64,000 bases of DNA from an uncultured Pseudomonadales bacterium. Its GTDB lineage: Bacteria > Pseudomonadota > Gammaproteobacteria > Pseudomonadales > Pseudohongiellaceae. The stretch lies in contig CASIAB010000007.1 in assembly GCA_949372635.1 (NCBI GenBank), positions 62,001 through 126,000 on the forward strand. Reading direction: 5' to 3'. A program made the position numbers and the translations under genes. The notes under the pieces were generated by a model that searched no databases, had not been told where the DNA came from, and was given only the letters and a program-made list of their open reading frames with translations. This document shows, in pieces, positions 1 through 64,000 of the stretch. Each line of letters starts with the position of its first letter. Position 1 is the first letter of the stretch.

Positions 1-30
1 TTTGCTGCTGTTGCGGAGAGTTTCAACTGG

Positions 31-59
31 GTTCAAGCTTTTGTCGATCCTGCTATAAT
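31..59 (+). promoter_or_regulatory. Putative sigma70 promoter with extended -10
   Basis: A perfect TATAAT lies at 54-59, preceded by TGC, which makes an extended -10 element. A weak -35-like GTTCAA lies 17 bp upstream at 31-36. It points toward the broken ridA gene at 131 and could also serve argH at 580. Confidence 0.5.
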
Positions 60-130
60 ACCGCTCCTGTTTAGCAAGTTCAGTTAGTGGAGTTCAACCA
101 CAGCTGTTCTAGGCCTAAATCGGAGGTACC

Positions 131-520
131 ATGAGTAGACAACTAATTTCCAGCGGCTCAGAATTTGAGAGTAAGATCGCCTACTCCCGAGCAGTAGTTG
201 ACAGTGATTTGATGTCGGGGTTTGGCACGACTGGGTATGACTACAAGACGATGACGATTTCCGAGAGCGTCACTGAACAGTTGGATCAGTGCCTAAAAAA
301 TATTAAACAGGTTCTAGAATATGCAGGCATTGATTTATCTGGGATCTTTCGCAGACGTTACATACTGCCGAACAAAGCTGATTTTAAACCCAGCTGGCCG
401 GTATTTCAGAAACACCTCGGCTAAGTCCTCCTTGCGGCCACAATGTTTGAAGCTGGTTTGCTCGATGGGAGAATGAAGATCGAGATTGAAGTAGCAGCGA
501 AACTATCAGCAGAAGAATAG
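131..520 (+). pseudogene. RidA/YjgF-family (RutC-like) gene with in-frame stop
   Basis: The frame from ATG 131 encodes a Rid-family protein of 129 codons, the usual size for small trimeric enamine/imine deaminases and their relatives. The conserved stretch SGFGTTGYDYKTMTI and the later block RYILPNKADFKPSWPVF are clear. Codon 98 (422-424) is TAA where the family normally has Glu. The same frame then runs on through AATMFEAG and GRMKIEIEVAA to TAG at 518-520, with no frameshift. The conserved Arg-Pro just after the stop is also changed (Val-Leu-Leu-Ala-Ala-Thr). A single nonsense mutation therefore removes the C-terminal strand that carries the active-site face. The product would be a 97-residue fragment, most likely inactive. 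It lies just upstream of argH on the same strand. Confidence 0.8.
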
Positions 521-579
521 ACCCTACTAGCTAGTGCACAATATGCATTGCCCACAAACTTACAACGTGAAACCAAGCC

Positions 580-1977
580 ATGAGCAACAATAAGGATCAG
601 AATAAACTTTGGGGCGGCAGATTTACTGAAGCCACAGATGCCTTCGTACAACGATTTACCGCCTCTGTAGATTTTGACCGTCGCTTGTTCCAGCAAGATA
701 TAGACGGCTCGGTCGCCCACGCCAAGATGCTAGCCAAAGTGGGAATTTTGACGGCGGACGAAGTATTGCTAATACGCGACGGACTAGAATCGATTCGACA
801 GGACATTGCTGACGGCAAGTTTGAATGGTCTGTCGCGTTAGAAGATGTTCACATGAACATCGAAGCAGCACTCACCTCGCGCATCGGCGATGTAGGCAAG
901 AAACTGCATACGGGCCGTTCGCGGAATGATCAGGTTGCTACTGACATTCGATTGTATGTGCGCGGCGAGATCGATCTGATTGCCCAATTGATTACGAAGC
1001 TTCAATCGGCCCTGCTTGGCGTTGCTGAGAAGGAAGCAAGCACGATCATGCCTGGTTTCACTCATCTTCAGACTGCACAACCAGTTACCTTCGGCCACCA
1101 TATGATGGCCTGGTATGAAATGCTAGATAGAGATTATGATCGACTTCTCGATTGCCGCAAAAGAGTTAACCTGTCTCCTTTAGGCTCAGCAGCCTTAGCA
1201 GGAACCTCGTTTCCTATCGATAGAAATTTTACGGCTGAGCAACTCGGTTTCGATGCGCCAACTAGAAACTCATTAGATTCGGTTAGTGATCGAGACTTCG
1301 CTATCGAGCTTGCGTCCTTCGCCAGCATATTGATGATGCATCTCTCTAGGTGCTCCGAGGAACTAGTACTATGGACTTCGGCACAATTCAATTTCATCGA
1401 TCTACCCGATCGATTCTGCACTGGCTCATCGATCATGCCACAGAAGAAAAACCCCGATGTACCTGAATTAGTTAGAGGCAAAACTGGCCGCGTTCATGGG
1501 CACCTTGTGTCATTACTTACGCTGATGAAGTCACAGCCACTTGCGTATAACAAAGACAATCAGGAAGACAAGGAACCATTGTTCGACTTAATCGACACGG
1601 TAAAGGACTGCCTATTTGCCTATAGCGAGATGATGCCTGAGGCAAGTTGCAACAAGGACGAAATGTATGCCGCCGCGAAACAAGGCTATGCGACTGCCAC
1701 TGACCTGGCAGATTACCTAGTAAAACAGGGAATGGCCTTTCGCGATGCCCACGAAGTCGTAGGTAAGTCAGTGGCCTTCAGCATCGAAGAGAAAAAGGAC
1801 TTGGCAGATCTGTCGTTGGCCGAGCTACAGATTTTTTCCGATCTCATCAAAAAAGATGTCTTCGAAGTCTTAACCCTGGAAGGGTCTATCAGTGCGCGAG
1901 ATCATATCGGGGGTGCAGCACCTTCTCAGGTATTGGCGGCGGTGGCGACTGCAAAGGCAGCTATCTCGAAACGCTAA
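580..1977 (+). CDS. argH: Argininosuccinate lyase
   Basis: Cytosolic argininosuccinate lyase, last step of arginine synthesis: it splits argininosuccinate into arginine and fumarate. The 465 residues match the family length. The protein opens with the typical LWGGRF near residue 10. It carries [13 protein letters not shown] and the fumarase/aspartase superfamily signature [12 protein letters not shown] at about residues 283-294, which contains the catalytic serine loop. The ATG at 580 gives the canonical N-terminus. The next gene is convergent, with a 19-bp gap and no clear terminator between them. argA and argE lie 30 kb away, so the arginine genes are scattered. Confidence 0.97.
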
Positions 1978-1996
1978 CTATTGTTGGGCAAAAGCA

Positions 1997-3901
1997 TTAG
2001 CTGAAGTTAGCGATCTCTTCCTGAACTTCTAGCCACTCTTCCTCACTACTCACTAGTTTTGACTTAAGTGCACCTTGCTCCTGAATTAGCGCGTTCAGAT
2101 CGTTCTTGTTGGCTTCAAGGTACATGCTATCGTCACCAAGCGAAGATTCAATTTTGGTCAACTTCGATTGAATCTTCTCGATCTCTGCCTCGAGACGCCT
2201 CTCCTGCTTACTCAGTGGTGCCAACTTTTTACGGCGATTTGCCGCCTGCTGACGCTTCTCTTTCTTATCCAGCTTCGGCGGTGCTATAGCACTTGCCATT
2301 TCCGCAGCTTCCCCCTGCGCGTCAAAGTCAGAAAAAGTTTGCGTGCTCAACCACTTTTCATAGTCCTTGAGGTCGCCCTTGAACTCGGCGAAAACACCTT
2401 TGTGTATTGAATAGAATTCGTCCACTGTATTAACTAAGAGATGACGATCGTGTGAGACAACAACCATAGCGCCCTGATAGCTTTGCAGCGCAACAGTGAG
2501 CGCATGACACATTTCGAGGTCTAAGTGGTTAGTTGGCTCGTCTAGCAAAAGCAGATTAGGCTTCTGCCAAGCAACTTTTGCCAGCGCGAGACGTGCCTTC
2601 TCGCCGCCCGAAAAATTTTTAATGGCTTCACTAACTCGAGTCCCACGAAAATCGAACCCACCGAGATAGTCTCTAATCTGCTGCTCTGAAGCATAGCCCT
2701 CTTCCTTTTGAATGAGCTCTATCGGTGTCGCCTGTTGATCTAGCTCATCAACCTGATGCTGTGCAAAATAGCCAATCTTCAGTTTCTTCGATCGAATAAT
2801 ATCTCCATCGAGTTGCTGCATTTGACCGGAAAGGATTTTTAATAGTGTCGATTTACCACTGCCGTTAAATCCCAGCAAACCGAAGCGCGACTCAGAGCGG
2901 ACATTTAATTCAATTTTTTCAACGAGCGGCTTATCGAAACCAATGCTCAAAGAATCCATCTGCATAAGGTAGCTTGATGGTTCATCCAGCTGAGGAAACT
3001 GAAAACGAAACGGTGAATCCACGTGTGCCGGCGCGATATCTTCCATTCGATGCAGTTCTTTTAACCTGCTCTGAGCCTGTTTCGCTTTCGTAGCCTTCGC
3101 ACTAAAGCGACGCACAAAGTCTTGAATTTCTGATTTTCTCCTTTGCTGCTTTACGTATAAGGCCTGCTGCAGAGCCATCTTTTCAGCTCGTTGTTTCTCA
3201 TATGAGCTATAGTTGCCCTTGTAACAATCCAATCCACCGCTGTCGAAGCTGATGACATTATTAATCACCGAATCCAAGAAAGCCCTATCGTGAGAGATCA
3301 GCAAGATCGTACCCTGATAACCTTGCAGCCATTGCTCTAACCAGATCGTCGCCTCTAAATCTAAGTGGTTGGTTGGTTCATCTAGCATCAATAGATCAGA
3401 TGGACACATGAGCGAAGCGGCTAGATTTAGGCGTACACGCCAACCTCCAGAAAAATTGCTGACTGGCCTGTCGAATTCATCTACAGCAAACCCCAGACCT
3501 GAGAGAAGCCTTTCGGCTCGGTGAGTGATGTCATAGCCATCTATTTCCTCCAATTTGCCGAATAGATCAGCCAGCAGCAGATTTTTACCACCCTTTTCGG
3601 CCTGCTTAATAGATTCTTCCAATCGACGAAAATCAACATGCGCATCCAGCACGAAATCAAGCGCGCTGCGGCAACTGCCTGGCGTCTCCTGAGCCATCGA
3701 TGACCGGCGCAGGCCGTTTGGCATCTCGATCTCACCCTCTTCCAGTGCAATATCACCACTCAATGCTCGAAACAGGCTGGTCTTGCCGCAGCCATTACGA
3801 CCAATGACCCCTGTTCGATACCCTTTGTGGATAACTAAGGAAACATGGCGCAGCAGAATTTGACTGCCACGCATCAGCATAATATTGTTTAGAGAAATCA
3901 T
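1997..3901 (-). CDS. yheS: ABC-F family ATP-binding protein, YheS type
   Basis: Soluble ABC-F protein with two tandem ATPase domains and no membrane segment; the family acts on the ribosome. The first domain has Walker A GRNGCGKTS, signature FSGGWRVRL and Walker B LLMLDEPTNHLDLEATIWLE. The second has GFNGSGKST, FSGGEKARLALAK and LLLLDEPTNHLDLEM. A charged linker (about residues 240-300) separates them, and a coiled-coil C-terminal extension ends the protein. The length and order fit E. coli YheS better than Uup. I place the start at ATG 3901 (MISLNNIM); a TTG three codons upstream is less likely. It converges on argH. Confidence 0.9.
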   Translation of the reverse strand: MISLNNIMLMRGSQILLRHVSLVIHKGYRTGVIGRNGCGKTSLFRALSGDIALEEGEIEMPNGLRRSSMAQETPGSCRSALDFVLDAHVDFRRLEESIKQAEKGGKNLLLADLFGKLEEIDGYDITHRAERLLSGLGFAVDEFDRPVSNFSGGWRVRLNLAASLMCPSDLLMLDEPTNHLDLEATIWLEQWLQGYQGTILLISHDRAFLDSVINNVISFDSGGLDCYKGNYSSYEKQRAEKMALQQALYVKQQRRKSEIQDFVRRFSAKATKAKQAQSRLKELHRMEDIAPAHVDSPFRFQFPQLDEPSSYLMQMDSLSIGFDKPLVEKIELNVRSESRFGLLGFNGSGKSTLLKILSGQMQQLDGDIIRSKKLKIGYFAQHQVDELDQQATPIELIQKEEGYASEQQIRDYLGGFDFRGTRVSEAIKNFSGGEKARLALAKVAWQKPNLLLLDEPTNHLDLEMCHALTVALQSYQGAMVVVSHDRHLLVNTVDEFYSIHKGVFAEFKGDLKDYEKWLSTQTFSDFDAQGEAAEMASAIAPPKLDKKEKRQQAANRRKKLAPLSKQERRLEAEIEKIQSKLTKIESSLGDDSMYLEANKNDLNALIQEQGALKSKLVSSEEEWLEVQEEIANFS

Positions 3902-4104
3902 TGCGCCCAAAAGCTAATGGAAATGCGAAGCGACACATCATACACTAATTTAACTTTATCCTTGGGCCCTAAGAAGCGGCACCCCACGAATATGAAGACA
4001 TAGAGTGAATTCGATGCGGCACTAGACTTGATCGATGGTTCCCATATTCGTACTATAAGGACTGCCCCACTATTTCAGAGGGACAAAGCAGTTCGGAAGC
4101 TATA

Positions 4105-4803
4105 ATGAAACAAATACTAATCATTGATGACGATGAGAATTTAGGCCAGCTGCTCACTCAGTATCTCGAAAGATACGACATGCAGGCTCACGTCGCTTTG
4201 ATTCCAAGCAAAGGTTTTGAATTATTAAAAAAGCTAAAACCCGATCTGCTAATACTCGATGTGATGCTTCCAGAAAAAGACGGATTTGAGATATGTCGAG
4301 AGATTCGTGCCAAATCTTCCATTTACGGTCAGCTACCGATTCTAATGTTAACCGCGCACGCCGAAGTCACTGATCGAATTGTCGGGCTTGAACTTGGCGC
4401 GGACGACTATCTACCCAAACCATTTGAGCCGAGAGAACTTGTCGCTAGAATTCACAATATTCTTCGTCGCAGTAGCGATGACAATAATCTACGCGATATA
4501 AAGAACATCAATGGCCTCGAGGTCGATACCTCGCGCCGAGAAGTTAAGCTCGATTTTGAAGTGCTAGATCTAACCACTATGGAATATGAACTGCTCATAC
4601 TTTTTATGCAGTTTCCCAACAAAACATTTACACGTGACGAACTTATGAATCGCTTACGCGGCATTGACGCTGAGCTCTTTTCTAGAGCCGTAGACACTCT
4701 GGTGAGCCGCTTGCGACACAAGCTAAATGACACGTCGAAAACTCCGCGGTTCATCAAGACCGTGTGGGGTCGCGGTTATGCTTTTGTCGGCGAACAAATA
4801 TGA
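4105..4803 (+). CDS. OmpR/PhoB-family response regulator
   Basis: Two-component DNA-binding response regulator of 232 residues. The receiver domain has the acidic pocket DDDE at residues 8-11, the phosphoacceptor Asp in LLILDVMLP (about residue 52), the conserved Thr in MLTAHAE and Lys in YLPKPFEP. The C-terminal winged helix carries the TRDELMNRLRG and VSRLRHKL motifs typical of OmpR/RstA/CpxR relatives. Its stop overlaps the start of the histidine kinase (ATGA), so the pair is translationally coupled. The signal and targets cannot be read from the sequence. Confidence 0.95.
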   Translation: MKQILIIDDDENLGQLLTQYLERYDMQAHVALIPSKGFELLKKLKPDLLILDVMLPEKDGFEICREIRAKSSIYGQLPILMLTAHAEVTDRIVGLELGADDYLPKPFEPRELVARIHNILRRSSDDNNLRDIKNINGLEVDTSRREVKLDFEVLDLTTMEYELLILFMQFPNKTFTRDELMNRLRGIDAELFSRAVDTLVSRLRHKLNDTSKTPRFIKTVWGRGYAFVGEQI

Positions 4804-6128
4804 CCACACTAGTTCAAGTAGTCAGGCGATCACTTTTTATTCGCCTGATTTTCATATTTGGCGTTACCGTGATTTTGTTCTTCGCTATCTTCTCCATTTC
4901 CCTGCGCACCGTTAATCAGAACAACAACACAATTGATGCCATCCCCGACTTTTTTACTCGCAACATCGAATCGATCATCGAAGACATAGGCACGCCTCCA
5001 AACCTGAACAATGCGATTCGACTTGCAGAAGAATTAGATTGGAGCATCGCGATTAACAATCCGATCATGCGCTGGAGCTCCGACAACGAATACCGACTCC
5101 CAGTCGAGCAATCTGTTTTTAATCGAACCCTAACGGCTGACGCCGAGGTTCGCTCAATTAATAGTGAAGACATTATTATGGTTCAACGTGGAGGCTACGA
5201 TTTCTACCTGTACCAACGCTCCCTAAACAACAACTCGAACTATATCGTACTCTATATCGGTGTCGCATTGGCCAGTATTGTCTTGCTCCTAAACTATTTC
5301 ATGGTCAATAAGTTGCTCGACCCAGTGCGCCTTTTAAGAAAAGGTGCCGAACGAATTCGTCTTGGTGATCTAAGCTTTCGCGTAAAGAGCAATCGGCAAG
5401 ATGAACTCGGCGAGCTAACCGATAGCATCAACCACATGGCAGACTCTCTGCAATCGATGTTAGAGGCTAAACGCCAGCTACTCCTCGCTATTAGTCATGA
5501 GCTACGCACCCCCATAACTAAGGCAAAACTGCGACTGGAGTTCATGCCGGGCAGCGACGAGAGAGATAAGCTAAAGGAAGACATTCAGGAGATTGAATTA
5601 CTGATCACAGATCTTATCGAAGCCGAAAGGCTCAACGAAGAACACGCGGTGCTAACTGCCGAACCCACTCCGATTGTCGCCTTCGTCGAAGGCGTCTGCG
5701 ATCAGTTCAAGAACTACCCCGGTAAGATAGAGTTAAAACTACCAGCACAAGATCGTGAGATTGTTATAGATAATTTGCGCGTTCGTCTACTAATTACCAA
5801 CCTAGTCAACAACGCAATAAGACATGGTCAAGGCAATCCGATTGTCGTACGGGTCAGTTTTAACGGTCAGTTTACCCACTTAGAGGTTAATGATAACGGT
5901 GAGGGTATCGGAGAAGAACACTTGTCGCAGATCAGTGAACCTTTCTATCGCGCCGACAGTTCCAGGCAACGAAATACGGGTGGCTTGGGGCTAGGCCTAT
6001 ATCTGTGCCGACTCATCGCGAAGGCTCACGGCGGCGAGCTCCTGATCCGAAGTCTGCTTGGGGAGGGGACACACGTCAAGGTGAAACTGCCGCCTCACCC
6101 GCCGCTCGAGGAGTTAATGGATAAGTAG
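4800..6128 (+). CDS. Membrane sensor histidine kinase
   Basis: Partner kinase of the upstream response regulator, 442 residues from ATG 4800, which overlaps the regulator's stop. An in-frame start 36 bp earlier is possible but would overlap more. One membrane segment lies near residues 15-38 and a second near 155-180, with a periplasmic domain between. A HAMP linker (about 182-230) follows. The HisKA box is LLLAISHELRTPITKAKLR, with the phosphoacceptor His. The ATPase N box is NLVNNAIRHG, with NDNGEGI (G1) and GGLGLGLYLC (G2). The arrangement resembles RstB/CpxA. The PITKAKLRLEFM stretch places it in the RstB-like group. The ligand is unknown. Confidence 0.93.
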   Translation: MTTLVQVVRRSLFIRLIFIFGVTVILFFAIFSISLRTVNQNNNTIDAIPDFFTRNIESIIEDIGTPPNLNNAIRLAEELDWSIAINNPIMRWSSDNEYRLPVEQSVFNRTLTADAEVRSINSEDIIMVQRGGYDFYLYQRSLNNNSNYIVLYIGVALASIVLLLNYFMVNKLLDPVRLLRKGAERIRLGDLSFRVKSNRQDELGELTDSINHMADSLQSMLEAKRQLLLAISHELRTPITKAKLRLEFMPGSDERDKLKEDIQEIELLITDLIEAERLNEEHAVLTAEPTPIVAFVEGVCDQFKNYPGKIELKLPAQDREIVIDNLRVRLLITNLVNNAIRHGQGNPIVVRVSFNGQFTHLEVNDNGEGIGEEHLSQISEPFYRADSSRQRNTGGLGLGLYLCRLIAKAHGGELLIRSLLGEGTHVKVKLPPHPPLEELMDK

Positions 6129-6165
6129 CACCGTTGTGCGATGCTACTTCCATTTCTTCTTGCCC
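6123..6165 (+). terminator. Probable intrinsic terminator after the two-component operon
   Basis: An 8-bp inverted repeat, AAGTAGCA at 6123-6130 and TGCTACTT at 6142-6149, begins in the kinase's last codons. It is followed by a pyrimidine/T-rich tract. It lies between convergent genes and may stop transcription from both sides. Confidence 0.5.
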
Positions 6166-6211
6166 TGAAACGAATCAGCCAGATTCCAATTCAACCGCTC
6201 AACTTACACGC

Positions 6212-8137
6212 CTAGGCGTGTGCCGCCTTGCGACGCTGTGCTCGCAGATAACTCAGTAGCAGAGCTAGCAGACTCAGCAGCACGGGGATCAAAGCCGTGT
6301 TAATCAGTTTGAGGTTCGCACCAAGTTGCTCAATGTCTTCTGTCAGCTGGTACTGTACTTCGCGAAGGCTACGCCGGGTTTCTAGCATCTGTTCATTGAA
6401 CCGATCTACTTCGGCTTGAATCTCCGGTGTTACCTGGCCGACTAATTCTCCATTCTCATCTTGGTTTAACTCCGCCAATGACGCTTCAGCTTCGGCCAAG
6501 CGATCAAGCAGTTCGGCCTCTTCAACTCTTAAACGGTCATCCGCCTGACGCTGTAATTGAATTACTCTAGTGAATGGTCGCGAGTAAGTTCCACGGCCGC
6601 GGATGCTGGACAGGTCTGCACCACCGCCGAGGTTGTCTAGCGCGTTGATCACCATATCGCCATTGTTAGAAAATGGCCGAGGAATACGCTGGCCCATAAA
6701 TTGGCCTACCTGAACCCACATCCTATCGCTGAGCATGTCGGTATCAGCGAAGACCAAAATATTCACTTCGTTATTTGAGCTACTGAGATGCTCGGAGACC
6801 GATTCTTCCTCTGTTGGATCTTCTTCATCAAGTGCTTCTACTTCCACTATCGGCCTCCCATCAGGAAACGCCGTCTCGATGACGCCGCTAATTCTCGCAG
6901 CGATGGTATGGCTTATACCTTCAGAGACAAACTCATCGAACAGAATAGATGGATCAGTAACATCCTCGAGCAGCCGGGCATCCATTAACATCGAATCACT
7001 CGATGAAACTATCAACGCCTCGAAAAGAGTTTTTGCGCCGGCCGCCTGACGAATCACGCCAGGGGACGACATGTTGATAGTCTCGAGACGGCTCGTAACG
7101 CTGTCACTCTGCGTCAGAAAGTTTCGCTGCGCGCCTAACATACCCAGGTGGGCAATAGGACGTTGACCCTGACCCATAGATACGCGCAGTGCGAGCTCGT
7201 TGTCAGTGAGCACCTTGTCGCCCGGAAATTCTATTCCCCAAGCCTCGAGCAGACCCGGTAATTCTGAACTCATGCCGGCAGGTATTAGATTGCCCTGCTG
7301 CGTGCGGCTGACCATTGAATCAGCATTCGGATCTAGGAAGACCATAGTCTTGCCGCCACGCATCACAAACTGATCGACCGCATAGAGCATCCGCTCTGAG
7401 AGGCCCTGCGGATGCACAATCATCAGAATGTCGATCTCTTCGTCGATCTCCACTGTTGTATTGTCAACTCTTTGCACAGCGTAGAGCTGGCGAATGATAT
7501 CCATGATCATCCACTGCGCAGTTGCCTGCCCCGCGACTGGATCGAAGCCACCATCAATGTCCAATTCCGTTAGCAAACCCACTACTTGTAAATCTGGTTC
7601 ATTAACCTTAGTAATCAATTTCATGAATTCATATTCTAGAAACTGCTCTAGTTCAGGTCGAATAAGGGGCAATGTTTCAGCAGCCCTACCCTGCGGGTTG
7701 TTCTCCCGATCTTCCGGCTGGGCTACTACCAAACCAAAATATATACCCGGGGTTCCCTGAGAGATCGGAACTGCCTGAATGCCGAACTGAGTTGCCAAAT
7801 CTTCCTCTTCGGAAAATGGCTGGGGATCGATAACACTTAGGCTAATTCGATTGTTGCTAGCAATTATGATTTCTCTCAGCAACTCCTGAACTCTATTTGC
7901 ATAGGTTCGAATTTGAGGGGTATCTTCAGTGGCGCTTTCCGAATAGAAAAACATTATCTCCAAAGGGCCTTGTAAATCAGAAACAATATTTTTTGTACCC
8001 GGCGAGAGTGAGTAAAGATCATCCTGGGTAAGGTCGATCCTTACGCTTGGCAAAGAACTAATAACTAAGACACAAATTACCAGCGCTACAGAAATAATTA
8101 ACAATCCGATTCGAGAAAATAGAAAATTGATATTCAT
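6212..8137 (-). CDS. GldG-family ABC transporter auxiliary membrane protein
   Basis: 641-residue protein of the Gldg/ABC-type uncharacterised transport family (DUF4350-like). It has an N-terminal membrane anchor (about residues 8-30) and a large extracytoplasmic region containing QFVMRGGKTMVFLDPNAD and ILVFADTDMLSDR. A coiled coil rich in Glu, Leu and Arg (about 550-605) precedes a second membrane helix near the C-terminus (LINTALIPVLLSLLALLLSY). In Bacteroidetes GldG works with GldA and GldF in gliding. In proteobacteria the same trio is widespread and its substrate is unknown. It is the last gene of the minus-strand trio, 14 bp after the permease. Confidence 0.85.
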   Translation of the reverse strand: MNINFLFSRIGLLIISVALVICVLVISSLPSVRIDLTQDDLYSLSPGTKNIVSDLQGPLEIMFFYSESATEDTPQIRTYANRVQELLREIIIASNNRISLSVIDPQPFSEEEDLATQFGIQAVPISQGTPGIYFGLVVAQPEDRENNPQGRAAETLPLIRPELEQFLEYEFMKLITKVNEPDLQVVGLLTELDIDGGFDPVAGQATAQWMIMDIIRQLYAVQRVDNTTVEIDEEIDILMIVHPQGLSERMLYAVDQFVMRGGKTMVFLDPNADSMVSRTQQGNLIPAGMSSELPGLLEAWGIEFPGDKVLTDNELALRVSMGQGQRPIAHLGMLGAQRNFLTQSDSVTSRLETINMSSPGVIRQAAGAKTLFEALIVSSSDSMLMDARLLEDVTDPSILFDEFVSEGISHTIAARISGVIETAFPDGRPIVEVEALDEEDPTEEESVSEHLSSSNNEVNILVFADTDMLSDRMWVQVGQFMGQRIPRPFSNNGDMVINALDNLGGGADLSSIRGRGTYSRPFTRVIQLQRQADDRLRVEEAELLDRLAEAEASLAELNQDENGELVGQVTPEIQAEVDRFNEQMLETRRSLREVQYQLTEDIEQLGANLKLINTALIPVLLSLLALLLSYLRAQRRKAAHA

Positions 8138-8151
8138 AAGCCTAATCTTCC

Positions 8152-8886
8152 TTAACTGGCTTTCTTAAGTTCGATTACTACAGCACTGGCGAAGAGCCAA
8201 GCTGCGATGAAAACACCAAAGAATAAAAAGTCACGAACATCGAAAACCCCTTTGGAGATAGAGTCAAAGTGCGTTAAGAATCCCATTGATGAAATGGCGT
8301 CAATAATAATCTGGGGAACCCAGCCGGTTAGCATGCCCAATAAAAATGGATAGCCTAGCAGCACAAAAATCACGCAAATAGTAACTGTGAGTATAAATGC
8401 AATCACGGGATTCTTAGTACATGCTGATAAACAAGCACCTATCGCTAGATAAGCCCCCGCCATGAACCAACTGCCAACATATGCCGCAAATATAACTCCA
8501 TTGTCCGGGTCACCTAAGTAATTGGCTGTTATCCAAATCGGAAACGTTAAACAAAGAGCGATTCCTATTAAAGCCCATGCTGCTAGATATTTTCCAAGAA
8601 TTGCATCTCTGAGATTTACCGGTAGCGTTAGAAGCAATTCAATTGTTCCAGTTTTTCTTTCGTCCGCCCACATGGTCATTGCAATAGCCGGCACCATGAA
8701 TAAGTACAAAAAAGGATGAAAGGCAAAAAACGGCGACAGGTCTGCTTGACCTCTGACATAGAAACCACCAAAGTCGAAGGTTAAGAAGCCATTCACCACT
8801 AGGAAAATGACAATAAAAATATATGCCAATGGCGTTGCGAAATAACTTAGTAGTTCGCGCTTAAAGATAATTGATAGATTTCCCAT
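8152..8886 (-). CDS. ABC-2 type transporter permease, GldF/NosY-like
   Basis: Integral membrane permease of 244 residues with about six hydrophobic helices. The N-terminus (IIFKRELLSYFATPLAYIF) is typical of GldF/NosY permeases, as is WADERKTGTIELLLTLPV, the cytoplasmic loop that meets the ATPase. Its start overlaps the last base of the ATPase gene, so the two are coupled. With the ATPase it should form an ABC-2 exporter or extruder. Substrate unknown. Confidence 0.9.
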   Translation of the reverse strand: MGNLSIIFKRELLSYFATPLAYIFIVIFLVVNGFLTFDFGGFYVRGQADLSPFFAFHPFLYLFMVPAIAMTMWADERKTGTIELLLTLPVNLRDAILGKYLAAWALIGIALCLTFPIWITANYLGDPDNGVIFAAYVGSWFMAGAYLAIGACLSACTKNPVIAFILTVTICVIFVLLGYPFLLGMLTGWVPQIIIDAISSMGFLTHFDSISKGVFDVRDFLFFGVFIAAWLFASAVVIELKKAS

Positions 8887-9821
8887 TACTGCGTTCCTTG
8901 CGTCTGCTGCGTCACCGTTCTGAACACATCCTCAAGTTGCCCACGACTGGCATGAAACTCGGTAACCGGCCAATGCCTGGTCTGCGCGATTTCCGATACC
9001 TGAGAAAATATTGATTTACTGCCGCTGGCTAGTATACGGAAGACCATGTCGTCTTCGCTGTCCTTCTCGACATCGCCCACTTCAGCAATGCCGGTTAGGT
9101 CAGCTGCTAGGTCATAGTTCTCGCTCAGACGAACGCTCACTGCGTGATGGTATTTTGAACGCGATTCAAGTTCAGCTGGAGTGCCGTCTGCGACAATTCT
9201 GCCTTGCGCAATGATGATCGCACGACTACATACCGCAGTTACCTCTTCCAATATATGGGTAGAGATAATGACGATCTTGTCGCGGGCTAAGTTCTTAATC
9301 AGTTCGCGGACATGGTGTTTCTGGTTCGGGTCAAGGCCATCTGTAGGTTCATCCAATATTAGTACCTTAGGGTCATGCATGATAGCCTGAGCCAAACCTA
9401 CGCGCCGCTTAAAACCTTTGGACAAGGTATCGATAGTTTGCTGGCTGACTGAGTTAAGCTCTACTTCATCCAGCACTCGCTGTACACGCAACAAAATCTC
9501 TTCTCCTGTGTAACCTCGAATCTGCGCCACAAAATTTAGAAACTCTAAGGTTGTCATATCCCCATAGGAAGGCGCTCCCTCCGGCAGATAGCCCATAAGA
9601 GATTTCGCTTCGATTGGGTTCTTACTGATATCAAAGCCGTCAATGCTTACCGATCCATGACTGGCGGAAAGAAATCCGGTGATTAGTTTCATCGTTGTGG
9701 ATTTACCCGCGCCATTTGGCCCGAGAAATCCGAGCACTTCACCTTCCTTAACAGTAAAGGTGAGGTCATCAATAGCGGTAAACTGGTCGAAGTTTTTTGT
9801 TAAATTGTTAATTTCAATCAT
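8886..9821 (-). CDS. ABC transporter ATP-binding protein, GldA/CcmA-like
   Basis: 311-residue ATPase that energises the ABC-2 permease encoded next to it. Walker A is GPNGAGKST (about residues 35-43), the Q-loop region is GYLPEGAPSYGDMT, the signature-like motif is LSKGFKRRVGLAQA and Walker B is VLILDEPTDGLDPNQ. The H-loop is IISTHILEEV. A C-terminal extension of about 90 residues follows the ATPase core, as in GldA-type proteins. It is the first gene of the trio, with an open 344-bp region upstream shared with lptM on the other strand. Confidence 0.92.
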   Translation of the reverse strand: MIEINNLTKNFDQFTAIDDLTFTVKEGEVLGFLGPNGAGKSTTMKLITGFLSASHGSVSIDGFDISKNPIEAKSLMGYLPEGAPSYGDMTTLEFLNFVAQIRGYTGEEILLRVQRVLDEVELNSVSQQTIDTLSKGFKRRVGLAQAIMHDPKVLILDEPTDGLDPNQKHHVRELIKNLARDKIVIISTHILEEVTAVCSRAIIIAQGRIVADGTPAELESRSKYHHAVSVRLSENYDLAADLTGIAEVGDVEKDSEDDMVFRILASGSKSIFSQVSEIAQTRHWPVTEFHASRGQLEDVFRTVTQQTQGTQ

Positions 9822-10098
9822 CTACTTTCAGACCCTGATGGTTGGATATCTAGTTAGTATTGCGGAAGTAGCGTAGCTACAAGATCCTGCTGCTGATCTT
9901 CGCTCACGAATCGGACCGAGCTCGTACCGACAAGGCTAGTCGACTAGCCGTAAATGTTATCTGCAAATTATGAAGGGCAAATATAGGCACTTAGATCGCA
10001 TATTTCAAGGCCTGACAGACCAAACAGTCCATTCCACAAGACAGGGTACAAAATGGGATGACAGAACAACCAGCCCTAGCGTTGAAGAAAATTTAGCC

Positions 10099-10127
10099 TG
10101 TGCTTCTATTTGCGCTGACGTTATAAT
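10099..10127 (+). promoter_or_regulatory. Putative promoter of lptM-lysA-dapF
   Basis: A perfect TATAAT at 10122-10127 lies 39 bp before lptM. The -35 position (10099-10104) is weak. The rest of 9822-10165 holds no gene I can support; a 60-codon frame at 9970-10152 has no recognisable content. Confidence 0.45.
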
Positions 10128-10165
10128 CTCTGCTTTCCGGCTGTCCAGTTAATTATTTAAGCTAA

Positions 10166-10309
10166 ATGCAATTTCAGACCAACAGATTCTTCGCCCTTTT
10201 GGCGCTAGTAAGCCTTACGCTAAGCCTGAGCTATTGCGGACAAAAAGGCGGTCTAACTCGTCCAGAGCCATCTACGCTTGCTGTCTCGAATTTCAGCTCG
10301 GACAAATAG
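10166..10309 (+). CDS. lptM: Small LPS-translocon-associated lipoprotein LptM (YifL)
   Basis: A 47-codon gene just upstream of lysA, the usual place of yifL/lptM. It encodes a short signal sequence (FFALLALVSLTLSLS) followed by Cys-24 and the family hallmark CGQKGGL, which corresponds to CGxKGPL in E. coli. Mature LptM is an outer-membrane lipoprotein that helps the LptD/E translocon mature. The residue before Cys is Tyr, which is poor for a lipobox, where Gly or Ala is usual. Lipidation may therefore be inefficient, or a mutation has occurred. It starts the lptM-lysA-dapF-DUF484 operon. Confidence 0.8.
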   Translation: MQFQTNRFFALLALVSLTLSLSYCGQKGGLTRPEPSTLAVSNFSSDK

Positions 10310-10353
10310 CTCGTAGGGCCACACGGCCCACACCTTGCGGACTCCAACTACGA

Positions 10354-11601
10354 ATGGATTATTTCAATTACAAAGGTGATGTCCTCTATGCAGAGGAGTT
10401 GGCCGTCTGTGAGATTGCCGAAAAGCATAACACGCCCTGTTTCATCTATTCCCGCGCCACTTTCGAGCGCCATTATAGAGCCTATGAAACGGCACTTTCC
10501 GGGCTGCCCAATATGATCTGCTATGCTGTTAAGGCGAATTCCAATCTAGCGGTATTGAATGTCCTGGCCCGAATGGGTGCTGGATTCGACATCGTCTCTG
10601 GTGGCGAGCTCAGCCGCGTTCTTAAAGCTGGCGGAGATCCCTCGAAGATTATATTTTCTGGTCTCGGCAAGACTGTAGCCGAGATTCAACAGGCGCTGCG
10701 GGCTGGCATTCACTGTTTCAACGTAGAATCTGAGGCGGAGTTGACTCGCCTCAATGAAGAGGCTCTGCGGCTTAATCTTCCGGCCTCGATATCGGTGCGT
10801 GTAAATCCCGATGTAGACGCCGGCACCCACCCCTATATATCGACCGGCTTGAAAGAGAACAAATTTGGAATCTCCACTGATCGGGCGATAGCGGTATATA
10901 GAGCCGCTGCGCAGATGGAAGGAATCAAAATATGTGGCATTGACTGCCATATAGGTTCGCAACTTACATCCGTAGAACCTTTCCTCGATGCAATCGACAG
11001 GCTGCTGGCAATGGTGGACCGCTTGAGCGAGGAATGTATCAATTTAAGTCACTTCGATATGGGAGGAGGGCTAGGTGTTAACTACGGCGCAGAGAGCCCG
11101 CCACTGCCCTCTGAACTTATCGAAGCGGTAAAAGGTCGTTTCAGCGATCGCGGCCTTACTCTGATAGTCGAGCCCGGGCGTTCAATCGCCGCAAACGCCG
11201 GCATCTTCGTGACTCGTGTCGAGTACATAAAGAACACCGAAAATAAGAATTTCGCAATCGTCGATGGTGCAATGAACGATCTATTGCGGCCCGCGCTTTA
11301 TAGCGCCTGGCAGGAGATCATTCCAGTGATCAAAAGAAGTGGCGAAGCACTTAACTTTGATGTTGTTGGCCCAATATGCGAGTCAGCCGATTTTCTTGGC
11401 AAGGACAGAGAGTTAGTAGTGGCAGCAGATGACTTGTTAGCCGTTCGCTCCGCCGGTGCTTACGGCTTCGTAATGAGCTCGAACTACAATACCCGCCCAC
11501 GCGTTGCCGAGATAATGGTCGATGGAAACCGCGCGCATGTCGTTAGGCGTCGCGAAGTCCTAACAGATCTTCTCGATCTGGAATCTTGTTTACCTAGTTG
11601 A
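10354..11601 (+). CDS. lysA: Diaminopimelate decarboxylase
   Basis: PLP-dependent enzyme that converts meso-diaminopimelate to lysine. I start it at ATG 10354 (MDYFNYKGDVLYAEELAV, the family's usual opening), giving 415 residues. The longer frame from 10234 would overlap lptM. The PLP lysine lies in CYAVKANSN. The His and Gly loop is in CHIGSQLT, GGGLGVNY is present, and the substrate-site CES lies in PICESADFLGKDREL. A further Tyr/Asn motif is YNTRPRVAEI. dapF begins 8 bp after its stop. Confidence 0.96.
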   Translation: MDYFNYKGDVLYAEELAVCEIAEKHNTPCFIYSRATFERHYRAYETALSGLPNMICYAVKANSNLAVLNVLARMGAGFDIVSGGELSRVLKAGGDPSKIIFSGLGKTVAEIQQALRAGIHCFNVESEAELTRLNEEALRLNLPASISVRVNPDVDAGTHPYISTGLKENKFGISTDRAIAVYRAAAQMEGIKICGIDCHIGSQLTSVEPFLDAIDRLLAMVDRLSEECINLSHFDMGGGLGVNYGAESPPLPSELIEAVKGRFSDRGLTLIVEPGRSIAANAGIFVTRVEYIKNTENKNFAIVDGAMNDLLRPALYSAWQEIIPVIKRSGEALNFDVVGPICESADFLGKDRELVVAADDLLAVRSAGAYGFVMSSNYNTRPRVAEIMVDGNRAHVVRRREVLTDLLDLESCLPS

Positions 11602-11609
11602 GACGAAAA

Positions 11610-12452
11610 ATGGATATTCACTTCACAAAGATGCATGGCCTAGGCAACGACTTTATCGTGCTCAATAACCTGCATAATGAATATCAACTGAGCGCCGAGC
11701 AAATTTCTGTACTGAGTCATCGGCAGTTAGGAGTGGGTTTCGATCAATTGTTATCAGTAGAGGCTTCCGCAGAGCCCGGCATCGATTTCAGCTACCGCAT
11801 CTTCAATCAGGACGGTCAAGAAGCGGAGCATTGCGGAAATGGCGCACGCTGCTTCGCCAAGTACGTCGTTGATAAAGGCTTGTTCGACGGAGATACCCTA
11901 GTCGTCAAGACGGTCAACCGTCTACTTACCCTTGAAATTGTCAGTGATGGCTCAATCACGGTGGATATGGAAGCGCCCGTGTTTACCCCATCGAAAATAC
12001 CATTCATCGCCCGCGTCGATGCAAACCTACATTCGCGCCAGCTTACAGTCTCGGGCAGCCCAGTCGAAATAGAGTTTTGCGCGCTGTCCATGGGCAACCC
12101 TCATGCGGTAATTAGAGTTGAAGAGATAGATCAAGCAGCCGTAAAAGAGATAGGAGAAGCACTCGGTACGCATCCGGACTTTCCTGAAGGCTGCAATGTA
12201 GGTTTCATGCAGCTGTGTGACAGAAATACCATAGCTTTACGTGTATATGAACGTGGTGCCGGCGAGACGCTAGCCTGCGGCACTGGGGCTTGTGCAGCGG
12301 TAGTTGCCGGTTGCTTACAAGGTCTGTTAGATGATACGGTCAGAGTGATATTACATGGCGGAGAGCTTAGTATTGAATGGCTAGGAATCGATACTCCTGT
12401 CTTAATGACAGGGCCAGCCACAACAGTTTTTGAGGGGAAAATTCAGATATGA
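11610..12452 (+). CDS. dapF: Diaminopimelate epimerase
   Basis: PLP-independent racemase that converts LL-diaminopimelate to the meso form for lysine and peptidoglycan. The ATG at 11610 gives MDIHFTKMHGLGNDFIV, the classic N-terminus, and 280 residues. Both catalytic cysteines are in place, in EHCGNGARCFAKYV (about residue 74) and LACGTGACAAVVAG (about residue 223). Its stop overlaps the start of the DUF484 gene by 4 bp, so the two are coupled. Confidence 0.97.
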   Translation: MDIHFTKMHGLGNDFIVLNNLHNEYQLSAEQISVLSHRQLGVGFDQLLSVEASAEPGIDFSYRIFNQDGQEAEHCGNGARCFAKYVVDKGLFDGDTLVVKTVNRLLTLEIVSDGSITVDMEAPVFTPSKIPFIARVDANLHSRQLTVSGSPVEIEFCALSMGNPHAVIRVEEIDQAAVKEIGEALGTHPDFPEGCNVGFMQLCDRNTIALRVYERGAGETLACGTGACAAVVAGCLQGLLDDTVRVILHGGELSIEWLGIDTPVLMTGPATTVFEGKIQI

Positions 12453-13174
12453 AGAACGATAATTCGGCGGCTAAAAAAATTGAACCCTCCAGTAGTAGCG
12501 AACTCTCTGCGGCAGAAGTATCCAGCTACCTGAAAGCCAATCCCGAATTCTTCATTGAGCAAGAAGATTTGCTTGCAGATCTTTCTCTGCCGCACGAAAG
12601 TGGTAAGGCGATCTCTTTATTAGAACGACAAGTTAACATTCTGAGGGACAGGGGGGCTGACGCGCGACAGAAACTCAATAACCTACTTGAGAATGCCCGC
12701 AACAACGATCAGCTCTTTGATACAACGCGCAGTCTGGTTCTAGCCCTACTCCGCGCGAAAAATGTAACTGAAGTTGCCGACGTGGCTCAGGATCAGTTGT
12801 CGAATCATGCCAATATCGATTCCTGCGAAGTCATTCTTGTAGCTAAGAAAAGTCTGAAGATTGCAGACTCAATAAGAACCGAATCGGAAGACATTCTCCA
12901 GAAGCAATTCGTCGACGTATTCCGTCTTAAGCGAACTCATTGTGGCCCCATAAGCGAAGAACAGACTCAGTACCTTTTCCCCACACAATGTAATAGCATC
13001 AAGTCGACTGCTCTTTGTCCCGTAATCAGTAACAGCGACGTATTGGCGCTGATTGCATTCGGTAATAAAGCGGGCAACTACTTCAATGTAAACTTAGACA
13101 CTCTTTTTCTAGATTTTATTGGTCACGTAGTCGGCGCCGTACTCGATAACCAGCTCGCCGACAGCACACAGTAG
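12449..13174 (+). CDS. DUF484 family protein (GAF-like)
   Basis: 241-residue cytoplasmic protein of the DUF484 family, which sits between dapF and xerC in many gammaproteobacteria. It has the typical opening (AAEVSSYLKANPEFFIEQEDLLADL), then a helical, coiled-coil-prone stretch, then a GAF-like fold (about residues 90-230). The function is unknown; GAF domains often bind small ligands. Its start overlaps the dapF stop. Here no xerC follows, and a glycosyltransferase gene starts 42 bp later. Confidence 0.9.
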   Translation: MKNDNSAAKKIEPSSSSELSAAEVSSYLKANPEFFIEQEDLLADLSLPHESGKAISLLERQVNILRDRGADARQKLNNLLENARNNDQLFDTTRSLVLALLRAKNVTEVADVAQDQLSNHANIDSCEVILVAKKSLKIADSIRTESEDILQKQFVDVFRLKRTHCGPISEEQTQYLFPTQCNSIKSTALCPVISNSDVLALIAFGNKAGNYFNVNLDTLFLDFIGHVVGAVLDNQLADSTQ

Positions 13175-13216
13175 ATTTCTAAGGCATGTCACGGGACTTG
13201 AGCAAAGGTTGCCTAG

Positions 13217-14366
13217 ATGTCTGTTGAAAACCCAGCTAAAAAGAAAAATCAGGTTTCAATTATCTGCCGCACATTGGGTCGCCCTGAATTACAGCAGGCA
13301 CTTCGGTCCATCGCATCTCAAGATTATCCCAATATCGAAATCGTTCTAGTCGATGCTACCGGAAAGCAATCGATAGACTCAGCCGCTAGCGGCGACCGTC
13401 CGCTTGAGTTCGTGTCTACCGGCTCGGCCCTCAGTCGTTCAGCTGCTGCGAATGCTGGCTTGGAAGCGGCCCACGGCAAATATATTCAATTCTTAGATGA
13501 CGACGACTGGATTGACCCAAGTCATGTCAGCCAGTTAGTTAACGCATTGGAGAGCAGTGACGAGACAGCGGCCGCCTATAGTAGTACGCAGAAGACCAAT
13601 GCCGCAGGCGACTCTCTGGACTATGTATTCAGAGAAGCTTTCGATCCAATACTGTTGATGCGAGACAACTATATTCCGATTCACTCAATCTTATTCGATA
13701 GTTCGCTACTCGAGCATGGCTGCCGTTTCGATGAGGCCTTCGACATTTATGAAGATTGGGATTTTTGGTTGCAGCTAAGTCAGCATGCCAATTTTCAACA
13801 TATCGATTCGATCACAGCCTATTACAGAGAAGGTGGCGACTCCGATACTGCGCTTGCAGACGTACGTCTACGTTATCAGGCAGACACCAATCTCGGTAAA
13901 GGCCGTGCCGCCATTTTCGAAAAGTGGCTGCCAAAGTGGACGGGCGAACAGATGAACTTCCTCATCGGCCAACTCGATCAATCTGTACTACTCTGTGAAC
14001 AGGATGCCCGAATTCACAGCGAGCTTAGAGAGAATGCAGAACTACAACACGAGATAGAGAAACGCGACTGTCAGATAAATGAGCTCGACCTCAAGTTTCA
14101 AGAAACAGCATCGCAACTCGAGCAACAGCAAGACTATAGCAAGCAGCAGGCGCGGTTGCAGGGGCAGTTGCAGGCGCGGTTGCAGGCGCGCAGCGCAGCA
14201 GGAACAGCAGGAACAGAAAGCACAGCATATCAATGAATTAGAGCAAAGATTGAACGCAATTTATGACTCTTTGAGCTGGAAATTAATGGGCCCAGTTCGT
14301 CGAGTTAGCCGGACACTCCGGGCAGAAACAGAACCCGACAACAACAAATCGGATTCGGATAAATAG
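13217..14366 (+). pseudogene. GT2 glycosyltransferase with coiled-coil tail, frameshifted
   Basis: The N-terminal 250 residues form a GT2 (GT-A fold) glycosyltransferase: VSIICRTLGRPELQQALRSI, the DxD-type motif FLDDDDWIDP, and the acceptor-side block YEDWDFWLQLS. A Gln/Glu-rich coiled coil follows. The frame from ATG 13217 ends at 14236 after a nonsensical tail (residue 320 on). A second frame in the same strand carries the natural continuation, HINELEQRLNAIYDSLSWKL and VRRVSRTLR, to TAA at 14364-14366, two bases before the next gene. The two frames meet around 14170-14200. There a 12-bp unit ending TTGCAG recurs three times and is followed by a GCGCGCAGCGCAG run. Either one base was gained or lost, or the assembly is wrong here. 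The catalytic domain is untouched, so the shortened protein may still work. Confidence 0.75.
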
Positions 14367-14368
14367 GC

Positions 14369-17300
14369 ATGGAAGACACAACGCAGAGCGGCCAGCAGTC
14401 CGCAGTTCCAATTTGCTCTCTCATTATACCAACGAAGGACAAACTCAATTTCCTTAAGCCTTGCATGGAAAGTGTGCTTGCAAGCGATGGCAGTGACGCT
14501 GTCGAGATCATCATCGTCGACAACGGGAGTGTCGAGTTCGAGACACATCAATATCTTCAATCCCTGAGCGATTTGCTCAATGTTCGTGTGCTGAACTGGA
14601 ACGAGCCCTTCAATTTTTCAGCGATAAATAATTTTGCCGCCGACCAATGCCAAAGTAACTATCTATGCTTCCTCAATAACGATATAGAAGTCAAAGATTC
14701 GCAGTGGCTTCGCAAACTCTTAGCTGTAGCCCAGTTAAATGAAGTTGGGGCAGTCGGCTGTACGCTGTTATATCCCGATTCATCCATTCAACATGCTGGC
14801 ATTGCACTCGACGAAAAAACTATCGCGCAGCATATTGGTGTAGGTGAGGACAGCGGTTTTCTAGCCGAACAAGGCATCACCCTACCCTATGCAGTCGATG
14901 CTGTAACCGCTGCCTGCTTGATTATACGTAAGGCTTTATTTCTGCGCATGGGCGGGTTTAATGAAGACCAACTAACAGTCGCATTTAATGATGTCGACCT
15001 CTGCCTGCGTCTTGCTGATAAAGGGCTGTCGATACTATGCCACCCTGGGGTGACATTAATTCATCACGAGTCCGTTTCCAGGCAAAGCGATGAATTACCC
15101 GCCAATCGCAAACGAGCTCTAAAAGAATATGCCTTTATGCAATTCCGTTGGCGCATACGTCTCACTGGGCGCAGCTTCTCCTCCGGATTTCCAGATCTCA
15201 TCCGAGATGCTGCACTACTCAATGAGAAAGCTTCTACTTCCGATGCTGATATAGCCAGAAGGGCCGCAGACAATCTCTATCTGGAAGACATTCCATCCCG
15301 ATCAAGCTCGAAAGAGATGCGTAATATCTATTCGACGGCAGTATCGCTGTCAGAGACGCAGGACTATTTCCGCAATCTGCAGAATGATTATAAGAACCTT
15401 GAGGCTCATGCAGAGCGGCTACAACACGCGCACGCACTCATCGAGAACTCCATCTTCTGGCGGATGACCTACCTTCTGCGCTTACTGAGGAATGCGATCG
15501 CGCCGAGCAGCAAGAAGCAAGAAGCAGTGAACAAGCCACTCGCCGTTGAGAATTCCGAACAAGTGACACATCAGGTCGAAGGACAACTTCTCGAAAAACA
15601 AAAGCTCGATAGCTCGGCCAAGGCCGCGTTAAATAAGTTTTTGGTATCACCAGAACAACTAAGGTTTCCAGAAAGTGAGAAGCCGCAACTCTCTATCGTA
15701 CTCGTGTTCTACCAACAGGCACACCTCAGCTATCTCTGTCTGCAATCATTGCTGGAATTCGCGGATGTTAGTTACGAGTTAATCATAGTAGATAACAACT
15801 CCACAGATGAAACCACTGCGCTTCTGGACAAGATTGATAACGCCACAATTATTCGAAACGTAGAAAATCTTGGTTTCGTAAAGGCGGTGAATCAAGCAGC
15901 AGAATTGGCGACAGGCGAGTACATCCTTCTTCTGAATAATGATGCTCTTATAGAAAAAAACACATTGTCTAATGCACTACAAGTAATTGAGTCAGACGAA
16001 TCCATTGGCGCTGTGGGCGCTAAGATCAAGTTGCTCGATGACAGCACACAAGAAGCAGGAAGTATTATCTTCAGCGATGGAGCCTGCCTTGGCTACGGCC
16101 GCGGCAAACCAACAGACAGCTATGAATTTATGTTTCAGCGAGATGTTGACTACTGCTCCGGCGCTTTTTTGCTCTTTAGAAACAGCAGCTTCAAAGCCCT
16201 AGGTGGATTCGATCTCGACTATGCGCCCGCCTACTATGAAGAGTCTGATTTCTGTATTCGTTTACAGAAAAGAGGCCTGCGCATCGTCTATGTTCCTACC
16301 TCCCAAATCACTCACTATGAATTCGCCAGCTCCGGAGGGATCCAGGCCGCGAAGATACTCCAAGCAGAGCATCAACAATTGCTCTGCATCAAACACGCCG
16401 ACTTCCTAGAGGAGCTGTTCAAGAACGATGGCAGCAACATCCTCCGAGCGCGTAACCGGAACAATTTCCCCAACATACTAGTGATTGATGATCGCGTGCC
16501 CCACCCTAGCCTCGGGGCTGGCTATCCTCGTTGCTCAAACCTGCTCTTCGAGCTGAGTAAGATGGACCTTAATATTAGTTTCTATCCTTTGTTGTTTCCT
16601 CAAGAAAAATGGGACGACGTCTACAAAACTGTGCCCAACACGATTGAAGTTATCTTGGAAAGCGGCCTTGAGGAACTGCAGCCGTTTTTGGAAGCGCGAA
16701 AGGGTTTTTATCAACACGTCTTAGTAAGCCGTGTGCACAATATGGAATTCTTTAATCACTGTCTGAGTCTGGATCCTGACTTGTTGGGTGACGCCAAGAT
16801 CATCTACGATGCTGAAGCGGTGTCTGCTCCTCGTGAAATTCTGCGTATGGAGTTTCTCGGCGAAGCCATGTCCACCGAAGATCAAGCAAAGCTCATCGAC
16901 AAAGAGTTGCAACAATCGAAGCTGGCGGAAAAAATTGTTGCTGTATCAAACAACGAGGCCGAGATTTTCAAGCGGCACGGATATAGCGATACAGTCGTTC
17001 TCGGTCACACCATAGCCAGCAAACCTGGAAGCAACGGATTCATGCAGCGTAGCGGCTTACTATTCGTGGGCGCGCTTCGAGACGAGGGCTCACCGAACGT
17101 CGATTCATTGCTCTGGTTTCTGATCAATGTCTTCCCAATACTCGAACAGGCCATTCCCGGCATAAAGCTCAAAGTTGTAGGTGACAATTCGGCGCCTTCG
17201 CTAGCAACCACTGGCAAAGACAACATCAACTTCACCGGTCGTGTCGACTCAATTGAGGAGATCTATAACACCTCTCGCGTGTTCATTGCCCCGACGCGTT

Positions 17301-17569
17301 TCGCAGCAGGCATCCCACACAAGATTCACGAAGCCGCAGCGAACGGATTACCTTCGGTGACCACCCCACTGCTCGCGCAGCAGCTTGGATGGAAGGACTC
17401 AAAGGAATTACTCGTGGGCGATACACCTGAAGCCTATGCAGCTCAATGTATTAAGCTGTATCAAGACGAGAAGCTCTGGCAGGATGTCAGAGATGCAGGC
17501 TTAGCAGCGATAGTCGAAGACTGTTCGCAAGAGACTTTCCGAAAAAACCTAGCCGGACTTTTTAGCTAA
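14369..17569 (+). CDS. Multidomain glycosyltransferase (GT2-GT2-GT4-like)
   Basis: A 1066-residue protein with three glycosyltransferase modules in one chain. Module 1 (about 10-260) is GT2: CSLIIPTKDKLNFLKPC, NNFAADQCQSNYLCFLNND and DVDLCLRLADKG. A coiled-coil spacer (about 320-430) with the IFWRMTYLLRLLR motif of such proteins follows. Module 2 (about 440-690) is again GT2: LSIVLVFYQQAHLSYLCLQS, YELIIVDNNSTDE, YILLLNNDALI and YEESDFCIRLQKRGL. Module 3 (about 700-1060) is a GT-B, GT4-like module with GLLFVGALRDEGSPN and FIAPTRFAAGIPHKIHEAAA. It should add several sugars in sequence to a cell-surface polysaccharide, probably O-antigen. It follows the frameshifted GT2 gene by 2 bp and converges with the next minus-strand gene, overlapping it by 4 bp. 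Confidence 0.88.
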   Translation: MEDTTQSGQQSAVPICSLIIPTKDKLNFLKPCMESVLASDGSDAVEIIIVDNGSVEFETHQYLQSLSDLLNVRVLNWNEPFNFSAINNFAADQCQSNYLCFLNNDIEVKDSQWLRKLLAVAQLNEVGAVGCTLLYPDSSIQHAGIALDEKTIAQHIGVGEDSGFLAEQGITLPYAVDAVTAACLIIRKALFLRMGGFNEDQLTVAFNDVDLCLRLADKGLSILCHPGVTLIHHESVSRQSDELPANRKRALKEYAFMQFRWRIRLTGRSFSSGFPDLIRDAALLNEKASTSDADIARRAADNLYLEDIPSRSSSKEMRNIYSTAVSLSETQDYFRNLQNDYKNLEAHAERLQHAHALIENSIFWRMTYLLRLLRNAIAPSSKKQEAVNKPLAVENSEQVTHQVEGQLLEKQKLDSSAKAALNKFLVSPEQLRFPESEKPQLSIVLVFYQQAHLSYLCLQSLLEFADVSYELIIVDNNSTDETTALLDKIDNATIIRNVENLGFVKAVNQAAELATGEYILLLNNDALIEKNTLSNALQVIESDESIGAVGAKIKLLDDSTQEAGSIIFSDGACLGYGRGKPTDSYEFMFQRDVDYCSGAFLLFRNSSFKALGGFDLDYAPAYYEESDFCIRLQKRGLRIVYVPTSQITHYEFASSGGIQAAKILQAEHQQLLCIKHADFLEELFKNDGSNILRARNRNNFPNILVIDDRVPHPSLGAGYPRCSNLLFELSKMDLNISFYPLLFPQEKWDDVYKTVPNTIEVILESGLEELQPFLEARKGFYQHVLVSRVHNMEFFNHCLSLDPDLLGDAKIIYDAEAVSAPREILRMEFLGEAMSTEDQAKLIDKELQQSKLAEKIVAVSNNEAEIFKRHGYSDTVVLGHTIASKPGSNGFMQRSGLLFVGALRDEGSPNVDSLLWFLINVFPILEQAIPGIKLKVVGDNSAPSLATTGKDNINFTGRVDSIEEIYNTSRVFIAPTRFAAGIPHKIHEAAANGLPSVTTPLLAQQLGWKDSKELLVGDTPEAYAAQCIKLYQDEKLWQDVRDAGLAAIVEDCSQETFRKNLAGLFS

Positions 17570-18501
17570 AACCGTCTAGCCAAGCGATACATAAGGCGCT
17601 GCACAATACCAATCTTAATCCCCATCGCTATGCAGAGTCGCAGGCTTAGCCGCTCCCTGCCAGACAACTGAGATCCATAGCGGCGATTAAACTCGGCCGC
17701 TTGATTAGATACCTCAATTAGATGTTCATTAGATTTTCGCGCTAGTATCCTGCTCCACAATGACATGCTGACAACAGACTCCTTAGTAAACTCTTTTGCT
17801 CCGATGGTGTTATTGCCATGTTGGCGGTAATGCACCAAGGGAATATCCAGGTAGACTAATTTCCCGAATGCACCAGCAACTAAAGCCAGCCACCAATCGT
17901 GCATAATCGCCTTTTCAGGAATTGGTATTGCCTTCTCCGCTAGAGGCTCGTTAATCAGCGCGGTGCATCCTGTAACTAAATTACTGATGACGAGATTGGG
18001 AAAGCTATTCCTCCCAATTTCTAAACCCTGATAGCTAATCAAGGATTTCGCTATCACCGTATTTTGCTCGGAGACTACTTCGAGATCGCTATGTACAATT
18101 ATGGGTAATGTAGAATCGTTATCCGCTTCAGTTGCCAGCATCGCCTCCAACAGTTTCTCTATCTTCTCAGGAAACCAAGTGTCGTCCTGATCGCAGAACA
18201 TCATATAAGTCGACTTCAATCTTAGTAAACTTTTGTTCTTCAGTACGTAACCGACAAGGAAGGCGAAGCCAGCACTCGCTCCCATATTTACACCATCGCT
18301 AGATAAAAAATGAATTCGTTCTGGATGATCACCAGCATAGCTCTCAAGAATAGAAACTGTTCTGTCACGCGAACCGTCGTCTCTCACTACCAGAATGAAA
18401 TTTTTATGGGATTGGGCTAGCAACGAATCAAGTTGTTCGCCGAGGAATTTCTCCCCATTGTAGGTCGAGAGCAGTACAGCGATCTTTGTGTTTGCGCTCA
18501 T
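17566..18501 (-). CDS. GT2 glycosyltransferase, rhamnosyltransferase-like
   Basis: 311-residue GT2 enzyme. It opens with the N-terminal nucleotide-sugar motif (IAVLLSTYNGEKFLGEQLDS) and VVRDDGSRDRTVSILESY. FCDQDDTWFPEKIEKL supplies the DxD and MHDWWLALVAGAFG the acceptor-side motif. The DQDDxW form is common in rhamnosyl- and related transferases of O-antigen clusters. No membrane anchor is evident. It lies 6 bp downstream of another GT2 gene on the same strand, so the two are cotranscribed. The acceptor sugar cannot be told. Confidence 0.85.
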   Translation of the reverse strand: MSANTKIAVLLSTYNGEKFLGEQLDSLLAQSHKNFILVVRDDGSRDRTVSILESYAGDHPERIHFLSSDGVNMGASAGFAFLVGYVLKNKSLLRLKSTYMMFCDQDDTWFPEKIEKLLEAMLATEADNDSTLPIIVHSDLEVVSEQNTVIAKSLISYQGLEIGRNSFPNLVISNLVTGCTALINEPLAEKAIPIPEKAIMHDWWLALVAGAFGKLVYLDIPLVHYRQHGNNTIGAKEFTKESVVSMSLWSRILARKSNEHLIEVSNQAAEFNRRYGSQLSGRERLSLRLCIAMGIKIGIVQRLMYRLARRF

Positions 18502-18507
18502 CTACTA

Positions 18508-19440
18508 CTAAACCAGTGTCTTGGCATCACGAATGCCGGAGCGAATAGTTTGAAAATACTGACGACGCTGCCCAGAGGTTATCAGTAACCAACTTGTCTT
18601 TAAGGTGAAGCGAATCATGTCGCGCAACTTCCATCCCAAGGGAGAATAGGCTGCGCCATAGAGATGAATTCTATTCCTACTGGAATAATAAATACGTGAG
18701 GGGTTATGCTGAGCGATTAACCCTGCTTTCACCAACGGATTGGAACTGCGCTCACCTATAGCGTGATACAGCACTGCCGCGTCGGTACCCACTAGGTCGA
18801 AACCCAGCGACTTAGCACGAAAGCACCATTCCAGATCGACATTATCAATAAAGTAGTTTTCTTTCATGTCTCCCACCTCATCGATACATTTGAGATTGAG
18901 CAGAGATCCAGAAGAAATAAGAAAATCGGCGATGAAATGCTTCTCCTGACCCGCGAAGGATCGATCGGAACGCCAGAAGATCTTGCTGAACAATTTAAAT
19001 GGCGTCTGGCGCATAGTCTGAGGATTGATAATTCTAGGGCCTATTGCGGCTATGCCATTCTCGCTGAAGCGACTCGCCTCGGTGTGTGCGTCTACCATAC
19101 GCGCTATGAAAAGGTCGCAGAGGCTACTGTCCTGATCGAACAGGAACACGCAGTCATAATTTTTAGATCGCGCACAATTGATACCTTGATTGAGAGCCTT
19201 TGCTAGGCCTTCGTTCTCGTTGAGGCTAATTAATTCGATACAGCGCTTATAGACCATGATCGACGCTGCCAGCTCATCGATTGCGACGGATCCATTGTCG
19301 ATGACTAAAAAGTCGGTTTCCTTGTTGAGCTGACTAACCAGTTTTAGTAATGCAGTTATATCGGGATTGTAAGTGACTACAACAGCGCAGCTACCTCCTT
19401 GCACAGGGTTAGTCGCCTCATTGCCGTCGCTAGCTGTCAC
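18508..19440 (-). CDS. GT2 glycosyltransferase, rhamnosyltransferase-like
   Basis: GT2 enzyme of 310 residues if started at GTG 19440. The frame is open further up to 19521, but that would bury it deeper in the upstream gene and add a non-homologous N-terminus. GGAAG lies just upstream of the GTG. Motifs are CAVVVTYNPDITALLKLV, FLVIDNGS, CVFLFDQDSSL and NYFIDNVDLEWCFRAKSLG, typical of rhamnosyltransferases of the RfbF/WbbL kind. The start overlaps the upstream membrane-protein gene by 11 bp, which suggests translational coupling in a three-gene minus-strand operon. Confidence 0.83.
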   Translation of the reverse strand: MTASDGNEATNPVQGGSCAVVVTYNPDITALLKLVSQLNKETDFLVIDNGSVAIDELAASIMVYKRCIELISLNENEGLAKALNQGINCARSKNYDCVFLFDQDSSLCDLFIARMVDAHTEASRFSENGIAAIGPRIINPQTMRQTPFKLFSKIFWRSDRSFAGQEKHFIADFLISSGSLLNLKCIDEVGDMKENYFIDNVDLEWCFRAKSLGFDLVGTDAAVLYHAIGERSSNPLVKAGLIAQHNPSRIYYSSRNRIHLYGAAYSPLGWKLRDMIRFTLKTSWLLITSGQRRQYFQTIRSGIRDAKTLV

Positions 19441-19939
19441 CTGGCACTTCCGCAGAGATAGTGAGCCGAGTTGGGTCACTGCTGGATATGATAAGGAAAT
19501 AGCCAATGGACAGCACGCCAAGGCTCAAACCGACAACTACCCCCGCATCCAAGATCCCGCGCCAAGGCTGCGGCATACTGCGCGCAATAAGTATGAAAGA
19601 GATGATCATAGTGGTCAGCGCGAAGGAAACAATCTTTCGCCTACGAGTCGCATAGACATATCCCATGCAGAAAAGTGGCGCAAGCAGCACATGCAATGGT
19701 CGCGGGTTGTTGGCAAGATAACGGGCTCGAACGACCACTCTGGGCGCGAAGCCCAGATGAAACCCCTTATAACCTTCCGCATAGGCCATGTAGACTACGC
19801 TGAAAACCAAGGTTAACCAGTGGACCATGCTCATAGACGAGTTTTCTAGCTCAAGCGCCATAGGTGCAAGCCTAAATATCGCAAATATCAGCAGTAATAA
19901 GACCCCGCCAATACCCCATGCCATTCCAAATACTTTCAA
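19430..19939 (-). CDS. Conserved-looking integral membrane protein
   Basis: 169-residue protein with about four hydrophobic segments: GIGGVLLLLIFAIFRL, WLTLVFSVVYMAY, LLAPLFCMGYVYA plus ALTTMIISFILIA, and VVVGLSLGVLSIGYFLI. The charged loop AEGYKGFHLGFAPRVVVRAR sits between helices 2 and 3 and looks like a family signature, but I cannot name the family. It heads the minus-strand operon with the two GT2 genes, so a link with surface-polysaccharide assembly is possible by context only. Confidence 0.7.
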   Translation of the reverse strand: MKVFGMAWGIGGVLLLLIFAIFRLAPMALELENSSMSMVHWLTLVFSVVYMAYAEGYKGFHLGFAPRVVVRARYLANNPRPLHVLLAPLFCMGYVYATRRRKIVSFALTTMIISFILIARSMPQPWRGILDAGVVVGLSLGVLSIGYFLIISSSDPTRLTISAEVPGDS

Positions 19940-20182
19940 TTTAATTCACCGCCTAGATACGATTCGCCATTATAGCGGCTTTGCTGCAGAATCTGAAAAA
20001 TCTTTCTAGTGTACCTCTAAACAATTCCAAGGCACTCTACGGTCTCTTGGGACTTGCCGCAGGTTTGGAACATCGCTTCTACAGATAAAGTGAGATATTA
20101 TTTCGCCCTGTTATCAGCGGCTACAATCCACTGGGATTAATTAGCCGCCTCCTCCGCTTCAGCTCACTACAGGATAGACCGA

Positions 20183-21136
20183 ATGGGTGTAAAACTTGGT
20201 GTAGTGATGGATCCCATCGAATCCATCACTGTTAAGAAAGACACGACTCTGGCTATGTTATTGGCTGCACAAAAGCGTGGCTGGGTGATTCACTATATGT
20301 TGCAGTCCGACATGTATCTTGATCAGGGCCAAGCCCGAGCGACAATTCAAAACCTCTCGGTTAAAGATGACGAGAAGGATTGGTTCAGCCTAGGCAGCAA
20401 GACCGATACCGCCTTATCGGAACTAGATGTCGTTCTCATGCGCAAAGATCCTCCATTCGACATGGATTATATCTATTCAACTTATCTTTTAGAGCAGGCG
20501 CAATGTGAAGGGGTAATGGTAGTCAACGATCCACAAAGCCTGCGTGACTGTAACGAGAAGTTGTTTGCCACTCAATTTCCACAATGCTGTCCACCACTGA
20601 TCGTCGCCTCTTCACAAGAAAAGCTAAAGACATTTCACAAACAGCACAAAGACGTAATATATAAGCCACTAGATGGCATGGGTGGCGCATCAATATTTCG
20701 AGTAAAAGCTGGCGACTCCAACCTAAGCGTCGTCATAGAGACCCTAACCGATAACGGCCGACTACAAATTATGGCACAGAAGTTCATTCCCGATATCGTG
20801 AACGGTGACAAGCGCATCCTAATGATCGACGGCGAGCCTGTAGACTACGCGCTCGCCAGAATTCCTGCTTCCGGGGAGACCAGAGGAAATCTGGCGGCCG
20901 GTGGCAGCGGCGTAGCGCAGGAACTGACCAAGAAGGATCGCTGGATTTGTGAACAGATCGGTCCTGTTCTTCGAGAAAAGGGCCTAATCTTTGTAGGACT
21001 CGATGTGATAGGTGACTATCTAACTGAGATCAATGTCACCAGCCCAACTTGCATACGCGAGATAGACAAGGCGTTTAGTCTCGATATAGCTGGCGACTTG
21101 ATAGACTGTATTCAGGCGAAACTAAACGCCTCCTGA
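20183..21136 (+). CDS. gshB: Glutathione synthetase
   Basis: ATP-grasp enzyme that joins gamma-glutamylcysteine to glycine. 317 residues, the family length. The N-terminus KLGVVMDPIESITVKKDTTL is characteristic. Later motifs are VLMRKDPPFDMDYIYSTYLLE, the ATP-grasp loop YKPLDGMGGASIF, ARIPASGETRGNLAAGG, and GLDVIGDYLTEINVTSPT near the C-terminus. It heads the gshB-tonB-yqgE-ruvX series. In Pseudomonas a pilGHIJK cluster lies on its other side; here that side holds the glycosyltransferase island. Confidence 0.97.
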   Translation: MGVKLGVVMDPIESITVKKDTTLAMLLAAQKRGWVIHYMLQSDMYLDQGQARATIQNLSVKDDEKDWFSLGSKTDTALSELDVVLMRKDPPFDMDYIYSTYLLEQAQCEGVMVVNDPQSLRDCNEKLFATQFPQCCPPLIVASSQEKLKTFHKQHKDVIYKPLDGMGGASIFRVKAGDSNLSVVIETLTDNGRLQIMAQKFIPDIVNGDKRILMIDGEPVDYALARIPASGETRGNLAAGGSGVAQELTKKDRWICEQIGPVLREKGLIFVGLDVIGDYLTEINVTSPTCIREIDKAFSLDIAGDLIDCIQAKLNAS

Positions 21137-21167
21137 TGTCAGCAGAAGGCCTCAATGGGGCGGATCC

Positions 21168-22043
21168 GTGTTAACAAGCGATAAAGACCTTTCTACAGAG
21201 CGTTTCGGTTTTACTGTATTTCTCTCGACTTGTGTTCATGCAATCATAATTCTGGGTGTCGGTTTTACCTATCTTGAAGAATTGAATAGCGAGCCCGCAC
21301 TCGAAATTACCATGGCACAGTACAGGAGTGAATTCGCTCCAGACAAGGCTGATTTTCTGGCACAGGAAAATCAAATCGGTAGTGGCACACTCGATAGCGC
21401 TGCCGCACCTAGCACTCCCTTTAAGTCCCACTTCAATGATGAAGTGATTCAAGAAGTCGTACCCATTCCGCAGGCGCCAGAGATTATAAACGAAATAGAA
21501 GTGCGAGACGCTGCTATAATTTCTTCAGTTCAGAATGAGCAGCAGGTACAACAACAGTATGACAAGCTCGAACACAAGAACGATAAACCTCTCTCCGACG
21601 AATCTACCCCAGACGATCTAAGACTTGCTATTGCGAGTCTACAAGCGCAGCTCGATCTACAAAGTCAGGCCTATGCCAAGCGACCAAGGAGGTACACCAT
21701 CTCTTCCGCTTCGACAAAAAAAAGCCATGACGCACTCTATTTAAACAACTGGCGAAGAAGAATCGAAGCAGTTGGTAATATAAATTATCCACTTGCAGCG
21801 AGGCAGCAACAGCTCTACGGTAGTCTCAGGATGCTAGTAGCGTTGTTTCCAAATGGCGAAGTCTCAAAAATTCAAATATTACAGCCATCGGGACATAGTC
21901 TGCTAGATCAGGCTGCGGTACAGATCGTCAACATGGCTGCGCCATTCGATCCTTTCCCGGAGGCAATGCGTGCCGAAGCTGATATACTGGAGATTATACG
22001 AACGTGGCGCTTCCACGAGGGAAATGCATTAACCAGTTTCTAG
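21168..22043 (+). CDS. TonB-family energy transducer
   Basis: 291-residue TonB-like protein. It has a GTG start, one N-terminal membrane anchor (FTVFLSTCVHAIIILGVGF) and a long periplasmic linker that is Gln/Asp/Glu-rich rather than Pro-rich. A C-terminal TonB domain (about 195-285) carries NWRRRIEAVGNINYPLAARQ, LRMLVALFPNGEVSKIQI and AAPFDPFPEAMR. Such proteins couple the inner-membrane proton gradient to outer-membrane receptors, but this orphan copy next to yqgE/ruvX has no local ExbB/ExbD. The position matches the tonB-like gene between gshB and yqgE in pseudomonads. Confidence 0.88.
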   Translation: MLTSDKDLSTERFGFTVFLSTCVHAIIILGVGFTYLEELNSEPALEITMAQYRSEFAPDKADFLAQENQIGSGTLDSAAAPSTPFKSHFNDEVIQEVVPIPQAPEIINEIEVRDAAIISSVQNEQQVQQQYDKLEHKNDKPLSDESTPDDLRLAIASLQAQLDLQSQAYAKRPRRYTISSASTKKSHDALYLNNWRRRIEAVGNINYPLAARQQQLYGSLRMLVALFPNGEVSKIQILQPSGHSLLDQAAVQIVNMAAPFDPFPEAMRAEADILEIIRTWRFHEGNALTSF

Positions 22044-22118
22044 AGCGCCTCTGAATAAGTTAATGGCGTCTCAGAATTTTTCTATTCATAGAACTATCAC
22101 TCACGACCATTCAGAGCA

Positions 22119-22697
22119 ATGACAGATATCAATAGCCCAAGTTACCTAGAGAATCAGTTCCTGATCGCGATGCCGCAGATGGAAGATTCCTATTTCGCCA
22201 ACACCGTAACCTATCTTTGGAAGCACAACGGTGATGGCGCACTGGGTATCGTCATCAATAAGCCCTTGGAAGCCAGTGTTGCCGACATATTCGACGAATT
22301 GGAAATCGAGTGCAGCATCAAACAAGGCGCCTTTCGAAACGAGGCTGTGCTAGCCGGCGGGCCCGTGGAACGAGACAAGGGCTTCATCATTCATGATGCC
22401 CCAAAGAACTGGGAATCATCTATATCGGTAACTGAAGAGATCAGTATCTGTACGTCTAAGTCTATCCTCGAAGACATAGCGAGCGGCAACGGGCCAGAGA
22501 AATACCTTATCGCACTGGGATGCGCGGGCTGGGAAGCAGGCCAACTGGAACGCGAGATCATTACAAATGCCTGGCTCACCGTACCTGCAGACTCTGCGCT
22601 GATATTCTCAAGCGATTATGAAAACAAACCACAGCGCGCAGCTTCACTTCTAGGCGTCAATTTAGAGCAGCTCGCTCCAAAAGCTGGCCACTCCTAA
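22119..22697 (+). CDS. yqgE: YqgE/AlgH family protein (UPF0301)
   Basis: 192-residue YqgE/AlgH protein. The family opening LENQFLIAMPQMEDSYFANT is present. So are GALGIVINKPLE, AVLAGGPVERDKGFIIH and the block LIALGCAGWEAGQLEREI. The function is not established; in Pseudomonas AlgH has been linked to alginate regulation. It is followed 12 bp later by ruvX, its conserved partner. Confidence 0.95.
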   Translation: MTDINSPSYLENQFLIAMPQMEDSYFANTVTYLWKHNGDGALGIVINKPLEASVADIFDELEIECSIKQGAFRNEAVLAGGPVERDKGFIIHDAPKNWESSISVTEEISICTSKSILEDIASGNGPEKYLIALGCAGWEAGQLEREIITNAWLTVPADSALIFSSDYENKPQRAASLLGVNLEQLAPKAGHS

Positions 22698-22709
22698 CCT
22701 GATTTATTC

Positions 22710-23171
22710 GTGATAATCCACAGCTTCCCCAATAATGACAAACCAGTTTCCGCTCTCGGATTTGACTACGGTACGCAGCGCATCGGCGTGGCATTTGGTC
22801 AGAGCCTTACAGGAACGGCTCAACGGGTTTGTGTGCTTAAGGCTAGAGATGGCATTCCGGACTGGGATCAGATAGAAGCTTTAATAGACGAATGGAAACC
22901 TAACCTCTTTGTAGTAGGTATCCCCTATAACCTCGATGGCAGCGAGAGTGAACTCATGGTTCGTGCCATTAAGTTTGCAAACCGTTTGAACGGTCGCTTC
23001 CACAAACCCAGCTACTCAATGGATGAGCGTCTCTCTTCAGTTGAAGCCGCGGAACTAGCCGTCGAAGAAAACAGTGGCGCAAAAAAAAGAGCCGCTATAG
23101 ATGATATGGCGGCTCAGATTATTCTAGAAAACTGGTTTTCAGAATTGGCTGCCAGCAAAAAACTTAGATAG
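22710..23171 (+). CDS. ruvX: Putative Holliday junction resolvase / pre-16S rRNA nuclease
   Basis: 153-residue RNase H-fold nuclease of the YqgF family, which acts in pre-16S rRNA 5'-end maturation. It uses a GTG start 12 bp after yqgE. Motifs are LGFDYGTQRIGVAFGQ with the first acidic residue, VVGIPYNLDGSES, and MDERLSSVEA with the further acidic pair. IDDMAAQIILENWF supplies the last one. The gene order yqgE-ruvX is conserved. The pyrR/pyrB genes that often follow are absent here. Confidence 0.95.
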   Translation: MIIHSFPNNDKPVSALGFDYGTQRIGVAFGQSLTGTAQRVCVLKARDGIPDWDQIEALIDEWKPNLFVVGIPYNLDGSESELMVRAIKFANRLNGRFHKPSYSMDERLSSVEAAELAVEENSGAKKRAAIDDMAAQIILENWFSELAASKKLR

Positions 23172-23191
23172 CCTACTATTTTAATTCTACC

Positions 23192-24225
23192 CTAAAACGA
23201 ATCAGGCATCTTTTCCTTCATTTTCACTGCTTCTCTGCTTATCATGCCTTTCGACAACAGATCTTTCAGAAATTGATCTAGAGTCTGCATTCCTACACTG
23301 GCACCTGCTTGTATCGCTTAATACATCTGCGACCCCTGTCCTCGCGAATCAAGTTACGGATTGCCGATGTTCCCATCATGATTTCATGTGCGGCAACTTG
23401 ACCGCCGCCCGGTTTCTTCAAAAAAATTTGCGAAATAATTGACTGTAGTAATTCCGATGACATAGATCTTACCATATCTTTTTCTGCTGCTGGGAGTACA
23501 TCGATAACCCTGTCGATCGTTCTCACTGTAGAGCTTGTATGCCGAGTACCAAAAACTAAATGACCCGTTTCAACAACAGTAAATGCACGCCGAATCGTTT
23601 CCAAATTTCATAGCACAACAATAAGAATAATGTCGGGGTCTTCACGAAATGCGGAGCCTAATGCTTTTTTAAAGCCATGTGTATCTCTATGAACTTCGCG
23701 TTGGTTCACCCGGCATTTTTAGCTCTGATGAGAAAATTCTATCTGATCCTCAAAGGTGAGAATATGCTTGTACTTAGTCTCATTGATATAATCAACTATT
23801 GCTGCCAGCGTCGTACTTTTAACTAAACCTGTCAGCCCGATTACTACTACCGACCCTCGAGGCACATCGGCAATCTTCCTGAAGATTTAACCCATGCCTA
23901 ATTGCTCCATGGTCAAAACCCTAGAGGGGATAGTAGGAAAAACTATAGCGGAACCACGATTCTGGATAACGGCATTTATCCTAAAGCGGGCAAGATTTGG
24001 AATTTCAAACGAGAAGTCGGTTTCTAGAAACTCTTCATAATTTTTTCGCTACTTATTATTAATGATTTCATAAATAAGCGAGTGAATTTCTTTGTGATCC
24101 ATTTACGCCACATTGATTCGACGGATGTCGCCATCAACATGAAGGAATGGCGGTATGCCACCCGTGATGTGTAAATCCGAAGCACCTTGCTTTATGCTGA
24201 ACCCAAGTAATTCTGCAATATCCAT
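23192..24225 (-). pseudogene. pilT: pilT (twitching-motility ATPase), heavily degraded
   Basis: Read on the minus strand from ATG 24225, this 1034-bp stretch follows PilT end to end: MDIAELLGFSIKQGASDLHI, FLETDFSFEIPNLARFRINA, the Walker A region (GLTGLVKSTTLAAIVDYINE, where normal PilT has GPTGSGKST), NQREVHRD, ETGHLVFGTRHTSS, VAAHEIMMGTSAIRNLIRED and GMQTLDQFLKDLLSKG. At least five in-frame stops interrupt it, for example one in the KQRK block before the EFLETDFS block and one after GMG. A frameshift near 23310 separates the C-terminal 35 codons. The longest surviving frame is 103 codons (23293-23604). The place between ruvX and yggS matches that of pilT in Pseudomonas. pilU is not found next to it. 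Confidence 0.9.
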
Positions 24226-24428
24226 TTGTCTTCATTACCGCTTTTTACAGTTTTTCTAGTGCTCAGCAGGTCCTCGAGCGTTAACTTCTTACTCCAGTCG
24301 CTTGAATCAGTCTTTTTATTAACAACTCAGAGCCCTGATACCACTAGCCAATTATCATAAGCTCCCTTATAGTACCTGCTCTGTAGCGAATACCCCATAC
24401 TCGGCTAGCGCATAATTCCAATCAAAAC

Positions 24429-25112
24429 GTGATCACCATAGCAAAAAATATTAAACAGCTAAGCGACCGAATACAACGGCTTGAACACCAATATGAGCGT
24501 AGCGAAGCAAGTGTGAAGTTGCTGGCCGTCAGCAAGCGGCATCCGGTAGAGAGCATTATTGCGGCCAATAAGGCTGGCATTGAAGACTTCGGTGAAAATT
24601 ATCTGCAAGAAGCGCTAGATAAGATCCAGCGTTTGTCTTCATTACGCGTGAACTGGCACTTTATAGGGCCTATTCAGTCTAATAAAACCAAAGCTATAGC
24701 CGAGAATTTCCAATGGGTGCACAGCATTGATCGCTTAAAGATTGCACAGCGTTTAAACGATCAAAGAGAACCCTCTGCAACGAAGCTAAATGTCTGCGTG
24801 CAAGTAAAGATTTCACAAGAAATGAACAAATCCGGCGTAGAATTAGGTGAAGCCGAGGCTCTCTGTGACAGCATAGAGGCACTGCCGAACCTACATTTAC
24901 GCGGTCTGATGGCGATACCTGCAGCTGAACCCGATCCTCACTCACAGCGAATGGCCTTTCGAGCATTAGCGCAAGAATACTTTCGACTAAAGCCACGCTA
25001 TACGCAGTTGGACACGCTATCGATGGGTATGAGCAATGATTTTGAGGCCGCTATTGCCGAGGGCTCAACACTCATTAGAATCGGTACTGGCATATTCGGC
25101 CCTCGCAGCTAG
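24429..25112 (+). CDS. yggS: YggS family PLP homeostasis protein
   Basis: 227-residue PLP-binding protein without known enzymatic activity that buffers pyridoxal phosphate. The start is GTG at 24429. The PLP lysine lies in VKLLAVSKRHPVESI. FGENYLQEALDKI, NWHFIGPIQSNKTKAIAENF, HSIDRLKIAQRLN, LRGLMAIP and LSMGMSNDFEAAIAEGSTLI follow in family order. It is divergent from the dead pilT gene and stands 253 bp before proC. Confidence 0.95.
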   Translation: MITIAKNIKQLSDRIQRLEHQYERSEASVKLLAVSKRHPVESIIAANKAGIEDFGENYLQEALDKIQRLSSLRVNWHFIGPIQSNKTKAIAENFQWVHSIDRLKIAQRLNDQREPSATKLNVCVQVKISQEMNKSGVELGEAEALCDSIEALPNLHLRGLMAIPAAEPDPHSQRMAFRALAQEYFRLKPRYTQLDTLSMGMSNDFEAAIAEGSTLIRIGTGIFGPRS

Positions 25113-25365
25113 CTCAGCAACCTACGGCGCTCCTAGGGCCAAGCAACCTGGTTATCTGGGCTTCTTTAAATAAACAAAGTCGACCGAAAAAATGCCCGAA
25201 AATAGCAGCTTCCTTGTGGAAATTTTAGTGACATATGAAACAAAGTGATTTAAATCCGTATTCAGATGCATTATTCAGGGTCGACTAAATACGTTAGAAT
25301 AAGAGGCTGTTCTATAGTGACTTCCGAAGCAGCAATAGCATTCGGAACCCGGCCAGGGAGAAATT

Positions 25366-26190
25366 TTGAAAAGTACTACAATTGGTTTTATTGGCGCCGG
25401 AAATATGGCCAATGGCCTTATTCGCGGCCTTATCACCAAAGGCACTAAGCCTGAAAATATCTGGGCCAGTGACTCGGACGATAGTAAACTTCAGTTGCTC
25501 GCCCAAGACTGCGGAATACAGACAGGCAAGAATACAGACATAGCGAGGAGCGCCAGTTTGATCGTGCTGGCCGTTAAGCCACAAGCGATGAGAGATGCCT
25601 GTAAGGCATTGGCGGCGGATATAGGCGATCGTAAGGTGCTACTGGTATCGATAGCCGCAGGCATTACCACTTCTCACTTAGAGAGCTGGTTTGGTGAATA
25701 TGCGGCTATCGTACGCTGCATGCCTAATACACCAGCTCTTGTCGGCATGGGTGCAAGCGGACTATTTGCGAACGCTAAGGTTACCAAAGAACAAAAGCAA
25801 CTCGCCCAAGAGGTTATTAGTACTGTGGGCTTCGCCACTTGGGTTGATGCCGATTCAGATATCGATATTGTTACCGCAATTTCCGGTAGTGGGCCAGCCT
25901 ACTTTTTCCTGTTTATGGAAGCCATGCAAGCAACAGCGAAGGAAATGGGATTGAGCGAGGATTTGGCACGAGCACTCACCTATCATACAGCGGCTGGCGC
26001 GGCCACACTGGCGCAATACAGCGAGGATGACATTGCTACGTTGCGGCGCAACGTCACTTCACCCGGCGGTACTACTGAACAAGCGATTTTGCAATTTGAG
26101 GATGGCGGTCTTCGCGGCTTAGTTGCCAAAGCCCTGAAGGCAGCCAGAACTCGCTCTGCAGAACTGGCCGAAGAAATCGACAGAGCGTAG
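25366..26190 (+). CDS. proC: Pyrroline-5-carboxylate reductase
   Basis: NAD(P)H-dependent last step of proline synthesis, 274 residues. It starts at TTG 25366, with AGGGAGA just upstream, which gives the expected N-terminal Rossmann motif IGFIGAGNMANGLIRGL. Other motifs are VLAVKPQAM, RCMPNTPALVGMGASGL and TAISGSGPAYFFLFMEAM, and the C-terminal signature RRNVTSPGGTTEQAI. Part of the conserved yggS-proC-yggT order. Confidence 0.96.
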   Translation: MKSTTIGFIGAGNMANGLIRGLITKGTKPENIWASDSDDSKLQLLAQDCGIQTGKNTDIARSASLIVLAVKPQAMRDACKALAADIGDRKVLLVSIAAGITTSHLESWFGEYAAIVRCMPNTPALVGMGASGLFANAKVTKEQKQLAQEVISTVGFATWVDADSDIDIVTAISGSGPAYFFLFMEAMQATAKEMGLSEDLARALTYHTAAGAATLAQYSEDDIATLRRNVTSPGGTTEQAILQFEDGGLRGLVAKALKAARTRSAELAEEIDRA

Positions 26191-26274
26191 TGCTCTTTAG
26201 TCGCTTATTTTATATGGAACAACTGTTCCTTATCTAATGATCAATGATTTTTAAAATATTTGGATAGCAATATT

Positions 26275-26868
26275 ATGGGAAGCTCTGCAGCATTAATTTT
26301 TAGCACGGTTACTGGGATCTATCTATTTTCCGTATTGCTTCGATTTTTGCTTCAAGTCGCTAAAGCTGATTTCTATAATCCGGTTTCGCAGGCCGTAATA
26401 AAAATTACTGACCCAATGATTCGAATTCTTCGGACGGTTATTCCTGGCTACAAGGGTATAGATGTTTCTTCGCTCGTATTAGCTTTCGTCATAGAAGCTG
26501 TTGCAATCTGTACGCTAATTATTCTCTATGGAGAGAACATCTCAAATATTGGCTACACGAATATAGTTACCTGGGCATTCGCAGGCGTATTACTGATTAT
26601 AATAAAAATTTATTATTATGCTATATTGGCATCTATTATCATGTCGTTTGTTATGATGTTTTCGGGCAGCACGAATCCTCATCCACTATTGCTACTAGTT
26701 TGGCAACTGACTGAACCTGTTATGGCACCGGTTCGGAAAATGATTCCTTCTATGGGCGGATTGGACTTTTCACCTATCTTTATTTTCGTCGCCATCCAAA
26801 TTATTCAAAACTTTATACTCACTACTTTCGGCGTCGGCCCGTACGCGGCGGTTATAATAGGGATATAG
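26275..26868 (+). CDS. yggT: YggT family membrane protein
   Basis: Integral membrane protein of 197 residues made of two YggT repeats. Each has a hydrophobic helix followed by an amphipathic segment: LLRFLLQVAKADFYNPVSQA and DPMIRILRTVIPGYKGIDVS in the first, NPHPLLLLVWQLTEPVMAPV and RKMIPSMGGLDFSPIFIFV in the second. The function is unclear; relatives have been tied to osmotic stress and septum or thylakoid organisation. The ATG at 26275 is preferred over the TTG five codons upstream. A GGAACAACTGTTCC dyad lies at about 26216-26229, upstream of the gene. Confidence 0.9.
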   Translation: MGSSAALIFSTVTGIYLFSVLLRFLLQVAKADFYNPVSQAVIKITDPMIRILRTVIPGYKGIDVSSLVLAFVIEAVAICTLIILYGENISNIGYTNIVTWAFAGVLLIIIKIYYYAILASIIMSFVMMFSGSTNPHPLLLLVWQLTEPVMAPVRKMIPSMGGLDFSPIFIFVAIQIIQNFILTTFGVGPYAAVIIGI

Positions 26869-26908
26869 AACATCGCCTCAATATTTAGCTGAGTCGAAAT
26901 ATTGTTAT

Positions 26909-27247
26909 GTGCTCTTGCTATGTACTATCTTTCGGCAAAAAAACGTCTTATACCTGAACTGCAGCGTTCAGCCCAAAGCCAACGTAGACCGAATAGTTGG
27001 GCCATTGGGCGAACATCTGAAAATTCAAATCTCCACCGCACCATTTAATGGAAAAGCAAACAAACAACTAATACGATTTTTTGCAAAAATATTTCATACC
27101 AAACAGACTGCTATTACTATAGTAAGCGGGCTAACGGAACGACATAAAGGAGTGTGCATCAAGGAATTCCTGTCTATTCCCTGGTCTAAAAACACCCAAG
27201 GGCGCGCTTTCCTGAGAGAGCTTAGTACAGAGTTAGCTAATAGCTAG
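26909..27247 (+). CDS. yggU: DUF167 family protein (YggU)
   Basis: Small DUF167 protein (112 residues). The core is intact: [27 protein letters not shown], then [19 protein letters not shown] and [14 protein letters not shown]. The family opening is usually a short MxWxxxxxxxL. Here the frame begins at GTG 26909, with an ATG two bases earlier in another frame and a run of seven A's nearby. The N-terminus is therefore uncertain and may be slightly damaged. The biochemical role is unknown. Confidence 0.85.
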
Positions 27248-27297
27248 TTAGGAAATATTCAGAAAAAAGGATAGAAAGAGCCGTAAAACCATTTGCA

Positions 27298-28500
27298 ATG
27301 CCAGACTCAATACCCACAGATTCAGTTGGCCTCGTTACACCTCAGGTCTATAAATTCGATGAGCCTCTAACTCTTCGTAGCGGCAAGGTATTGCCCAAGT
27401 ATGAGCTAGTCGTTGAGACTTACGGCAAGCTCAATAATGAAAAGACGAATGCCCTTCTTATCTGTCATGCACTCAGCGGTGATCATCATGCGGCCGGCTA
27501 CCACAGCAAAAATGATAGCAAACCCGGCTGGTGGGACAGCTGTATCGGGCCAGGAAAGGCGATAGATACTAATCTCTTCTACGTAGTTAGCCTGAATAAT
27601 TTCGGCGGATGCGCCGGCAGTACCGGCCCAGCCTCGATCAATCCCGAGACCAACAAGTACTACGGCCCAGATTTTCCTGTCGTCACCGTGCGTGACTGGG
27701 TGAGCAGCCAGCGGCGGCTGATGGATCGAATGGAGATTCCGGAATGGGCGGCTGTTGTAGGGGGCAGCCTAGGAGGCATGCAAGTATTGCGTTGGGCGAT
27801 TAGCTATCCCGGCAAAGTTCGTCATGCAGTCTGCATAGCTGCAGCGCCTAAACTGTCGGCGCAAAATATTGCCTTCAATGAAGTCGCTAGGCATTCGATC
27901 ACTAGCGATCCAGATTTTCATGAAGGGCGCTATCTAGAGAAAGGCACCTATCCGAAGCAAGGCTTAATGCTTGCCCGCATGGTCGGGCACATCACCTATT
28001 TGTCGGACAGCGCAATGCGCTCGAAGTTTGGCAAGTCAGTTTCAAATTTCGAACAGGATACGGCGGAAAATTTCGGCAGAGATCTACGCTCAGGAAAACT
28101 AAACTTTGGACTCGATGTGGATTTTCAAGTAGAGAGCTATCTGCACTATCAAGGAGAACGATTCTCCGAAAACTTCGATGCAAATACCTATTTGTTGATG
28201 ACGAAGGCGCTAGACTACTTCGATCCGACCGTGGATTTCGAAGGCGACTTGTCAAAGGCATTTACCAATAGCGACTGCAAATTTCTACTCATGTCGTTCA
28301 GCACGGATTGGCGATTCCCATCGGAGCGTTCCCGAGAGATAGTATCTGATCTTCTTAAGGCTGGCAGAGAAGTGAGCTATCTCGAGATCGAGGCGGATCA
28401 GGGACATGATGCGTTCTTGCTTCCTATTCCCCGTTATATTGAAGCTCTCTCGGGCTTTCTACAGCGAGTGCATCAGGAGAATGAAAGCGATGCGCCCTGA
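27298..28500 (+). CDS. metX: Homoserine O-acyltransferase MetX
   Basis: Alpha/beta-hydrolase acyltransferase that activates homoserine in methionine synthesis, 400 residues. [21 protein letters not shown] and [16 protein letters not shown] come first. [12 protein letters not shown] carries the nucleophile Ser, [13 protein letters not shown] the Asp and [10 protein letters not shown] the His. metW overlaps its 3' end. In gammaproteobacteria MetX enzymes paired with MetW have been reported to use succinyl-CoA, so the acyl donor may be succinyl- rather than acetyl-CoA. Confidence 0.95.
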
Positions 28501-29089
28501 TCTGGAAATCATTCAACAGTGGATACAGCCTAACAGTAAGGTGCTCGATCTTGGCTGTGGCGATGGCAGCCTGCTGCATTATCTGCAGACAACTAAGAAT
28601 GTGCACGGCATTGGATTAGAGATCGATGAAACGAATATTCAGCACTGCCTCGATAGAGGAACGAATGTAATCGAGCAAAACTTGGACAAAGGGCTCTCCA
28701 ATTTTCAGTCAGGGAGTTTCGATACTGTCTTATTAGCACAAACGCTGCAGGCGCTCAGCAAGCCAGATCACTTAATCGATGAGATGCTACGCATCGGCAA
28801 GAACGGCATCGTGACATTCCCGAATTTCGGCAACTGGAAGAGCCGCTTGTATCTCGCGAGCCGAGGTCGCATGCCCGTTTCGAAATTCATTCCCCACTCT
28901 TGGTATAACACACCAAATATTCATTTCTGTACTGTAAAGGACTTCGATGCGTTATGCACGGAGAGAGACATTAAGGTGTTAGCTAGAACGGTCGTCGATC
29001 TTGAACATCAGGGTAGTTGGTACATGAGAGCCTGGCCGAATTTCTTGGGTGAGATTGCTATCTACCACATCAGCAAAAACACGGACTAA
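28490..29089 (+). CDS. metW: Methionine biosynthesis protein MetW
   Basis: 199-residue SAM-methyltransferase-fold protein. I start it at ATG 28490 ([12 protein letters not shown], the family N-terminus), 9 bp after AGGAGA and overlapping the metX stop. An ATG at 28481 is also in frame. It has [15 protein letters not shown] (SAM-binding loop), LLAQTLQAL, and the block [20 protein letters not shown] with [18 protein letters not shown]. MetW is needed for MetX activity in organisms carrying the pair. Confidence 0.94.
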
Positions 29090-29104
29090 AGGTTTTCTAA
29101 AAGA

Positions 29105-29707
29105 ATGCATAAGGTGGTATTAGCTAGCAGCAACAAAGGAAAGCTTGTTGAACTGCAGACAATTCTCGATCAGAGGGATGTTCAATTATTCCCACAATCA
29201 GAATTCTCAGTGGGCGATGCAGACGAGACTGGGCTTAGCTTTGTTGAAAATGCACTGATAAAAGCTCGCCATGCCTGCCTCTCGACCGGCCTCCCCGCTA
29301 TCGCGGATGATAGTGGGATAGAAGTGGATGCACTCAAAGGCGAACCAGGAATATATTCGGCGCGCTATGCTGGGTCCCATGGCCCCGAGGCAGACATCGA
29401 TAACAATGCGAAACTACTACGTGAGCTCGAAAATATAGCTGAAGCAGATCGCACCGCAAGATTTCAGTGCGTTATCGCCTATATGCGACACGCCAAGGAT
29501 CCAATGCCGCTGATTTGTCAGGGCACGTGGGAAGGACGCATACTGTTTAAGGAGGAAGGCGAGAACGGATTCGGTTATGATCCTCTATTCTATGTACCGA
29601 GTCACAGCTGCGCATCTGCAAAGCTGGATGCCGCAACAAAGAACGCCATCAGCCATCGAGGCCAAGCGCTAACGCAGCTCCTAAAATGTTGGAACTCCCA
29701 CCACTAA
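29105..29707 (+). CDS. rdgB: XTP/dITP diphosphatase (HAM1/RdgB)
   Basis: House-cleaning nucleotide pyrophosphatase that removes dITP and XTP from the pool; 200 residues. LASSNKGKLVELQTIL, ETGLSFVENALIKARHA, PAIADDSGIEVDAL with its metal-binding acids, GIYSARYAG, and the C-terminal GFGYDPLFYVP and ISHRGQAL are all present. Its 3' end overlaps hemW by 22 bp, the usual coupling. Confidence 0.96.
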   Translation: MHKVVLASSNKGKLVELQTILDQRDVQLFPQSEFSVGDADETGLSFVENALIKARHACLSTGLPAIADDSGIEVDALKGEPGIYSARYAGSHGPEADIDNNAKLLRELENIAEADRTARFQCVIAYMRHAKDPMPLICQGTWEGRILFKEEGENGFGYDPLFYVPSHSCASAKLDAATKNAISHRGQALTQLLKCWNSHH

Positions 29708-30825
29708 GTCTCTACATCCACATACCTTGGTGTGTGAAGAAATGCCCCTACTGCGACTTCAATTCTCATGAGGCGCAATCACACATTCCCGAAAGCGACT
29801 ATGTGGATGTTATTTGTCAGGATTTCGATCGTGACTATGAGCATTGCGATGCTCGTCCGCTACAATCTATTTTTATTGGCGGGGGCACACCTAGTCTATT
29901 TGGAGCGAAGTCATTCAAGAAAATTCTTACACATATACGGTCGAAGGCGACTTTAAGCAGTGAGTGTGAAATTACCCTTGAGGCAAATCCAGGCACAGCG
30001 GAAGCGGACAAATTTTCCGGGTATTTTGCAGCCGGGATAAACCGTCTTTCTATTGGCGTTCAAAGCTTCGATGAACGACAGTTAAAAAACCTTGGCCGCA
30101 TCCATTCGGCTGATGAGTCCAAGCGTGCAATCGATTTTTCTAGAAGAGCTGGCTTTGATAATTTCAATTTGGATTTAATGCATGGCCTTCCCGGACAAAG
30201 TGTTAGCGATGCGCTTAGCGACTTGCAGACTGCAATTGATTCTGGTCCGCTTCACATCTCTTGGTATCAGCTCACCATCGAACCCAATACTGTCTTCCAT
30301 GCGCACCCGCCAGCTCTCCCCGAAGAGCCAATTCTAAACTCTTTGGAGGATGCTGGGCTGGCACTACTCGCAAATTCTGGCTATCACCGTTATGAGGTAT
30401 CGGCGTTCTCAAAGGATGGTTATCATTCACGCCACAACTTAAATTACTGGGAATTTGGCGACTACCTCGGCATAGGCGCTGGCGCCCATGGCAAAATTAC
30501 CCTTGCCCAGTCGGATACCATTGTTAGAACACAGAAACATAGGCAGCCAAATCACTACCTCAACAAAAGTATTCAAGCTAACATCAAACGAACCGAAATC
30601 CTAGCGGATGAGCGCGCCATTGAATTTCTACTGAACGCCCTTCGCAGTAGACATGGGTTTTCAGAGTCCATGTTTCAATCCAGAACAGGGCTCCCTTTTA
30701 GCGCTATAGGAAAGAAGGTAGAATACTTGATTACGGGTGGGCTGTTGCAGAGGCGAGATGGCCGTATAGCCGCCTCTGACAAAGGATATCGACTTCTAAA
30801 TAGCTTGTTACAAGAATTTCTTTAA
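29686..30825 (+). CDS. hemW: Radical SAM heme chaperone HemW
   Basis: 379-residue radical-SAM protein of the HemW (YggW) group, now regarded as a heme chaperone rather than a coproporphyrinogen oxidase. The cluster motif is CVKKCPYCDF (residues about 15-24) near the N-terminus LSLYIHIPWC. IFIGGGTPSLF, EANPGTAE, GINRLSIGVQSFDERQL, NLDLMHGLPGQS and the C-terminal block HNLNYWEFGDYLGIGAGAHG follow. It starts inside rdgB. Confidence 0.95.
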   Translation: MLELPPLSLYIHIPWCVKKCPYCDFNSHEAQSHIPESDYVDVICQDFDRDYEHCDARPLQSIFIGGGTPSLFGAKSFKKILTHIRSKATLSSECEITLEANPGTAEADKFSGYFAAGINRLSIGVQSFDERQLKNLGRIHSADESKRAIDFSRRAGFDNFNLDLMHGLPGQSVSDALSDLQTAIDSGPLHISWYQLTIEPNTVFHAHPPALPEEPILNSLEDAGLALLANSGYHRYEVSAFSKDGYHSRHNLNYWEFGDYLGIGAGAHGKITLAQSDTIVRTQKHRQPNHYLNKSIQANIKRTEILADERAIEFLLNALRSRHGFSESMFQSRTGLPFSAIGKKVEYLITGGLLQRRDGRIAASDKGYRLLNSLLQEFL

Positions 30826-31013
30826 GGAATCTCTGGTTAAGCCACTAGCTACTCTGCGAGAGCTTAGAGGGTACTGCTATAGACCGCAGTGCGCCGCTAT
30901 TAGTTCGCCCTTAGCAAGCGCGACAACGCAGCAGCAGTAAAAGCCAAGCCGCGCCCGAAGGGGCTAAAAGCCAGAGTGACTAGAGACTTGATTAGAGACT
31001 CCACAAGGTATCT

Positions 31014-31367
31014 ATGGAAAATTTATACGAGAAGCACTGCGAAGCTTGTCAGATGAGCGCTCCGCGGGTTAGCGATGAAGAGGCGGATGACCTATTAGTT
31101 AAGGTCCCTGGCTGGAAACGAGATTCCCATGAAGGTGTCGAAAAACTAACTCGCGAATTTCATTTTGTAGAGTTCAAAGATTCAGTTGCGTTTACCTACA
31201 AGATAGCTACCTTGTCCGAGCGCGAAAATCATCACCCTTCCATCTTAACCGAATGGGGCAAAGTAACTGTTTCCTGGTGGACGCACAAAATTAATGGACT
31301 ACACGTTAACGATTTCATCATGGCCGCAAAGACCGATATAATAGCAAAACTCTTCACTCCCTCTTAA
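31014..31367 (+). CDS. phhB: Pterin-4a-carbinolamine dehydratase
   Basis: 117-residue dehydratase of the PhhB/DCoH family, which recycles the pterin cofactor after aromatic amino acid hydroxylation. The core is LTREFHFVEFKDSVAF and the catalytic His pair is in ERENHHPSI. WGKVTVSWWTH and LHVNDFIMAAKTD follow. There is no phhA next to it, so the hydroxylase partner must lie elsewhere, or the enzyme serves another pterin. It precedes argE by 30 bp. Confidence 0.93.
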   Translation: MENLYEKHCEACQMSAPRVSDEEADDLLVKVPGWKRDSHEGVEKLTREFHFVEFKDSVAFTYKIATLSERENHHPSILTEWGKVTVSWWTHKINGLHVNDFIMAAKTDIIAKLFTPS

Positions 31368-31397
31368 CATTTACACGACGTTGACTGGAGTATTTCC

Positions 31398-32552
31398 GTG
31401 TCAGTTAATTCCAAATCTCTGTTTGAACAACTCAATAATGTTGTAGGTCTGCCCAGCGTCAGCTCTGCTAATCCGAGCATCGATATTAGTAATAAAGCAG
31501 TAGTAGACCATCTAGCGGAACAATTCGAATGCCTTGGTTTTAACTGCGAGCTAATTCCAATCTTTGGTAGTGAGACAACTAAGTTCAATCTAATCGCAAC
31601 TCTTGGATCTGGCCCCGGCGGACTGGTGCTGGCAGGTCACACCGACACCGTGCCGCTAGATGAAGAACTGTGGTCGGTAGATCCCTTCAAGGTTACTCAA
31701 CGCGATGGCAAGCTGTTCGGGCTCGGCGTTACTGACATGAAGGGCTTCTTTCCAATCATCATGGAAGCGGTAAAACCACTTTTGGAAAAAAGCTTCAAAG
31801 AACCTCTCATCATTCTCGCGACGGCGGACGAGGAGACATCTATGCAGGGCGCACGCAGTATAGTTCAATTGGGCCGACCTAAAGCACGTGCTGCTATCAT
31901 CGGTGAGCCGACCGGCCTAAAGCCGGTAAAGGCTCACAAAGGCATTATGATGGATTCCGTTCGATTACTGGGGCAGAGTGGCCACTCCTCCGATCATTCT
32001 CTGGGTAACAATGCACTCGATGCCATGCATGCGGTAATTTCTGATCTAATGACCTACCGCGAAGAATTGAAATGCAGGTACAACAGTGACCTATTCAGTG
32101 TTCCTCACCCAACACTGAATCTCGGCGTTATACATGGCGGTGACAATCCCAATCGAATCTGTGGCCATTGTGAATTAGAATTCGATATTCGACTGATGCC
32201 AGGCATGCATACCGAAACTGTGCGAGCAGAGATAAGAAATAGAATCGCGACTCTAATGGATCCGCTGGGTATACAATTTGAGTTAGCTGCCCTGTTTACA
32301 GGCGTGCCTGCTTTTTTTGCTGACGAGAACAGCGCCCTATTGAGAACCGCTGAGAAACTCACTGGTCACTCGGGCATCAGCGTAGCATTTGGAACTGAAG
32401 GCCCTTTCCTGCAAGAATTGGGAATGGATACTATAATAATGGGCCCCGGTAATATCGATCAGGCCCATCAGCCTGATGAGTATATGTCGATAGATGTGAT
32501 CGAGCCCTGCATCGATGTGCTGCAGAAGATGATTAGCCATCAATGCTTGTAA
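31398..32552 (+). CDS. argE: Acetylornithine deacetylase
   Basis: M20-family metallo-deacetylase that yields ornithine from N-acetylornithine; 384 residues, GTG start. Metal- and active-site motifs are GGLVLAGHTDTVP, LFGLGVTDMKGFF, LILATADEETSMQGA, IIGEPTGLKPVKAHKG and the late His in IDQAHQPDEYM. It lies 21 bp upstream of argA, so both ends of the acetylated part of arginine synthesis are made from one operon. Confidence 0.94.
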   Translation: MSVNSKSLFEQLNNVVGLPSVSSANPSIDISNKAVVDHLAEQFECLGFNCELIPIFGSETTKFNLIATLGSGPGGLVLAGHTDTVPLDEELWSVDPFKVTQRDGKLFGLGVTDMKGFFPIIMEAVKPLLEKSFKEPLIILATADEETSMQGARSIVQLGRPKARAAIIGEPTGLKPVKAHKGIMMDSVRLLGQSGHSSDHSLGNNALDAMHAVISDLMTYREELKCRYNSDLFSVPHPTLNLGVIHGGDNPNRICGHCELEFDIRLMPGMHTETVRAEIRNRIATLMDPLGIQFELAALFTGVPAFFADENSALLRTAEKLTGHSGISVAFGTEGPFLQELGMDTIIMGPGNIDQAHQPDEYMSIDVIEPCIDVLQKMISHQCL

Positions 32553-32573
32553 CAGAAAATTAGAGAGATTGGA

Positions 32574-33905
32574 ATGATGAACAACGAACAAGATAGCATT
32601 GGCGTGATCGAATGGTTCCGTGCCTCAACGAGTTATATCAATACACATCGAGGAAAGGTGTTCGTCGTGTTATTGAGCGGCGAAGCGTTAGAGGACAAAA
32701 ACCTGCCCAATGTTATCTATGACCTAACACTACTGCACAGTCTTGGCGTAAAGCTAGTGCTCGTTCATGGCGCTAGACCACAGATTTCTGCCGCGCTAGA
32801 AAACGATGCCAAGGTCTCATCCTATCATCGCAATATTCGCATCACAGAAGCAGATTGTATCGATACTGTGACACGCGTTGTCGGTGGAGAAAGCGCAAAA
32901 CTCGAAGCTCTCTTCTCCATGGGAATAAGTAATTCCCCAATGCAGGGCTCTGATGTGCGTCTTTGTCGAGGAAATTTCGTAACAGCCAAACCCGCTGGCA
33001 TTCACGATGGCATCGACTTCCAATACACGGGAAACGTTAGAAAAATCTGCGCTACTGCAATCCAGCAACAGCTGGAACAGAATAATATCGTGCTGCTTTC
33101 GAATCTGGGTTATTCGCTAACGGGCGAAATCTTCAACCTATCTGCAGAAGAAGTAGCGGCAGAGGCTGCCATAGCACTCCAAGCAGAAAAACTGATTCTA
33201 ATGATTCCACGCCCTGGCGTACTGGATGATGACGGTAGCTTAGTTGCTTCACTAAGTGGAGATGACGCCAGATTCTATGCGGACAAACTTGCCAAGTTAG
33301 ATGAGGAGTCGCTGTGCATAAGTCGTGCACTCGATACCTGCCTGCGCGCCTATTCTAATAATGTTCATCGGTCGCACCTTATTAGCTTCAAGGAGAATGG
33401 CGCTCTAATACGCGAGCTGTTTACGCGGCAAGGAAACGGCACGCTTATTAGCAGTGATAGCTTCGGGGATTTGCGCGTCGCAACTATTGAAGACGTCGCT
33501 GGCATACTCAAACTCATTAGACCTTTAGAAGAGAACGGTTCACTGGTAGAGCGTTCTCGCGAATTGCTAGAGACAGAAATCGATAATTTCAAGATCGTTG
33601 CGCTAGAAGACTCTGTCATTGCCTGCGCAGCGCTCTACCCTATCGGGGAAGACTTCGCAGAGGTTGCCTGCATCGCTATCGACAATAGCTTTCAAAAGAA
33701 TGGCTATGGCGACCGCCTCCTAAGCAGCCTTGAGAGTCAAGCTAAAGCGGCAGGTATCAAGAAGATTTTCGTATTGACTACTGTTGCATCACACTGGTTT
33801 TTGGGGAAGGGATTTTTGGAAGTGGAACTTACCGATCTGCCGGAACAAAGGCAAGGACTCTACAACTGCCAGCGTAAGTCGAAGGCATTGTTAAAGGTAT
33901 TGTAG
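32574..33905 (+). CDS. argA: N-acetylglutamate synthase
   Basis: 443-residue classic ArgA: an amino-acid-kinase-like domain (about 1-290) that senses arginine, and a C-terminal GNAT acetyltransferase domain (about 300-443). FVVLLSGEALED, LGVKLVLVHGARPQI and NIVLLSNLGYSLTGEIFNLS mark the kinase fold. LIRPLEENGSLVERSRELLE, ACIAIDNSFQKNGYGDRLL and FLGKGFLEVEL mark the GNAT fold with its acetyl-CoA loop. First step of arginine synthesis. It faces folA, 17 bp away and convergent. Confidence 0.95.
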   Translation: MMNNEQDSIGVIEWFRASTSYINTHRGKVFVVLLSGEALEDKNLPNVIYDLTLLHSLGVKLVLVHGARPQISAALENDAKVSSYHRNIRITEADCIDTVTRVVGGESAKLEALFSMGISNSPMQGSDVRLCRGNFVTAKPAGIHDGIDFQYTGNVRKICATAIQQQLEQNNIVLLSNLGYSLTGEIFNLSAEEVAAEAAIALQAEKLILMIPRPGVLDDDGSLVASLSGDDARFYADKLAKLDEESLCISRALDTCLRAYSNNVHRSHLISFKENGALIRELFTRQGNGTLISSDSFGDLRVATIEDVAGILKLIRPLEENGSLVERSRELLETEIDNFKIVALEDSVIACAALYPIGEDFAEVACIAIDNSFQKNGYGDRLLSSLESQAKAAGIKKIFVLTTVASHWFLGKGFLEVELTDLPEQRQGLYNCQRKSKALLKVL

Positions 33906-33921
33906 CTAGGGTTTACGAAGC

Positions 33922-34428
33922 TTAGCTTATACGTTGCATTACGCAGATACTGTAGTTATATTGATTAGATTCATCGTGCTGGTATTGCTCACGTGAAGTT
34001 TCTTTCCAATTCGACTCATCAAATTCGTGAAGTATAGTATCCCCTTCGACTTGCGCATGCACACGCGTAAGATGTAGCGTATCTGCAAGAGGCAGCGCCG
34101 CCTGATACAACACCGCACCGCCGATTACAAAGGCCTGGGTATTATTCGTCTCCTTAGATACTGCTTCGGCGCACTCAATCGCCTGCTGCAAGGACCCAAC
34201 CACTTCGGCACCCTCGGCCTGATAGCCTGCATTGCTAGTAATGACGATGCTGGTTCTTCCCGGTAACGCGCGCCCTATAGACTCCCAAGTATTGCGCCCC
34301 ATGATCATGCAGTTCCCCATGGTGGTACGTCTGAAATATTTTAAGTCTTCAGAAAGGTGCCAAGGCAAACCATTGTCACGTCCGATCACTCGATTCTCAG
34401 ACATAGCGCATATCAATGCGAGTTTCAT
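33922..34428 (-). CDS. folA: Dihydrofolate reductase
   Basis: 168-residue type I DHFR: LALICAMSENRVIGRDNGLPWHL contains the substrate-site Asp region and the Met20-type loop. DLKYFRRTTMGNCMIMGRNTWESIG and PGRTSIVITSN follow, then FVIGGAVLYQAALPLAD. It regenerates tetrahydrofolate after thymidylate synthase, whose gene lies 38 bp upstream on the same strand. Confidence 0.96.
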   Translation of the reverse strand: MKLALICAMSENRVIGRDNGLPWHLSEDLKYFRRTTMGNCMIMGRNTWESIGRALPGRTSIVITSNAGYQAEGAEVVGSLQQAIECAEAVSKETNNTQAFVIGGAVLYQAALPLADTLHLTRVHAQVEGDTILHEFDESNWKETSREQYQHDESNQYNYSICVMQRIS

Positions 34429-34465
34429 AATATGTGCTCTTTAAAGATAAATAGATTCGAGAAGA

Positions 34466-35317
34466 TTAAACTGAAAATGGATAGGCGATGGAATCATGGT
34501 GCTCATAACCCTCGACTTCGAAATCCTTCAGGGTTACCCAAGTCTCAATATCTTCAAGTGATTTTATATCCGGATTGATATGCAGCTGTGGAGGATCGAA
34601 CGGCTCACGCTGTAACTGAACATCGCGCATTAATTCGAGCTGGTCTTCGTAGATATGGGCATTGACGATCTTGTGATAGGCAAGCCCCGCCAAGTTGCCA
34701 GTAATCTGCGCTACAAGTGCCAACAATGTAAAAACCTGAATCTGATTGAAATTGAGTCCAAGCGGCACATCACAGGAGCGCTGATAGCTTGTAAGGTGAA
34801 GCACGTCGTCGAGTAGAGAAAACGTATGAGTGTGCATACACGGACGAAGACAGCCTAGGTCGAACTCGCCAGGGTTATAGAACGTCAATATCTCCCCGCG
34901 GTCGTCCACGCCTCGACGGAGATTATCGACTATCTTCTTCAATTGATCAATGCTTCCCCCATCCGGCTTCTGCCAACTTCTTCCTTGAACGCCATAGACC
35001 CGACCCATGTCATCAACACCCTTTCGCGCAGGATTACTCAACCATACCGCGTTTTCGTTGGCATTCGCATCCCATGATTTAGTGCCCAGTGCGCGAAAGT
35101 CTGCGGCATTGTCCAAGCCCTTCAGATATCCAAGAAGTTCGCCAATAGCGGCCTTCCAGAAACTCTTACGAGTAGTAATGATGGGAAATGCGTTTCTACC
35201 AACATTATAGGTCAGGTCCGCATTGATAACGGTGAGGCACTTTTTGCCGGTCCGCTCGTTCTCAATCCAAACACCTTCATCGACGATTTGCTGACAGAGA
35301 GTTAAATATTGCTGCAT
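34466..35317 (-). CDS. thyA: Thymidylate synthase (Vibrio/Shewanella-type)
   Basis: 283-residue ThyA of the longer type seen in Vibrio and Shewanella rather than the 264-residue E. coli type. It has the [19 protein letters not shown] and [19 protein letters not shown] openings and [20 protein letters not shown]. The nucleophile Cys is in [32 protein letters not shown] and [19 protein letters not shown] follow. It sits in the conserved lgt-thyA-folA order. Confidence 0.96.
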
Positions 35318-35368
35318 GACACTTTTCTTCTATCGATTAAGTTAAAGGGGCGACTACAAAGGTTTAAG

Positions 35369-36154
35369 TTATGGTTGAGGCTTCACATAAGCAAGTACTA
35401 ATAGGACCACGCCGGCGGCTATTAAGGGAGCAGATAACACTTGTCCCATAGTCATCCAATCTAACGCGACGAAACCGAGGTGCAAATCGGGCTCGCGGAA
35501 GAATTCAATGAAGAACCTGAAGCTTCCATATCCAATCGCGAATAATCCGGTAACCACCATTCGTGGTCTAGGCTTAGACGAGAACCACCAGAGGAAAGTA
35601 AATAATACGATTCCCTCTAATGCCACTTCGTAGAGCTGCGAGGGGTGGCGTGCCAATTGATCGACGTGGGGAAAGACCATGCCCCATGCCACATCAGTGG
35701 GCCTGCCCCAGAGCTCGCCTCCGATGAAATTGCCGAAACGGCCAGCGCCGAGGCCGAATGGCACGAAAGGTGCGATGAAGTCCATAACCTCGAAGAACTC
35801 TTTCTTGATGTTACGGGAATACAGGAAGAATGCCAGCAGCACACCGAGCAACCCACCATGGAAAGACATGCCTCCTTCCCAGACCCTCAGTAGCCATATT
35901 GGATCAGAGAGGAAGCGGTCGAAATTATAGAACAACACAGAGCCCATTCGGCCGCCGAGAACCGCACCCAATGCTCCGTAGAACACCAAGTCGGATATCT
36001 GCTCTGCTGTCCATTCACCGGGTTGTTGCTTTGCGCGGATTGACGCCAGCCCCCAAGCACCCCCGAAAGCGATCATATACATAATGCCATACCAATGAAT
36101 GCTTATTGGCCCGATGGCCAGTGCTACTGGGTCAAACTGAGGAAATGTCAGCAT
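35369..36154 (-). CDS. lgt: Prolipoprotein diacylglyceryl transferase
   Basis: Inner-membrane enzyme that transfers diacylglycerol from phosphatidylglycerol to the lipobox cysteine; 261 residues with about seven hydrophobic segments. [41 protein letters not shown] and [12 protein letters not shown] hold the known functional His, Arg and Asn positions. It lies 51 bp upstream of thyA on the same strand. Confidence 0.96.
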
Positions 36155-36293
36155 GGGTCAGTGTCGCTTGTGTGGATTGAGATGCCCGCAGGCCATTTAG
36201 CATTCATTATACTCACCCCGTGGCAAGAAAGTTTGGCAAATTTGCTTAGGGAGATTCTGTCCATTCTTTCTGTGAGACGTTAACATAATGAAT

Positions 36294-37076
36294 ATGTGCC
36301 TAATCATTTTTGCATACCAGAGCGACCCACGTTTCCCGCTAGTTGTAGCCGCCAACAGAGACGAAATTTTCGCCCGACCAACCAATCAATCCGCCCTCTG
36401 GACAGATGGAGAATCTGGCCAACAGATACTCTCTGGGAGAGACAAGCAGGCTGGGGGTACTTGGCTGGGTATAACTCAGAGCGGGCGATTTGCCGCAGTG
36501 ACGAATATAAGAGACCCGTCTCGGACCGAACGTCGAGCTCCATCTCGTGGCGACCTGACGCGGGAGTATCTAGCAGGCAACGATTCCCCGCAGCAATACT
36601 GTAAACGATTAACAGAGAGTTACGATCAATTCGCTGGCTATAACCTGCTCGTAGGCGATAGCAATTCACTATTATATGCAAACAACCGCGAAAAAAAAGT
36701 TTGGGAGGTTGAACCCGGGGTACATGGATTGTCGAACGGCTTGTTGAACTCCTCTTGGCCCAAAATAGAAAAGGGTAAAACACGCCTGCAGGCATTGATG
36801 AAGCAACCTGAGGGGCTAACTACCGACGCGCTTATCGCGATGATGGGTGACAGGTCTCAAGCTCAGGACGCGGATCTCCCGGATACTGGAATCGGCATTG
36901 AAATAGAGCGTAAATTATCTTCCGCCTTTATTCTCAATCCAAAGAGAGATTATGGAACTCTGTGCTCTACCGCTTTAATCGTCGATCAACGGGGCGCTAC
37001 ACGCTTTAGCGAACAAAACTTCGACTCGCTAGGCAATAGATCTCAAGGTCATGCATTTCAGTTGCCGCCAGCCTAG
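36294..37076 (+). CDS. TANGO2/NRDE family protein
   Basis: 260-residue protein of the NRDE (TANGO2) family. From ATG 36294 the product begins MCLIIFAYQ and so places Cys at position 2, as in the family; an ATG two codons earlier is also open. The signature VAANRDEIFARPT follows, then GRDKQAGGTWLGITQSGRFAAVTN, YNLLVGDSNSLLYANN and the late CSTALIVD. In animals TANGO2 has been linked to heme and lipid handling; the bacterial role is unknown. It is inserted between lgt and ptsP on the opposite strand. Confidence 0.87.
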   Translation: MCLIIFAYQSDPRFPLVVAANRDEIFARPTNQSALWTDGESGQQILSGRDKQAGGTWLGITQSGRFAAVTNIRDPSRTERRAPSRGDLTREYLAGNDSPQQYCKRLTESYDQFAGYNLLVGDSNSLLYANNREKKVWEVEPGVHGLSNGLLNSSWPKIEKGKTRLQALMKQPEGLTTDALIAMMGDRSQAQDADLPDTGIGIEIERKLSSAFILNPKRDYGTLCSTALIVDQRGATRFSEQNFDSLGNRSQGHAFQLPPA

Positions 37077-37146
37077 CTATAAATGTATTTATGGCGCTGG
37101 CTAAGTTTAAATCTAGTATTAATCCCCTGACCACCGCGAGGCCTCT

Positions 37147-37725
37147 ATGTAAATCCCCAAAAATTTCGAGATTACTGATGAGACAGAAATAAATAAGTTC
37201 ATCGAAGCAAAATCCTTTGATCAATTAATCTCTCTGACCGACATTGCAATCGTCTCGCCTCATATAGCTTTTCTCTTTGATGCTGAAAGTAGAGTACTTT
37301 TGGGTCACATGGCCAAAACAAACCCGCAATGGCAGCAAATACCAAAACAGAAGGTTCTCGTCACACTGCAGGGCAAGCATGCTTATGTAAGTCCAAGCTG
37401 ATATGAATCAGCAGGAGTTCCAACATGGAACTATCAGGCTGTGCATATATAAGGAATCGCGGAGAGTTTCACCGATCCGGAAAAACTCAAGCGCGTGGTA
37501 GATACTCTTACCGATCAGAATAAATCTGGCTACCCTAATCCTTGGCAACCCGACTATGCTGCCTCGATGCTACGCGGTATCATGGGCATCGAGATTTCGA
37601 TTATTTCAATACAATGTAAGTTTAAGCTTAGTCAGAACTGTAGCGTTCAAGATCAATCAAATGTGAAACAGCAATTGGCCAATCGCAAGCATGAAGCATT
37701 AGCGAATGAAATGAATAAGTCCTAG
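37147..37725 (+). pseudogene. PaiB-type FMN-binding regulator gene with three nonsense codons
   Basis: One continuous frame of 193 codons reads as a PaiB-like (FMN-binding, split-barrel) transcriptional regulator: IPKNFEITDETEINKFIEA, GHMAKTNPQWQQIP, KVLVTLQGKHAYVSPS, GVPTWNYQAVHI, NPWQPDYAASML and IQCKFKLSQNCS. Three stops interrupt it. TAA at 37150 replaces the Tyr of the usual MYIP start. TGA at about 37399 replaces the Trp of PSWY. TAA at about 37450 replaces the Tyr of HIYG. No frameshift is needed. Each is a single-base change from the expected codon, so the gene died recently. Confidence 0.82.
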
Positions 37726-37948
37726 CGCACTTAGCCTTCTCTAAAGTGTTTGCAAACTTTCACTATTGCTGACTTGAAATTGAAAATCGAAATGGAGAAT
37801 TTTTCCACACCAGGCTTTCAGAAAATATCGGGGTTTAGGAGCATGTCTACTACGAGATTTCTCGCGAGAGACTTTATAGAGGATTTCAAGAAAATCACGT
37901 AGCCATCTCTTCACAGCAAAGTCCTGAACACTAATCAGACTATCCCGT

Positions 37949-40222
37949 TTAGTTTGTGCGAGAGGATCGAAGTAGTCGATCGACACCCGCGTTATACAAG
38001 GCCAAATCAACCGCGCTTCGTACCATCTGCGCATCATCAAGCTGCATCACGTTCTGCAAGAGTTCTTCAGCCACTTCTAATGTAATGCTGCGTAGCACAG
38101 ACTTTACTTTTAATAACGAAGCAGCGTTCATCGATAGCACATCGTAACCCATGGCCATTAACAATATAGCAGCGCCCGGGTCCCCTGCCATCTCTCCGCA
38201 AATACTAACATGCTTATCTTCCGCTTGAGCCGCATTGACTACTTGTTGTAATGCACTAAGTACGGCCGGGTGAAACGCGGAATAGAGGTTGGCCACTCGT
38301 GGATTATTCCTATCTACTGCCAGCAGATACTGTGTCAGATCGTTGCTACCTACGGATATAAAGTCTACTAACTTGGCAAGGGCACGAGCCTGATAGACGG
38401 CCGCTGGCAACTCTATCATAACTCCTACAGGGGGAAGTTTTACCTTTACTCCTTCCTGAATAAGCTCGCGATATTCCTTTTTAATGAGTTGCAATGCCGA
38501 TTTAACTTCGTTGATGTTGCTGACCATAGGTAACATGATCTGTAAATTATCGAGACCAACGCTTGCTCTCAACATAGCGTGGATCTGTGCCGTGAAAATC
38601 TCAGGATGGTCCAGAGTAACTCTAATGCCCCGCCATCCAAGGAATGGATTTGCTTCTTCTATCGGGAAATAGGGCAAAGATTTGTCACCGCCGATATCGA
38701 GCGTACGCATGGTCACCAACTTCGGAGCGAATGCCTCTAACTGGTCACGGTAGATTTGGTATTGCTCCTCCTCGCTGGGAAAACGTTCTGCTAGCAGGAA
38801 AGGCACTTCCGTTCTGAACAACCCAATACCCTCGGCACCCTGGTCGAGAGAGCGTATAACATCTGTCATTAATCCCGTGTTGACCCAAAGATGTACTCTG
38901 TGATGATCCGCCGTCTCACAAGGCAGGTCCTTCAAACCTTCAAGACCTTTATCTAGCTGATCCTGCTCCTGAATCGTTTCGAGGAAACGAGTACGGGTCT
39001 GATCTGAGGGGTTAGTTATTATCTCGCCCTTATAACCATCGATTATGACTTCCTTGCCGTGCAACTGGGTATAGGGCAAATCCAGAGCACCCATTACCGT
39101 TGGTATGCCCATGGTTCTTGCAAGAATCGCAACATGTGAATTGCCCGACCCCTTCACGGATATCAAACCCTTCAGCTTGGACCCGGGCACTTCCGCCAAC
39201 ATTGAAGGCGTAATCTCTTCGCTGACGAGAATCGTGTTGCCCGCATACTCTGTTTCTACAATGACTTTCTCTTGCAAGTAGAACAATATGCGGGCACATA
39301 GATCCTTGATGTCGATTGCCCGCTCACTGAGATAGGGATCATCCATCTCCTCGAAGGCTCTAACGTGTTCGTTTGCTACGTAGGCAAGCGAACCCTGCGC
39401 CCAGTAACCCATTCTTATTCTCTCGACAATCTCATTGCCAAGCGCCGCATCATCTAACATACGAACGTAGACATCGAAAAGCTGCAACTCCTCTTTAGCG
39501 ACCTGCCCAGATAATTTCGCATGTAGACTGCGCATGTCCTGTCTTACCAACTCGAGACAGCTATTGAGAAACTCTATCTCACCTTCGATGTCTCGAATGC
39601 GGCGTTGGGGTATCTGACTAAGGTCCGCATGCGGGAAAACGACAACAGCCTGACCGACGGCGGCACCGGAAGATCCTGAAACCCCTGAAAATATTGTGTC
39701 TGAGGTCTTATGGCCAGATGGGCTAACACCCTCTACTGCGCCAGTAGCCTCCGCATGAGCAATTACTCCAGAGAGTTGAGCGGAAAGCGTTATCAGGAAT
39801 GCCTCTTCACTTTGGTCGAAGCGGCGTCGCTCTTCGTGCTGAACAACCAGCACTCCTAGTACTGAGCGATGGTGAATAATCGGCACACCAAGAAAAGAGT
39901 GATAATTCTCTTCACCGGTATCTTTGAGATAGTGAAAACTCGGATGCAGCGAGGCATCCTGCAAATTGATCGGTTCAGCATGTTTCGCGACGAGACCAAC
40001 GAGACCTTCTCCTGCTTCTAGACTGACGTGTCCGACCGATTCTTTCTTCAATCCGTCGGAGGCCATCAACACATGTGCATTGATGTCCTTGTCGAGCAAA
40101 AATACGGAACAGACCTGAGTATCTAAAGCTAGACGCACTTTTTGGACGATTATATCCAACGCCGACTGTAGATCTCTAGCCGCATTTACTTTTTGTACAA
40201 TGCTTCGCAATCGCTCGAGCAC
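37949..40222 (-). CDS. ptsP: Phosphoenolpyruvate-protein phosphotransferase PtsP (EI-Ntr)
   Basis: 757-residue first enzyme of the nitrogen-related PTS. An N-terminal GAF domain (about 1-165, with MLERLRSIVQKVNAARDLQS at the start) precedes the EI part. The phosphorylated His is in GSGNSHVAILARTMGIPTVMG (about residue 355). The PEP-binding barrel has GIGLFRTEVPFL, TLDIGGDKSLPYF, NPFLGWRGIRV, VGSNDLTQYLLAVDRNN and CGEMAGDP. The GAF domain senses glutamine/2-oxoglutarate in relatives. rppH lies 180 bp upstream on the same strand, the usual arrangement. Confidence 0.95.
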   Translation of the reverse strand: MLERLRSIVQKVNAARDLQSALDIIVQKVRLALDTQVCSVFLLDKDINAHVLMASDGLKKESVGHVSLEAGEGLVGLVAKHAEPINLQDASLHPSFHYLKDTGEENYHSFLGVPIIHHRSVLGVLVVQHEERRRFDQSEEAFLITLSAQLSGVIAHAEATGAVEGVSPSGHKTSDTIFSGVSGSSGAAVGQAVVVFPHADLSQIPQRRIRDIEGEIEFLNSCLELVRQDMRSLHAKLSGQVAKEELQLFDVYVRMLDDAALGNEIVERIRMGYWAQGSLAYVANEHVRAFEEMDDPYLSERAIDIKDLCARILFYLQEKVIVETEYAGNTILVSEEITPSMLAEVPGSKLKGLISVKGSGNSHVAILARTMGIPTVMGALDLPYTQLHGKEVIIDGYKGEIITNPSDQTRTRFLETIQEQDQLDKGLEGLKDLPCETADHHRVHLWVNTGLMTDVIRSLDQGAEGIGLFRTEVPFLLAERFPSEEEQYQIYRDQLEAFAPKLVTMRTLDIGGDKSLPYFPIEEANPFLGWRGIRVTLDHPEIFTAQIHAMLRASVGLDNLQIMLPMVSNINEVKSALQLIKKEYRELIQEGVKVKLPPVGVMIELPAAVYQARALAKLVDFISVGSNDLTQYLLAVDRNNPRVANLYSAFHPAVLSALQQVVNAAQAEDKHVSICGEMAGDPGAAILLMAMGYDVLSMNAASLLKVKSVLRSITLEVAEELLQNVMQLDDAQMVRSAVDLALYNAGVDRLLRSSRTN

Positions 40223-40402
40223 TAATTTCTACTCCAGTATCCCAACGCTGCGAAAGCACTTTCCACGAACGATAAAATACTTGCTTACTTCGGTTCGGCG
40301 TGAAGGTTTGATTCCCAAATCCAGAAATCGACCGAGGGTGGTGCAGTATCGGTCTACTGCCTTTTTTTATTTTGAACTTCTGCTTGTTAGAGCAGCAGAT
40401 AG

Positions 40403-40903
40403 CTAGCAATTAATTATAGGACTGCCTATATAACTGCTAAGAGGGATCTCTAACTGTTGCAAGGCCTTTCGGTAGACATCCCGTTTGAAGTCGATTACTT
40501 GGTCCACCGGGTACCAAAAATTCACCCAACGCCAATCGTCAAATTCTGGCTTTTCAGTCTTATTCAATTCGACCCTACTATCATCGCCTTCAAGGCTGAG
40601 CAAAAACCATTTCTGTTTCTGACCAATACAAAGCGGGTCACGGTGCTGACGGATAAAATTCTCCGGAAGGCGATAGTGCAGCCAGTCTTCAGTTTGATGC
40701 AGAATCTGTACATCTGCCTCAGACAAGCCAACCTCTTCATCCAACTCTCTAAACAAGGCCTCTTCCACCGACTCACTTTGCTTAATCCCGCCCTGAGGAA
40801 ACTGCCACGCACTCTGCCCTATTCTTTTCGCCCACAGCAACTGTCCTTGTCTATTACAAATGACAATGCCGACATTTGAACGAAACCCTTTTGAATCTAT
40901 CAC
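40403..40903 (-). CDS. rppH: RNA pyrophosphohydrolase
   Basis: 166-residue Nudix hydrolase that removes pyrophosphate from mRNA 5' ends and so triggers decay. The opening [20 protein letters not shown] is followed by [20 protein letters not shown]. The Nudix box is [20 protein letters not shown], with VGL after it. The order rppH-ptsP is conserved. A 265-bp region separates it from the divergent HAD gene. Confidence 0.96.
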
Positions 40904-41168
40904 TGCTCCCAGCCTTGATAACGAACTATTACGGAAATAGTCTGTATTGTTTCACAAAACTTCCCTCTTTATCAATGGTTAAACTTAAGCAAAAACCATT
41001 ATTTCGTATTATTATCAATATGTTAAGTACGCTTTTAGCAAGCCGCAGAAATCTATTCAAGAACTCGATCAGTGCAGAATAGGGCATCAGGCGGCTATAA
41101 TGCTCGAATAGCCTGAATGACTCATGGGTCAACGAGCAAACTACGTTGAGAAAAGGGGAGAAATCTAC

Positions 41169-41849
41169 ATGCAGACGACCAGTTCGGGAAAGTTAGCTTT
41201 ATTCGATCTGGATAACACCCTACTAGAAGGCGATAGCGATCATGCCTGGGGAGAGTTCTTGATCAGTAATAGTTTGGTCGAAGAGAAAGCCCATCGAGAG
41301 AAAAACGATCACTTCTACGATCAATACAAGCAGGGTGCATTAGACATACACGGTTACGTCGCGTTTACACTTCAGCCTGTAATGCAGCTCGACCGCACAC
41401 AGCGAGCGAAGCTAATTGCTAAATTCATGGAACAATCTGTTGCACCTATCATTCTGGACAAGGGTAGAAAACTCGTCCGCACGCATCTGGATGCCGGAGA
41501 CTTCTGCATTATCATTACCGCTACCAATGAGTTCATCTCAACGCCGATCGCTAAACTCTTCAATGCGGATTTAATAATAGCGACACAACTGCAAATTAGT
41601 AACAATATGTACAACGGAAAAATTTTAGGAACTCCCTGCTATCAAGCCGGCAAGGTTGCGAAAGTCAATGCATGGTTAGACCAACAAGAAAGCCGCTTCA
41701 ATCTTAGTGATGCCGTATTCTACAGTGACTCCATAAATGATCTACCTCTACTGCAAGAGGTTGCAACACCAGTGGCAGTGGATCCTGACCCGAGATTGCG
41801 CGAAAAGGCAGAATCCGAAGGCTGGAAAATTCTAACGCTACGAAGCTAG
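41169..41849 (+). CDS. HAD-IB family hydrolase (SerB-like phosphatase)
   Basis: 226-residue HAD phosphatase. I start it at ATG 41169, which follows AGGGGAGA; the frame is open 15 codons further up. The nucleophile motif is LALFDLDNTLLEGDSD, motif II is IIITATNEFISTPIA and motif III/IV is YSDSINDLPLLQEV. Relatives next to rppH/ptsP are often annotated as histidinol-phosphatase or phosphoserine-phosphatase-like. The true substrate is not readable. The next gene starts at or just after its stop. Confidence 0.9.
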   Translation: MQTTSSGKLALFDLDNTLLEGDSDHAWGEFLISNSLVEEKAHREKNDHFYDQYKQGALDIHGYVAFTLQPVMQLDRTQRAKLIAKFMEQSVAPIILDKGRKLVRTHLDAGDFCIIITATNEFISTPIAKLFNADLIIATQLQISNNMYNGKILGTPCYQAGKVAKVNAWLDQQESRFNLSDAVFYSDSINDLPLLQEVATPVAVDPDPRLREKAESEGWKILTLRS

Positions 41850-41866
41850 TGCATCACGTAACTCTT

Positions 41867-43126
41867 ATGCAAACATCTCTCAATTTAGGTTTGGCCCAGC
41901 AAAGGATGTGTATCGCAGTACTCGTGCCCCTATTTCTTATCGGGTGCAGCGAAGAAATAGCTGAACCAAAAAATATTGAATCAGTAAAAGAAATCACTCC
42001 CAGTGCATTCGAATTACTCAATCCTGAACTAAGCTCCTCCGCTAAAGAAATAATTCTAGAATATGTCGAACAGATAGGCACGGACCTCCTCCAAGCCGAA
42101 ATTGAGATTGAAATTTTACAGTCTTCGATAGTCATACTTACTGGACAAGCAAACAACGAAAATCTAAGCCTCTCAAAACAGGCTTGGCTCAACGCGCATA
42201 GCACATACGAGATCACTACGCTGCACCGTTATTTTGCCATGCAGCTGCTTGGGGAGCAGAAAAGCTCAGCGCTAATGCAGCTTCAGTATCAAATCAATCA
42301 CTGGCCGATAATTCCTGGATATATCGACTATGTAAATGGTTATCCAGATAGCGGTATAGTTCACGATATTAACGTAAATCTAGACGCGGGCTCTCTTCGC
42401 GAGCAGCATGGCACCTTTGATATATCTGAGGTGACGCTGGGCTTCCATGTGATCGAATTTTTGCTTTGGGGAAGCGGGAGTCATACTGATCCCCGACCCC
42501 CTGAAGACTTCGATGCCGTGTTAGAACTCACTCCGGAAGAAACAGAAAGCGGCTATCTCCTAGAGCAACTAAGTAATAACCGCAGGCGGCTTTTCCTGTC
42601 CATAGCCACCGACACCTTAGTCAAAGATTTTCGAGCGCTGCAATCTTTATGGCTTTCTGAAGAGCCAAGTATAAGGCGAAGAATCGAATCGACATCGGGA
42701 ACAGAACTTATCGTCATTCTTGTGGAATCGATGTCGGCAATGCTTAGGGGGGAGTTGCTGGTACGCTCTTTATATCCAATGCTTAATGGGAGTTTTTTTG
42801 AGGGCATACAGTCCCCCTATAGTCGGTCAACACAGAATGCGGTGTCTAGTCAGTTGAGCGGGTTGGAGAGGCTGTTACTTGAACGCCAGAATGAAACCGG
42901 CACAACTTTAGACCTCGTATTCTCTGCCATATCAGTTGAATTTTCTGAATTCTTCTACAAAAACTTCGATGCGAGCAAGGCCTGCCTTGTGTTGCTATAC
43001 CGCAACAGGGAGAGAGATTTAGCAGGAACTACGAATGAGAGAGAGTCCGAGATCGTTGAGTGTATTAATTTACTGACCAACATTATTGACTATAATGCCA
43101 AACTCAAATTCGATCTCATCAATTAG
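41867..43126 (+). CDS. Imelysin-family (M75) lipoprotein
   Basis: About 419 residues. A signal sequence (MCIAVLVPLFLIGC) ends in a good lipobox, LIGC, so the mature protein should be a periplasm-facing lipoprotein. The imelysin motif GFHVIEFLLWG (the GxHxxE of the family) is intact. LSKQAWLNAHSTYEI and GYIDYVNGYPDSGIVHDIN precede it. The family is linked to iron uptake, though whether it cuts peptides or binds metal is debated. The start is uncertain: GTG 41849 overlaps the HAD stop, and ATG 41867 and ATG 41906 are also in frame. No iron receptor lies beside it. Confidence 0.85.
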   Translation: MQTSLNLGLAQQRMCIAVLVPLFLIGCSEEIAEPKNIESVKEITPSAFELLNPELSSSAKEIILEYVEQIGTDLLQAEIEIEILQSSIVILTGQANNENLSLSKQAWLNAHSTYEITTLHRYFAMQLLGEQKSSALMQLQYQINHWPIIPGYIDYVNGYPDSGIVHDINVNLDAGSLREQHGTFDISEVTLGFHVIEFLLWGSGSHTDPRPPEDFDAVLELTPEETESGYLLEQLSNNRRRLFLSIATDTLVKDFRALQSLWLSEEPSIRRRIESTSGTELIVILVESMSAMLRGELLVRSLYPMLNGSFFEGIQSPYSRSTQNAVSSQLSGLERLLLERQNETGTTLDLVFSAISVEFSEFFYKNFDASKACLVLLYRNRERDLAGTTNERESEIVECINLLTNIIDYNAKLKFDLIN

Positions 43127-43147
43127 GCCTACGAACTAATTGAGCGC

Positions 43148-43666
43148 CTAACAAACAACTACCTCAATCTCAACAATCAGATCGTCTGCTAACTGCTCCA
43201 ACTTTTCCTGCAACTGCTCCAAAGTAACCTGCTCCGGCACCTCGAGAGTCGCTTTTGCTTTGAATAAAGCATCGGACGACATAGGCGCCGGTGTGCATTG
43301 GGTATTAAGCCGCTCCACATTAACGCCTAGCGCCGATACTGCAGCAGAAATTTCTTTAATAATGCCTGGCCTGTCATTGCCCACTAAGCTCAGCTCAACC
43401 ATTCGCCATTTTTGATTTGAAGACACATCTGCAGCTTTCTCTATTACCAGCTTTAACTCAGGGGGAAGCCCATTCAATTCTTCTATAAGCTTTTCCACAT
43501 AATCATCCGCCACGCTAACCCGCAATATGCCTGCAAACTTTCCAGCCAGTAGGGACATGCTACTCTCAAGCCAGTTGCCCGAGTTCAAAGCGATAGTCTG
43601 TGCTAGCGATTCTACTAGGCCCGGTTTGTCATCAGCAATCACGGTTAGTACTAGATTAGTCCTCAT
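43148..43666 (-). CDS. GcvR-like ACT-domain protein
   Basis: 172 residues from ATG 43666, which has AGAGGA upstream; the frame opens at 43744 but the extra residues do not look like the family. Two ACT domains are visible: LVLTVIADDKPGLVESLAQTI and VELSLVGNDRPGIIKEISAAV. The pair of tandem ACT domains is that of the glycine-cleavage repressor GcvR and its relatives. The gcv operon lies 13 kb downstream in this window. It stands downstream of the dead polB gene on the same strand. Confidence 0.82.
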   Translation of the reverse strand: MRTNLVLTVIADDKPGLVESLAQTIALNSGNWLESSMSLLAGKFAGILRVSVADDYVEKLIEELNGLPPELKLVIEKAADVSSNQKWRMVELSLVGNDRPGIIKEISAAVSALGVNVERLNTQCTPAPMSSDALFKAKATLEVPEQVTLEQLQEKLEQLADDLIVEIEVVVC

Positions 43667-43730
43667 ATATTCCTCTGCATTGATTCGTTTAAAGTTAGAC
43701 CCGCACACTAGGGCTGCAATGTATAAGCCA

Positions 43731-45568
43731 TTAGAAAAGTCCAATCTGATTGTTTAATATTTTGTCCATAGACGATGATTTGAATATCAATATGGAATTT
43801 GCAATCGGTGTTAACTGTCTTTCTATATAGAACTCATAGTCTATCGCCGATTCACGATACTGGCGAGTCTCTGCACCATTAATTGTCATGAAGTATTCGA
43901 TCCAACCTCCCGACTGATAAAGACTCGGCAATTCTCGTTGCCTACGAATATCTTCTGCCTTACGTGCTGCCTGCGCATGGGGTGGAACATTCTTAATGTA
44001 GTTCTTCAATTTTCGGCGCAGGCGTTTACGCAGAACCAGCTCGTTCTCAAACATCCCATCGCCTGAGACAACACCGCGTTCTTACTAGCCTTTGCCTTGT
44101 CGCGCGCGGACCACAAGGTGGAGATCAATTCCGGCAGAATGAATTCCTTACGAGAAAACTTTCCACCGTCATAGCCCTCGATCGGATTCTCCCCATGTGC
44201 GGCAACGGCGAGGGCCAGCGGATCAACATGGAATGTCTTTATGATGCTTGGATATAGGCTCTTGAAGTCTAAAACAATCACATTCTGATGAATTCCAGGA
44301 ATGGAGCCCATCACATAGCCACCGGGACTGACATTGCTGACTGTGGATTTGTCTACAAACGGTGCGACATATCCCAGGCGATGCAGCCGAGGAAGATAGA
44401 GAAAATCGAAGGCTGCGACAGAACCACCGTAACGGTCAAGTTCCAGTCCCGTTAGCAAACTTCGCTCCATGGCAAAAGAAATGAGCGCCTCCTTCTGAAG
44501 AATATCCCAGACTAAGCGGCAGTCCTCGAGGTTATAGCGCGCTAGGACTGGCTTATTATTATTAAAAAGCTCGGTGATTTCCGCGCCACCTTGATCGACG
44601 TCTTCTACTAACTTTCCTCTATCCAACAGCTGACGAGAAACGGACTCCAGTGAGAAATTCTCGAATTGATAAGTGGCAGAGCGCATTAATTCGATTCCAT
44701 CCAGCACCCCTCGACCGGGCAACAATGCGTAGTATCGATCGTTGCTATCTCTTTCCTTGCGCCAGCTGATGGCCTCGTTGTTACGCCCTAGCAGCAATGG
44801 CATTTTTAGCCGATCACAGAAGTTTTGCAGGCAACGCAGGTCGAAATTCACGATATTCCAACCCATGATCACGTCTGGATCTAGATCTAAGATCTTCTTA
44901 ACAAACGCATTGATAACCTCACGCTCAGAATTCAGCTGGCAGAGTTCTAGATTGCCGCCATCATGAGTCTGTTCAATGGAATCTTCGGTTGAGCCAACCA
45001 TATAGACTATTGAAACATCATCCGAATAAATTCCTATCGAATAGAGGGTGCTAGCATGATAGTCAGTCTCTATGTCTACAGAAACCGCATTAAGCTGTGG
45101 TCGGTATTCTGTAGCACGCAAGTCGCTAGGCATTATGTCGCTAAAGCCATCGTTCTCATTCAAACTGCCTTCGATTGAGACAGATGCCGTAATAAAACGC
45201 TCCATAAGGAAGCGATCCGTAGGTTTAAGATCTGCTTCTGTTATCCGAATGTTTTTTTGAACGAGCCTAAGTCGAATATCGAAGAGCTTTCGCTGGCTCT
45301 TGAGATAGAGCGCCGACATGAGTTCAGTATCGAAGTTCTTCAACTGCGTTGCAGCAATTCGCCAACCAGTTAGCGGCGAGAGAATCTCTTCTACTTGAGC
45401 TTGCTGCTGCGTAGGGAAGAAGCAGACTGTTTCCTGTCTGGAGAAGCGAAGGCACAGTGGGCCAACATTGCTAGCCAGCCAAAAAATAAGATCGACACCC
45501 GCCCCAGATTCAACCCACTGTCTAGTGAGTATGAATCCGTCGCGTACCGAGTTTGAGGAAATTAGAGA
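43731..45568 (-). pseudogene. polB: polB (DNA polymerase II) with internal deletion
   Basis: The minus strand follows E. coli Pol II from just after the sulfite-oxidase-type gene. The N-terminal part is DGFILTRQWVES and VDLIFWLASNVGPL, then the 3'-5' exonuclease region: AVSVDIETDYHASTLYSIGI and DVIMGWNIVNFDLRCL. The palm entry VIVLDFKSLYPSIIKTF and VSPGGYVMGS follow, up to VLSQA near 44060. It then jumps in another frame to ENELVLRKRLRRKLKNYIKNV and finishes with the normal C-terminus NNQIGLF. About 200 residues, including the catalytic DTDS motif and fingers, are missing. No ATG, GTG or TTG begins the N-terminal part, which runs on from the upstream gene's stop. It cannot make an active polymerase. 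The two surviving open frames are 44006-45343 and 43731-44054. Confidence 0.9.
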
Positions 45569-46744
45569 CTAGATGCGCACAGTTCGCGGGAACTGTGCGT
45601 AGTTTTCCCAGCGGCTCACCTTATCTGGAAGTTCTTCCGTAGTCGCTTGTACATTACCATCAACGTCAGTTACTCGAGATACAACCGTGTGCTCTCCCGG
45701 CGTGGCATTGTTCCAATCGTAACGGAATAGCTTCCAGGAATATTTCGTTGATCGCGGATTAATCTCGGCGCGTTCCCATGGACCGTCGTCCACTTTGACT
45801 TCGATACTTTCAATAGATGTGCCATCGTTGAGTACAAAACCTTGAATCGTGTGTTGGCCACCCATCTCTGTAACACGAACAATAGAAGACTTCAGGTTTA
45901 TGGTGGTAACAGAGTTTTCAACCCAGCGTTCTATGCCTCCAATGCTTTCTTTCTTCAGAGTCACATAGTCACGCCCCATGAAGCGGCCCATATATCGAGT
46001 GTCTTGAATATGGATCTGATTTAACCATTTTACATTGGAAACACCATACCAACCCGGGATCAATGCACGCACCGGCTTGCCATGATAAAGCGGCAGCGGC
46101 TCTCCATTCATTTCGAATGCAAGCATATTCTCAGGGCGCATCGCATCGTCAATGGAGAGGCTACGTGCGAATGCTTTGTCGACTTCGGTCTCGCGAATCG
46201 TCTCGGTTTGGACATCGCTTCCGAAGAATACGATTTCCTTAGCGCCGTCTTGAATGCCCGCTTCCTCTAGAATACTCGCCAGCGAGACACCACGCCAGCG
46301 CGCGTTACCAATCAGCCCCTGAAACAATCCTCGGCTATTGCCGCCGCACTCAAAACCAACCTGCTGTTCGATATTGTCTCGGGCCATGAGTTCTGAAAGA
46401 GAAAACTCTAACTCATTGTCTACCATGCCTGTCACTTTCAGCTTATAGGTTTCGTTGTCAATCTCTGGCTGACCATAGTGCTGTACTATGTAGAAATCAT
46501 CGTTGTCGGTGAAATGGGTCGTTATTTCGCGCGTATCCAACCAGTGAGTCGAGTTTGGTCGAGCCGGGCGCGCGTTGAAAGTATCGGGCACGTCAGTAAA
46601 GGGAACGAGTTGCTCGCCTTGGGCTAGCGCAGGAAAGATAAACCCTGGTACTGACGCAGCTCCGGCTGCCAAGGCTCCTGTGCCTAGAGCACCTTTAAGA
46701 ATATTGCGTCGAGCACTATCGGTTGGCTTGTCATCTTGATTCAT
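45569..46744 (-). CDS. Tat-exported sulfite-oxidase-fold molybdoenzyme
   Basis: 391-residue molybdopterin enzyme of the sulfite oxidase family. A Tat signal (SARRNILKGALGTGALAAGA, ending near FPALAQG) sends it folded to the periplasm. The molybdenum-ligand Cys is in VGFECGGNSRGLFQG. The Moco domain continues with ARWRGVSLASILEEAG and PVRALIPGWYGVSNVKWL. A C-terminal dimerisation domain has the expected KYSWKLFRYDWNNATPGEH. SoxC/SorA-type sulfite dehydrogenase is the best guess. No cytochrome partner is encoded next to it, and its true substrate and acceptor are unknown. Confidence 0.85.
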   Translation of the reverse strand: MNQDDKPTDSARRNILKGALGTGALAAGAASVPGFIFPALAQGEQLVPFTDVPDTFNARPARPNSTHWLDTREITTHFTDNDDFYIVQHYGQPEIDNETYKLKVTGMVDNELEFSLSELMARDNIEQQVGFECGGNSRGLFQGLIGNARWRGVSLASILEEAGIQDGAKEIVFFGSDVQTETIRETEVDKAFARSLSIDDAMRPENMLAFEMNGEPLPLYHGKPVRALIPGWYGVSNVKWLNQIHIQDTRYMGRFMGRDYVTLKKESIGGIERWVENSVTTINLKSSIVRVTEMGGQHTIQGFVLNDGTSIESIEVKVDDGPWERAEINPRSTKYSWKLFRYDWNNATPGEHTVVSRVTDVDGNVQATTEELPDKVSRWENYAQFPRTVRI

Positions 46745-46890
46745 GATTTTCTCTCTTTTTCTTGGTTCCGCTGATTCTCAATCTCTCTAAGAGAAGCACC
46801 AGCACTTGAGTCCATCCTTAGTGATAGCCGACCACCTTATCACAACAAACTAGTGCGAACCCAGTCGTAAAACTATGAATCTACGAATTG

Positions 46891-47128
46891 TCACGCCAAG
46901 GAATTTATTTCTTCATCTAGTCTAAAATTCTTGTTGGTGACGATGGGTTCTAGCACCTGAATACGTCCCTCGAACTCAAGGGCTTTCACCTTCAGAGCGA
47001 TATTTTCATTCCGCAGCTGTCCTGCTCCGCTTTTTAGCTGCTCAGTGCGATATTTGATATAGACACCCGAAACTAACGAACGAAAACACTATAGCAACTA
47101 TTAATACGGGCATAAATCCATCGTCCAT
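46891..47128 (-). pseudogene. Small membrane/coiled-coil protein gene with frameshift
   Basis: From ATG 47128 the minus strand encodes MDDGFMPVLIVAIVFSFVS, a single membrane helix. It then goes out of frame at a GGG run (47066-47068). One base over, the reading continues as VYIKYRTEQLKSGAGQL and VKALEFEGRIQVLEP to TGA at 46891. Removing one G restores a 79-codon protein with one helix and a coiled coil. That is the architecture of PspB-like and related small proteins ending in ...RIxVLExIVTxKxxxLxxEI. The family name is uncertain. It lies in the 550-bp gap between the molybdoenzyme and the next gene; the rest of that gap holds nothing I can support. Confidence 0.55.
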
Positions 47129-47294
47129 TCGACTAGTCCCTACTATGAAATATATAGATTTCAATACTCAAGATCGACGCTTATCAGAATTTTAAAGATC
47201 TACGGATAGGCGGCCCCATCACTGATTCATGTTGGGAGCAATCGGCCGGTGATTCAATCGTGTACCAAACTTAACGCAACCAAAAGAAACCAGT

Positions 47295-47786
47295 ATGAGT
47301 ACAGTTTGCAGTAGACAGGATATCCGCCCAACCGTACCGAGTACGCTAGAAAGCGCCCAAGGTGCCGACGCTTGGCTGGCGACTACAAACGACAGTTGCT
47401 GGCGCGTGCTAACCGATTTTCATAATTGGTCAGATTTGGCTCAAGGAATGGGCAGTGGAAAGCAGACAGACTCCCAACCCCCAGCAAAAGGCAGCAAGCC
47501 TCAAGTAGATAGTGGGCACAAGATCACATGCTCCATTGACCGTTGGGGCCCACCTAGAAGACTTCAGGTCAGTATCGACCTGGCCGTCGGACAGATAGTT
47601 GATAGCTTCCTGATTGAAACTAGCGCCGAGAATGCAGAAATGTGTCTTTCTCTCAACTTGAAGCGAAGCCTTATTTGGCGTATCTGGTATCGCCGCTCTT
47701 TTCTCCAGATGGCGACTACAGAAACTCCGGGCCAAAATACTTACCAATCTAACCGCCAGAACAAGATCACCAAAGAACAACTATGA
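47295..47786 (+). CDS. SRPBCC-like (polyketide cyclase/START-fold) protein
   Basis: 163 residues. The middle resembles an SRPBCC ligand-binding domain: SCWRVLTDFHNWSDLAQGMG, GHKITCSIDRWGPPRRLQVS and VGQIVDSFLIETSAENAEM follow the usual order of helix, strands and hydrophobic pocket. The N- and C-termini look unusual, with a Gln/Asn/Lys-rich end. No clear ribosome-binding site precedes ATG 47295, so the gene could be young, divergent or partly decayed. Function unknown. Confidence 0.5.
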   Translation: MSTVCSRQDIRPTVPSTLESAQGADAWLATTNDSCWRVLTDFHNWSDLAQGMGSGKQTDSQPPAKGSKPQVDSGHKITCSIDRWGPPRRLQVSIDLAVGQIVDSFLIETSAENAEMCLSLNLKRSLIWRIWYRRSFLQMATTETPGQNTYQSNRQNKITKEQL

Positions 47787-47869
47787 CTAACTGCTGGAGA
47801 ATAGTGGCTATTTCTACAAACTTACCAACAACTGATTTGGCAGCCTAGATGTTATCCGGCCTATTCCTG

Positions 47870-48427
47870 TCAGTGCTGATGTCCGCCCGCGCCATGCACA
47901 TGGCCATGCGCAATCTCTTCTGCACTTGCATCGCGAATGCCTTCCACCTGCACTTCGTAGTAGAGAACTTTTCCTGCCAGAGGGTGATTGAAGTCGACGT
48001 CGGCATTAAATTTTCCAACCTTAAGAACAACAACCGCGCGCTTTCCTTGATTGGTTTCTACAGTCGCAGGCATGCCGGGTAATATTTTCTTTACCGGGCC
48101 AGGAAACTGTAGATGTTTGATAGGAACTCGCTGCGTAGAATTTGGACGGCGGAATCCATATGCATCATCTGGTTCCAGCGTAATCTCAATCGCGTCACCT
48201 ACTGTTTTGCCTTCCAGTGCTTTTTCCAACCCCACCACCACATTGTGAAACCCGTGCAGATAAGCCAGCGGCATACCTGAATGAGACTCCTCACGCCAAT
48301 CCCCACGATCGCCATCTACTCCCACTTCGGCCAACCGATAGTGAAAACTAACAACCTTGTTCATAGTGATAGCTTGCTCTGCTTTTTCTTTTGCTGCTTG
48401 TTTATCTGGTGAAAGTACTTCTGACAT
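47870..48427 (-). CDS. slyD: FKBP-type peptidyl-prolyl isomerase, SlyD-like
   Basis: 185-residue SlyD-type prolyl isomerase/chaperone. The FKBP and insert-in-flap domains show MPLAYLHGFHNVVVGLEKAL, ITLEPDDAYGFR and VDFNHPLAGKVLYYEV. A short His-rich tail, HGHVHGAGGHQH, should bind metal, as in nickel-handling SlyD. AGGAGAG sits 6 bp before ATG 48427, which supports this start and so an N-terminal extension of 21 residues ahead of the usual MNKVVSFHYRL opening. Confidence 0.92.
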   Translation of the reverse strand: MSEVLSPDKQAAKEKAEQAITMNKVVSFHYRLAEVGVDGDRGDWREESHSGMPLAYLHGFHNVVVGLEKALEGKTVGDAIEITLEPDDAYGFRRPNSTQRVPIKHLQFPGPVKKILPGMPATVETNQGKRAVVVLKVGKFNADVDFNHPLAGKVLYYEVQVEGIRDASAEEIAHGHVHGAGGHQH

Positions 48428-49289
48428 TTAGCTCTCCTGCGTGTGGAGGGGATTCTAGCAGATGATACGAGCTTATATGTAGTCGCTGCCCGCCGATACC
48501 ATCTGTTCATCATGCAAGTGCTGCGAAAAGTCCGGTAGCAGTAGCCATTCGCCGGTGGTACTTTCATATCAAGCCAAAGCAGATTGGGGGACTTTAATAA
48601 AGCATAACGACTCAGATTCCAAACTACCTGTGTCAGTGCTTGATGAAAGTAATCTGGATACTTATTTCCATAGACTCAATCAATATTCAGGACTTTCCTT
48701 CTCCTTACCGGAGCGGTAAGCACGTGCGCTCGGACCACTCATCGACGGCAGTACGCTATTACTCACCAAGACTTTAATACCCTAGCGGTTAAGAATTCGA
48801 ACAGCTAACGGTTTACCTTTGGCATCTTCCGAACTTTCTTGATCAAAAATGTCGCTCAACTAGACAATTTTCAAACAGATACGGAACTTCAATAGCATTC
48901 CCTGAATCGGAAATTGCTAGAAAAATTTTTAGAAGCAGCCGGCTTATTAAGCATGTATTTCCCCCGTTTTGAGTATTCGCTATGGCCTCTGATCCCGCTA
49001 AGGCAGGTCAAGTTTTTTGAATCGTCTAAGTCATCATTTGAAACAACATGACGTGATTATTACTCCGAATTCTATTTTCGGCCTATAAAAAGACTGGGGT
49101 CGGAGTCTCACTAACCCGCTGAACCCAATCTAGAGTGGCCTGTACAAAAACCAATACAGTGCAGACCCAGATTCGTGGATCTGTTCAGGGCGCAACTCCA
49201 GACAGAAATTGACTACATCTCGCCATGTGGCCGAAAGTGCTGAAATGGTGTATAATTTAAGGCTTTTGTAGCATTAGAGAAAGTTAAGC
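48428..49289 (+). other. 862-bp stretch without a supportable gene
   Basis: No frame on either strand shows a recognisable motif, and stops are dense throughout. Only the last 40 bp are interpretable: a TATAAT at 49251-49256 that may be the -10 of the small gene at 49290. The stretch resembles a fully eroded gene or ordinary spacer. Confidence 0.4.
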
Positions 49290-49466
49290 ATGGCAAATAA
49301 ATCAAAAAAAGACGCGGCTGTAAGTAATCGCGCAGATCTTGCACAGCACGTAGACACATTCTTAAAGTCAGGCGGTAAAGTTCAAGAAATCCCTTCTGGT
49401 GTTAGTGGTCAAACCTCGACCAGCGGCCCAAGACAGATAGTGCTTAGCCACAAAACCAGCTCTTAG
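49290..49466 (+). CDS. Small basic protein of unknown function (58 aa)
   Basis: A 58-codon gene starting at ATG 49290, with GAGAAAG upstream and a TATAAT at 49251-49256. The product is rich in Lys and Ser at the start. Its middle, HVDTFLKSGGKVQEIPSGVS, is a helix followed by a KVQxIPxGVSG turn. I recall that pattern from unnamed small proteins of other gammaproteobacteria, but no family name. No signal peptide or membrane helix. No partner gene can be inferred; both flanks are decayed DNA. Confidence 0.6.
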   Translation: MANKSKKDAAVSNRADLAQHVDTFLKSGGKVQEIPSGVSGQTSTSGPRQIVLSHKTSS

Positions 49467-49579
49467 TAACCTTGCTGTCGCTGCGCAGAGATTCTGAGCA
49501 GACGATCATTCTGTTTGCGTCGCCTTTACGTAATCCCTGCGAGGCTTCACTACGCACTCTGTTTTGCCCTGCCTTTGAG

Positions 49580-50333
49580 CTAGGGCTGGCTAATCTCGTA
49601 GCCCTTCTGTGAGAGCAAATCTAGCAGCCCGTTCTTGTCTACAATATGAGCCGCTCCGACTAGAACAAATTCAGTGTCCGCGTCTTGTAGCATCCTAACC
49701 GTCTGGAGAACCCATTTAAGGTTTCTTTGTAAAATCAGGGCTTCATAGAGCTCGGGCGCTTCTACCTTCATTCTTCCAAGAATAGCTTGGACAAGCCTTC
49801 AGAATCACCCGAACGCCAGGCACCGATCATACCGCCAATAACGCCGCCCGTTTCTGACAGGCCTCTTTAAAGAGAGAAGGATGAATTCGCTATAGTTACC
49901 CTTTCCCAATGCCGCGATAAGTCCTATTTGTTCCTGCACTCTCACCAATTGCCCTCCTGCTTTTCCACCACCGAGTGCCCGAGTGTGAAAGAACCCATCT
50001 ACTCCTTGAAGTGTAAAGCCCATACTTTGAAATACAAGGATCTGCAGGGTACTAATGAGAAGCTCGGGTTTAAATTCCCCCCAGTATTCCTATCGGCACC
50101 CCTGCAGCCTGCATATAGGCATAAAAGGGTTGTGTCGGCCTGGTCAAATTGATCTGACAGCAAGTAATCGCTAGGTCGCAATAAATACACCGTTCCACCG
50201 AGATAAATAACGTTGCCTCCCGATCGTACTGACCAGACAGATCCATATCTGCAATGGCCTGTGAAATGCCAAGTAGGGCCACACACACAAAAACTGCACA
50301 AGTTCGAAGAATCGACTCCACTGATTTTTGCAT
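49580..50333 (-). pseudogene. TraB/GumN family gene, multiply frameshifted
   Basis: Read on the minus strand from ATG 50333, the fragments line up with a TraB/GumN-type periplasmic protein. First comes a signal peptide (TCAVFVCVALLGISQAIAD). Then, in a second frame, SVWSVRSGGNVIYLGGTVYL with LLRPSDYLLSDQFDQAD. A third stretch is MGFTLQGVDGFFHTRALGGG. AWRSGD and LSKLFLEE follow. The C-terminal RNLKWVLQTVRML and FVLVGAAHIVDKNGLLDLL end at 49580. At least three frameshifts and one nonsense codon separate them, so no functional product is expected. The last fragment is open from 49771. Confidence 0.75.
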
Positions 50334-50505
50334 TTCTACTTCCTCCCACTAATAGCTACTACTTCTTCAAGCAATGTCAATTGCGCGACTTGCATTGCTT
50401 ATCTATTCAGGTATTTACTCTAAGATTTTACACCATTAAGCGTTAAAGGTAGCATGCTCGCAACTAGCGCAAAAGTGAATCAAGACACAGGCCGGCAATC
50501 CCACT

Positions 50506-50865
50506 ATGTCAAAATTAGTATTCAGACTGCGTAACGTTCCCACTGATGAGGCACAGGATATACGCGAGCTTTTAGAGGGCAATAACATTGCCTACTTCGA
50601 AACTTCGGCAGGTAACTGGGGAATTTCATTACCCGCTATATGGATACATGAATCTGAGAAATTCGAATTAACACGGCAATTGATAGATGAATATCAGATT
50701 GAGCGTACCAAGCGATTACGCAAAGAGTACCAATCGAGCAGAGCGGACGGCGGTGCGAAAACTATTTGGCAGAGCTTTAAAGAAAACCCACTCCGATTTA
50801 TCGCCTTTTCAGTGTTAATCGTCGTCATATTAATGATTTACATGCGGGTTTTTGTATTCTTCTGA
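50506..50865 (+). CDS. DUF6164 family membrane-anchored protein
   Basis: 119-residue protein of the DUF6164 group. The soluble N-terminal part is LVFRLRNVPTDEAQDIRELL, IAYFETSAGNWGISLPAIWI and LIDEYQIERTKRLRKEY. A C-terminal membrane helix (RFIAFSVLIVVILMIYMRVF) anchors it. Function unknown. It is the only intact-looking gene between 49.5 and 52.6 kb. Confidence 0.8.
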   Translation: MSKLVFRLRNVPTDEAQDIRELLEGNNIAYFETSAGNWGISLPAIWIHESEKFELTRQLIDEYQIERTKRLRKEYQSSRADGGAKTIWQSFKENPLRFIAFSVLIVVILMIYMRVFVFF

Positions 50866-50989
50866 GCTACTTCTCGAGAGCCGCGTCAGTAACTAGTTAA
50901 ATAGCTAGACCAGCTCACCAAATTCTCCCCGCTCATCGTTACTCGCGAGATTTAGCGAGGGGTCCTAATTGTCTGCAGAAAAATTGAGA

Positions 50990-51346
50990 TCATTTTTTAG
51001 GAGCACCCATATTTCTTCGCAACTCTTCGATGAACTGCAGGCCTATACCGCGAATTTTTACATCCAATCCAATCATAACGAATAATTTTAGATCTTCGTC
51101 TAGTTTTATTGACACTCCACTGACAGACGTATCCTAGATATCACGAGTGATAGCGCCCAAGAGTGGGCGGCTAAGGCTTGCCCAAAATTCTATCTCTACC
51201 CGCTTATTTCATCTTTTATTTATCATAAGTACCTTCTCACGTTGCTTTTTTTCTAGCCGCGATTCGATACTAGGCTTAAGTGGCTTTTGAATCCAATTGA
51301 ATTCATGGTTATTGTTTATCGTCTCGCTATCTGATCTGGCACGCAT
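50990..51346 (-). pseudogene. Possible PilZ-domain gene with two in-frame stops
   Basis: A single minus-strand frame of 119 codons from ATG 51346 to TGA 50990 shows a charged N-terminal helix (IESRLEKKQREKVLMINKR). NKRVEIEFWASLSRPLLGAITRDI and VSGVSIKLDEDLKLFVMIGL follow, then KIRGIGLQFIEELRRN. The RxxR-like start, the TRDIS-x-GV turn and the GIGLQF end resemble a PilZ (c-di-GMP-binding) domain. Two stops, TGA after NKR and TAG after TRDI, break it. The family call is tentative. Confidence 0.45.
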
Positions 51347-51520
51347 TTCTACACGCTATCTGAATAAAAACTCAGTCCTGTCATAAATATGGAAACTGAT
51401 CAGATCACTAATCTATTACGAACAGATTAATATTGATATTGCTGGAAGCCTTCTCAATAAAATTTCAGAGGGCTTTATCCAACAGCCGGCCATTTACCTG
51501 CTATTTATTTGCCACGACAC

Positions 51521-51549
51521 TTTACAGTGCTGGAATTGTGTTATATAAA
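51521..51549 (+). promoter_or_regulatory. Near-consensus sigma70 promoter in gene-poor DNA
   Basis: TTTACA (51521-51526) and TATAAA (51544-51549) are separated by exactly 17 bp. Each differs from consensus by one base. Transcription should start near 51556 and run into the structured stretch that ends at the terminator at 51804. Confidence 0.7.
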
Positions 51550-51555
51550 ATCGCT

Positions 51556-51804
51556 AGGTTTTTGTTAGTGGTTCTAACGGGGGGAATTTGCTAACAATAC
51601 TTAGCTACCCTGACATTAAAAAAGGAGGTGATCCCATCAATTATCAATCTATTAAGGGAGCCTCCAGTTACTTTATCTAAGTAAGAAGTTAGATACTTGA
51701 TCGGGTAATTGGAGAGGCATCGTCGATACTAGTTCGCGATTCCTTTGCTCCCAGTAAGTAGTAGATCCCGTTATCGCGTTCAGTGATAGCGGGATTTTCT
51801 TTTT
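51556..51804 (+). ncRNA. Candidate structured RNA with SD-like sequestering hairpin
   Basis: About 250 nt between a good promoter and a strong terminator, with no convincing ORF. Three hairpins precede the terminator. The first pairs TTGTTAG (51562-51568) with CTAACAA (51591-51597). The second pairs GGAGGT...TCCC (51624-51635) with GGGAG-CCTCC (51656-51665), ten pairs and a two-base bulge. The third pairs TATCTAA (51674-51680) with TTAGATA (51689-51695). The 13-mer AAGGAGGTGATCC (51622-51634) is fully complementary to the canonical 16S rRNA 3' end and lies in the second hairpin. It could be a ribosome- or CsrA-binding small RNA, or the leader of a tiny gene. In the second case an ATC at 51636 would be a mutated ATG for a 14-codon peptide. 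No known RNA family was recognised. Confidence 0.5.
51765..51804 (+). terminator. Strong rho-independent terminator
   Basis: A 13-bp stem with two G-T wobbles (51765-51777 with 51783-51795), a 5-nt loop GTTCA and the tail TTTTCTTTTT. It is the best terminator in the window and closes the structured transcript on the plus strand. Confidence 0.85.
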
Positions 51805-51829
51805 AGGGAAGAAATGATTTTACGCACAG

Positions 51830-52520
51830 CTAGCGAGCGCCGAGGTAAGTTCGCAGTATTGCTGGTAAATTCTTCTTGATCGATGCCCGCTGCAATTTCT
51901 ATTCTTGGACGGCTTCAATTTCTTTCAGAAAAATTACTTTACCAGATTCCTACACAGCTATGGGAATACCATGCTCGTAAAGTACTCGGTTCTTACTCAG
52001 TCTCGCGAACTGACGGTTAGGGGAAATTAGATTTAAAAAGATTAGCGGATCTACCTCTGTAAGACTGCAGTATTTAGGCTTGTTTGAATTGACTTGTTTC
52101 TTAATTTTGCGCAAAAATCCACCGCTTCACGGTGGACAAATTGCTTGCCACCAACATCTGCTTCAGTCCGGCCACCATGAATAGTGCCACGTAGGCGGAA
52201 ATAAGCCTCTCGAGTTGTTCCTCATCGAGAACATGCCAGTGCCGACTATTCGTTTGAGGTTAATCTAGCGCCTCGTCCGTTTCCAACAATCTCCACCTGC
52301 CCCCATCTTTAACGCCGAACATGGCCCGACGGCCTCACCCTTTATGCGCACTTAGCTTCTTTTTATTCGGGATTAACGGCGCACGTAAGCTGGTAAAGCT
52401 ATCGCTAATTATCGTAGCCATCGAAACGAGAGTGAGGGTTGCAATGTCGTAGCGAGAGCGATAGCTGCTTGAACACACGCAAGAACCGAATATTCGGGCT
52501 CCGCATTCATCAACGCTCAA
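51830..52520 (-). pseudogene. lhr: Remnant of a Lhr-type DEAD/DEAH helicase (C-terminal part)
   Basis: Minus-strand fragments in several frames match the C-terminal end of large Lhr-type helicases: DSFTSLRAPLIPNKKKL, then GGRWRLLETDEALD, WHVLDEEQLERL and FRLRGTIHGGRTEADVGGKQ with FVHREAVDF. Last come DPLIFLNLISPNRQFARLSK with NRVLYEHGIPIAV, and LPAILRTYLGAR just before 51830. Stops and frameshifts separate them. The helicase motor domains are absent: the plus-strand signal peptidase gene begins at 52590, so the upstream two thirds have been deleted or moved. Confidence 0.6.
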
Positions 52521-52589
52521 TCTCCCTCAAGCGAATTGACATGCTTGGAAGACCTGAGCTAGTTTAGAGGTCAATAAGGTGCAGAATTA

Positions 52590-53291
52590 ATGAATGATCT
52601 AAATAAAGCCAGTATTACGGAGCGTCTTGGCAGCAACCTGAATCTGTTTTGGAAGGAAAATAAACAATTTTTCTTATTGCTGATCTGCATCGTCTTTTTC
52701 AAGAGCGCAATTGCCGACCTAAGCTCTATCTCTGGCGCCTCTATGCAACCAACGCTACTCGATGGCGACAAGGTCTGGGTGAATAAGCTCGCCTACGACA
52801 TAAAGATACCCTTTACCGAGATATCCCTAGGCCAGCTCTCCGATCCTTGTGGCGGCGATGTAGTCATCATCGACTCTAAGAAGGCCAATAAGCGCCTTGT
52901 TAAGCGCATTGTCGGCGTGCCTGGCGACACCATATACATGCAAAACAACGCCCTTGTTATCAATGGTGAGGCCGCGCATTACGAGGTTCTCTCCAGAGAT
53001 GACGATTCCATTATCATTCTTGAAGAGCTCCCGGATAAAACGCATCAGGCGCGTTTGTCCAACCGCTTCGTCAGCCGAACCGCTCGCAGCTACGGACCTG
53101 CCGTGGTGCCTGAAGGCCAATACTTCGTGTTGGGAGACAATCGAGATAACAGCGCAGACAGTCGTGTCTACAGCTTCGTACCCAGAGAAGAAATCATCGG
53201 CCGCTCAAACTCCGTGGTTTTCTCTCTTGATAGTGACAATAACTATCTACCGCGTGGCGAGAGATTTCTCGCAGGCCTCGATCAAAATTAA
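52590..53291 (+). CDS. lepB: Signal peptidase I
   Basis: 233-residue type I signal peptidase that cuts exported proteins at the outer face of the inner membrane. One N-terminal membrane helix (FFLLLICIVFFKSAIADL) is followed by the nucleophile Ser-51 in ISGASMQPTLLDGD and the general base Lys-105 in NKRLVKRIVGVPGD. The C-terminal box is YFVLGDNRDNSADSRVY. It is shorter than E. coli LepB (324) and lacks the second helix, like many secondary SipS/LepB copies. A main lepB next to lepA may exist elsewhere. Confidence 0.92.
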   Translation: MNDLNKASITERLGSNLNLFWKENKQFFLLLICIVFFKSAIADLSSISGASMQPTLLDGDKVWVNKLAYDIKIPFTEISLGQLSDPCGGDVVIIDSKKANKRLVKRIVGVPGDTIYMQNNALVINGEAAHYEVLSRDDDSIIILEELPDKTHQARLSNRFVSRTARSYGPAVVPEGQYFVLGDNRDNSADSRVYSFVPREEIIGRSNSVVFSLDSDNNYLPRGERFLAGLDQN

Positions 53292-53507
53292 ACATTAATA
53301 AATTCAGCCCTGTTCCGCTGAATATGCAGCACTAGAGGGCTTCTATGGTAAATATTATGACTCACCGCATTGAAGCCGCTCATCAAATTCTAAGTAATTT
53401 AACTATCTTGAAATAAATTGGCATAAATCAGGTATTGTTAGTTATGCTTTAACATGCTCAAAAAGCGGGGCCAGGGCAAAAGTTTTGTTAAAACTCGCGA
53501 GGTAGTC

Positions 53508-54110
53508 ATGACTCAGAAAAACCAATCCCGCTTCTGCGTGATGAGAAGTTTGTTGCTTACCCTAACGTTGCTTGGAAGCTTCCCGGTTTCGACGGCACAG
53601 GATTTCGCCTGGGCTCCAGACTTTCCAGTAGGCGCATCGGTTCCGGAGATCTCAGCACAAGATCAAGATGGCAATGTTCAATTATTTGACGACTTAAAAG
53701 GCGAGAAGGGCATGCTCTTAATGATGAGCCGCTCCTTCGACTGGTGACCATACTGTAAAGCTCAGCTCGTGCAGCTGACTGAAATCAGTGATCAGATAGA
53801 AGCGATGGGCATCAATGTTATTGCCCTAACCTTTGATTCAGTGGAAATATTGAAGACCGTGCAGGAAGATCAGAACATTCAGTTCCCTCTTCTTCACGAT
53901 GAAGAAGTCACCCATGTGAACGCCTTCGGTATTCGTAATTTAGACTACGAACCAGGGCATCGAATACACGGTATACCATATCCAGGCATATTCCTGATCG
54001 ATTCAAACGGAGTCATTAAGGCCAAGTTTGCAGAAGAGAGATATCAAGATCGACCTCCCTTCGATGACATACTTGAGGCCGTCTCCAGACTTCAAGCGCC
54101 GCAGAACTAA
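53508..54110 (+). CDS. Probable selenocysteine-containing secreted redoxin (AhpC/TSA-like)
   Basis: One frame runs from ATG 53508 (GAGG upstream) to TAA 54110 with a single interruption, a TGA at 53745-53747. The predicted 200-residue protein has a signal peptide (MRSLLLTLTLLGSFPVSTAQ) and a thioredoxin-fold redoxin domain: FPVGASVPEISAQDQDGNVQ, then MLLMMSRSFDW-U-PYCKAQLVQL, INVIALTFDSVEILK and PYPGIFLIDSNGVIKAKF. The TGA is codon 80, exactly the first Cys of the family's W-C-P-Y/F-C motif, and Cys-83 is intact. Both sides are otherwise undamaged. A hairpin with a GU loop follows 20 nt later. Selenocysteine insertion is the favoured reading. The alternative, a plain Cys-to-stop mutation, is possible because the region holds other pseudogenes. 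Read as a stop, only a 79-residue fragment would form. Confidence 0.78.
53745..53778 (+). promoter_or_regulatory. Candidate bacterial SECIS hairpin after the in-frame TGA
   Basis: After TGA 53745-53747, TCAGCT (53762-53767) pairs perfectly with AGCTGA (53773-53778) around the loop CGTGC. The loop starts 20 nt past the TGA, inside the 16-37 nt range known for bacterial selenocysteine insertion elements, and contains G and U as SelB binding requires. The hairpin is short and lies inside the coding sequence, as expected in bacteria. Confidence 0.6.
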
Positions 54111-54418
54111 CGGGGAGACGAAAGGCTTTCCGTTAGTTTTTGTCGAACACTATCAGATATAGTGAACGCGGCACTCTCATCAAAAACCTACCCCGTGCAC
54201 AGCTCAATCCGGTCATACCTGAATATGCAAGGGACGCGGACCTATTCGTTGGGTAGCTCACCGCACTTCGAATAGCATTGTAATTCCTTGTCCTACTACC
54301 CTTTTCCCTTTGTCCGCATCAAATGTAATAATCTAGCCGCACGCAAGGCATGGTCCATGCTATCAAGATGTACCTAGCATAATTCAGTCAGTAATTTAAA
54401 AAATAGCCGAATGTAGAA
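54111..54418 (+). other. 308-bp spacer without a recognisable gene
   Basis: A weak inverted repeat, AACGG...CCGTT followed by AGTTTTTG (about 54109-54144), could terminate the redoxin transcript. The rest has no frame or motif that I can support. Confidence 0.35.
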
Positions 54419-56668
54419 ATGGAACTTTCTCCCCATCCTAGCTTTAAGCTCAGCACGAGTCTTTTTCTCCTCGCGCTCGTTATCACGGAATTCCTCTCGC
54501 TAGAACTTCATGCGCAGTCCCTGAGTAATTACAACATACCCAGAGTGGATACCAAGCCGCGAATTGATGGTCAGATAGATCAGGGAGAGTGGAGTCAGGC
54601 CAAGCGCATTCCCGTCAATATAGAAACCAATCCGAATGACAATGTCCCCGCCGAAGTGGAGGCGCAGGCCCTGCTCATGGAAGATGGCGAGGTCCTGTAC
54701 GTCGCCTTCATCGCTCTAGATCCGGACCCCGATCAAATCCGCGCGTTCTATAGAGACAGAGACTCCATGTGGAACGATGACTGGGTATCGATCGTTCTAG
54801 ACACTTTCAACGACGAAAGACGCGCGTTCGAATTCTTTGCCAATCCCTACGGTGTGCAGGCGGATGCCATACAAGACGATGTGAACGGCGATGAAGACGA
54901 ATCTTGGAATGCCATATGGAACAGCGCCGGACAGATTAACGAAGATGGCTATGTCGTGGAGATGGCTATTCCGATGAAGCAGCTACGTTTTACGCCTAGC
55001 GAGACCAACCAGACTTGGGGCATCGATCTAGTCAGATTCTATCCGCGTGACCGAGGCACACGCATTGCCAACAATCCACGAGATAGAAACATATCTTGTT
55101 ATATCTGCCAGATTAGCAAGGCAGACGGCTTTGCCAATCTAACTCAAAGTAGAAATCTTGAGATAATTCCGACTATAACCTCCACTGCGGTAGAGAACAG
55201 AAACCCAGCCATGGCCGGTTGGGATAGCGAGAGTCCCGATGCAGAAGGCAGCCTCGATGTGCGCTGGGGAATTTCTCAAGACTTGTATCTCAACGCGACA
55301 CTGAATCCCGACTTCTCTCAAGTCGAGGCCGATAGTGCACAGTTAGATATCAACAACACTTTTAGTCTGTTCTTTCCAGAGCGACGAACTTTCTTCTTAG
55401 ACGGTGCAGACTACTTCGATACCTTTGAGCGACTCGTGCATACGAGAAACATTTCCGATCCGGACTATGGCCTAAAACTCACGGGCAAGAGTGGAGATCA
55501 CACCTATGCTCTGCTTACTGCCAACGATGTAAACACGAGTTTCTTGATACCCCGTAGCCTAGGCTCCAGAGTTGCCTCACTCGGCGAGGCTGAATCCAAA
55601 GTTGCGATTGGCCGCTATCGCTTCGATATTTTCGAGAATTCCACTATCGGCGCCTTAATTACCGACCGCCGTGCTGACGGCTACAGCAATACCGTCAGCA
55701 GTGTCGATGCAGTGCTCAGGCCTACTGACCAAGATTCGATCTCTATTCAGACCATGCACTCCAGCTCTGACTATCCAACCCTCATACAGAGCCAATACGG
55801 GCAGGCAGCCAGCCTTAGCGATAGAAGCCAGCGTCTGGAGTATCGCCACAATGACCGGCGCTGGGACTGGCGCTTAGGCTACACAGACATGGGGGATAAC
55901 TTTCGTGCGGATCTCGGCTTCGTGAATCGAGTCGATTTCAAGTTTGTCGTGGCAACAGTAGGACATACCTGGCGCGGCGAATCGGACGACTTCTTCAATC
56001 TCATCCGGATCGCGCTAGACTACGATAGAACACAGAATCAGTCAGGCCTGCAGCTCGAAGAAGAATTTGAAGTATTCCTCAATATGAACGGCCCCAAGCA
56101 GTCGTTTGTTAGTGGGCTATTCGGTGGTAGCGAGACTTACTGGAACGGCAAATATTTCGATGAACAGTTCAATCAGCTTAGAGTTGGATTTACTCCCAGA
56201 GCGAACTTGCGCCTGAGTGCCCTTATACGAGTTGAGGATATTGTCGACTTTGCCAATACTCGCCTCGGCAGGTCAAAGCGCTTTGGGCCTAGCATCAATT
56301 ATCGCTGGGGCAAGCATCTAGAGTTGAATCTAGATCATACTCTGCAGCAATTCGATGTAGACGGCAGCAGATTATTTACCGCGAACCTGACTGACTTAAA
56401 GACGACGTACCAATTTAGTGCGCGCAGCTTTCTTCGCTTCACGCTCCAATACACCGACAACAAACGTAATCAGGGCCTGTACGTCAGATCAGTGCAGGCA
56501 CGCACTAAGCAACTCACCACACAGCTTCTCTACAGCTATAGATTCAGCGCCGCCACCCGTTTCTTTATCGGCTACTCCGATGCCGGATTTCAGAACGATA
56601 CTTACGACGCCATCGAGAAAACCAACCGCACAGTGTTCGCTAAGTTTAGTTATGCCTGGCTCCCCTAG
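54419..56668 (+). CDS. DUF5916 family outer-membrane protein with CBM9-like domain
   Basis: 749 residues. A signal peptide ends near LHAQSLS. The N-terminal domain (about 45-230) is of the carbohydrate-binding CBM9-like type: PRIDGQIDQGEWSQAKRI, VLYVAFIALDPDP, DDWVSIVLDTFNDERRAFEF and YVVEMAIPMKQLRF. DUF5916 follows with LNATLNPDFSQVEADSAQLD and FPERRTFFLDGADYFD. The rest is rich in alternating aromatic strands and ends in an aromatic, barrel-like FAKFSYAWLP. It should be an outer-membrane beta barrel with a periplasmic domain. Its substrate is unknown and no transporter is encoded beside it. Confidence 0.88.
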   Translation: MELSPHPSFKLSTSLFLLALVITEFLSLELHAQSLSNYNIPRVDTKPRIDGQIDQGEWSQAKRIPVNIETNPNDNVPAEVEAQALLMEDGEVLYVAFIALDPDPDQIRAFYRDRDSMWNDDWVSIVLDTFNDERRAFEFFANPYGVQADAIQDDVNGDEDESWNAIWNSAGQINEDGYVVEMAIPMKQLRFTPSETNQTWGIDLVRFYPRDRGTRIANNPRDRNISCYICQISKADGFANLTQSRNLEIIPTITSTAVENRNPAMAGWDSESPDAEGSLDVRWGISQDLYLNATLNPDFSQVEADSAQLDINNTFSLFFPERRTFFLDGADYFDTFERLVHTRNISDPDYGLKLTGKSGDHTYALLTANDVNTSFLIPRSLGSRVASLGEAESKVAIGRYRFDIFENSTIGALITDRRADGYSNTVSSVDAVLRPTDQDSISIQTMHSSSDYPTLIQSQYGQAASLSDRSQRLEYRHNDRRWDWRLGYTDMGDNFRADLGFVNRVDFKFVVATVGHTWRGESDDFFNLIRIALDYDRTQNQSGLQLEEEFEVFLNMNGPKQSFVSGLFGGSETYWNGKYFDEQFNQLRVGFTPRANLRLSALIRVEDIVDFANTRLGRSKRFGPSINYRWGKHLELNLDHTLQQFDVDGSRLFTANLTDLKTTYQFSARSFLRFTLQYTDNKRNQGLYVRSVQARTKQLTTQLLYSYRFSAATRFFIGYSDAGFQNDTYDAIEKTNRTVFAKFSYAWLP

Positions 56669-56805
56669 GAATATTTCTCAGCAAGAATCCTTGTCCATTA
56701 GATACCCCAAGATAGAGTCCTAAAACACCTCAGGTTCTCCTATTAAAAGACTCGACCTGTGGGTAAAATGGCGTTTCCTTTCCCCGCACTCGGACGCTTT
56801 ATTAA

Positions 56806-57894
56806 ATGAGCCAACAAACTTCGCTATATCAGAAGCATCTCGATTCCGGCGCCAAAATGGTCGATTTCGCCGGATGGGATATGCCCGTTAATTATGGCTC
56901 CCAGATAGAAGAACATAATCTGGTAAGAAACCAAGCGGGTATCTTCGACGTATCTCATATGACGGTAGTTGATGTGTCTGGCAATGGAGCTGAAGCATTC
57001 CTGCGCTATCTCTTGGCGAACGATATCGCCAAGTTAGATGAAGTTGGGCGGGCTCTATACAGCGGAATGTTGAATGAGACCGGTGGCGTTGTTGACGACC
57101 TGATTGTCTACCGCATGAGCTTTGGCTATCGCGTCGTGGTGAACTGCGCTACCCGCGACAAGGACTTGGCTTGGATACGCACCCACGCAGTAAACTTCGA
57201 CGTCAGTATTGAAGAGAAGCCACAGCTTTCTATCCTAGCCGTTCATGGGCCTGAGGCAATTGACAAAGTCAGCTCGATACTGACTAGTGACCGCGCCACA
57301 ATAAGCAAAGGGTTAAAGAATTTTCATGGCTTTGAATCAGGCTCTTGGTTTATAGCTCACACCGGCTACACTGGGGAAAAAGGTCTCGAGCTAATCCTCC
57401 CCAGTGAAGAGGCACCAGAAATTTGGGATAAGCTATTAGAAGTTGGCGTCAAGCCAGTAGGCTTGGGCGCAAGAGATACACTGCGCTTAGAAGCAGGAAT
57501 GAATCTCTATGGCCATGACATGGATGAAACGACTTCACCCATCGCCGCCAATATGAAACAAACAATAGCCTGGCATCCCGAGGACCGCGACTTCATTGGC
57601 CGACAGGCGGTCACGGCTCACTTAGCAGAGAACGAGGCCCGCACAATGCCAATCCTCACCGGACTAGTCCTGGAACAGCGGGGTGTGCTACGAGAGGGCC
57701 AAAAGGTTCTGTGCGACAATGGAGAAGGCGTAATTACCAGCGGCAGTTTTTCTCCCACCTTGAGGCATTCAATCGCATTGGCTAGGATTCCTATGGGTAG
57801 TGGCGCTTGCCAAGTAGATATCCGCGGCACACTGACCAGCGTGAGGATAGTAAAGCCAAACTTCGTTCGCTTCGGCAAGAAGGTGTTCGAGTAA
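56806..57894 (+). CDS. gcvT: Aminomethyltransferase (glycine cleavage T-protein)
   Basis: 362-residue T-protein of the glycine cleavage complex. It releases ammonia from the aminomethyl arm of GcvH and makes methylene-tetrahydrofolate. MVDFAGWDMPVNYGSQIEEH, GIFDVSHMTVV, SGMLNETGGVVDDLIVYRM and YTGEKGLELILPSEE are in order, with RDTLRLEAGMNLYGHDMDE late. First gene of the gcvT-gcvH-gcvP operon. No glycine riboswitch is visible in the 137 bp upstream. Confidence 0.97.
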   Translation: MSQQTSLYQKHLDSGAKMVDFAGWDMPVNYGSQIEEHNLVRNQAGIFDVSHMTVVDVSGNGAEAFLRYLLANDIAKLDEVGRALYSGMLNETGGVVDDLIVYRMSFGYRVVVNCATRDKDLAWIRTHAVNFDVSIEEKPQLSILAVHGPEAIDKVSSILTSDRATISKGLKNFHGFESGSWFIAHTGYTGEKGLELILPSEEAPEIWDKLLEVGVKPVGLGARDTLRLEAGMNLYGHDMDETTSPIAANMKQTIAWHPEDRDFIGRQAVTAHLAENEARTMPILTGLVLEQRGVLREGQKVLCDNGEGVITSGSFSPTLRHSIALARIPMGSGACQVDIRGTLTSVRIVKPNFVRFGKKVFE

Positions 57895-57992
57895 AAGATT
57901 GAGACTTCATTCATAAATTAGATCTGCTGATTTAGAGCGATTCAGCTACCTTGTAGAGTTAAAACCAGCACCGATAAAAAGAGGAATACCTA

Positions 57993-58382
57993 GTGAGTAC
58001 ATATCCAGACAATCTTAAATACGCCGCCACTCATGAATGGGTTCGACTCGAAGGTGATGGCACGGCAACGGTGGGCATCAGCAATCATGCTCAGGATGCA
58101 TTGGGTGATATCGTATTCGTGGAACTGCCAGAAGTAGGAGCTACTATTCATTCGAAAGATGAAGTAGCGGTCGTAGAATCCGTGAAAGCTGCATCGGATG
58201 TTTACAGCCCAATGTCTGGTGAAATTATCGCTACCAATGCCACGCTCGCCGATGCTCCGGAAACCGTAAACGCCGTGCCCTACGACGGCGGTTGGTTCTA
58301 TAAAATTCAAATTAGTGACGAGCTAGAGCTGGATGAATTAATGGACGCCGACGCGTACTCGGATCACTGCGAAGAGGGCTAA
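57993..58382 (+). CDS. gcvH: Glycine cleavage system H protein
   Basis: 129-residue lipoyl carrier protein, GTG start preceded by [28 protein letters not shown] and [14 protein letters not shown] surround the fold. The lipoylated Lys is in [14 protein letters not shown] (about residue 65). The C-terminus [19 protein letters not shown] is typical. It moves the aminomethyl group from GcvP to GcvT. Confidence 0.97.
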
Positions 58383-58496
58383 GAAGCTGAGTCGTGTGGG
58401 CGAATACCTTCGCCAACTAAAGCATATAGATTTACCCCGCGTCTCTTTAATACACTCTAATTTCAAAGATAAATTATGTTTTCTGACAGGACAGTA

Positions 58497-61460
58497 ATGC
58501 AAACGCAATCCAATTCGGCCGCTAAAAACGATTCCGCACAAAACGACTCCGCTGTGTCTCTCGAGGCTCTGCAGTACAACGACCAATTTATCGATCGACA
58601 TATTGGTCCAAACAAAATTCAGATAGAGCAAATGCTGAAGGTGCTGAACTTAGAATCTCTAGATGATCTTATCGCCAACACTGTTCCCGAAACGATTCTC
58701 CTGAAAAGCCCTCTGGAATTGGATGACCCGCTGACTGAAAATGCGGCACTGGCAAAACTAAAGGCAATCGCTGAACAGAACAGTACGGCGAAATCATTTA
58801 TAGGACTTGGCTACTACGACACTTTTACTCCAAATGTAATCTTGCGCAACGTATTAGAAAATCCTAGTTGGTACACGGCATACACGCCCTATCAACCCGA
58901 AATTTCACAGGGCCGTTTAGAGTGTCTACTCAATTTCCAACAGATGACTCTCGATCTGACCGCAATGGATCTGGCAAACGCTTCGTTGCTTGATGAGGCT
59001 ACTGCCGCTGCGGAGGCGATGTCTCTCGCGAAACGCGTAAGTAAAAACAGTAAGGCGAATACGTTCTTCGTTGACCAACACTGTTTCCCACAGACCATCG
59101 ATGTCATAAAGACTCGAGCAGAATGCTTCGACTTCAAGCTAGTCATAGGTGATATCGCCGACGCCGAGCTGTCCGAACTGTTTGGTGCTATTTTTCAATA
59201 TCCCGCGGTGACTGGCGAAGTTCAAGATCTCACTGATATCATCAGCCAACTGCATGAACACAAAGCTATCGCTGTAGTCGCAGCAGACCTAATGAGCCTG
59301 ACCCTTTTAAAGCCTCCCGGCGAAATGGGAGCAGATGTCGTTACCGGCACTACACAGCGCTTCGGCGTACCCATGGGATACGGCGGCCCACATGCCGCCT
59401 ACTTCGCTACTAAAGAAGACTATAAACGTGCCCTGCCCGGTCGCATCATTGGCGTCTCCGTTGACAAGCGCGAGCGCCAAGCATTTCGTATGGCACTGCA
59501 AACTCGCGAGCAGCATATTCGCCGCGAGAAGGCGAACAGTAATATTTGTACTGCACAAGTATTGTTAGCAAATATTTCTGCTCTTTATGCCATGTACCAT
59601 GGACCCAAAGGTCTCAAGAATATTGCTCAGCGAATTCACCGACTGACTTCTATAATGGCAGCAGGATTGAACACCGCCGGCATTGAAATAGTTAATGAAA
59701 ATTTCTTTGACACTCTTACATTGAAAGTAGCCGCTGATGACTTGAGTGCTATTTTGGATCGCGCGAAAGCGAGCAATATTAACTTACGCATCGATAGAGC
59801 CGAGCAAGATAAATCAATCGGCATAAGTCTAGATGAATGTTCCTCCAGCAAAGATGTTAAGAATATTTGGCAAGTCATTCTTGGCGATGCCTCACACAAA
59901 ATTTCGGCAGCCGATATTGATGCGCTGATCGTAAGTGGCGAAAAGGCAGCAGTTATCCCAAATAACCTGATTCGTCGCAGCGAATACTTGCAACACCCCA
60001 ACTTCAATAATTATCACAGCGAAACTGAGATGATGCGTTATTTGAAGAAACTCGAAGACAAAGATATTTCGCTTACCCATTCGATGATCGCATTGGGCTC
60101 CTGCACGATGAAACTTAACGCCGCTGCAGAGATGGCTCCAATTAGTTGGCCCGAATTTGCAAATCCACATCCGTTCACACCGGTAGAGCAGATGGCAGGC
60201 TACCAAAAGATGATTACCGGCCTCGAAAAGATGCTAGAGGTAATTACCGGTTTCGATGCGGTAAGTATGCAACCGAATTCAGGCGCTCAGGGTGAGTACG
60301 CTGGTCTGCTAGCCATTAAGAAGTACCTTGTGAGCATCGGTGAAAGTGATCGTCATATATGCCTAATACCTAGCTCGGCACACGGCACGAATCCAGCCAG
60401 CGCACAGATGATTGGCATGAAAGTTGTGCTCGTTGCCTGCGACGATAATGGCAATATCGATGTTGAAGATCTCCGCAGAAAAGCTGAATCGAATACTAAT
60501 AGTCTCGCTGCACTGATGATTACCTACCCCTCCACTCACGGTGTGTATGAAGAGGCCGTGAAAGAAATCTGCCAGATCGTTCATGATCATGGCGGGCAGG
60601 TATATATGGACGGCGCCAATCTCAATGCGCAGGTTGGAGTAGCGAAGCCCGCTGATATTGGAGCTGACGTCTCTCACGTAAACCTGCACAAAACATTCTG
60701 TATACCACATGGTGGTGGTGGCCCAGGCATGGGACCTATCGGCGTGAAAAAACACCTCGCGCCGCATGTTGCGAACCATTCCCTTATTAAACTAGATGGC
60801 CCAGAGACTCATAATAGTGCAGTCTCTGCCGCCCCCTGGGGCAGCTCCGGAATATTACCAATTTCCTGGATGTACATAACCATGATGGGCGCCGAGGGGC
60901 TCCTGAAGGCGACTCAGGTTGCGATTCTAAGCGCGAACTATGTCGCTGTCAGATTGGCCGAACACTACCCGGTACTCTATACCGGCCGCAACAGCATGGT
61001 GGCTCACGAGTGTATTATCGATCTACGTCCTCTCAAGCTCAGCTCGGGTATCAGCGAAGAAGATGTCGCTAAGCGACTTATGGATTTCGGTTTCCACGCA
61101 CCAACTATGTCATTTCCAGTAGCTGGAACGCTGATGATCGAGCCAACCGAAAGTGAGTCGAAGGCGGAGCTAGATAGATTCATCGACGCACTGATTCTTA
61201 TTCGCAAAGAAATCGCAGAAGTCGAATCAGGCAATATCGATGCTGAGAACAATCCGTTAAAGAATGCACCTCACACTCTTGCCGACATGATGGATAAGAA
61301 TTGGGACAGGCCTTACAATAAAATGCAGGGTGCCTATCCCAGTCAGCCCGAAGGCGTATCTGCTTCAAACAAATACTGGCCGAGTGTAAACCGCATTGAT
61401 AACGTCTATGGGGATAGAAATTTGTTCTGTGCCTGCCCAAGTATCGAGAGCTATGAATAA
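58497..61460 (+). CDS. gcvP: Glycine dehydrogenase (decarboxylating), P-protein
   Basis: PLP-dependent P-protein that decarboxylates glycine; 987 residues from ATG 58497, which has AGGA 7 bp upstream. An in-frame ATG at 58476 has weaker signals. The N-terminal half shows [27 protein letters not shown] and [15 protein letters not shown]. The C-terminal half has [25 protein letters not shown], the PLP lysine in [20 protein letters not shown] and [20 protein letters not shown]. One chain carries both halves, as in most gammaproteobacteria. It completes the gcv operon, 94-114 bp after gcvH. Confidence 0.97.
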
Positions 61461-61639
61461 GCAGTACTAATGAGGTGGGAAAACTCGACTAGTCCAAGTC
61501 CTTTCCATCGATATCCCAGCTCCTTTTTCCTAAAATAGTCTCATAATCTAGTTAGATTCCAACAATAGCATTGGAACCTAAAGCTCTCGCTTCATCTTCC
61601 AGCTCCATAAACACGATGCCCGGAGCACGACTCGAAGTT

Positions 61640-61954
61640 CTAAGCTCTTGGTGGCAAGCCGTGAACCAGTGTAATACTCTTCAACGTCGTACCAGCACGG
61701 CGAAACTCAGAAAGGGCTTGATAGTCATCATCGTTGTACCACTGCTTGGCTAATTCCTCTGAAGGAAACTTAAAGATAATGATACGACCTTCGAGTGGAG
61801 AATTCCCTTCAAAATTCTCATGGTTATCATCGAAGGTCACAAACTCACCGCCAAATTTTTTCAATATGGGAAAGAATCCCTTCTCATACTTTCGGTATTC
61901 ACTCGCGTCTTCAACTACGAGATTAGCTATCATAAATACTTCTACTTCAGACAT
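61640..61954 (-). CDS. DUF1330 family protein
   Basis: 104-residue ferredoxin-like alpha/beta-barrel protein of the DUF1330 family: VFMIANLVVEDASEYRKYEK, FGGEFVTFDD, GRIIIFKFPSEELAKQWYND and DDYQALSEFRRAGT. The function is unknown; relatives fold like dimeric monooxygenases. It lies 69 bp from the MAPEG gene on the same strand. The 179 bp between gcvP and it hold no gene. Confidence 0.9.
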   Translation of the reverse strand: MSEVEVFMIANLVVEDASEYRKYEKGFFPILKKFGGEFVTFDDNHENFEGNSPLEGRIIIFKFPSEELAKQWYNDDDYQALSEFRRAGTTLKSITLVHGLPPRA

Positions 61955-62023
61955 TTTCTCTCCCTATCTGCTCTCAATATCGATTCGCTGCAATTACCAT
62001 TATATTAAGTCGCACCACAAATA

Positions 62024-62425
62024 CTACCCAGCAGCGTTAACTATACCCAACCACATAACAAGAACAGAAAGATTGCCAATGGCGAAAATAACCAGCCTGT
62101 GCAGCACGTTGTTATAGCTTAGATGAATTATACTATGCAGCACTCGCGCAGCGACGAGTATCCACGCACTGATTACGGGTAGCTGCCCTGTCTGATCCAA
62201 CACCAGATACACGGCACCACCGGCATAGAACAGTGTTGGAACTTCGAAAAGATTATTGAAATTACGTGTCGTCTTAGCGACGAAATCGGGAATATCGTGC
62301 CCCTGCATTAAGCTATAGTAGTTCTGCGGCACCTCTCCGCTTTTTACCGACCCAATTCTCACACGAGCCGTGAGCACCATAATTACCGTAGTTAGAATGA
62401 CCAACATAAACATTGCGTGTAACAT
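62024..62425 (-). CDS. MAPEG family membrane protein
   Basis: 133-residue protein with four hydrophobic helices, of the MAPEG group (membrane-associated eicosanoid/glutathione enzymes). FNNLFEVPTLFYAGGAVYL and AARVLHSIIHLSYNNVLHRL are typical. The bacterial members' substrate is usually unknown; glutathione-dependent detoxification is a guess, and gshB is present in this window. It is divergent from pepQ, with a 102-bp gap. Confidence 0.88.
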   Translation of the reverse strand: MLHAMFMLVILTTVIMVLTARVRIGSVKSGEVPQNYYSLMQGHDIPDFVAKTTRNFNNLFEVPTLFYAGGAVYLVLDQTGQLPVISAWILVAARVLHSIIHLSYNNVLHRLVIFAIGNLSVLVMWLGIVNAAG

Positions 62426-62527
62426 CTTAATCCCCTTTTAAGCCGCGAAAACGACCTCTGTCTGTTCACGGCCAATCCGCAGTATAATTCCAACTAATTG
62501 CATTAAACAGCACTCAGGGGAACGGAC

Positions 62528-63862
62528 TTGACCACAAACAATTATGCCAAGCATATTTCTACACTTACCCGCACCTATACCGATGCCCTGCACTATCTCA
62601 GCAATCAAGACACACAGCCCGCGGCGGTACTTGTCCATAGCGGCGCGCAAGAGCACTACTATGGCGATGATCGAGGAGTGGCATTCCAGGCTTACGGCCA
62701 CCTGCTGCACTGGATACCAGTCAATCGCCCCAATCAATTCGTCTATTTCCGCCCCGATGAGAAGCCCATCTATTTCCAGATCGTACCTAGCGATTTCTGG
62801 TACGAACAGGATATAGATGTTGAATCTGAGTGGGAGGAAACGCTAACTATCGTTAGATTGAGCAGCTTGAATGAGCTCGGTGCACAGTTAAAACAGCATC
62901 GTGTAGCGGATATTGCCTACATTGGTGGACATGCCGACATCGCCGCCTCTCTCGGCATCGATAAGTCATTGATTAACCCAAAAAGACTACTAGCCTATCT
63001 CGATTTCTCGCGAGCAGTGAAAACAAACTATGAGCTCGAGCAGCTGCGTGCTGCTAACCGCCTAGCCCTTCTCGGCCATGCCGCTGCAAAGACTCGTTTT
63101 TTAGAGGGAGGAAGTGAATATGAGATTCACATGGCCTTTCTGCAAGCCACACAGAATCTAGAGGACGAGTGCCCTTATACGAATATCGTTGCGCTCAACG
63201 AAAAGGCTGCGATATTGCACTATCAATTCAAGCGCAGAATAAACGGGAACAAGGGGACGGTTTTATTAATCGATGCAGGCTGTAAAGTAAAAGCCTACGG
63301 CTCAGACATTACACGTACTTCGGTAAGCGAAGCTGCCCACCCTAAATTTCGATCTCTCGTTACTGCGATGGAAACACTAGAACTCGCATTGGTCGAAGAG
63401 GTGAAACCTGGAAAAACCTACCAATCATTACATGCGTCGACACTAAAAAAGATCGCTAGTATTCTTGTTGATCACAATATCTGTAAGGGCGAACCGGCAA
63501 ACCTAATTGAACGGAATATCCCACAGCTGTTTATGCCTCATGGAGTCGGGCATTTGTTAGGAATTCAAGTACACGATGTGGCTGGACATCAATCTGATGT
63601 TAATGGAACCATATTACCTCCGCCTAAAAATTCTCCAGCACTTAGAAATACACGGCTGATGAAAGCCAATATGGTGTTTACAGTAGAGCCGGGGCTGTAC
63701 TTCATTCCACTTATTTTAGAAGCCGAGCGAGGCTCAGATCGTGGCAAATTGATAAACTGGAATACCGTCGATGAGCTCTATCCTTGCGGAGGTATTCGCA
63801 TCGAAGATAATATTCGCGTGATATCCGATGGCGCTGAGAATCTAACTCGCCAATTCGAATAG
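62528..63862 (+). CDS. pepQ: Xaa-Pro dipeptidase
   Basis: 444-residue M24B metallopeptidase that splits X-Pro dipeptides, start TTG 62528. The family opening (HISTLTRTYTDALHYLS) and HYQFKRRINGNKGTVLLID lead to the first metal Asp in VLLIDAGCKVKAYGSDITRT. HGVGHLLGIQVHDVAGH, FTVEPGLYF and GGIRIEDNI carry the remaining metal-binding His, Glu and Glu. The length and RINGNKGTVLLIDAGC region match E. coli PepQ (443). Confidence 0.95.
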   Translation: MTTNNYAKHISTLTRTYTDALHYLSNQDTQPAAVLVHSGAQEHYYGDDRGVAFQAYGHLLHWIPVNRPNQFVYFRPDEKPIYFQIVPSDFWYEQDIDVESEWEETLTIVRLSSLNELGAQLKQHRVADIAYIGGHADIAASLGIDKSLINPKRLLAYLDFSRAVKTNYELEQLRAANRLALLGHAAAKTRFLEGGSEYEIHMAFLQATQNLEDECPYTNIVALNEKAAILHYQFKRRINGNKGTVLLIDAGCKVKAYGSDITRTSVSEAAHPKFRSLVTAMETLELALVEEVKPGKTYQSLHASTLKKIASILVDHNICKGEPANLIERNIPQLFMPHGVGHLLGIQVHDVAGHQSDVNGTILPPPKNSPALRNTRLMKANMVFTVEPGLYFIPLILEAERGSDRGKLINWNTVDELYPCGGIRIEDNIRVISDGAENLTRQFE

Positions 63863-63871
63863 AAAGATTCA

Positions 63872-64000
63872 TTAGGGATTTGAGACAAGTGGCACAACTA
63901 GTTTCATCAACGCAGGCAAGGCATTCTGATTTTCTCTTACTAGCTGTTTTCCTCGCTCACCCATTTCCTGACGCGCCCGTTCGTCTGCGATCAAAGTAGA
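63872..64000 (-). CDS. waaA: C-terminal end of a WaaA (KdtA)-like glycosyltransferase, partial
   Basis: The last 42 codons of a minus-strand gene, cut by the window edge. The reading DERARQEMGERGKQLVRENQ and ALPAL matches the MGxxG-R-VVxxNxGAL tail of Kdo transferase WaaA, which adds Kdo to lipid A. Only the tail is seen, so another GT-B enzyme with the same ending cannot be excluded. Confidence 0.55.
   Translation of the reverse strand, partial: STLIADERARQEMGERGKQLVRENQNALPALMKLVVPLVSNP

Follow-up and report, generated by a model that had tools for sequence, protein, structure and literature searches.

The in-frame TGA and its surroundings

The window, by which we mean the whole stretch of 64,000 nucleotides analysed here, carries on its forward strand, at 53508-54110, a frame that stays open for 200 codons save for a single TGA at codon 80. 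In the read-through translation, this codon falls within ...SRSFDW-U-PYCKAQLVQL..., giving the motif W-U-P-Y-C. A sequence-only reading of the same DNA had described the frame, the TGA at codon 80 and a retained Cys83 (TGT, 53754-53756), and all three were found where it had placed them. The start codon, 79 codons ahead of the TGA, is common to many orthologues. A Pfam scan of the read-through protein returned PF00578 at 86.3 bits (cut-off 26) and PF08534 at 62.4 bits, also above its cut-off, with the TGA falling inside one Pfam domain (residues 41-172). No NCBIfam model attained its own cut-off, the two best being PRK09437 at 52.9 bits and the SelL-related redox protein model NF040769 at 52.7 bits, far short of the latter's cut-off of 120. 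The following features were delineated at the locus.

52590..53291, + strand: type I signal peptidase-like gene (Peptidase_S26; PF10502, 138.5 bits), a conserved neighbour separate from the selenoprotein gene
53508..54110, + strand: coding sequence, stop codon included, of a predicted redoxin selenoprotein of 200 aa with Sec80 (read-through translation, Pfam, orthologue starts)
53508..53597, + strand: putative signal peptide, residues 1-30, with a basic start, a hydrophobic core and S-T-A ahead of Q31 (pattern read by eye)
53745..53747, + strand: TGA codon 80, predicted to be read as selenocysteine (conserved as TGA; Cys codon in homologues)
53754..53756, + strand: Cys83 (TGT), predicted second redox residue of U-P-Y-C
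53762-53767 paired with 53773-53778, loop CGUGC at 53768-53772, + strand: bacterial SECIS-type hairpin (covariation, synonymous freezing of codons 86-90)

Counting the window, 38 TGA orthologue loci were compared, and 37 of them have the Peptidase_S26 gene upstream; in the remaining one (L025), the contig ends on that side. On the minus strand, at 49580-50349, a TraB/PrgY/GumN gene appears to be broken, with its final 61 profile positions (PF01963, 54.2 bits) in one 63-aa ORF; two further short ORFs there matched no Pfam family. The contrast that the sequence-only reading drew between the redoxin gene and broken genes nearby, here at 49.6-50.3 kb, is therefore plausible.

Conservation of the TGA and of the hairpin behind it

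An orthologue was found in 25 of 36 same-genus relatives, and the TGA is present in 25 of 25; the check for Cys or TGA in close relatives, which the sequence-only reading had proposed, thus came out in favour of TGA. Among the remaining same-genus relatives, six have only longer matches of a second type, one (G030) has only a contig-end fragment and four have no match at E<=1e-15. The listings of all six longer matches contain a TGA inside the match, and the codon itself was read in two of them (L042 and L043). After deduplication, 44 loci were available, 42 with TGA and 2 with Cys. They comprise 38 TGA orthologues (including L040 and the locus of the window), four more distant TGA loci (L041, L042, L043 and L068) and two Cys loci on contigs of unstated family, L063 (TGC, 53% identity) and L064 (TGT, 52% identity). 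The frame of L040 extends 215 codons from the TGA against the usual ~116, possibly by stop loss or an assembly join.

Codon usage and dN/dS were analysed in 37 of the 44 loci, namely the window's own and 36 orthologues with 57-89% tblastn identity; L040, both Cys rows and the four distant TGA rows were left out. As a count of 37 TGA in 37 would hold by this selection of rows, we quote 42 of 44. In pairwise comparison of 13 close orthologues, codons 31-79 had a median dN/dS of 0.08 (76 of the 78 pairs were usable), codons 91-197 one of 0.07 (63 of 78) and residues 1-30 one of 0.37 (76 of 78). Values beyond the TGA are as low as those ahead of it, indicating translation of, and selection on, the codons that follow it. 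Of 369 genomes in a class-wide search, one had a match at E<=1e-40 and two at E<=1e-20, both counts including the genome of the window itself; tblastn against plasmids gave 60 records, 8 of them listed, all below 60% identity.

Downstream of the TGA, the hairpin UCAGCU-CGUGC-AGCUGA (53762-53778) has a 6-bp stem and a 5-nt loop that starts 20 nt past the TGA, as had been noted from the sequence; the second loop position is G, followed by U. The bSECIS model, as given in PMC13188914, asks for a loop of 3-9 nt, an upper stem of 4-16 bp, a G in the first two loop positions, a UGA-to-loop distance of 16-37 nt and an MFE <= -7.5. With its 5-nt loop, 6-bp stem, 20-nt spacing and an MFE of -11.6 kcal/mol over 45 nt, the element lies within these bounds, the 21-nt hairpin alone having -6.7. 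Folding of the sequence after the TGA, another proposal of the sequence-only reading, gave a stability that is unremarkable in a single sequence: for the 45 nt, z was -1.47 and 16 of 200 shuffles were equally or more stable, which is not significant, and for the 21-nt hairpin z was -0.69 with 44 of 200. An Rfam scan of 53400-54200 returned nothing at E<=1, a null result that we do not hold against the hairpin, given the wide variation among bacterial SECIS elements (PMC13188914).

Comparison across sequences gave a clearer picture. Among 32 distinct sequences drawn from the 42 TGA rows, 98.4% of 192 stem cells pair and three of the six stem pairs show two-sided changes. The covariation score was matched by 0 of 500 shuffles, which do not preserve relatedness; when relatedness was preserved by sliding the hairpin, each of six slides gave 0 two-sided changes. 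One covariation measure counting further pair types was attained by 197 of 500 shuffles. Codons 86-90 are nearly frozen, with a top-codon frequency of 0.95-1.00, whereas 83 other conserved codons average 0.59 (37 TGA sequences). When distant homologues were included, 52 of 54 distinct TGA sequences (all but L039 and L095) had the five inner pairs intact, whereas of 18 distinct Cys sequences only three did (L083, L107 and L110); 98% of stem cells pair in TGA sequences versus 73% in Cys sequences, the latter figure reflecting shared coding sequence. L117, with Ser (AGC), was excluded from these counts and from the selB counts below. The hairpin is thus above chance by comparison of sequences, not by its lone fold.

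Selenocysteine machinery and the alternatives to recoding

The draft genome that contains the window (2.81 Mb in 15 contigs, 87% complete) encodes tRNA-Sec (selC; 59.9 bits, over the Rfam cut-off, and likewise called tRNA-SeC (tca) by ARAGORN), with selB (374 bits) ~3 kb away on the same contig, as well as selA (567 bits) and selD (282 bits, inside a 757-residue ORF). All four genes that the sequence-only reading wanted sought are therefore present, and it had named the absence of selB and selC as the outcome that would speak against a selenoprotein. Two selA matches exceed the cut-off, C11:185756-186886 and C14:37222-38586; the weaker of the two (511 bits) lies at a contig end. The N-terminal part of the selD ORF (L071:1393-3666, minus strand) looks NADH dehydrogenase-like by eye, resembling the NADH dehydrogenase-SelD fusion type mentioned in PMC2398784.

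To place the gene in the order, we used a sample of 390 genomes, of which 42, the own genome included, had a match at E<=1e-22. The codon is TGA in 26 of them, Cys in 15 and Ser in 1, and selB exceeded the cut-off in 26 of 26 TGA genomes, 5 of 15 Cys genomes and 0 of 1 Ser genomes (Fisher p 2.7e-6 for selB against Sec or Cys form, the genomes not being independent). Three of the TGA genomes (G679, G749 and G765) have only a longer W-TGA-P-P-C form; excluding them leaves selB in 23 of 23. A second genus of this family was sampled with six genomes, five of which have the Cys form; the other ten Cys genomes belong to another family (f220), and one of these has selB. Because four of the five Cys-form genomes of the second genus have selB, Sec is, on this comparison, dispensable for the fold. 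Related lineages thus carry Cys in place of Sec, with the hairpin mostly degraded. Within f220, L119, L120 and L121 come from genomes with selB and have the long W-TGA-P-P-C form, while the ten other genomes have Cys, nine of them without a selB match. Two same-genus genomes, G024 and G717, have selB without a match to the gene. Conversely, no selB match at E<=1e-70 was found in 3 of 25 same-genus gene carriers, G005 (79% complete), G016 (89%) and G033 (94%); tRNA-Sec exceeded the cut-off in G005 and G033, not in G016. A tree of 83 rows, read as unrooted and hence without a direction of change, requires four changes of the TGA label, and three of these are forced by well-supported branches.

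These data bear on three readings in which no selenocysteine is made. As TGA is one base away from TGC and TGT, and as the TraB/GumN gene nearby looks broken, the locus might be a pseudogene with a recent nonsense mutation, or a sequencing error, at a Cys codon. However, the TGA recurs in 42 of 44 loci, even in orthologues with as little as 57% identity. The codons downstream are under purifying selection and the hairpin is kept with compensatory changes, which leaves a pseudogene extremely improbable. Decoding of the TGA as Trp or Cys, through suppression or a changed code, has nothing specific in its favour beyond the fact that a single sequence would look alike under a changed code. It is set against the presence of tRNA-Sec, selB, selA and selD and against the hairpin, which occurs together with the TGA and has mostly decayed where Cys is found. 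Moreover, TGA acts as an ordinary stop: of 29 mechanically listed window ORFs of at least 250 aa, 6 end in it, as do 4 of 38 TGA orthologue frames (that of the window counted among the 38). Nothing here points to a code change in general, and we consider decoding as another residue very improbable. A mechanical ORF listing does cut the locus in two (53454-53747 and 53769-54110), as would be expected of a 79-residue N-terminal product followed by a second gene starting at GTG 53769. Yet one Pfam domain crosses the TGA, and P81, C83 and Q86, which lie between the TGA and 53769, are invariant in 32 aligned rows, so that two separate genes have hardly any probability left. All three readings were rejected on conservation, machinery, hairpin and domain evidence.

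What remains is an in-frame UGA at a position where homologues have Cys (TGC or TGT in 18 distinct homologous sequences), in a frame conserved beyond it, as in selenoproteins. Recoding of UGA-80 to Sec is strongly supported by this comparison, and we infer the insertion itself. The central proposal of the sequence-only reading, a selenoprotein with TGA at the first active-site Cys, is hence supported: selB and selC are present, relatives keep the TGA and dN/dS is not raised.

A putative periplasmic redox pair

Export of the redoxin is probable, judging from the signal pattern read by eye and from A30 and Q31, which hardly vary among 32 aligned rows (90% or more). We estimate a mass of about 22 kDa for the full-length chain and about 19 kDa if it is processed. 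Signal peptides keep their hydrophobic character while their sequence drifts. A selenoprotein that stays in the cytoplasm, with an N-terminus that is no export signal, could be argued from the by-eye nature of the pattern and from the raised dN/dS of residues 1-30 (median 0.37). Nevertheless, the hydrophobic stretch ending at A30-Q31 persists in the 32 rows despite the drift, as it does in signal peptides, and we regard a cytoplasmic location as unlikely.

In a comparison with solved structures, the AhpC/TSA-type peroxiredoxin 5enu scored best (37.6 bits). Residue 80 aligns with the Thr of TPGC in 5enu and with the first Cys of CxxC in the thiol-disulfide oxidoreductase ResA (4nmu), and Cys83 with the last Cys of each motif. 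The ResA CxxC pair thus corresponds to U80 and C83, although ResA reaches only 29.9 bits and BCP-type peroxiredoxins score higher. Peroxiredoxins are defined by a Thr three residues ahead of the peroxidatic Cys or Sec. Sec peroxiredoxins, with the motif TxxU (PMC1088965), belong to the same superfamily, but here Sec80 takes the Thr position of TxxC and Cys83 the peroxidatic position of 5enu, so that the protein has neither TxxC nor TxxU. Descriptions of UxxC Prx-like selenoproteins go back to 2005, to the Sargasso Sea (PMC1088965), and 'Prx-like 1' UxxC selenoproteins appeared in the GOS data in 2008 (PMC2398784); a Prx-like thiol:disulfide oxidoreductase (PF00578, UxxC) and a Redoxin family protein (PF08534, UxxC) are tabulated in PMC13188914. 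With its PF00578 match and U80-P-Y-C83, our redoxin resembles the Prx-like proteins in fold, in having Sec first in UxxC and in occurring in marine samples, and with its PF08534 match and UxxC it resembles the Redoxin family protein. As such selenoproteins have been known since 2005, the redoxin adds a member to a known general kind, and the remark of the sequence-only reading that a periplasmic UxxC redoxin is uncommon was only partly right. A literature search covering few subscription papers returned none on Pseudohongiella selenoproteins or on a UPYC form with selenocysteine.

A second selenoprotein candidate lies elsewhere in the own genome (L068:1268-2398, plus strand; C9 near 248.8 kb), with 377 aa and a redoxin containing W-TGA-P-Y-C. 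An analogous SECIS-like hairpin is found by its TGA, and a domain resembling the N-terminal one of DsbD comes after the redoxin (PF11412, 29.1 bits, cut-off 25); in L042, the other of the two proteins scanned, PF11412 stays under the cut-off at 22.5 bits. Among the 36 same-genus relatives, 16 have long matches that contain a TGA.

Overall, this suggests a model in which SelB and Sec-tRNA(Sec) would bind the hairpin, whose stem starts 14 nt past UGA-80, and insert selenocysteine, and the N-terminal signal would export the chain. In the periplasm, Sec80 and Cys83 would form a U-P-Y-C redox pair: the selenolate of Sec80 may attack a disulfide or peroxide substrate, and Cys83 would resolve the intermediate as a selenenylsulfide. 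A DsbD-type reductant could then recharge the redoxin; a DsbD-like protein is encoded in the own genome, with a DsbD_TM match over the cut-off. To this reading as a whole, an exported AhpC/TSA-Redoxin-fold selenoprotein with Sec80 inserted via SelB and the hairpin, acting as a DsbD-recharged periplasmic redox pair, we give a probability of about 95%.

The apparently broken gene is thus almost certainly intact, its stop codon being read as selenocysteine in the active site of a redox enzyme. Because ORF listing splits the gene at the TGA and no NCBIfam model attains its cut-off, a whole genus may carry wrong annotation for what is probably a selenoenzyme. More tentatively, and with somewhat less than even confidence, the gene might belong to a lineage-wide, as yet unnamed gammaproteobacterial subfamily of exported WUP[YF]C redoxins with periplasmic, DsbD-recharged Sec, in which L068 would be a one-chain relay and the several Sec/Cys switches with SECIS decay a natural experiment. 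The Cys-bearing related lineages would offer a comparison for what Sec adds to an exported redoxin.
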